A stretch of 32,223 nucleotides of DNA from Pontiellaceae bacterium (lineage in GTDB: Bacteria; Verrucomicrobiota; Kiritimatiellia; Kiritimatiellales; Tichowtungiaceae): assembly GCA_029939835.1 (NCBI GenBank), contig JAOZSE010000010.1:1-32223 (forward strand). Direction: 5' to 3'. The position numbers were made by a program, and so were the translations under genes. Under the pieces are notes generated by a model that worked only from the letters and a program-made list of their open reading frames with translations, made no database searches and was not told the DNA's origin. This document shows positions 1 through 32,223 of this stretch, one piece after another; position 1 is the first letter of the stretch, and the number at the start of each line of letters is the position of its first letter.

Positions 1-237
1 GACGGCAAGCCGGTTCTGACCGTCTATTTGAAGTACATAGATGAACAGGCTCCGGTGATTCAGGGCCTGCGCCGCATCAGCCGTCCGAGTTGCCGGCGCT
101 ATGCTTCAGCCGGCGATATTCCGCGCGTGCTGGGCGGAATCGGAACGGCGATTCTGAGCACCTCGTCCGGTGTGCTGAGCGATGCCGAGGCGCGCAAAGC
201 CCATGTGGGCGGCGAAGTGCTCTGTTATATTTGGTAA
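1..237 (+). CDS. rpsH: 30S ribosomal protein uS8 (5' truncated by window edge)
   Basis: Frame 1 open from base 1: [30 protein letters not shown]...GGEVLCYIW*, the typical uS8 C-terminus; immediately upstream of rplF. Confidence 0.95.
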
Positions 238-258
238 TTTGAAATTGAGGAACCCGAA

Positions 259-795
259 ATGTCTAGAGTAGGAAAAGAACCCATAGCGATCCCCTCCGGT
301 GTAGAGGTCACGGTCGCCGGGCAGACGGTTACGGTCAAAGGCCCCAAAGGTCAGAGTGCCTGGACGGCGCCGGACGTGATCAGCGCTGCGGTCGAAAACG
401 GACAGGTGATCGTGAAGCGCAGTGAGGAAACCAAGGAAGCCCGCTCCCTGCACGGCACCATCCGAAGCCTCATCAACAACATGGTTTTCGGCGTTCAGAA
501 CGGGTATGTCAAAGAACTCGAAATCCAGGGCGTCGGTTATAAAGCGCAGCTTCAGGGTCGCACGCTGGTGCTCGCTCTCGGTTTTTCGCACGATATTAAT
601 TATGAAATTCCCGAAGGCATCACGATAGAGGTCAGCGGGGCAACTGACGTCAAAGTATCAGGGCACGAAAAAGCCCTCGTCGGTCTGGTTGCCGCACGCA
701 TCCGGGCGTTTTCGCCCGCCGAGCCCTACAAGGGCAAGGGCGTGCGTTATAAAGGCGAACAGGTTCGGCGCAAAGAAGGTAAGGCAGTGGCTTAA
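259..795 (+). CDS. rplF: 50S ribosomal protein uL6
   Basis: MSRVGKEPIAIPSGVEV...PYKGKGVRYKGEQVRRKEGK; operon context. Confidence 0.98.
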   Translation: MSRVGKEPIAIPSGVEVTVAGQTVTVKGPKGQSAWTAPDVISAAVENGQVIVKRSEETKEARSLHGTIRSLINNMVFGVQNGYVKELEIQGVGYKAQLQGRTLVLALGFSHDINYEIPEGITIEVSGATDVKVSGHEKALVGLVAARIRAFSPAEPYKGKGVRYKGEQVRRKEGKAVA

Positions 796-797
796 TC

Positions 798-1139
798 ATG
801 AAGGTCAAAACCAAAGCAGATTTCCGGAAGCGCAGACATTTTCGCCTGCGCAGCAAAGTACAGGGCACGGCCGACCGTCCGCGCATGGCGGTCTATGTTT
901 CCAACCGCTATATTTATGTTCAGGTCATAGACGACGACGCACAGCGAACTCTTTGTTCGGTCTCTTCGCTGGGCGAAAACAATACCGTCGCTACGGCCAA
1001 AGCGCTCGGCACCAAAGCCGCCGAGGCCGCCAAAGCGCAGGGCGTGACCCGCGTGGTGTTCGATCGCGGCGGGTTTGCCTACGGGCAGCGTTTGTGTGCA
1101 CTGGCTGACAGTGCCCGCGAAGCCGGCCTTGAATTTTAG
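798..1139 (+). CDS. rplR: 50S ribosomal protein uL18
   Basis: [31 protein letters not shown]...; operon context. Confidence 0.97.
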
Positions 1140-1162
1140 TTTTAAATGAGGAGTTGCTCGAC

Positions 1163-1654
1163 GTGAGGGAAAAAGCTGCAAATAGAGAAAAGAAGAAATC
1201 GGAATTCGAAGAGCGCGTAGTACACATCAACCGCAATTCAAAAGTGGTGAAGGGTGGACGTCGTTTCAGTTTCGGTGCACTGGTTATTGTCGGTGACCGC
1301 AAGGGACGGGTCGGCTACGGCCTCGGCAAAGCCAACGAAGTGGCCGATGCCATCCGGAAAGGCGGCGAGAACGCCAAACGCACCCTGCAACCGATTACTA
1401 TGAGAGGCACCACCATTCCGCACAAAGCGATCGGTGAATATGGCGGCGCCAAAGTACTGCTGCGTCCGGCTTCCGAAGGTACCGGTGTCATCGCCGGCGG
1501 CGCCAGCCGCGCGGTGCTTGAACTCGCCGGCGTGCGCGATGTGCTGGCCAAGTCACTCGGCAGCAGCAACAGATTGAACGTAACCAAAGCAACGCTGGCC
1601 GCGCTCGGAACCCTGCGTACGCGGGAAGAAGCGCTTGCGGCTCGCGGAAAATAA
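1163..1654 (+). CDS. rpsE: 30S ribosomal protein uS5; likely GTG start at 1163 rather than the TTG at 1154
   Basis: [51 protein letters not shown] at 1148-1153 lies 9 nt before GTG 1163 but touches TTG 1154. Confidence 0.95.
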
Positions 1655-1673
1655 GATAGAAGAGGTTTTTCAA

Positions 1674-2114
1674 ATGGACTTGCATTCACTTCAGCCTGCC
1701 GAAGGTTCCACCCACCGGAAAATGCGCATCGGCCGCGGCCGGGCCTCCGGCAAAGGAAAGACCAGCGGCCGAGGGCACAAAGGGCAGTATGCCCGCTCCG
1801 GCCACAAGCATAAGCCGCTCTTTGAAGGGGGGCAGATGCCCATGGCCCGCCGCATTCCAAAGCGCGGCTTCAACAACTTTACTCGCAAAGTGCTGGCCCC
1901 GGTGAATCTGACTTCTCTGGATGCCTTCGAAGACGGGAGCGAAGTCACCGTTGAGTTGTTGAAAGAGTCCGGGTTGGTCAAAGGCCGCTGGAACGGTGTT
2001 AAAATTCTCGGCACCGGCGAAATCAGTAAAAAACTTTCGATCAAAGCCAGTGCCTTCAGCGCATCGGCCAAAGAAAAGATCGAGGCCGCCGGCGGCAGTT
2101 GTGAAGTGGTTTGA
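1674..2114 (+). CDS. rplO: 50S ribosomal protein uL15
   Basis: [41 protein letters not shown] at 1674 internal to the longer ORF 1635-2114. Confidence 0.97.
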
Positions 2115-2139
2115 TTATAACATGAAGCGGGGTTAATCG

Positions 2140-3486
2140 ATGCTTTCCGCCTTTATAAACAGTTTTAAGATTCAGGAGCTGCGCCAGCGGATACTGTTTA
2201 CCTTTGGTATCATTTTGCTCTGCCGGCTGCTTGCCAATATTCCGATTGCCGGGGTCGACTTCGGGATGATCAGTGAATACCTCCAGGCGTCGGCCAGCGG
2301 GCAGGGCGTCGGCTTTCTCGACATGTTCAATCTCTTCAGCGGCGGCGCTGTGCAGAACTGTGCAGTCGGCGCACTTGGCATCATGCCCTACATCAGTGCC
2401 TCCATCATCATCCAGTTGATGACAGCCGTGGTACCATTCCTTGAAAAGCTGGCCCGCGAGGGCGAAGCCGGTCGCGCGAAAATCACCCAGTACACCCGCT
2501 ATCTCACTGTGCTGCTCTGTACGTTCCAGGGTTTTCTTATCGCCCGGGCGCTCGAAAGCGGCAGCCTTTATTTCCCTCCCGAAGTGGTGCGTATTCCCGG
2601 CCTCGGCTTTGAACTGCTCACCGTGATGACGCTGGTCACCGGGACGTTGATGATGATGTGGCTCGGCGAGCAGATCACTGAGCGCGGCATCGGCAACGGC
2701 CTCTCCATGATTATTACCGTCAACATCGTCAGCCGCCTGCCGCTCGCGGTGAACGCGCTCATCAGTATGTTCCGGCCCGTGGATGGCGTGGTGCGTCACT
2801 CACCGTTCATGGCGGCAACCCTGCTGATCATGATTCTGGCGGTGATCGCCGCTGTTATTGCGGTCACACAGGCTCAGCAGAAGATACCCGTGCAGTACGC
2901 CAAACGCGTGGTGGGGCGCAAAGTGTACGGCGGACAGCACACCTTCATGCCGCTGCGCGTCAACTACGCCGGCGTAATGCCGATCATTTTTGCTCAGGCC
3001 ATCCTCATGTTCCCGGCCAAGATTTTTAACATGATGCCCGGTACTTTCTTCAAACAGCTTGGCGCGGCACTCAGTTACGGAACCCCTGCCTACATGACCG
3101 TCTTCGGCCTCATGATTCTTTTCTTCTCCTATTTCTGGGTGGCCACGCAGTTTAATCCCGTGCAGATTGCCGATGATCTCAAAAAGCACGGCGGCTACAT
3201 TCCGGGCATCCGCCCCGGAAAATCCACCGCCGAATTTCTTGATCGCACCATGACCCGCATCACGCTCGCCGGCGCGGCCTTCCTGACCCTCATCGCGGTG
3301 CTTCCGACCGTTATGGGCGCGCAGTTTGGCATTCCCGGACTGGTGGCCTCCTTTTTCGGCGGCACCAGCCTGCTCATCATGGTTGGGGTCATGCTCGATA
3401 CCATGCGCCAGATCGAATCCCATCTGCTGATGCGCCACTACGACGGATTTTTGAAAAAGGGAAAACTTAAATCCGGAAGAAGGTAG
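2140..3486 (+). CDS. secY: Protein translocase subunit SecY
   Basis: 448 aa multi-TM; GEQITERGIGNGLSMIITVNIVSRLP, VQYAKRVVGRKVYGGQHTFMPLRVNYAGVMPIIFA. Confidence 0.98.
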   Translation: MLSAFINSFKIQELRQRILFTFGIILLCRLLANIPIAGVDFGMISEYLQASASGQGVGFLDMFNLFSGGAVQNCAVGALGIMPYISASIIIQLMTAVVPFLEKLAREGEAGRAKITQYTRYLTVLLCTFQGFLIARALESGSLYFPPEVVRIPGLGFELLTVMTLVTGTLMMMWLGEQITERGIGNGLSMIITVNIVSRLPLAVNALISMFRPVDGVVRHSPFMAATLLIMILAVIAAVIAVTQAQQKIPVQYAKRVVGRKVYGGQHTFMPLRVNYAGVMPIIFAQAILMFPAKIFNMMPGTFFKQLGAALSYGTPAYMTVFGLMILFFSYFWVATQFNPVQIADDLKKHGGYIPGIRPGKSTAEFLDRTMTRITLAGAAFLTLIAVLPTVMGAQFGIPGLVASFFGGTSLLIMVGVMLDTMRQIESHLLMRHYDGFLKKGKLKSGRR

Positions 3487-3489
3487 GGC

Positions 3490-4137
3490 ATGGAAGCAAT
3501 CATTCTCCTCGGCGGACCCGGCGCAGGCAAGGGCACGCTGGCCGAATCACTTAAGCAGAAAACAGACTATCTCCATGTCTCCACCGGTGACATGCTGCGC
3601 GCTGCGCTCAAATCCGGCAGCCCGGTTGGCCTCGAAGCCAAGTCCTATATGGAGGCCGGTGAACTCGTTCCCGATTCTGTTATCCTGCGCATCATTGAAG
3701 AACGCATTGCACAGGAGCCTGCGGGTGCCCGCTTCATGTTCGACGGCTTCCCGCGCACGCTTGAGCAGGCCGAAGGCCTCGAAGCGATACTCGAAAAACA
3801 CAGCGGAACCATCACGCACGTTTTCAAACTCGATGTGCCGCGCGAAACGCTCCTGCAGCGGCTCACCGGCCGCCGCGTATGCAAAGCCTGCGGCGCGGTG
3901 TATCACGTCATCAACATGCCGCCCCAAAAAGAAGGTGTTTGCGATGTGGACGGCGGTGAGCTCTACCAGCGTGCGGACGACAGCGAAGAAACCATTCTCA
4001 ACCGCCTCGAAGTCTACGAAAAACAGACCGCGCCGCTTATTGACCACTATCAGCAGCGCGGTCTCATCCGCGACATTGATGCCGATCAGGATGCGGAAAA
4101 AACCACAACGCTCGTTCTCGACGTGTTCAACGGGTAG
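3490..4137 (+). CDS. adk: Adenylate kinase
   Basis: LLGGPGAGKGTLAESL P-loop; DGFPRTLEQAEGLE; LTGRRVCKACGAVYHVINMPP. Confidence 0.97.
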   Translation: MEAIILLGGPGAGKGTLAESLKQKTDYLHVSTGDMLRAALKSGSPVGLEAKSYMEAGELVPDSVILRIIEERIAQEPAGARFMFDGFPRTLEQAEGLEAILEKHSGTITHVFKLDVPRETLLQRLTGRRVCKACGAVYHVINMPPQKEGVCDVDGGELYQRADDSEETILNRLEVYEKQTAPLIDHYQQRGLIRDIDADQDAEKTTTLVLDVFNG

Positions 4138-4144
4138 ATCAATT

Positions 4145-4268
4145 TGACCGCAAAGACGCGAAGAAAAAAAGGAGAAAGGGATGACGCAGCCAACACTACA
4201 TCAGGAAGAACTTGCCAAACAGTTTGTTTATTCCAACCCCTCTTAAATTCTTCGCGTCTTAGCGGTCA
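4145..4268. repeat. Inverted-repeat element between adk and map (21-bp arms, 20/21 complementary) enclosing ~82 bp
   Basis: 4145-4165 TGACCGCAAAGACGCGAAGAA; 4248-4268 TTCTTCGCGTCTTAGCGGTCA. Confidence 0.85.
4181..4246 (+). CDS. Candidate 21-aa small ORF inside the inverted-repeat element
   Basis: AAGGAG at 4169-4174, 6 nt before ATG 4181; MTQPTLHQEELAKQFVYSNPS*; stop directly before the right IR arm. Confidence 0.3.
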   Translation: MTQPTLHQEELAKQFVYSNPS

Positions 4269-4284
4269 TCAACTCTCCAAACCC

Positions 4285-5031
4285 ATGATACCAATCAAAA
4301 CCCCCTCCGAACTCGATGCCATGCGGCGGGTTAACCAAATGACCGCCCGTGTGCGCGATGAACTCGCCGCGATGGTCTCTCCCGGCATCACCACACTCGA
4401 TCTTGGGAATGCCGCGTCTAAGCTGATCCGCGGTCTGGGCGGCATCAGCGCGTTCTACGGCTATCACGGCTTTCCCGGCCAAATCTGCGTTTCCGTCAAC
4501 GACGAAGTCATCCACGGCATTCCGGGCCGCCGCGTCATCAAAGAAGGCGATATCGTCAGCATTGATGTCGGTATCACCTATGAAGGGTTTATTGGCGACT
4601 GTGCCGTTACGGTGGCAGCAGGCGAGATAGACGGTGAAAAAAAGAAACTGATGGAGATTTCAAAAGCCGCGCTCGAAGCCGGCATAGCCAAAGCTGTGGC
4701 CGGTAACCGTCTCGGCGATATTTCGCACGCTGTGCAGACCGTGGCCGAAGCCGCCGGATTTTCCGTTGTGCGCGAATTTGTAGGCCACGGAATCGGCCGC
4801 GAAATGCACGAAGAGCCGCAGATTCCCAACTTTGGAAAACCCGGCCGCGGCCCGAAACTCAAACCCGGCATGACGCTGGCCATCGAGCCGATGATCAATG
4901 CAGGCATCGCAAAAGTGGAGGTGCTTGAGGATGGCTGGACCGCCGTCACCGCGGACGGACGCCCCTCCGCCCATTTCGAACACACCGTCGCCGTTGGCGT
5001 TACCGAACCCGAAATCCTGACGCTTTCTTAA
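4285..5031 (+). CDS. map: Methionine aminopeptidase type I; ATG at 4285 preferred over the ORF start at 4144
   Basis: MIPIKTPSELDAMRRVNQM...FVGHGIGREMHEEPQIPNFG...GMTLAIEPMINAG; the upstream 47 codons translate the IR element. Confidence 0.95.
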   Translation: MIPIKTPSELDAMRRVNQMTARVRDELAAMVSPGITTLDLGNAASKLIRGLGGISAFYGYHGFPGQICVSVNDEVIHGIPGRRVIKEGDIVSIDVGITYEGFIGDCAVTVAAGEIDGEKKKLMEISKAALEAGIAKAVAGNRLGDISHAVQTVAEAAGFSVVREFVGHGIGREMHEEPQIPNFGKPGRGPKLKPGMTLAIEPMINAGIAKVEVLEDGWTAVTADGRPSAHFEHTVAVGVTEPEILTLS

Positions 5032-5055
5032 GGTTGCGACCGTTGAGGATTCAGG

Positions 5056-5199
5056 ATGGATTTTTTTCAGTCACTGCTGAAAAAAGCCGGTTGGGCGGCG
5101 GATTTTTTAGAGGTCGGAAAAAGGGGGTTTGGCCGGTCGTTTTTTTTGCGAATCAGGGCTTGTACATCAGGGGCGGGACGGTATGATGAGCCGCTCTGA
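5056..5199 (+). CDS. Candidate 47-aa small ORF upstream of infA
   Basis: ATG 5056 preceded by GAGGA; MDFFQSLLKKAGWAADFLEVGKRGFGRSFFLRIRACTSGAGRYDEPL*; TGA 5197-5199 then AAA then infA ATG 5203. Confidence 0.25.
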   Translation: MDFFQSLLKKAGWAADFLEVGKRGFGRSFFLRIRACTSGAGRYDEPL

Positions 5200-5202
5200 A
5201 AA

Positions 5203-5427
5203 ATGAGAATGAGTGCGCAGGAAACTATTTTACTGGACGCTCAGCTGGAGTCCGTGATAGATAGTCACGCTTTTCGCGCCGTGCTGGGGAACGGGCACCG
5301 TTTTACGGCTTATATTGCGGCACGGGATCGGGGGGGGAAAGCCCCGGAAAAGGGTGATTTTGTGGAGGTGGAGATTTCGCCTTACAACATGAGTGTGGGG
5401 CGAATTATTATTTCAGGTGAATTATGA
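5203..5427 (+). CDS. infA: Translation initiation factor IF-1 (divergent)
   Basis: [22 protein letters not shown]...[25 protein letters not shown] resembles the IF-1 S1/OB fold; located just upstream of rpmJ-rpsM. Confidence 0.85.
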
Positions 5428-5540
5428 AGGTTAAGGCATCCGTTAGAAAAATCAGCGCCGACGACAAAATTGTGCGTCGCAAAGGGCGCGTGTATGTCAT
5501 CAACAAACGCAACCCGCGGCACAAACAGCGGCAGGGTTAA
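5424..5540 (+). CDS. rpmJ: 50S ribosomal protein bL36 (38 aa, lacks zinc-ribbon Cys residues)
   Basis: ATG 5424 overlaps the infA stop (ATGA); [38 protein letters not shown]; not in supplied ORF track because it is short. Confidence 0.96.
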
Positions 5541-5555
5541 AAGGAGCAGTTTTTT

Positions 5556-5960
5556 ATGCCTCGCATACTCGGTATTGATATCCCCGGCAGAAAGCGTCTT
5601 GAGTACGCGCTGACCTATATTTACGGCCTCGGCCTGACCAAATCGCGCGAAGTGATCGCCAAGTCCGGTCTGGATCCCGCCAAGAAGGCCGATGACCTGA
5701 CCGACGAAGAAATCACCAAGCTCACCGGTATTGTCCGTGATGAGTACACGATTGAAGGGGATCTGCGCCGCGAAACAACGCAGAATATCCGCCGCCTGAT
5801 TTCGACCAACTCTTATCGCGGGTTGCGTCATCGTCGCGGCCTGCCGGTCCGCGGGCAGCGCACGAAAACCAATGCCCGCACCCGCAAAGGGAAGGTTCGG
5901 ACTGTCGGCGTGGTTCGCGGCAAGGAAGCCCGCTCGGCAGCCAAAATATCCGGCAAATAA
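5556..5960 (+). CDS. rpsM: 30S ribosomal protein uS13
   Basis: [26 protein letters not shown]...[36 protein letters not shown]. Confidence 0.98.
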
Positions 5961-5982
5961 TTTTAACTGAGGAATTCGATTC

Positions 5983-6735
5983 ATGGCTGAAGAAACCAAA
6001 CCTGTAGAAGAGACCGCCGACCTGTCCGCCGAAGCCGCCCCGGCGAAGGCGGAAGCGAAGGCTGAAACGCCTGCCGAGGAAGTGAAAGCGGAGAAGGCAG
6101 TCGAAACGCCTGCCGCAGAGGCGAAGGCGGAAGAGAAGCCCGTTGAGACCCCCGCCAAGGCGGAGGAGAAAACGGAAGCCCCCGCAGAAGAAGTAAAAGC
6201 GGAAGCGAAGCCGGAAGAAAAAGTCGAGGTGCCCGCGGAGAAAGCCCCTGCTGAAGAAAAACCAGCGGAGGAAGGGGCCAAGGAAGAGGGCGCGAAGAAA
6301 AAATCGGGCCCGAAAGATATTTTCGCCGCGATCGAGGGTGAGTCTGAAGAGGAGGCTAAACCGAAGCGCAGGAGCAAGGGGGCCAAAAACGTTCCTTACG
6401 GTCTGGCATTTATCAAAACTACTTTTAACAACACCATCGTGTCGCTTACCGACATGAAGGGTCATGTGATTTCATGGAGCAGCGCGGGCCGCTGCGGGTT
6501 CAAAGGTTCCCGCAAAAGCACGGCTTTTGCCGCCACTACGGTGGCACAGGAGGCCGCGCGCGGCGCGATTGCTCACGGGATGAACGAAGTGGAAGTCCGG
6601 GTGCAGGGGCCGGGCGCAGGCCGTGAGTCGGCCGTGCGCGCGATTCAGGCCGCGGGTCTTCGCGTTTCCGCCATCAAGGATACCACGCCGGTTCCGCACA
6701 ACGGCTGCCGCCCGAAAAAGCAGCGCCGCGTGTAA
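5983..6735 (+). CDS. rpsK: 30S ribosomal protein uS11 with a ~130-aa Ala/Glu/Lys/Pro-rich N-terminal extension
   Basis: Residues ~133-250 are canonical uS11 ([45 protein letters not shown]...[13 protein letters not shown]); residues 1-130 low complexity. Confidence 0.96.
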
Positions 6736-6799
6736 GCAGGCGAACGTAAATAAAACACCATACGAACCGGTTAATGCCCGGTTCTGGGAGGAAAAGACA

Positions 6800-7807
6800 A
6801 TGCCGATCAGATTAGGTCGTTTCGAAATGCCCAAGCGGGTCGTCAAAGACGAAACCGCATCCACGGCCACCTATGGCCGATTCATCGCCGAACCATTTGA
6901 AGCCGGGTACGGCCGCACCATCGGAAATTCGATGCGTCGCGTTCTGCTTTCTTCACTGGAAGGCACCGCGATTTCATCCGTCCAAATTCATGGCGCGCCG
7001 CACGAATTCTGCAGTCTGCCGGGCGTGGTGGAGGATGTCACCGAGATCGTCCTCAACCTCAAGAAAGTGCTGCTCAAGTCCTATACCCGCGAACCTCAGC
7101 GCCTCAAGATCAGTGTCAAGGGCCCGGGCGAAGTCACCGCTGCCGATATCCAGACCAACGAGAATATTGAGGTGCTCAATCCCGACCACCACATTGCCAC
7201 GCTCGACACCAATGGAAAATTCGAGGTTGAACTCGAAACGCGCGTGGGCCGCGGATACTGCCCGGCGGAAGGCAATAAGAAGGAAGAGCAGGAAATCGGC
7301 ATCATTCCGATTGATTCGCTGTTCTCGCCCGTCAGCCGCGTAAAATACGAGGTGGACAACTGCCGCGTCGGCCGCCGTACGGACTACGACAAGCTCATTA
7401 TTGAAATCTGGACCGACGGTCGCGTGACGCCCGACGACGCGCTGACCCTTTCGGCTGCTATTCTGCGCCATCACCTCGATATCTTTGTCAGCTATGACAA
7501 AGACCTGATCGAATTCGAGGCGAGCGAAAAACAGATTGATATCGAAAAAGAAGAGCTGCGCAAGAAGCTGAACATCAGCGTTAACGAAATTGAACTCAGC
7601 GTGCGCGCCGCCAACTGCCTTAACAACGCCAACATCACCACGGTCGGCGAGCTGTCGCAGAAGACCGAAGCCGAAATGCTCAAGTACCGCAACTTCGGCA
7701 AGAAGTCGCTCAACGAGATCAAAGCCAAGATTCTGGAAATGGGTCTGTCGCTGGGCATGACGTTCGATGCCGACCTGCTGAAGCCGCCGGCGACGGAAAC
7801 GGAATAA
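6800..7807 (+). CDS. rpoA: DNA-directed RNA polymerase subunit alpha; ATG 6800 preferred
   Basis: GRFIAEPFEAGYGRTIGNSMRRVLLSSLEGTAISSVQI; alpha-CTD ELSVRAANCLNNANITTVGELSQKTEAEML; GGGAGG at 6786-6791. Confidence 0.98.
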   Translation: MPIRLGRFEMPKRVVKDETASTATYGRFIAEPFEAGYGRTIGNSMRRVLLSSLEGTAISSVQIHGAPHEFCSLPGVVEDVTEIVLNLKKVLLKSYTREPQRLKISVKGPGEVTAADIQTNENIEVLNPDHHIATLDTNGKFEVELETRVGRGYCPAEGNKKEEQEIGIIPIDSLFSPVSRVKYEVDNCRVGRRTDYDKLIIEIWTDGRVTPDDALTLSAAILRHHLDIFVSYDKDLIEFEASEKQIDIEKEELRKKLNISVNEIELSVRAANCLNNANITTVGELSQKTEAEMLKYRNFGKKSLNEIKAKILEMGLSLGMTFDADLLKPPATETE

Positions 7808-7828
7808 TTCAGGAAAACGGGGTTCATC

Positions 7829-8218
7829 ATGAGACATCTTAAGAAAACAGTTAAACTCGGACGCCATGGCGCGCACCGCGATGCGATGCTGGCCAATCAG
7901 GTGTGCAGCCTGATTGCCGAGCGTCGCATCAAAACCACCCTGGCTAAAGCCAAGGCAACCCGCACGATTGCTGAAAAAATGGTTACACTCGGCAAAAAAG
8001 GCGATCTGGCTGCGCGCCGGAAGGCGACGTCCAAGCTGAAAAATCCCGCAGCGGTCAAAACGCTGTTTGAGGAGATTGCACCGACTTTTGCGGAACGCGC
8101 CGGAGGCTATACGCGGATTACCAAACTGGGCCCGCGAATGAGTGACGCCTCTGAAATGGTAATCCTTGAGTGGGTCGAAGCCGCAGAGCCGGCCGAAGCC
8201 GCCACAAAGAAAAAGTAA
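7829..8218 (+). CDS. rplQ: 50S ribosomal protein bL17
   Basis: MRHLKKTVKLGRHGAHRDAMLANQVCSLIAERRIKTTLAKAK. Confidence 0.97.
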   Translation: MRHLKKTVKLGRHGAHRDAMLANQVCSLIAERRIKTTLAKAKATRTIAEKMVTLGKKGDLAARRKATSKLKNPAAVKTLFEEIAPTFAERAGGYTRITKLGPRMSDASEMVILEWVEAAEPAEAATKKK

Positions 8219-8238
8219 TCGCAGGAGATTGCCGATGA

Positions 8239-8275
8239 AAAAGACCTCTCAAGCAGACGCTGGGAGGTCTTTTGT
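8239..8275 (+). terminator. Rho-independent-like terminator after rplQ
   Basis: AAAAGACCTC (8239-8248) / GAGGTCTTTT (8264-8273), 10-bp perfect stem with T-rich 3' arm. Confidence 0.6.
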
Positions 8276-8301
8276 ATTTAAATGCGAAGGGGAAGCGAGT
8301 C

Positions 8302-9273
8302 ATGAGCCGCAGTGCATTCATTGCTGATATTATTGAGAAAGCCAAGGCCGGTCCGCGCACCATTGTGCTGCCGGAGGGCGCGGATGAGCGCGTTATTGCC
8401 GCCGCCAACACCATCACGGATGATGGCATTGCCAAGGTGATTGTGCTTGGCGACGAAACCGTCGCGGCGCGCGTTGGCAAAGGCATCACAGTGATCAACC
8501 CCGAAACCTCGGAAAAACTCAATGAATATGCCGCTGCGCTTTGTGAACTGCGTAAGCATAAAGGGCTGACCCTTGAACAGGCGAAGGAGGCGCTCAAGCA
8601 GGTGAACTGGTTCGGCATGATGATGGTGCACAGCGGCGAAGCCGACGGTTTGGTTTCCGGCGCGGCCCATTCCACCGCCGACACGGTGCGCCCCGCGCTC
8701 CAGATCATCAAAGGTTCGTTTGTTTCCAGCGTCATGTTCATGTGTGTACAGGACACCACCTATGTCTTTTCTGACTGCGCGCTGGTCGAAAATCCCGATG
8801 CCGACCAACTCGCGCACATTGCGGTCAGTAGCGGTCTGACTGCTCTCAAGTTTGGCATTCCCGGCGATGTCGCTCTTCTTTCCTATTCCACCAAGGGTTC
8901 GGCCTCCAGTTCGCTGGTTAAGAAGGTGGTTGAAGCGACGGCCCGGGCCAAAGAACTTCTTGCTGAAGAGCATTCGGAGGCTGCCGTCCGGCTCGACGGC
9001 GAGCTCCAGCTTGACGCAGCCATCGTGCCGCAGGTGGCGAAGAGCAAAGCACCGGATAGCCCGCTGGCGGGCGAGGCGCGCGTACTGGTTTTCCCCGATC
9101 TCAACGCGGGTAACATCGGCTATAAGCTCGTGCAGCGCCTTGGCGGCGCCGAAGCCTACGGCCCGATGCTTCAGGGCCTGAATAAACCGGTGAATGATTT
9201 GTCGCGCGGATGCAGCGCAGAGGATATTGTCGGGCTGGTCGCCATTACGGCGGTGCAGGCACAGGGTGTTTAA
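8302..9273 (+). CDS. pta: Phosphate acetyltransferase (short form)
   Basis: TIVLPEGADERVIAAANTITDDGIAKVIVLGD...ADGLVSGAAHSTADTVRPALQIIK; adjacent ackA. Confidence 0.95.
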   Translation: MSRSAFIADIIEKAKAGPRTIVLPEGADERVIAAANTITDDGIAKVIVLGDETVAARVGKGITVINPETSEKLNEYAAALCELRKHKGLTLEQAKEALKQVNWFGMMMVHSGEADGLVSGAAHSTADTVRPALQIIKGSFVSSVMFMCVQDTTYVFSDCALVENPDADQLAHIAVSSGLTALKFGIPGDVALLSYSTKGSASSSLVKKVVEATARAKELLAEEHSEAAVRLDGELQLDAAIVPQVAKSKAPDSPLAGEARVLVFPDLNAGNIGYKLVQRLGGAEAYGPMLQGLNKPVNDLSRGCSAEDIVGLVAITAVQAQGV

Positions 9274-9285
9274 ACGGAGTGGAGC

Positions 9286-10485
9286 ATGAAAATACTGGTG
9301 ATCAATTCGGGGTCGTCCTCGATCAAATACAAACTTTATCAGGCGAAGGATAACAATCACGACTTTATCCTGCTGGCCTCCGGCGGGGCCGAACGTATCG
9401 GCATCTCCGGCGCCTTCATCAACCACAAAAAAGAGGGCCGCGAAAAAGACCATATTTTCGTGGAACTGCCCGACCATAAGAAAGCCATTCATTCAATTTT
9501 TGAAATCCTCACCGATCCGGAGAAGGGCTGCCTAGCCGGACTGCAGGAGTTGGCGGGTGTCGGCCACCGCGTGGTGCATGGCGGTGAGCATTTCACCAAA
9601 TCGGTTCTGGTCGACGGGGAAGTCGTCAAAGCCGTCCGGGAAAGCTCTGTGCTGGCTCCGCTCCACAATCCGCCCAACCTGATGGGGATTCAGGCGGTTT
9701 ATGAACTGCAGCCGAAAATGAAACAGGTCGCTGTGTTCGATACCGCGATTCACCAGACCATGCCGCCCAAGGCCTATCTCTACGGCCTGCCCAGGGAGCA
9801 GTACACCGTCCATAAGATCCGCCGCTATGGCTTCCACGGCACCTCGCACGGCTATGTCGCCCGGAAAGCCGCCAAAGAGCTCAAGCGTCCGATCAAAAAG
9901 CTCAAGCTTATCACCTGCCACCTCGGCAACGGCGGTTCCATCACCGCCTTCGTCGGCGGCAAATCGGTCGACACCTCCATGGGACTCACGCCGCTGGCCG
10001 GCCTGCTGATGGGAACGCGTTCCGGCGATCTTGATCCCTACATTCCGCTGCACATTATGCAGACGCAGGATATGAGCGTTGAGCAGGTCAGCGGCCTAAT
10101 GAACAAGCATGGCGGACTGCTCGGCCTCTGCGGCAAGCGCGATATGCGCGATGTGATCGACGGGTACGAAAAAGGCCGTGGAGCCTGTATCGAAGCTGTC
10201 GAAATGTTCGTGTACAGCATCCAGAAATATATCGGTGCCTACATCGCCGCCATGAACGGCGTAGACGCCATCGTTTTCACTGCGGGCATCGGTGAAAACG
10301 TCGGCCTTATCCGTGAAAAGGTGCTCGAAAACTTTGGCTACATCGGCCTCAAACTCAACAAACGCTCCAACGGGGCCAACAAAACCCTTATCACCTCCAA
10401 AAACTCAAAAGTGAAGGCGCTCGTCATTCACACCGACGAGGAAAAAGTTATCGCTTCGGATACCTTCGATATCCTCAATGGATAA
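9286..10485 (+). CDS. ackA: Acetate kinase
   Basis: MKILVINSGSSSIKYKLY; GVGHRVVHGGEHF; RRYGFHGTSHGYVA; TAGIGENVGLIRE. Confidence 0.98.
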   Translation: MKILVINSGSSSIKYKLYQAKDNNHDFILLASGGAERIGISGAFINHKKEGREKDHIFVELPDHKKAIHSIFEILTDPEKGCLAGLQELAGVGHRVVHGGEHFTKSVLVDGEVVKAVRESSVLAPLHNPPNLMGIQAVYELQPKMKQVAVFDTAIHQTMPPKAYLYGLPREQYTVHKIRRYGFHGTSHGYVARKAAKELKRPIKKLKLITCHLGNGGSITAFVGGKSVDTSMGLTPLAGLLMGTRSGDLDPYIPLHIMQTQDMSVEQVSGLMNKHGGLLGLCGKRDMRDVIDGYEKGRGACIEAVEMFVYSIQKYIGAYIAAMNGVDAIVFTAGIGENVGLIREKVLENFGYIGLKLNKRSNGANKTLITSKNSKVKALVIHTDEEKVIASDTFDILNG

Positions 10486-10506
10486 ACGATAGCCGTTAGT
10501 TTTATT

Positions 10507-10556
10507 GTAGGGCGGGGGCCGTGACCCCGCCGAGATTCCGCGATCACGGATCGCGG
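10507..10556. repeat. GTAGGG-type twin-hairpin palindromic element
   Basis: GGCGGGG-GCCGTGA-CCCCGCC (10511-10531) then CCGCGA-TCACGGA-TCGCGG (10538-10556); loops share complementary CCGTGA/TCACGG. Confidence 0.7.
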
Positions 10557-10613
10557 CTGCAAATTGTTCTAGATTTAGACGGCCATCCTGTGAAATAAAC
10601 ACTTCTTAGTCCT

Positions 10614-11225
10614 ATGAAAAAAGCATCTACAGCCTATGTCTGGTTCGATACCGAGTTCACCTCCCTCGAACTCGACGAGGCGCACCTGCTTCAGGTCGCC
10701 GTCATGCTCACGGATAAAGACCTTCGGCGTATTACGCCGCCCGAGGAAGACATCAATCTTTATATCCGGCTGCCCGAAAATGCGCACCTCAGTTCCTGGG
10801 TGAAGAAAAACATTCCCGATCTGATCAAAAAATGCCAGTCGCGCGCCGCGGTGCCCGTTGAAGAGGTGGATGCCAAACTTACCGCCTTGCTGGACCGCTG
10901 GTGCGGCACGCCGCTCAAAACGATCCAAAAGCGGCCGGTGATGGCGGGCAACAGTATCCATACCGACTGGATGCTCGCGCGTAAATTTTTCCCGGACTTC
11001 GTGAGCCGTCTGCATTACCGTCTGCTCGACGTTTCTGCACTTAAAATCCAATGGCTCGATCTGACGGGTGGGGCGGAGTTTAAAAAGGATGATTCCAAAG
11101 CCGTCAAAAAATATTTTCCCGAAGCCGACCTGCGCCGTCTCCGCCAGCACGACGCCTGCTACGACATCGTCGCCTCCGCCGCCGAACTCGCCTACTATCG
11201 CGAAAACCTTCTGCGCTTAGGTTGA
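10614..11225 (+). CDS. orn: Oligoribonuclease (DEDDh 3'-5' exonuclease family)
   Basis: WFDTEFTSLELDEAHLLQVAVMLTD; AGNSIHTDWMLARKFFPDFVSRLHYRLLDVSALK; HDACYDIVASAAELAYYRENLLRL. Confidence 0.88.
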   Translation: MKKASTAYVWFDTEFTSLELDEAHLLQVAVMLTDKDLRRITPPEEDINLYIRLPENAHLSSWVKKNIPDLIKKCQSRAAVPVEEVDAKLTALLDRWCGTPLKTIQKRPVMAGNSIHTDWMLARKFFPDFVSRLHYRLLDVSALKIQWLDLTGGAEFKKDDSKAVKKYFPEADLRRLRQHDACYDIVASAAELAYYRENLLRLG

Positions 11226-11246
11226 TTTCTCTTCGTCGAACGAAAA

Positions 11247-11324
11247 GGTAGGGCGCGTTCGCCGAACGCGCCGCCAGTCCTGAGCTTTCTCGGAGGGCGG
11301 ACGGCTCGGCGAGCCGTCCCTACC
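11247..11324. repeat. GGTAGGG...CCCTACC twin-hairpin palindromic element
   Basis: GGCGCGTT-CGCCG-AACGCGCC (11252-11272) and GGACGGCT-CGGCG-AGCCGTCC (11299-11319); complementary loops CGCCG/CGGCG. Confidence 0.85.
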
Positions 11325-11328
11325 AAAA

Positions 11329-11360
11329 ATGCCCCGTGGCTTGCTGCGGGGAGTTTCACT
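11329..11360. repeat. ATGCCCCG(T/C)GG...TTGCTGCGGGGAG repeat, copy 1
   Basis: ATGCCCCGTGGCTTGCTGCGGGGAGTTTCACT; near-identical copies at 13670 and 13769. Confidence 0.8.
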
Positions 11361-12210
11361 CGGCCGGTTTTTGGAAGAGGGAGAGGTTTCCGGAGAGTTT
11401 ATCTTCGAACTCAGCGAGGCGGCGGCCTTCGAGCGGATTTTCTTTGCCGGCAATGAGATCGTTGATGGCAGCGATCTCGTCGCTGGAGAATTTGGCGCCG
11501 CGCAGGACGTGGCGCTCGAACGATTCATAGGCCATCGGGCAGACGGCTTTGACGATGCCGGCGATGGCGCGGGCGTATTCCTGAATTTCCCACTGGGCGT
11601 GGGAGTCCATGCGCAGTTTGAGGAAGTGCAGCATGTTTTTGAGATCCATCTGCCAGTACCACTCGGTGTACATCGAAAGCGGCAGGTTGATGCGGGCCAG
11701 CTCGCGGGCGATACCGTCGTCCAGAAGCTCTTCATAGTTGGCGAAGCTGGCGGACTGGTCGCTCTTGAGCAGTTCGAGAACTTTGTCCTGCAGTTCAACC
11801 GGTACGGCTTCGTTTTCGCGACCCTGTTTGTTGTCGGCGCTTTGCAGGCTGATGTGTTCGCGCGGCGGCAGGTAGAACTCGTCTTTCATGACACTGTAGC
11901 GTCCGGATATCTCGTTAAGGCGCGCTGTGCGGTGGCGGATCCACTGGCGGGCGACAAAGAGCGGCATTTTGCAGTGGAGTTCGAAAATGACGTGTTCGAA
12001 GGGGGAGGTGTGCTCATGGCGCAGGAGGTAGTCGATCAGGCCCGCGTCCTGCCGGAGGGTTTTGGTGCCTTCGCCGTAGGAGACGCGCGCGGTCTGCACA
12101 ATGCGGTCATCGCCGCCCATGTAATCCACCAGCCGGACAAATCCTTTGTCGAGCACCTTGATTTCCTGATCGAGCAGGGCTTCCGCTGTCGGAACCGTGA
12201 TATGAGCCAT
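11356..12210 (-). CDS. thyX: FAD-dependent thymidylate synthase; ATG at 12210
   Basis: RIVQTARVSYGEGTKTL; HTSPFEHVIFELHCKMPLFVARQWIRHRTARLNEISGRYSVM (RHR-x7-S motif); SD CAGGAG before ATG. Confidence 0.97.
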   Translation of the reverse strand: MAHITVPTAEALLDQEIKVLDKGFVRLVDYMGGDDRIVQTARVSYGEGTKTLRQDAGLIDYLLRHEHTSPFEHVIFELHCKMPLFVARQWIRHRTARLNEISGRYSVMKDEFYLPPREHISLQSADNKQGRENEAVPVELQDKVLELLKSDQSASFANYEELLDDGIARELARINLPLSMYTEWYWQMDLKNMLHFLKLRMDSHAQWEIQEYARAIAGIVKAVCPMAYESFERHVLRGAKFSSDEIAAINDLIAGKENPLEGRRLAEFEDKLSGNLSLFQKPAE

Positions 12211-12220
12211 AATCAACTCC

Positions 12221-12261
12221 TGGAATGTTGGAATAGTGGAAAATGGAATAATGGTGGAATG
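12221..12261. repeat. TGGAAT-rich repeat, copy 1 (thyX leader)
   Basis: tggaatgttggaatagtggaaaatggaataatggtggaatg resembles 21327-21365. Confidence 0.6.
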
Positions 12262-12295
12262 AACGGGCCGGGGCAAATAATTTGTTCCGAGGGGG

Positions 12296-12368
12296 TTGAC
12301 AATAAATTTAAAAAGTGCATCATACGCGCATCATTATAAATAAGAGTTGTTCATACAGGTGATGCACT
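12296..12368 (+). promoter_or_regulatory. Putative promoter (TTGACA at 12296) with inverted repeat abutting the start codon
   Basis: AGTGCATCA (12314-12322) and TGATGCACT (12360-12368), directly before ATG 12369. Confidence 0.5.
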
Positions 12369-13535
12369 ATGAGTACGTTTGAAGGAACAGGCATCAAAAA
12401 TCTGAAGCTGCGCGGCGGAATTTACTACTGGCGGCAGAAGATGGACGGTGTTCAGTACTCGGAGTCTTTGCAGACTGCGGATCGCGAAGAGGCTCTCAAA
12501 CGGATGGCCGAAAAGGTGGAGGCCGTAAAAAGCGGAACGGGTTTAAAGGAGAAAAAAATGACGAAAGAGAAAGATATAAGTTCGGAATCGGTCGACTACT
12601 GGCCGCAACTCAAGGTACTCGACTGCACGATTCGTGACGGGGGACTGATGAATAACCATCAGTTCAGTGACGATTTCGTACGCATGGTTCACAAGAATCT
12701 TGTGGCAGCGGGCGTGGACTACATGGAAATCGGCTACAAGGCAGACAAAAAACTGTTCAGCCCCGATGAGTACGGTCTCTGGAAATCGTGCGACGAGGAT
12801 GCGCTCAACCGCTTTTTCGGTGACGAGGATCCCGGTATTAAACTCAGTGTGATGGCAGACGTTGGCCGAACCACAGAGAGCGACATTGTTCCGGCTGACC
12901 AGAGTGTACTCGATCTCATTCGTGTGGCCTGCTACATCCACCAGATTCCTGCCGCAATGGATATGGCTAAAGACGCCAAATACAAGGGCTATGAGGTCGC
13001 CATTAACCTGATGGCGATCTCGACTGTACCGGAGTTCGAGCTCAATAAAGGCCTCGAACTGATCGGACAAAGCGAAGCCGATATGGTGTACCTCGTCGAC
13101 AGCTTTGGTTCGCTCTACTACGAGCAGATCGAAGACCTCATGCGCCGGTATCTCGCCGCGATGGGCGAGGGAAAGCAGGTAGGCATTCATGCGCACAACA
13201 ATCAGCAGATGGCGTACGTGAACACCATTTGCTGCGCCATTAACGGTGCCACGATGCTCGACTCAACTATCGACGGAATGGGCCGCGGGGCGGGCAACTG
13301 CCCGACCGAGCTGCTGCTCGGGTTCCTGCGCAATCCCAAATTCCACCAGCGGCCGATCATCGAAGCCGTTGAAAAACTGATGGTTCCGCTGCGCGAAACC
13401 ATCGACTGGGGCTACAGCGTTCCCTACATGATCACTGGGCAGCGCAACGAACATCCGCGCGCGGCGATCAAGGTGCGCGAGGGCGATCAGAAAAACGAGT
13501 TCATCAAGTTTTACGACGAGATGTACGATCAGTAG
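12369..13535 (+). CDS. DRE-TIM/HMGL-like aldolase-domain protein with integrase-arm-like N-terminal ~60 aa (alternative start ATG 12558)
   Basis: LKVLDCTIRDGGLMNNHQF; VGIHAHNNQQMAYVNT; DSTIDGMGRGAGNCPTELLLGFL; N-terminus NLKLRGGIYYWRQKMDGVQYSESLQTADREEALKR. Confidence 0.8.
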   Translation: MSTFEGTGIKNLKLRGGIYYWRQKMDGVQYSESLQTADREEALKRMAEKVEAVKSGTGLKEKKMTKEKDISSESVDYWPQLKVLDCTIRDGGLMNNHQFSDDFVRMVHKNLVAAGVDYMEIGYKADKKLFSPDEYGLWKSCDEDALNRFFGDEDPGIKLSVMADVGRTTESDIVPADQSVLDLIRVACYIHQIPAAMDMAKDAKYKGYEVAINLMAISTVPEFELNKGLELIGQSEADMVYLVDSFGSLYYEQIEDLMRRYLAAMGEGKQVGIHAHNNQQMAYVNTICCAINGATMLDSTIDGMGRGAGNCPTELLLGFLRNPKFHQRPIIEAVEKLMVPLRETIDWGYSVPYMITGQRNEHPRAAIKVREGDQKNEFIKFYDEMYDQ

Positions 13536-13568
13536 ACCTTCCCCGCGCTTCGCGATGCTCAGCGCCTC

Positions 13569-13593
13569 CCCTCCGAAAGGAGGGTTTTTTTTT
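13569..13593 (+). terminator. Rho-independent terminator
   Basis: CCCTCC-GAAA-GGAGGG followed by T9. Confidence 0.85.
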
Positions 13594-13669
13594 GTTCCTC
13601 TCCACGGGAGGGCTGGCCGTCGGGCCGGGAGGAGTGCTCTGTCTGTTTTTTTACCGAAATTGTCGCAGA

Positions 13670-13800
13670 ATGCCCCGTGGCTTGCTGCGGGAATGAATGC
13701 GTCCCTCGAAAGGTAGGGACGCCTCTCCGAGGCGTCCGCGGACCGCTCGGAGAGCGGTCCCTACCAAGATGCCCCGCGGGTTGCTGCGGGGAGCTTCACT
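13670..13800. repeat. Composite repeat: ATGCCCCG copy, GGTAGGG...CCCTACC twin hairpin (13712-13765), second ATGCCCCG copy (13769)
   Basis: GGACGCCT-CTCCG-AGGCGTCC and GGACCGCT-CGGAG-AGCGGTCC inside; flanking ATGCCCCGTGGCTTGCTGCGGG and ATGCCCCGCGGGTTGCTGCGGGG. Confidence 0.85.
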
Positions 13801-13862
13801 TCGACCTGCGATATTCCTTGTTCGATATTCGATATTTCCTTTATTCTCACGCCTTCCTCAAA

Positions 13863-13946
13863 GCCGGAGTGGCGGAATTGGTAGACGCACTGGACTCAAA
13901 ATCCAGCGGTAGCAATACTGTGAGGGTTCGAGTCCCTCCTCCGGCA
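13863..13946 (+). tRNA. tRNA-Leu (anticodon CAA)
   Basis: Acceptor GCCGGAG/CTCCGGC + A; anticodon arm CTGGA-CTCAAAA-TCCAG; long variable arm; GGTTCGAGTCC T-arm; no encoded CCA. Confidence 0.95.
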
Positions 13947-13963
13947 TGCTCTAGGAGATAACT

Positions 13964-15430
13964 ATGCAGGATAATGAATATCGGCAACAGCGGATTGAAA
14001 ATATGGAAAAGCTCGCAGAGGCGGGCTTCCCGGCGTACGGCGGCGCGTTTGAACGCACCGGCACGCTGGCGGCACTCCACACGAATTTTGAAGAAGGCAA
14101 ACAGGTCAAGGCCTGCGGGCGGATTGTCGCAATGCGCAAGATGGGCAAGATGGCCTTCGCCCATATTTCCGACGGTTCGGCAAAGTTTCAGCTGATGGTG
14201 AAAAAGGATCTGATCGGCGATGACGCTTTTACGGCGTTTAAGCTGCTCGATCTTGGCGACACGATCGGTGTCTCTGGCGAACTGTTTATCACTCGCACCG
14301 AAGAGCAGACTATTCGTGTGAACGAGTGGACGCTGCTCGCGAAGTCACTCCTGCCGCTGCCGGAAAAGTTTCACGGCCTGCAGGATGTCGAAACGCGCTA
14401 CCGTCAGCGTGAGCTCGATCTGATCTCGAATGATGAGGTGATGGATCTCTTCAAAAAGCGCACCGCGGTACTGAGCGAAATCCGCGTGTTTCTTGCCGCG
14501 CGCGGTTACTTTGAAGTGGAGACGCCGATGATTCAGCAGATCGCCGGCGGCGCGGCGGCTAATCCGTTTAAAACGCACTATCAGGCGCTCAGCACGGATA
14601 TGTATTTCCGCATTGCTCCGGAGTTGTATCTGAAGCGGCTGATCGTCGGCGGCATGGATCGCGTGTTTGAACTGAACCGGAACTTTCGCAACGAGGGGCT
14701 CGACCGTACACACAACCCCGAATTTACCGCACTCGAGATCTACGAGGCCTACGGCGATATGCGCACGATGCAGGAGCTGGTGCAGAGTCTTGTCACCCAT
14801 CTGGCAGAGAAAATTTTCGGCGGCCTTGAAGTGGAGTGGGGCGGCAACACGATCAATCTGGCAACCCCGTGGAATGAAATCACTTATCACGACCTGGTCT
14901 GCAAGCACCTCGGCGCGGACTGGTTTGACAAATCGCGCGACGAGGCTGTCGCCAAAGCCGATGAACTCGATGTGCTCGTTGACGCGGAGATGGACTTTGA
15001 GGCCGTTACCCACGAAATCTACGAAAAGACGATCGAGGCGACGCTGATTCAGCCGACGTTTGTCACGCGCCTGCCAGCGCACCTTGTGCCTCTGGCTAAA
15101 CCGTGTGCCGACGATCCGTCGCTCGTAGATGTTTTCGAATTGATCATTGGCGGCAAGGAAATCGCCCCGGCGTACAGCGAACTTAATGACGCGCTTGAAC
15201 AGCGCCGCCGCTTTGAAGAACAGGCGGGGGGCGACTCGGCGAAAATCGATCAGGATTTCCTCGCATCGCTCGAAACCGGCATGCCGCCGACCGGCGGCAT
15301 GGGCATCGGCATTGATCGCCTCATGATGCTTCTCAGCGGCTCGGACGCGATCCGCGACGTGATTCTCTTCCCGCAGCTTAAGCCCCGTAAACGGGTCGCA
15401 GCAGAGGAAACCGAAGAAACGGAGGGGTAG
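13964..15430 (+). CDS. lysS: Lysyl-tRNA synthetase, class II
   Basis: FRNEGLDRTHNPEFTALEIYEAYGD; GGKEIAPAYSELNDALEQRRRFEEQ; GMPPTGGMGIGIDRLMMLL. Confidence 0.97.
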   Translation: MQDNEYRQQRIENMEKLAEAGFPAYGGAFERTGTLAALHTNFEEGKQVKACGRIVAMRKMGKMAFAHISDGSAKFQLMVKKDLIGDDAFTAFKLLDLGDTIGVSGELFITRTEEQTIRVNEWTLLAKSLLPLPEKFHGLQDVETRYRQRELDLISNDEVMDLFKKRTAVLSEIRVFLAARGYFEVETPMIQQIAGGAAANPFKTHYQALSTDMYFRIAPELYLKRLIVGGMDRVFELNRNFRNEGLDRTHNPEFTALEIYEAYGDMRTMQELVQSLVTHLAEKIFGGLEVEWGGNTINLATPWNEITYHDLVCKHLGADWFDKSRDEAVAKADELDVLVDAEMDFEAVTHEIYEKTIEATLIQPTFVTRLPAHLVPLAKPCADDPSLVDVFELIIGGKEIAPAYSELNDALEQRRRFEEQAGGDSAKIDQDFLASLETGMPPTGGMGIGIDRLMMLLSGSDAIRDVILFPQLKPRKRVAAEETEETEG

Positions 15431-15431
15431 G

Positions 15432-15836
15432 ATGGAACGGTTTTCAATCTCAATGGAAGACGGTCTGCTCAAAAAGTTTGACCGCAATCTCAAGAAGCAC
15501 GGCTACTCAAATCGCTCCGAAGCGGTACGCGATCTTGTGCGCAAAACACTGATCGACGAAGAGTGGAAAGCGGGCGAAGAGGTGGTCGGTGTGATCACGT
15601 TGGTGTTTGATCACCATCAGCGCCAGCTTCAGGACAAACTCACCGAGCTTCAGCACGATCATCACGATCTGATTGTCTCTTCGACCCATGTTCACCTCGA
15701 CCACGACAACTGTCTTGAGGTGATTATTGTGAAAGGCGAGGCGGGCACTGTGCGCGAACTGGCCGATCAGCTGAAAGCCACGCGCGGTGTGAAATCGAGC
15801 GAGCTGACTTCCGCAAGTACCGGCCGCAAGCTCTAA
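15432..15836 (+). CDS. nikR: NikR-family nickel-responsive ribbon-helix-helix regulator
   Basis: RFSISMEDGLLKKFDRNLKKHGYSNRSEAVRDLVR; metal-site region HDHHDLIVSSTHVHLDHDNCLEVIIVKG. Confidence 0.92.
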   Translation: MERFSISMEDGLLKKFDRNLKKHGYSNRSEAVRDLVRKTLIDEEWKAGEEVVGVITLVFDHHQRQLQDKLTELQHDHHDLIVSSTHVHLDHDNCLEVIIVKGEAGTVRELADQLKATRGVKSSELTSASTGRKL

Positions 15837-15861
15837 TAATTCACTTTCTTTGTTTCACCGG

Positions 15862-15908
15862 TTGACACGGCCCGCCTCATAGTGTTACGAGTATTACAAA
15901 CGTAACAC
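15862..15908 (+). promoter_or_regulatory. Putative promoter (TTGACA 15862) with NikR-like operator palindrome 15882-15908
   Basis: GTGTTACG-N11-CGTAACAC perfect 8-bp arms, 27 bp overall, downstream of the -35. Confidence 0.65.
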
Positions 15909-15928
15909 AAACGAAGGGGTGGTTCAGG

Positions 15929-16693
15929 ATGAAGGATTTGAAGAGGGTTGTAGCGGTCGTTCTTGTTTTCACAGCGGGTACCGTGTTTGCGGCGCGTCCG
16001 CTGGCGGTGGATGATGCCGGGGTGGTTGACAAGGGGCAGTTGGAAGTCGAAATCGGCGCGAGAGTTGTGCACGACTCAGCCTGTGATGCATGGGAGATTC
16101 CGGTCGGGCTTACCGCTGGAGTGCTGCCGAATATTGCGGTTGGCATCGGGTTTGGCGGGCAGTTTGAAGAGCGTTCACACATCGCCGGAAAAGATCACGA
16201 AAGCGGCCTCGGCGATCTGGTTCTCGGTGCCAAATGGGGGTTTCTCTCTGAAACCAATTGGCTTCCGGCGCAGGCGCTTTCCTTTTCGGTAAAATTTCCG
16301 ACGGCGGATGACGACAAAGGGCTGGGCAGCGGCGAGATTGATTATGATCTCACATGGATCGCTTCAAAAATGCTGACCGAGACCGTCGGTCTGCATGTCA
16401 ATGCCGGGTACAGCTGGATCGGCGAGCCCGCTGGGGAAGAGGTCGGTGATATCGCGCATTATGGAGCAGCGCTGGATGCCCAATTGAACGAAACGGTGCA
16501 GTGGGTCGGCGAGGTGTTTGCGGAGAAAGAGCTGCAGGGCGGCACGCAGACGGTTGTGCAGTACAACACGGGTTTCCGCTGGAGCGCATCGGATGCGCTG
16601 ACCCTCGACCTCGCGGCGGGATCGAGCCTGCACGGCGACGACGCCCCGGATTTCGCCGCGACCCTCGGTCTCACCTGGGCGTTCGGGCTGTAA
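15929..16693 (+). CDS. Predicted outer-membrane beta-barrel protein (transporter-like; phenol MetA-pathway type)
   Basis: Signal peptide; ARPLAVDDAGVVDKGQLEVEIG; amphipathic strands; C-terminal LGLTWAFGL. Confidence 0.65.
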   Translation: MKDLKRVVAVVLVFTAGTVFAARPLAVDDAGVVDKGQLEVEIGARVVHDSACDAWEIPVGLTAGVLPNIAVGIGFGGQFEERSHIAGKDHESGLGDLVLGAKWGFLSETNWLPAQALSFSVKFPTADDDKGLGSGEIDYDLTWIASKMLTETVGLHVNAGYSWIGEPAGEEVGDIAHYGAALDAQLNETVQWVGEVFAEKELQGGTQTVVQYNTGFRWSASDALTLDLAAGSSLHGDDAPDFAATLGLTWAFGL

Positions 16694-16759
16694 AACGGGA
16701 TTTGCCGGTTGCTTTTATAATATGATTAATAAAAAATACGTAACACTTGGAGTTTAATA

Positions 16760-17470
16760 ATGAATACGGAAATTGCCATTCTCTGCTGGACCGCTGCTTC
16801 ACTCGGCTTTATTCACACGGTCCTCGGGCCGGATCATTATCTGCCGTTTATCGTGATGAACCGTGCGCGCAAATGGAGCGCAACTAAAACGGCGTGGATT
16901 ACCTTTGCCTGCGGGTTGGGGCATGTGCTCAGTTCCGTCGTGCTCGGCCTGATCGGTATCGCGTTCGGAGTCGCCGTAATGAAGCTTGAAGCCTTTGAGG
17001 CCTTCCGCGGTAATCTCGCGGCGTGGGCGCTGATCGGTTTCGGGTTTGCCTACGCGGCGTGGGGCATTCACCGCGGTGTCCGAAACCGCCCGCATACGCA
17101 TCTCCATCTGGAAGGCGAGGGCGCGCCCGCTCATTCACATCATCACGAAGGGGAGCACACGCATTCGCATGAGCCGGCTGCCAAAGCCAACATCACCCCG
17201 TGGGTGCTTTTTACCATTTTTGTACTCGGTCCGTGCGAGCCGCTGATTCCGCTGCTGATGTATCCGGCGGCCAAACACAGCCTGCTCGGTACCGTGCTGG
17301 TGGCGGTGGTCTTCAGCGCAGTGACGATCGGCACGATGATGGGCATCGTCATGGCTACCTCATGGGGCGTGAGCTTTGCACGCTTCGGACGGCTGGAACG
17401 CTGGACGCATGCGCTTGCCGGTGGCGCGATCTGCCTTTCCGGTCTGGCCATCCAGTTCCTCGGTCTTTAG
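16760..17470 (+). CDS. Predicted Ni/Co-type membrane permease (UreH/NicO-like) with His-rich loop
   Basis: Multi-TM; HTVLGPDHYLPFIVMNRAR; loop HTHLHLEGEGAPAHSHHHEGEHTHSHE; NikR-linked. Confidence 0.7.
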   Translation: MNTEIAILCWTAASLGFIHTVLGPDHYLPFIVMNRARKWSATKTAWITFACGLGHVLSSVVLGLIGIAFGVAVMKLEAFEAFRGNLAAWALIGFGFAYAAWGIHRGVRNRPHTHLHLEGEGAPAHSHHHEGEHTHSHEPAAKANITPWVLFTIFVLGPCEPLIPLLMYPAAKHSLLGTVLVAVVFSAVTIGTMMGIVMATSWGVSFARFGRLERWTHALAGGAICLSGLAIQFLGL

Positions 17471-17475
17471 CTCCT

Positions 17476-17545
17476 AAACGCAAAGGCGCAGAGGATGCGG
17501 AGGATCGCAGAGCTTTCTCTGCGAGTCTTGGCGGACTTTGTGATT
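17476..17545. repeat. CGCAAAGGCGCAGAGG-type palindromic intergenic repeat
   Basis: Hairpin TCGCAGAG-CTTT-CTCTGCGA (17505-17524); left flank resembles the 4145 element. Confidence 0.6.
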
Positions 17546-17611
17546 TTGCATTGAAAACAAAACGGCTGAAAGGGTTCTAATGTTTCGAAAATTTTCAGTA
17601 CGCTGTAACGA

Positions 17612-19609
17612 ATGATCCGTCCGATTGAACATCCCGAAACGTTGCAGCTAACTGACCACTTTTTTGCGCCCGGCGGTCCGCTCGAAGAAGCGCACGCCGG
17701 CAACGATTTCCCCTTCGAAATCCGTCCCCAGCAGCAGCAGATGGCGCACGCCGTCGCTGAAGCCTGTGCCAATTCGTGCCATTTGGCGGTCGAGGCGGGC
17801 ACGGGCGTCGGTAAAAGCTTTGCCTATCTCATTCCGCTCATTCTCAACGCACTGGCGCAACAGGTGCGCGCGGTCGTGACGACCTATACGATTACCTTGC
17901 AGGAGCAGCTGATCGAAAAGGATATTCCGTTTTTGAAGAAGGCGCTGGGAGTCGATTTTAAGGCGCGGCTGGTCAAGGGCCGCAGCAATTATCTCTGCCT
18001 GCGGCGTCTCGCCCGCGCGCGAAAAATGGGCAGCGACCTGTTTGATCCGTCGAAAGAGTTTGAGGTGGATCGTATTCGTGGATGGGCGGATACGGCGGTG
18101 GAAGGGAGCCGTCAGGAATTGGAACCGCAGCCAAGTGCCGATGTCTGGAGTGTGGTCTGTTCGGAGCATGGGAACTGCCTTGGCAAGAAGTGCCCGGAGT
18201 TTGATCGCTGTTTTCTGATGAAGGCGCGGGCGGGACTGCACGAGGCAAACCTGCTGGTGGTGAATCATCATCTTTTCTTTTCGGAAATGGCGGTACGCGC
18301 CGAGGGCGGGGCGTTTCTTCCAGACTATGGAATGGTGGTGTTCGATGAGGCGCACCAGATGGAGAATGTCGCGGCGGATCATTTGGGGCTCCGGATTTCG
18401 CGTTACGCGGTCGAGCACTGGCTTCGCCGGCTCTTTACGGTCGATAACCGCAAGGGCCTTTTCGCGGTGTCGCGCGACGGCAAGGGCGCGGACATCGTCA
18501 ATCGCCTCTGGGACGAGAGCGACCGGTTTTTTAAAGCGATGCGGTTGCACTGTCGGCTTTCCGAGACTCAGAGTACCGTGCGCCTTCGCGAGCCGCCCGC
18601 AATTGAGACGCGACTTCTGGATCTGATTTCGGAACTCAACGGGCATCTCCTCGGAGTAATGAGGGATTTGAAAGATGATCCCAACCTGAAGGCCGAACTG
18701 AAATCGGCGTGGATGAAGGGGAACTATTTTTTCGAGTCGATTTTAGCGTTTTTAAAACAGAGTGAGGAAGGGCACGTCTACTGGGCGGGGCTGGAAGGTA
18801 AAACGCGCAAGCAAACCGTCATTCATTCGGCTCCGGTTGATGTGGCGCCGCTCCTCAAAACGATGCTGTTTGACGAAGTGCCGTGCGTGGTCATGACGAG
18901 CGCCACGCTGGCCGTCGGCGAAAACCTTGAATGGTTTCGCGGACGGGTCGGCGCGGAGCACTGCGACGAGTGCTGTGTCGGTTCGCCGTTCGACTACGTT
19001 CGGCAGATGCGGGTGCATGTGCCCGCGAATATGCCCGATCCCGGCGAAAAAGCGGCCTTTGAGCGCGCGGTGATTGACGTCCTGCCGCGCTGGATTGAGC
19101 GTAGCCGCGGGCGGGCGTTTGTCCTTTTCACCAACGCGGCATTTATGCGGCGGGCAGCCGAGCGGCTCAACGAACAGCTCGAAGCAGACGGCTATGGCAT
19201 TTTTGTGCAGGGCGCCGGGCTCCCGCCGCAGGCCATGCTTAGCCGGTTCCGGAAGCATGGGGCGGGCGTGCTGTTCGGAGTGGATCGCTTTTGGATGGGC
19301 GTGGACGTGCGCGGCGAGGCGCTCAGCAGCGTCATCATCACCCGCCTGCCGTTTGCTGTTCCGGATCAGCCGCTGGTGGAGGCGCGCCTGGAACAGATCA
19401 AGGCGAACGGAGGGGATCCGTTTAAGGAATATTCATTGCCGTCCGCGGTGATTAAGTTCCGGCAGGGAACGGGACGGCTGATCCGCACAGCGAGCGACGA
19501 AGGTACGGTGGTAATTCTCGACCCGCGCGTCAAAACCAAATGGTATGGCCGGCTTTTTCTGGCAGCGCTGCCGGAGTGCCCCGTCGAGATCGAGGAACTT
19601 GAAGAATAA
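17612..19609 (+). CDS. DinG/XPD-like ATP-dependent helicase
   Basis: [28 protein letters not shown]; Cys-rich NYLCLRRL...[58 protein letters not shown]. Confidence 0.93.
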
Positions 19610-19615
19610 ACCGGC

Positions 19616-19645
19616 TTGAAAAAAGTCCTCTATAATAGGTATAAT
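19616..19645 (+). promoter_or_regulatory. Sigma70-like promoter TTGAAA-N18-TATAAT
   Basis: TTGAAA 19616-19621; TATAAT 19640-19645; tandem TATAATAGG/TATAATACG. Confidence 0.7.
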
Positions 19646-19656
19646 ACGCGACTTTT

Positions 19657-19980
19657 ATGAAAATACTGCAAACCAGTCTGGCTCTGCTCGCACTCTTTGC
19701 GCTGATACTTCCGTGCGCTCATGCAGGCGAGCACCATCACGATGAATTTGTGACGGTTGAGGTTTATGCTGCTGATCATGCCGAATGCCATGCCTGCGCG
19801 GACAGCCCCTGTTCGGACTCGACGCAGATTGTACCGGCTAATCCGGGTTCCTCGCTGGAAATTCCGGTTCGCCAGATTCAGCTTATCACCATTTTCGAAA
19901 CCACCCGTCCAATGTTTGTGGCGGTGGCCCATCCTTCCGGAGACCTTCAGCGTCTCCAAACTGTTCAGCTTCTGATTTGA
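19657..19980 (+). CDS. Small secreted His/Cys-containing protein upstream of metal-efflux genes
   Basis: Signal peptide MKILQTSLALLALFALILPCAHA; GEHHHDE, HAECHACADSPC; strong promoter just upstream. Confidence 0.7.
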   Translation: MKILQTSLALLALFALILPCAHAGEHHHDEFVTVEVYAADHAECHACADSPCSDSTQIVPANPGSSLEIPVRQIQLITIFETTRPMFVAVAHPSGDLQRLQTVQLLI

Positions 19981-20003
19981 TCGGCTTCGCATTCTGCGAA
20001 GCA

Positions 20004-20088
20004 GTTATCGGTTAGCGGTTATCAGTTATTTAGGTAAGTGATCCGCAAAGGTTCCTCCTAATAACCAATAACAAATAACGAATAACCG
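20004..20088. repeat. Inverted heptad repeat (4 x GTTATnn / 4 x ATAACnn)
   Basis: GTTATCG GTTAGCG GTTATCA GTTATTT (20004-20031); ATAACCA ATAACAA ATAACGA ATAACCG (20061-20088). Confidence 0.85.
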
Positions 20089-20120
20089 GAACGTAAGTTC
20101 CGCAAATCAGGAGATCATAA

Positions 20121-21320
20121 ATGAAACATTTAATTTTTTGGACAGCCCTGCTTGGGTTGTCATTCACCAGTCAGGCACTGACGCTGGATGAAGCCACTGA
20201 ACTTGCCCGAAAGAATTCACCCCGTTTGAAAGCGGAGCACGCCCGGCAGCAGGCGGCAATCCGTAGTGCGGATATTGCTGGGCTGTGGGAAAACCCGGAG
20301 ATCGAGGTCGAGGCAGAGGGCGTAGACGGCGATAACGATGGTTTTAATCAGGCGGAATACGCCGTCATGTTGAGCCAAAAGATTCCCTTCGGCGGCGTGT
20401 CAAAAAACAGAAGGCTTGTTGCCGGACAACTTGCGCGAATGCGGGCGGAAACGGTTTTGGGTAGTACGCGGGCCTTGGATGCGCAGGTGCGTACCGCTTT
20501 TTCGGAGGCACAGGCTCAACAGGAGATTCTGCGGATTCGTCGCAATCAGGAAAAGTTGGGCCGGGAATTCGCGGAGGCGGCAAAAAAGCGTCATGAGGCT
20601 GGCGGGGCTTCAGAGTTGGAGGCCGTGCAGGCCGATCTGGCGCTCGAAGAAATTCTTCTCGAAATGAAATGCTGTTTTGGGGATATGGACTCCGCACGAA
20701 AAAGTCTGGCTTCCGTATTGGGGCTGCCTCTGGAAGAATTGAACGAGCTGTCCGGCGACTTTTACCAGTTGGCTTCCGCAGAAAAGTTGACGGTTGATGA
20801 GTCACACCCGGCACTGCAATGGCTGTCCGCACAGGAAGAGATGACCCGGGCGGAAGCCCGGTTGGCGAAAATCGGCAACACCCGGAATCTTTCGCTGGGG
20901 GCTGGGGTTAAATATGATGCGGCCGATGAAGCGCAGTCTTTTGTGGTGGCCGCGTCCATACCCCTCTCTATTCGTAAAACAGGTCGTGTGGAGAATGAGG
21001 CCGCTCTTTTGAGAGCGGAGGCTCTGCGCGCGGAACGTGATCAGATGCAGCGTGACCTGCAGCGTGAGCTGGATCAGGTGTCGCTACTTTATCAAAGCGC
21101 GGCGACGGAAGCCGCGCAGTATGAACAGCGGATTATTCCCAAAGCGGAGCAGGCTTATGCACTGAGTAGGAAAGGATATGAAGCCGGGCGCTATTCGTGG
21201 ATGGAGTTGCTGGAGGCGCAGCAGAATCTGGCAGGAATTCAAATTCAATATGTTGAAGCGGTGCTGGAGGCACAAAAGGCCGCTGCAACGCTGACTCAAT
21301 TTAAATCAGGAGAAGAATAA
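20121..21320 (+). CDS. Outer-membrane efflux protein, TolC/CzcC family
   Basis: LTLDEATELARKNSPRLKAEHARQ; coiled-coil repeats; followed by MFP and RND genes. Confidence 0.9.
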   Translation: MKHLIFWTALLGLSFTSQALTLDEATELARKNSPRLKAEHARQQAAIRSADIAGLWENPEIEVEAEGVDGDNDGFNQAEYAVMLSQKIPFGGVSKNRRLVAGQLARMRAETVLGSTRALDAQVRTAFSEAQAQQEILRIRRNQEKLGREFAEAAKKRHEAGGASELEAVQADLALEEILLEMKCCFGDMDSARKSLASVLGLPLEELNELSGDFYQLASAEKLTVDESHPALQWLSAQEEMTRAEARLAKIGNTRNLSLGAGVKYDAADEAQSFVVAASIPLSIRKTGRVENEAALLRAEALRAERDQMQRDLQRELDQVSLLYQSAATEAAQYEQRIIPKAEQAYALSRKGYEAGRYSWMELLEAQQNLAGIQIQYVEAVLEAQKAAATLTQFKSGEE

Positions 21321-22402
21321 TGAGAATGGAATGTGGGAATATTGGAAAAGTGGAATATTGGATGGTTGGAGCGTTCGTTTTCTTTTTAGGGATGACTGCA
21401 CAGGCGCAACACGAATGTACAGATCCGAACTGCACGTCTTGCACACCCGTTGTTTCTCCCGTAGTTGATACGCATGAGGATCATGCCGGACACGACCATG
21501 CCGTCGAAGAGGCGAAGCATGACGAACACGAAGGCTGTGCCCACGTTGCGGAAGAGGCGAAGCACGACGACCACGCGGGACACGATCATGCCGCTGAGAG
21601 TCACGAGGAACACGGCGAGCTTGAAATTGAAATGGTTGCGGGCGGGATCGTGGAGCGGATGGCGTCTTTCCCGGCAGAGATTCAGATCAATCGGGATCGT
21701 GCCGCCGCTATTTCGCCGAAATATGCGGGCACGGTTCGTGAGATTTATGTGGAGATCGGAGATGCCGTAGAAAAGGGCGATATTTTGGCGACGATTGAAA
21801 GTCGTGAGACGCTTGCCAATTATCCGGTCAAAGCGCCCGTAGCGGGCACGGTTGTTTCCCGCGGAAAGTCGGCCGGGGAACTGGCGGACGAAGAGACGGC
21901 GCTGTTTGAAGTCGTCGATCTCTCCAGCGTCTGGGTGGAGGTTCATGTCTTCCCGCAATACCGCCATGCGGTGGAGAAGGGGCAGGAGGTGCATCTGATT
22001 GCCGCCGATGGTCACGAGGTTGAAACCGTGATTGATTATGTGAGTCCGCTGATTGATCCGGAAACGCGCACCATGAAGGCGCGTTGCGTTCTGACCGGCG
22101 GAGGGGACGGTTTTTCCCCGGGTTCCTTTGTTCGTGCGCAGGCCGCTGTGGAGTCAGTTCAGGCCCGTGTCCGGGTTGAAAAAGATGCCGTTCAAACGAT
22201 GAATGGAGAAACCATTGTTTTCATTCAGGACGAAGACGGGATTGAACCGCGCGATGTTCATATTGGGATTTCCGATGAAAGATTCGTGGAGATCGAATCG
22301 GGTCTGGAGCCGGGCGAGAAGTATGTCGCCCACGGCGCGTTTGACCTGAAAGCCGAACTTGTCACCAGCGGACTCGACCCGCACGCCGGGCACGGGCATT
22401 AA
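21320..22402 (+). CDS. RND efflux periplasmic adaptor, CzcB-like, with His-rich N-terminus
   Basis: SD AGGAG 21308-21312; VREIYVEIGDAVEKGDILATIESRETLANYPVKAPVAGTVVSRGKSAGE; HEDHAGHDHAVEEAKHDEHEGC. Confidence 0.92.
   Translation: MRMECGNIGKVEYWMVGAFVFFLGMTAQAQHECTDPNCTSCTPVVSPVVDTHEDHAGHDHAVEEAKHDEHEGCAHVAEEAKHDDHAGHDHAAESHEEHGELEIEMVAGGIVERMASFPAEIQINRDRAAAISPKYAGTVREIYVEIGDAVEKGDILATIESRETLANYPVKAPVAGTVVSRGKSAGELADEETALFEVVDLSSVWVEVHVFPQYRHAVEKGQEVHLIAADGHEVETVIDYVSPLIDPETRTMKARCVLTGGGDGFSPGSFVRAQAAVESVQARVRVEKDAVQTMNGETIVFIQDEDGIEPRDVHIGISDERFVEIESGLEPGEKYVAHGAFDLKAELVTSGLDPHAGHGH
21327..21369. repeat. TGGAAT-rich repeat, copy 2 (within the adaptor gene 5' end)
   Basis: tggaatgtgggaatattggaaaagtggaatattggatgg resembles 12221-12261. 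Confidence 0.6.
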
Positions 22403-22413
22403 TGAAAATTTAA

Positions 22414-22441
22414 GTAGGGGCGGGATGCATTCCGCCCGTAC
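22414..22441. repeat. Single-hairpin GTAGGG-type element between adaptor and RND pump genes
   Basis: GTAGGGGCGGGATGCATTCCGCCCGTAC; stem GGGCGGGA/TTCCGCCC, loop TGCA. Confidence 0.75.
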
Positions 22442-22453
22442 AGGAGAGAGAAT

Positions 22454-25400
22454 ATGATAAATCGCCTGATTGAATTTTCCTTACGGGTGCGCGGGCTGGT
22501 GGTCGCCGCCATCATTGGAATTATTGTGTTCGGGGTGGTTTCCTATCGCCAGATGGCGGTGGATGCCTTTCCCGATATTTCGCCGATCATGGTGCCGGTC
22601 TTTGCCGAGGCGCATGGCATGGCGCCCGAAGAGGTGGAGCGCCTGATTACCTTTCCGATTGAAAACGCGATGAGCGGCCTGCCGGACGTCAGGCAGATCA
22701 AGTCGACCTCTGCGTTCGGGATGGCGGTGATCTATGTCTACTTTCAGGATGACACCGACATTTATTTCGCGCGCCAGCTAGTCGCCGAGCGGCTCGCCGC
22801 CGCGATGGCCGACCTGCCGGAGATGCACGAGCCGCCCGCACTCGGGCCGATCACGACCGGGCTGGGACAAATTTTCATTTATTACCTAACCATTGATGAA
22901 ACGGCGGATACCGAAGGCAAAGAACCAGACATTTATCTGCGTGAACTCAACGACTGGGTGGTGAAATACCAGCTTCAATCGGTGCCGGGCGTGACCGATA
23001 TCCTGTCGATCGGCGGGCATGTCCTTCAGTATCAAGTGAAGGTCAATCCGTACGAACTGCATCGTTATAACCTGTCGCTCGACGAACTGGTCGAGGCGAT
23101 CCGATCGAACAACCGTAACGCGGGCGGGCAGTTTTTAGTGTTGGGTTCGGAAGAGTCGCTGGTGCGCGGAATCGGCTTGATCGAGAATCTAGAGCAGATT
23201 CGCGACATTCCCGTGCGGGTCGTCGACGGCGTGCCGATCACGGTGGGCGCGGTGGCCGACGTGGAGTACGGCAGTGAACTTCGTCGCGGAGTTGTCACGC
23301 ATAATGGCGAGGAGGAAGTGGTTTCCGGGCTGGTGCTCAAGCTGTTCGGCGAAAACACCTCGGAGGTCATTGAAAAGCTCTACGTCAAAGTCGCCGAAGT
23401 TCAGGCGTCGCTTCCGCAGGGCGTAAAACTTGTTCCGTACTACGAGCAGGCCGAGCTGGTTGAGCAGGCCACGGGAACGGTGAAGAAGGCCCTGCTGGCC
23501 GGAGCGTTTTTGGTTGCGCTGACCCTGTTGGTTTTCATGGGCAACCTGCGCAGTGCCGTGGTCGTGGTTCTATCGCTACCCATTTGTGCCTTGATCGCGG
23601 TCATTATGATGGGCACGAACGGGGTTTCCGCCAATTTGATGTCGCTCGGTGGAATTGCTATTGCGATCGGGATGCTCGGTGACGGCGCCATTGTGATGGT
23701 CGAAAATATCTATCGTCACCTCGGGCTTCCGAAAAACCGTTCGCGCGAAAAATCAGCAGTCATTTTGGCCGCCGCGCGCGAAGTGAGTCGCCCGGTCTTC
23801 TTTTCAGCGGCGATCATCATTATGGTGTTTCTGCCCATTTTCTCTCTGCAGGGAGTCGAAGGAAAAATGTTCACTCCGATGGCGTTTACGATCACCTTTG
23901 CACTGCTCGGCTCGATGGCCGTTGCGCTGATCGTCTCGCCGGTTCTCAGTTGCTACCTCGTCAAGCAGGGCGAACATAAAGAGAGCCCGTTGCTGGAAAA
24001 ACTCAAAGCGGCATATCGCCCCTTGCTCGAAGGTGCGCTGAAGCGGCATGGTCGGGTGGTCCTCGTTGCCGGGGCAGTTTTCGCTGGTAGCCTGCTGATT
24101 TTTCCGATGCTTGGAACCGAGTTTATTCCGACGCTCGAAGAAGGCTCCATTCTGATCGGGGTTTCCATGGCCCCCTCCATTTCTCTGGAAGCGGCGACCG
24201 AAACGGTGATGCGGATCGAAAGAGAGATTATGGAGCACCCCGAGGTGGAAGAAACCATCTCGCGGATCGGACGGCCCGAGGCGGGGAGTCATCCGCACCC
24301 GGTCAATTATGCAGAGATCCATATTGAAATGCATCCCGGCACCGATAAGGCAGAGATGGTTGCTGAGTTGGAAGAAGCGCTGGCGGAACTTCCCGGCACG
24401 CAACTCAACTTTACCCAGCCGATTCAGAATGCGTTCGACGAACTGCTTTCGGGAATTAAAGCGCAGATAGCAATCAAAGTGTTTGGGGAAGACCTCGATG
24501 TGTTGCAGACAACGGCGGCAGAGATCAAAGAGGCCATCGAAGATGTTCCGGGATTAGTTGACCTATCGGTCGAGCAGAGCTTCGGTCAGCCGCAGGTGCA
24601 GATTGCGGTCGACCGCGCCGCCTGCGCGCGCTACGGCATCGCTGTCAGCGATGTGCTTGAGCTCGTCGAGCTGGCGATCGGCGGGGAGCCGATTGATCAG
24701 ATTCTGCTCAACACCCGCCGCTTCGGAATTCATGTGCGCTATCAGGAGGCGTTTCGCGCCGACCCGAATGCGCTCCGCAACCTGCTGGTTCCCACGGACG
24801 GCGGCTCGTTTGTTTCGCTCGAGCAGGTCGCCGACGTGAACGAAGTGGTCGGGCCGATTCAGATTAACCGCGAGAAAAATCAGCGGCGCTGGATTGTGCA
24901 GGGCAATGTGCGCGGGCGCGACCTCGGGAGTGTGGCCGATGAAATCCGCGAACGGATTTCTGAGAACGTTGAGCTGCCGACCGGATATTTTGTGGAGTAC
25001 GGCGGTCAGTTTGAAAATCAGCAGCGCGCCATGCGGCGCCTCTCGATTATCGTTCCCTTGGTGATTATGGCAGTTTTCATTCTGCTTTGGATGACTTTCG
25101 GAGCGTGGCGCGACGCCTTTATCATCATTGTGAATATTCCGCTCGCGCTGATTGGCGGGATCTTTGGACTGCTGGTCACCGGGGAATACCTTTCGGTGCC
25201 CGCCGCCGTCGGCTTCATCGCGCTCTTCGGGATTGCGGTGCAAAACGGCGTGGTGCTCGTCAGCTATTTCAATCAGCTTCGATGCGAGGGAAAGAGCCTG
25301 CACGATGCTGTGCTCGAAGGCGGGATGCTTCGCTTGCGCCCCGTATTGATGACGGCGATGACGACTGTGCTCGGACTGCTTCCGCTACTGCTTTCGCGCG

Positions 25401-25549
25401 GCATCGGTTCTGAGGTGCAACGTCCGCTCGCGGTAGTCGTGGTGTTTGGCCTGACGACTTCCACACTGCTGACGCTCTTCGTTATTCCGGCGGTTTACAG
25501 CCTCATTGAAAGCCGCATGCCGAAAGAGTACGAGACCTTGAGGGATTAA
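22454..25549 (+). CDS. Heavy-metal-type RND efflux pump, CzcA/CusA family
   Basis: 1031 aa; AVDAFPDISPIMVPVFAEAHGMAPEEVERLITFPIENAMSGLP; IAIGMLGDGAIVMVENIYRHL; LLPLLLSRGIGSEVQRPLAVVVVFGL. Confidence 0.96.
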   Translation: MINRLIEFSLRVRGLVVAAIIGIIVFGVVSYRQMAVDAFPDISPIMVPVFAEAHGMAPEEVERLITFPIENAMSGLPDVRQIKSTSAFGMAVIYVYFQDDTDIYFARQLVAERLAAAMADLPEMHEPPALGPITTGLGQIFIYYLTIDETADTEGKEPDIYLRELNDWVVKYQLQSVPGVTDILSIGGHVLQYQVKVNPYELHRYNLSLDELVEAIRSNNRNAGGQFLVLGSEESLVRGIGLIENLEQIRDIPVRVVDGVPITVGAVADVEYGSELRRGVVTHNGEEEVVSGLVLKLFGENTSEVIEKLYVKVAEVQASLPQGVKLVPYYEQAELVEQATGTVKKALLAGAFLVALTLLVFMGNLRSAVVVVLSLPICALIAVIMMGTNGVSANLMSLGGIAIAIGMLGDGAIVMVENIYRHLGLPKNRSREKSAVILAAAREVSRPVFFSAAIIIMVFLPIFSLQGVEGKMFTPMAFTITFALLGSMAVALIVSPVLSCYLVKQGEHKESPLLEKLKAAYRPLLEGALKRHGRVVLVAGAVFAGSLLIFPMLGTEFIPTLEEGSILIGVSMAPSISLEAATETVMRIEREIMEHPEVEETISRIGRPEAGSHPHPVNYAEIHIEMHPGTDKAEMVAELEEALAELPGTQLNFTQPIQNAFDELLSGIKAQIAIKVFGEDLDVLQTTAAEIKEAIEDVPGLVDLSVEQSFGQPQVQIAVDRAACARYGIAVSDVLELVELAIGGEPIDQILLNTRRFGIHVRYQEAFRADPNALRNLLVPTDGGSFVSLEQVADVNEVVGPIQINREKNQRRWIVQGNVRGRDLGSVADEIRERISENVELPTGYFVEYGGQFENQQRAMRRLSIIVPLVIMAVFILLWMTFGAWRDAFIIIVNIPLALIGGIFGLLVTGEYLSVPAAVGFIALFGIAVQNGVVLVSYFNQLRCEGKSLHDAVLEGGMLRLRPVLMTAMTTVLGLLPLLLSRGIGSEVQRPLAVVVVFGLTTSTLLTLFVIPAVYSLIESRMPKEYETLRD

Positions 25550-25619
25550 GGGCTGCTGCCGAGGCAGGCGACAAGAGTCGCTGAATGAAGAATTAACGGA
25601 ACGCTAACAATTTTAAGCT

Positions 25620-25638
25620 GGTGCGCTTTGAGCGCACC
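25620..25638. promoter_or_regulatory. Hairpin between the RND pump gene and glgC
   Basis: GGTGCGCT-TTG-AGCGCACC perfect 8-bp stem, extendable by flanking AAGC/GCTT. Confidence 0.55.
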
Positions 25639-25691
25639 GCTTATAAAGAGGCCGTTCGCAGTTAACGAAAACAGCAGACGGAGCGGAAATT

Positions 25692-26942
25692 ATGCCAAAT
25701 GTGGTCGGGCTGATTCTGGGAGGGGGAGCGGGAACGCGGCTGCAGCCGCTTACCACGGATCGGGCAAAACCGGCGGTGCCGATTGCCGGCAAATACCGGC
25801 TGGTCGATATTCCGATCAGTAACTGCATCAACAGCGGTATCCGATCCATTTACGTGCTGACGCAGTTCAACAGCGTTTCGCTGCACCGCCATATCCAATC
25901 CACCTACCTGTTCGATCAGTTTTCCCCCGGCGCGGTCCGGATGCTGGCGGCCGAACAGACGCCGGACTCGGAAGGCTGGTTCCAGGGCACTGCGGATGCC
26001 GTTCGTCAGTCGAGCAAGTATTTTATGCACAACGATCCGGATGTCGTGGTGATTCTTTCCGGCGACCAGCTCTACCGGATGGATTTCGAGGAAGTGATCA
26101 AAGAACACATGGAGCGCGACGCGGAGGTGACGATCTGCACCAAACCCGTTCCGAGAAGCGAGGCAGGATCCCTCGGTATCATGCATGTTGATAAAAAGAA
26201 CCGGATTGTCGAGTTTGCTGAAAAGCCCGGCGATACGCCGCGACTGGATGCGCTGCGCGCGCCGATGTATAGAGACGAGCGCTACCTCGCCAGCATGGGG
26301 ATTTATATCTTCAACGCCAAGGTGCTGTCTGAGCTGCTCTGCGGCAGCGATGAGACGGATTTCGGAAAGCACATCATTCCGCAGGCCATTGAAGAACGGA
26401 AGGTGTTCAGTCACATTTTTGAGGGCTACTGGAAAGATATCGGAACCCTCGGCATGTTTCACGAAGCCAATCTGGCGCTGACCGATCTGGTTCCGGAGTT
26501 TACCTTTTATGATACCAAAGCGCCGATTTACACCCACATGCGCTATCTGCCGCCGTCAAAAATCAACTGCTGCGACCTCAACCGCTGCCTGCTTTCCGAC
26601 GGGTGCATTGTTTCGGGCCATCGCATTTTGCATTCGGTGATCGGTACGCGGGCCGTGATCGGTGAGGGTACGGTCATTGAACACTCCGTCGTCATGGGCG
26701 CCGATTATTATGAGCACGAGAAAGCGCTGGCGAAAAAAGCACCCGGGGTTCCCGCGCTGGGGATTGGGAAAGACTGTTACATCAAAAACGCCATCCTCGA
26801 CAAAAACGTCCACATCGGCGACAGCGTCTACATTTCACCCGCCGGAAAAGCAGAAGGGGAGCAGACCGATCTCTATATTGTTCGTGACGGCGTCATCGTT
26901 ATTCCCAAAAACACCGTCATTCCCCCCGGTACGCGGCTTTAA
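25692..26942 (+). CDS. glgC: Glucose-1-phosphate adenylyltransferase
   Basis: [77 protein letters not shown]. Confidence 0.98.
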
Positions 26943-27874
26943 CTGCGGCTGGCGTAGAAGGGATACCGCTCCGAATCTTCGGGGCGGTTTATTTTTTTCC
27001 AGCGTTTGTACATCCAGAGCCAGTGTTCAGGATGGTTACGGATTTCGCGCTCAATGGAGGAGAGAATCTGCTGCGTCAGCCGCTGCGCGGCTTCGTTGCC
27101 GGTGTCGGATGGGGGGGCGAACGTCTCAGTTGTATAAACACGATAGCGTCCGCCGCGCTGCGGCACGCAGAAGAAGATCAGGATTTCGCTGCCGATCCTT
27201 GCGGCCAGCGCGGCCGCCGCGGACGTGACCGGTACGGGCAGTCCGAAGAAATCGACCCAGACACCACCTTCTTTTTCATCAGTATTTTGATCAACCAGAA
27301 AAGCGATCTTGCCGTTGTTGCGGAGAACGCCGAGCAGTTTGCGCAGCGCCCCTTTGCGCGGAATAATTTTTTGGCCGGTCACCTCGCGTTGTTGAAGCAG
27401 CAGGCGGTTTACCTCCGGGTTTTTAACCGGCATGGCGATGCCGTGAAACGGCTCGCCCTTGAGCGCCATCACCTGGCCGCTTACCTCCCAGTTTCCGAAA
27501 TGCGCGGTAATCCAGATTTGGCTTTTTTTGCAGAAAAAACGCTCCATGCTTTCATCAATGGCCACATATTTTTCCAGCCGTTTAGCGGGATGTCGACCGA
27601 ACCAGATGACGTCGAGGAAGGTGCGCGTCATGGTGATATAGGCGGTGCGGAGAATTCGTTTTTTCTCACGGGAGCTTTTTTGGTCGCCGAATGCAACCTC
27701 CAGATTGGCCAGCCCGATCCGCCGTCCGCGGCGGTCAAAACAGTAACCCAGCCGACCACCGGCCTGCGCCAGCCCCAGCAAGACCGGACGCGGCAGAAGC
27801 GGAACAGCCGCCAGCGCAAAGCGCAGGGCGGCGGTTTCAAAAGGGCGGCGGCGTTCTCTTTGGATTTTGCCCAT
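26939..27874 (-). CDS. Lysophospholipid acyltransferase family (LpxL/HtrB-like lipid A acyltransferase)
   Basis: ITAHFGNWEVSGQVMALKGEPFHGIAMPVKNPEVNRLL; IAFLVDQNTDEKEGGVWVDFFGLPVPVT; HPEHWLWMYKRWK. Confidence 0.93.
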   Translation of the reverse strand: MGKIQRERRRPFETAALRFALAAVPLLPRPVLLGLAQAGGRLGYCFDRRGRRIGLANLEVAFGDQKSSREKKRILRTAYITMTRTFLDVIWFGRHPAKRLEKYVAIDESMERFFCKKSQIWITAHFGNWEVSGQVMALKGEPFHGIAMPVKNPEVNRLLLQQREVTGQKIIPRKGALRKLLGVLRNNGKIAFLVDQNTDEKEGGVWVDFFGLPVPVTSAAAALAARIGSEILIFFCVPQRGGRYRVYTTETFAPPSDTGNEAAQRLTQQILSSIEREIRNHPEHWLWMYKRWKKINRPEDSERYPFYASRS

Positions 27875-27877
27875 GGA

Positions 27878-28738
27878 TCAGTTGAAGACGATCGTGCGGT
27901 TTTTATAGACCAGCACCTTGTTCTGCAGGTGTGCCCAGACGGCGCGGGCCAGCACCATTTTTTCCAGGTCGCGGCCTTTGCGAATCAGGCTTTCCACCGA
28001 ATCCTTGTGCGAGACCCGCATCACTTCCTGGTCAATAATCGGCCCCTCGTCGAGGTTGGCGGTAACGTAGTGGCTGGTGGCGCCGACAATTTTCACGCCG
28101 CGCTGGTAGGCCGAATGGTACGGCTTTGCACCGACAAAGGCGGGCAGGAATGAGTGGTGAATGTTGATGATGCGGTTGGGATATTCCTCGCAGAAGCGGT
28201 CTGAAAGAATCTGCATGTAACGCGCCAGCACCATCACATCAATGCTGTACTCCTTCAACAATTCCATCTGCTTTGCTTCCTGCTCCGCTTTGTTGTCTTT
28301 AGCGACCGCGATGCAATGGAAATCAATACCGTGCATTTTTGCCAGCGGCTCGAGATCCGGATGGTTGCTGATAATCAGCGGAATATCCACCTGCCATTCG
28401 CCGGCGTTCCAGCGTGCCAGCAGGTCATGGATGCAGTGCGAAAATTTTGAGACGAAGATCGCCATGCGCGGCGTGTAGTCCGAAAAATGGAGCTCATACT
28501 TCATGTCGAAGCGGTCGGCGAGCAGGCTGAACTTTTCGCTGATCTGATCGCGGGGAAGAGCAAAGGCGGCCATTTCCCACTCCACGCGCATAAAAAATGT
28601 GCCTTCCTCGGTGTCTGTGTGCTGCTCGAGATCAATAATGTTGCCGTTATGCCGCATCAGAAAATCGGTCACGGCGCACACCAGACCCTTCCGGTCCGAG
28701 CACGAAATCAGCAGAATGGCAGAGGCGTCACTTTTCAC
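27878..28738 (-). CDS. purU: Formyltetrahydrofolate deformylase
   Basis: N-terminal ACT-like SCSDRKGLVCAVTDFLMRHNGNIIDLEQHTD; IINIHHSFLPAFVGAKPYHSAYQRGVKIVGATSHYVTANLDEGPIIDQ. Confidence 0.97.
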   Translation of the reverse strand: MKSDASAILLISCSDRKGLVCAVTDFLMRHNGNIIDLEQHTDTEEGTFFMRVEWEMAAFALPRDQISEKFSLLADRFDMKYELHFSDYTPRMAIFVSKFSHCIHDLLARWNAGEWQVDIPLIISNHPDLEPLAKMHGIDFHCIAVAKDNKAEQEAKQMELLKEYSIDVMVLARYMQILSDRFCEEYPNRIINIHHSFLPAFVGAKPYHSAYQRGVKIVGATSHYVTANLDEGPIIDQEVMRVSHKDSVESLIRKGRDLEKMVLARAVWAHLQNKVLVYKNRTIVFN

Positions 28739-28810
28739 AGCCGGGTTCCTTTCATAAATTGCGAACGAACTTTATAGACATCACCCCGAAACACCAATAG
28801 GTTTTTGCAC

Positions 28811-29413
28811 ATGAAAAACAACCTGAAAATTTTATTTACCCTGTTCGCGGCAGCGTCTCTTTTGATGGGCTGCTCGCAGCAAGAAATCGAAACAAAAGTG
28901 GAACCCAAGCCTCTAAAGGAAACCAAAACCATGATCTTAATGAAAACCACCAAAGGGGATATCAAACTCGAACTCGCCGCGGACAAGGCTCCGAATACCG
29001 TCGCGAACTTCCTCAAATATGTCGAAAGCGGTCACTACAACGGAACCATCTTCCACCGTGTCATCAACAACTTTATGATTCAAGGCGGTGGCTTTACGGC
29101 CGACATGAAGCAGAAAAAAGCGCCGCATACCGTAGACAACGAAGCCAACAACGGCCTTAAAAATACAAAAGGCTCTATCGCCATGGCCCGCACCTCCGAT
29201 CCGCACAGCGCAGGCGCACAGTTCTTCATCAACGTCGTCGATAACGGCTTCCTGGATCATACCGCGCCGACGCCGCAGGGGTGGGGCTATTGTGTCTTCG
29301 GAAAAGTAGTCGAGGGCATGGATGTTGCAGACGCTATTAAGGGTGTAGCAACTGATCCGGGCGACGTGCCCAAAGAAGTTATCGAAATCACCGAAATCAA
29401 AATCGTTGAATAG
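28811..29413 (+). CDS. Cyclophilin-type peptidyl-prolyl isomerase, predicted lipoprotein
   Basis: Lipobox LLMGC; KAPNTVANFLKYVESGHYNGTIFHRVINNFMIQGGGF; SAGAQFFINVVDN. Confidence 0.95.
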   Translation: MKNNLKILFTLFAAASLLMGCSQQEIETKVEPKPLKETKTMILMKTTKGDIKLELAADKAPNTVANFLKYVESGHYNGTIFHRVINNFMIQGGGFTADMKQKKAPHTVDNEANNGLKNTKGSIAMARTSDPHSAGAQFFINVVDNGFLDHTAPTPQGWGYCVFGKVVEGMDVADAIKGVATDPGDVPKEVIEITEIKIVE

Positions 29414-29430
29414 CGATTTTAAGTTTTCCA

Positions 29431-30513
29431 ATGAACACTGACCGCATAGAACGGATTCTCAATTCCGGCTATCGTGCGGTACTTGTCACTACCGGCGGCG
29501 GATCGAGCGCCGTCAACGCCCTGCTTACCGCGCCCGGCGCGTCGCACTTCGTCGTTGAGGCGCACGTACCCTATTCGCCGGAAGCGATCGAACGATTCCT
29601 CGAAAAAAAACCGGAACATTCCGTTTCTCCCGCAACCGCCCGCAAACTGGCCGAAGTGGCTTTTAATGTAGGACGGGCATCTTGCCTGTCTGGACAGGCT
29701 GGAAGCCTGTCCTACATTATGGGAATCGCCTGTACTGCGGCGCTGCAAACCGATCACGAGCGGCGCGGCGCCGACCGCGCCTTCATTTGCATCAAAACCG
29801 CCGGCGCCGAAAAAGTTTATGCGCTCCACCTGTCTAAAACCTCCCGCGAAGAGCAGGAAGCTCTTTTGAGCGACTGGCTGCTCACGCTGATCGCGTACGC
29901 TGTCGGTGCGGAACACGGCCTCATGCTTCCCGGCTCCTTCAACCCGTTTCACCAGGGGCACGCAAACCTGCTTAAAGCGGCGGAGCAAATGACCGGCTTG
30001 TCCGGCGTATTCGAACTTTCCTGCGCCAATGTGGATAAGCCACCGCTCGAAGAAGCCGAGTGCTTACGCCGCGTCGCCGCCATCAAAGATATTCCCGTGG
30101 CCCTCACCGACGCCCCGCGTTTTGTCCGGAAGGCGGAACTCTTTCCTAAAACCAAATTCGTTCTGGGATATGACACCGCCGCACGGCTTGTTGATCCGGC
30201 GTATTGCCGGGAAACGCCGCGTTCCAGCTTCGCTGAAGCTACGCAGGACAGGGAGGGCACGCGGCCTACAGAAGAAAGCTGTAGGCCCGGTATCCCTACC
30301 GGGCGCTGGCTGGAAATGTGGCGTGACTTCAAAGCGTTGGAGACCCGTTTTCTTGTTGCCGGACGTGCCTGTAGGCCGGGTGACCCCACCCGGCGAGAAA
30401 AATTCCTAACACTCAGCGACTTGAAATTGCCGGACGGATTCGAGGTTCTCTTTGCGCCGGTTCCTGAAGATCTTTTCCGCGAAGATATCTCCTCAACCGA
30501 TCTGCGCGGGTGA
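29431..30513 (+). CDS. CinA-C-like domain fused to NadD/cytidylyltransferase-like nucleotidyltransferase, with in-frame repeat insertions
   Basis: N-term VLVTTGGGSSAVNALLTAPGAS...GIACTAALQTDHERRGADRAFICIKTA; C-term LPGSFNPFHQGHANLLKAAEQ (HxGH-type) and DISSTDLRG. Confidence 0.75.
   Translation: MNTDRIERILNSGYRAVLVTTGGGSSAVNALLTAPGASHFVVEAHVPYSPEAIERFLEKKPEHSVSPATARKLAEVAFNVGRASCLSGQAGSLSYIMGIACTAALQTDHERRGADRAFICIKTAGAEKVYALHLSKTSREEQEALLSDWLLTLIAYAVGAEHGLMLPGSFNPFHQGHANLLKAAEQMTGLSGVFELSCANVDKPPLEEAECLRRVAAIKDIPVALTDAPRFVRKAELFPKTKFVLGYDTAARLVDPAYCRETPRSSFAEATQDREGTRPTEESCRPGIPTGRWLEMWRDFKALETRFLVAGRACRPGDPTRREKFLTLSDLKLPDGFEVLFAPVPEDLFREDISSTDLRG
29668..29715. repeat. 48-bp GTAGGAC...GTCCTAC twin-hairpin element in frame in the CDS (16 codons)
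   Basis: GTAGGACGGGCATCTTGCCTGTCTGGACAGGCTGGAAGCCTGTCCTAC; encodes VGRASCLSGQAGSLSY. Confidence 0.88.
30222..30305. repeat. Cluster of palindromic elements in frame in the CDS
   Basis: AGCTTC-GCT-GAAGCT (30226-30240); GGCCTACAG-AAGAAAG-CTGTAGGCC (30263-30287); GCCCGGTA-TCCC-TACCGGGC (30285-30304). Confidence 0.8.
30369..30395. repeat. Second CTGTAGG-hairpin copy in frame in the same CDS
   Basis: CTGTAGGCCGGGTGACCCCACCCGGCG; stem GCCGGGTG/CACCCGGC, loop ACCC. Confidence 0.8.
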
Positions 30514-30529
30514 ATACATTCTTCGAAAA

Positions 30530-30637
30530 GGCAGGGCGCTTTCGCCGAAAGCGCCGCCTCTTCTGGGCTTCGCCCAAGAGCGGACGGCGTCCTCCTTTGC
30601 CAAGGCTTCGGCGGACACGCGGCGAGCCGTCCCTACC
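30530..30637. repeat. Twin-hairpin GGCAGGG...CCCTACC element with second hairpin split by another repeat
   Basis: GGCGCTTT-CGCCG-AAAGCGCC (30535-30555); GGACGGC (30582-30588)...CGGCGAGCCGTCC (30620-30632); insert GTCCTCCTTTGCCAAGGCTTCGGCGGACACG (30589-30619). Confidence 0.8.
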
Positions 30638-30880
30638 AATTTCATCCGACGCCCGTCGTCAGAAGAATCTTTCATTGAATAAAAAGCACAGATGGTGTCG
30701 ATTTCAGAGCGGAGCTCGGATAAACACTTGTCTCCCAGCGAGTTGCCTAATGAGAAACTTTAAAAAAGACAAAAACGATCATTTTTGATATAAATATGCG
30801 AGGGAAAATATTCTTGTTCTTGTGAAATAATGAGGTATAAGAAATGTTCTTTAAAAGATAAAAGAAAGAAAAGTGAAAAG

Positions 30881-31480
30881 ATGAAAACGAAAACTGCAAT
30901 ACTGCTCATCAGTGCGCTTTGCATGCTTCTCCCGCTCGCCGGACAGGCCATTACCGTTGAGTGCCACGGCTTCGCAACTGCGCCGATTACCCGGGATATT
31001 CTTTACAGAGTAACGCTAGGTACGACGGAATCCATCGACTACCTCCATAACGGCTGGTTCGCTGACGGTTCAGTTAATGGGTGGGTGAGTCAAGGGTCGG
31101 ACTTTATTGTTGTTGATGCCCTTGGTGTTAGCCAGAACTGGACGATAAATATTGCCAGTATCAGTGAGCCGTATACCAATTATGTTGAGCATGGACTCAT
31201 CGCTACTTCCATAGGAAATACAGATGCGGTACTCCAGTGGCAGGAAGATGGCGGCGGCAGCATCAGCGACGGAGTTTACTACTTCGGGTACAACACGGAG
31301 CAGCCGCTTGTGACGGTTGGTTTTCTGACATCTTCAACCGTTCTTAATGAGGACTGGGATGAGCCGGTCGGGCAGGGACTCGGCCCGATTCATGCCCCGG
31401 TACCGGAGCCGGCAACCGCATTATTGATGGTCGTGGCTACCGGTGCGATTGGTGTGTTTCGTAGAGTTCGCAAATATTAG
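30881..31480 (+). CDS. PEP-CTERM sorting-domain exported protein
   Basis: Signal peptide MKTKTAILLISALCMLLPLAGQA; C-terminus VPEPATALLMVVATGAIGVFRRVRKY. Confidence 0.92.
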   Translation: MKTKTAILLISALCMLLPLAGQAITVECHGFATAPITRDILYRVTLGTTESIDYLHNGWFADGSVNGWVSQGSDFIVVDALGVSQNWTINIASISEPYTNYVEHGLIATSIGNTDAVLQWQEDGGGSISDGVYYFGYNTEQPLVTVGFLTSSTVLNEDWDEPVGQGLGPIHAPVPEPATALLMVVATGAIGVFRRVRKY

Positions 31481-31505
31481 TTCCAGATCAATTTTTCGTC
31501 GAAAT

Positions 31506-31538
31506 GGGCGTCCTGAATTTTCGGGACACCCGTTTTTT
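31506..31538 (+). terminator. Rho-independent-like terminator after PEP-CTERM gene
   Basis: GGGCGTCC/GGACACCC (one mismatch) followed by G and T6. Confidence 0.65.
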
Positions 31539-31613
31539 GTTTTGCAGGTAATTTTTTCCGGGGTTTAGCGATTTAGGGAAAGCTGTAGCCGCATGTTTTC
31601 CGGGTGCGTCAAC

Positions 31614-31697
31614 GTAGACGAGGGTTGCCATTCCCTTCGGTCATTCCTCGTCAAGAAACGAGGCTTTCTCCCTCTGGTCGAGTCCAGCCTCGTCTAT
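31614..31697. repeat. Complex inverted repeat with four interchangeable arms
   Basis: GACGAGG (31617-31623), CCTCGTC (31646-31652), ACGAGGCT (31658-31665), AGCCTCGT (31687-31694). Confidence 0.7.
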
Positions 31698-31710
31698 GAC
31701 AATGGCTACT

Positions 31711-32223
31711 TCATTTCCGCTTCCGGCGTTTTTTCGGTTTGGCACCGCGCGGGCGGTCGCCGGTAAAGGTGACCTGCGGCTTTTTCTTCTTTTTGCTGCG
31801 CGGCGGGCCGCCTTTTGAAGCGCCGCGCGGCGCAGCCTGTCCGGCGAGGCGGAAATCGACGAAGTTGCGCGCGATGTCCACTTTGACGAGGTCGGCTTCG
31901 AGCAGGTCGCCAATTTTAAAAACTTTTCGGTGGCGCTGCCCGGTAGCTTTGGTTCTGGAGGCGTTGACTTCGTAGCGGTCGTCGATGATGGATGAAAAGG
32001 CGATGAGTCCGCGCTGCAGGGTGTCGGGCAGTTCAATCAACAGGCCTTTGCCTAGAATCTTAATGATGCAGGCTTTATAGGGGCCGGTTTCGCCTTTGTA
32101 GAGCAGGTCGCGGTAGTATTCGGCTCGGCGCAGGGCAATACTTTCTTTTTCGGCGGCATCGGCTTCGGTTTCGGTGCGGGTGCACTGCGCGGCGAGGGCT
32201 TCCAGATCGTTTGTGCGATAGGG
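31711..32223 (-). CDS. RNase R/RNB-family exoribonuclease C-terminal part (5' truncated by window edge)
   Basis: Open from 32223: PYRTNDLEALAAQCTRTETEADAAEKESIALRRAEYYRDLLYKGETGPYKACIIKILGKGLLIELPDTLQRG...; S1-like then Lys/Arg-rich tail PPRSKKKKKPQ...KPKKRRKRK. Confidence 0.8.
   Translation of the reverse strand, partial: PYRTNDLEALAAQCTRTETEADAAEKESIALRRAEYYRDLLYKGETGPYKACIIKILGKGLLIELPDTLQRGLIAFSSIIDDRYEVNASRTKATGQRHRKVFKIGDLLEADLVKVDIARNFVDFRLAGQAAPRGASKGGPPRSKKKKKPQVTFTGDRPRGAKPKKRRKRK

Follow-up and report, generated by a model that had tools for sequence, protein, structure and literature searches.

How does a palindromic repeat come to lie in frame within a gene that appears to be functional, and what brought it there? 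The question is raised by a 48-bp element of the window, meaning the whole 32,223-nucleotide stretch of DNA analysed here, which belongs to a genome (G000; Kiritimatiellia, Verrucomicrobiota) assembled to 1.93 Mb in 183 contigs. The element was found on the plus strand just as the first-pass annotation had quoted it, and its 16 codons are indeed in frame with the ORF around it. The features concerned are:

29431..30513, plus strand: gene for a CinA-C-like domain fused to a NadD/CTP_transf-like nucleotidyltransferase; the frame is open through all inserts.
29665..29718, strand unassigned: 54-bp unit with conserved flanks AAN...NTT (here AAT...ATT), either the element edge or a target preference.
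29668..29715, plus strand: GTAG-type REP dimer (REPIN-like), the 48-mer, read in frame as VGRASCLSGQAGSLSY, residues 80-95 of the ORF.
29668..29690, plus strand: left REP arm GTAGGACGGGCATCTTGCCTGTC, a GTAG head with a hairpin.
29693..29715, minus strand: right REP arm GTAGGACAGGCTTCCAGCCTGTC, also the sequence of each terminal arm of the xseA RAYT unit on contig C75.
30205..30306, plus strand: second in-frame insert of about 34 residues (CRETPRSSFAEATQDREGTRPTEESCRPGIPTGR), missing from the compared orthologs; contains a GTAG-headed hairpin at 30281-30304.
30367..30399, plus strand: third in-frame insert, a GTAG REP at 30371-30394 (GTAGGCCGGGTGACCCCACCCGGC), missing from the compared orthologs.

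The N-terminal domain of the host protein is CinA-like, as had been proposed; Foldseek comparison with solved CinA structures gives E of about 1e-6 and probability 1.0, and the Pfam CinA match (20.7 bits) falls slightly under the cut-off. The C-terminal part resembles nicotinate-nucleotide-adenylyltransferase-type nucleotidyltransferases (CTP_transf_like, 1.4e-7). Full-length fusions also occur in Chloroflexi, Planctomycetes and gammaproteobacteria; the named relatives come from Kiritimatiellales, Pontiellaceae and other Verrucomicrobia MAGs. Judged by its substitutions, the host gene is under purifying selection, apparently functional and undecayed: pN/pS is 0.26-0.39 against five relatives, compared with 0.23-0.37 for relative-relative pairs, which rules out a pseudogene. 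Together with the open frame, these values bear out the proposal that the element resides in frame in an apparently functional gene of a lineage unrelated to Rickettsia. In an AlphaFold2 model of the host protein (mean pLDDT 88.7), residues 80-95 form a helix end and a turn preceding a strand, with pLDDT of about 81-86. Besides the 48-mer the gene holds at least two GTAG-headed inserts, both in its C-terminal half; the one at 30205-30306 is predicted to be disordered (pLDDT < 50 at residues 264-284), and the other belongs to a GTAGGCCGGGTGACC type with 22 copies, two of which flank a stand-alone RAYT match on contig C11.

A precise 16-residue insertion, checked by ortholog alignment across eleven congeners, proved to be only part of the picture. 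Among these, G003 alone has this element in the corresponding position, matching at 45 of 48 bases; the 48-mer common to the two genomes may reflect mere inheritance. The remaining congeners have about 7-19 unrelated residues at this position, partly resembling other repeats, and the length-variable site rules out a simple gain of 16 residues as a clean event. With fillings of this kind elsewhere, the site of the window element is best seen as a linker that has been overwritten repeatedly and that offers no clean empty state. At the upstream end of the CinA-like ORF, the preceding frames of L043 (G007) and L046 (G002) are rich in repeats such as LRTQNPKLETQNPKLRTRNSKLRTRNSELKTLNS; linker inserts such as FKFQSSNLEFL in relatives are apparently further short repeat families read as protein.

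By its sequence the 48-mer is a GTAG-tagged REP dimer (REPIN), with two GTAG-headed hairpins facing outward. In the literature, REPs mobilised by RAYTs are recognised by a GTAG head with a hairpin, arranged as inverted pairs (PMC2817692, PMC8266576), and both traits were seen here: GTAG stands next to a short imperfect palindrome, and dispersed copies occur as outward-headed inverted pairs. As single-stranded DNA the 48-mer has a folding energy of -17.2 kcal/mol, with z = -6.4 relative to 200 shuffled sequences. The twin hairpins described earlier are formed by both arms, the left one containing one G-T pair; likewise the GTAG/CTAC ends hold as boundaries, the conserved unit being three bases longer on each side (AAN-GTAG...CTAC-NTT). 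This longer unit, or the target, is read from the A residues preceding the GTAG heads in 102 of 106 and 101 of 106 cases in G000 (two flank positions). Half-sites of the pattern number 108 in the genome, with none for the reversed-pattern control, and about 61 distinct elements were recognised, for the most part head-out pairs 47-75 bp long, with 48 as the commonest length. A second match to the left 19 bases is absent from the window, where none would be expected by chance. G000 has at least seven more coding genes with in-frame copies, a count of in-frame copies from which frame preference and survivorship are not separable. REPs of the GTAG type lying within genes have been described before, the majority from the verrucomicrobial O. 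terrae (Di Nocera et al. 2013, PMC3733652), so the 48-mer by itself belongs to a known type.

Several REP families seem, by sequence, to coexist in G000. Between its genes the window contains palindromes of other families, several with a GTAGG head, at 10507-10570, 11248-11323, 13713-13764, about 22428-22444 and 30540-30635; in addition, a 35-nt repeat (ATGCCCCGTGGCTTGCTGCGGGG...) has three near-copies beside or near intergenic palindromes (11326-11360, 13667-13701, 13766-13800).

What moves the window family is suggested by a genome search, in which ten Y1_Tnp matches were found in G000. Only one RAYT, on contig C75, was found with the window element's right arm (GTAGGACAGGCTTCCAGCCTGTC) at both of its ends, and it sits in a 646-residue stop-free frame with xseA on either side; NCBIfam gives the protein an xseA match (TIGR00237, 475.7 bits) in two stretches flanking a REP_Tyr_transpos match, and the unit has neither a start nor a stop codon of its own. 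This RAYT is at the same place in three of the 14 genomes of the genus (G000, G003 and G007); xseA is short and uninterrupted at the site in ten congeners, and G009 retains a REP-like remnant. The carriers have 67, 38 and 14 REP copies, respectively, while the eleven non-carriers have none (seven genomes), 1-4 (three genomes) or 26 (G004). REP abundance in these assemblies thus largely tracks the xseA-RAYT; G004 deviates, its 26 matches being mostly GTGG-headed and its xseA without a RAYT. The xseA-embedded RAYT is, on these sequences, probably the mobiliser of the window element. Two more embedded RAYTs of G000 have the same layout, in priA and in the gene for the CCA-adding enzyme (cca), and both are flanked on either side by GTGG-headed REP pairs of their own.

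These results bear on the kinship with Rickettsia palindromic elements (RPEs) suggested by the first-pass annotation, under which the 48-mer would be an RPE or an independent analogue, an in-frame inserter without a transposase of its own. It is palindromic, 16 codons long and in frame in a conserved gene, as such a reading would have it; however, its head is GTAG, where the rickettsial RPE/REP families have a CGTC tag and lack a dedicated transposase (PMC3733652), and G000 holds a RAYT with the same terminal arms, which copy number largely tracks. Tag and transposase together rule out RPE membership, and the suggested kinship was dropped; even the wider reading is considered extremely improbable.

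Residence of a RAYT inside genes is not confined to this genus. A profile derived from these RAYTs was run on 388 Verrucomicrobiota genomes, most of them MAGs, of which 114 have a match; among the matches listed, 58 of 150 RAYT places have stop-free frames that span 480-2175 aa, most of the remaining places forming a distinct peak at 200-299, and this share of embedded places is biased upward by the embedded forms from which the profile was made. Pfam and NCBIfam domains around the RAYT identify hosts such as PriA, LeuRS, ValRS, CarB, IspG, HsdR and MmeI; Eco57I/PglX-like methylases, mevalonate-diphosphate decarboxylase, glycosyltransferases and others are further hosts by domain, and for RarA-type, radical-SAM and some other hosts the recognised domain flanks the RAYT on a single side. 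Planctomycetota have matches in 62 of 392 genomes, with about 20 of roughly 113 places among the matches listed in frames of at least 480 (counted by eye); AlaRS and Eco57I-type methylases are examples of the hosts. Across 24 genomes outside Verrucomicrobiota reached via named loci there were six matches, none of them in a long frame. In-gene residence therefore appears, from frames and domain matches, to be common in Verrucomicrobiota and present also in Planctomycetota. Assembly artefact was rejected as an explanation, since the layout recurs across independent assemblies and nine congeners share an identical 300-mer with named MAGs.

The embedded RAYTs differ from other RAYTs at both ends. 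An ATG is present in the preceding 50 codons for 11 of 44 embedded RAYTs versus 41 of 45 others (Fisher 9e-11), and open reading continues past the RAYT domain for a median of 418 residues versus 19; the embedded forms run on into the host sequence, and stand-alone relatives of the same phylum have a start and a stop of their own. The stop of an ordinary gene would truncate the host and embedded RAYTs read through, so these are not ordinary gene insertions. Junctions with a perfect stem of 7 bp or more number 41 of 45 upstream and 43 of 45 downstream, compared with 8 of 90 codon-shuffled controls; stems at both junctions together with the open frames thus indicate that whole REP-RAYT-REP units are embedded and, as the frames predict, translated through. 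At the downstream junction of L178 a 17-bp perfect stem stands at the edge of the RAYT unit, where 7-9 bp is usual. That one repeat merely landed in frame in one tolerant gene is very improbable: the 48-mer has no stop in four of its six frames and its length is a multiple of three, which would make a chance event easy, but this leaves aside the other genes of G000 with in-frame copies and the whole transposases that have lost both start and stop.

The units might alternatively be spliced out, as a protein in the manner of inteins or as RNA in the manner of IStrons, and so be costless to their hosts, with the 48-mer as a relic. Conserved host sites, housekeeping hosts and patchy presence are what this would predict; against it, neither the 13 kb surrounding the xseA and priA units (L096) nor the window gave an Rfam intron match, and scanning the embedded proteins with Pfam and NCBIfam revealed no intein or Hint domain. 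The two junctions are moreover both stop-free, which RNA splicing would not need, and the REP-coded peptides at both edges vary freely among hosts. Splicing is considered decidedly unlikely, and the intron or IStron form of it is ruled out by the absence of an Rfam match.

A third possibility is domestication, in which the RAYT domain lends XseA, PriA, restriction enzymes and synthetases a useful DNA-processing function. NHxH and YIxxN (the HUH motif and the catalytic tyrosine of Y1_Tnp) are present in all eight aligned RAYTs; matches of the embedded forms to NCBIfam NF047646 (REP_Tyr_transpos) score 56.5-80.7 bits, mostly just under the cut-off of 80, and their pN/pS is 0.13-0.31 among closer pairs, with synonymous sites near saturation. 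RAYT and host parts both appear from these ratios to be under purifying selection. Selection on the RAYT and the many DNA-enzyme hosts (XseA, PriA, HsdR, PglX-like, MmeI) would suit domestication; yet LeuRS, ValRS, AlaRS, CarB, IspG and others are hosts too, the domain is missing at a given site in most congeners, and each unit keeps its own flanking REPs. Domestication is therefore considered unlikely.

The history of the units is one of repeated arrival. When 89 RAYTs are placed in a tree, embedded forms are intermixed with stand-alone ones (19 label changes versus 30 shuffled), and well-supported branches force at least six switches between the two; this interleaving rules out the embedded RAYTs as a single lineage. 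XseA carriers cluster in the tree, and PriA carriers, at a single site, fall into two groups. Three LeuRS units (L194, L196, L200) lie at the same place in the editing-domain region with different REP sequences, and a TilS linker holds a window-family copy, VGQASSLSGQHGRLSY, in G000 (L315) and different REP-like inserts (VDATPSSRF..., AEAGRAVPSEPPVRSP...) in congeners (L316-L325). From the priA, LeuRS and TilS patterns it follows that the same host sites have been settled repeatedly.

It is considered highly probable, on sequence comparison, that the 48-mer is a non-autonomous REPIN of a family whose transposase is the RAYT in frame in xseA, with copies tolerated by read-through. By analogy with other REP systems, the RAYT would act on single-stranded DNA, recognising the GTAG head with its hairpin, cutting, and joining the element elsewhere. 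The usual length of 48, a multiple of three, and the four stop-free frames mean that many insertions would be readable through, within AAN/NTT borders; coding copies would then survive in tolerant linkers, a cause that may likewise underlie the observed recolonisation of orthologous linkers by different REP families. The autonomous REP-RAYT-REP units would live in the same way, in frame within host genes, with no stop and usually no nearby start, so that the transposase could be obtained only as part of the host protein; the fusion proteins are presumably made and fold. Placement and inheritance would be intein-like, apparently without splicing, harm being avoided via translation. Inteins and IStrons, the nearest parallels in function, escape harm through splicing. 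The broader proposal carries less confidence and is somewhat favoured on balance: "translational passenger" transposons, complete REP-RAYT-REP units minus start and stop, would exist as host-translated domains in housekeeping and defence genes of Verrucomicrobiota and Planctomycetota, recolonising permissive sites, with the 48-mer as a miniature derivative.

RAYTs are commonly viewed as stand-alone, possibly domesticated genes, and the embedded RAYTs depart from that. What appears new and unexpected in these sequences is the in-frame residence of the cognate transposase inside host genes; a report of in-frame RAYTs was not found in the open-licence literature, and earlier notice is possible, one large Y1 survey having excluded "unexpectedly long proteins", which it took for gene fusions or annotation errors (PMC6006769). 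If true, this would be in-gene life achieved without inteins or self-splicing introns, by being translated and tolerated; the hosts (LeuRS, ValRS, AlaRS, PriA, XseA, CarB, IspG, restriction enzymes) would be a natural catalogue of sites where proteins tolerate insertions of 200 residues, and short REPs would supply proteins with new loops.

Among known systems, RPEs are also palindromes in frame within conserved genes, as the 48-mer is; they differ in tag, in having no dedicated transposase and in lineage. The GTAG REPs and REPINs moved by RAYT/TnpA-REP in E. coli, Pseudomonas and Stenotrophomonas (PMC2817692, PMC3116915, PMC8266576) share the GTAG head, the short GC-rich hairpin, the outward pairs, a RAYT between two inverted REPs and copies largely tracking the RAYT; unlike in those systems, the RAYT here is without a stop, usually without a nearby start, and in a host gene, and many REPs are, by their open frames, predicted to be translated. 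The intragenic GTAG/CGTC REPs of PMC3733652 are short REP dimers in ORFs, often repair genes, like the 48-mer; the RAYTs in the available text of that report are genes flanked by REPs or TIRs, and in-host RAYTs and recurrent site colonisation go unmentioned there. IStrons (PMC4227781) are likewise transposon units tolerated within genes, but they contain a group I intron, whereas RAYT units are without one and keep the frame open throughout. Inteins share in-frame insertion at conserved sites of essential genes and a patchy distribution; RAYT units, by contrast, are without an intein domain and have REP-coded edges and an HUH/Y1 enzyme.
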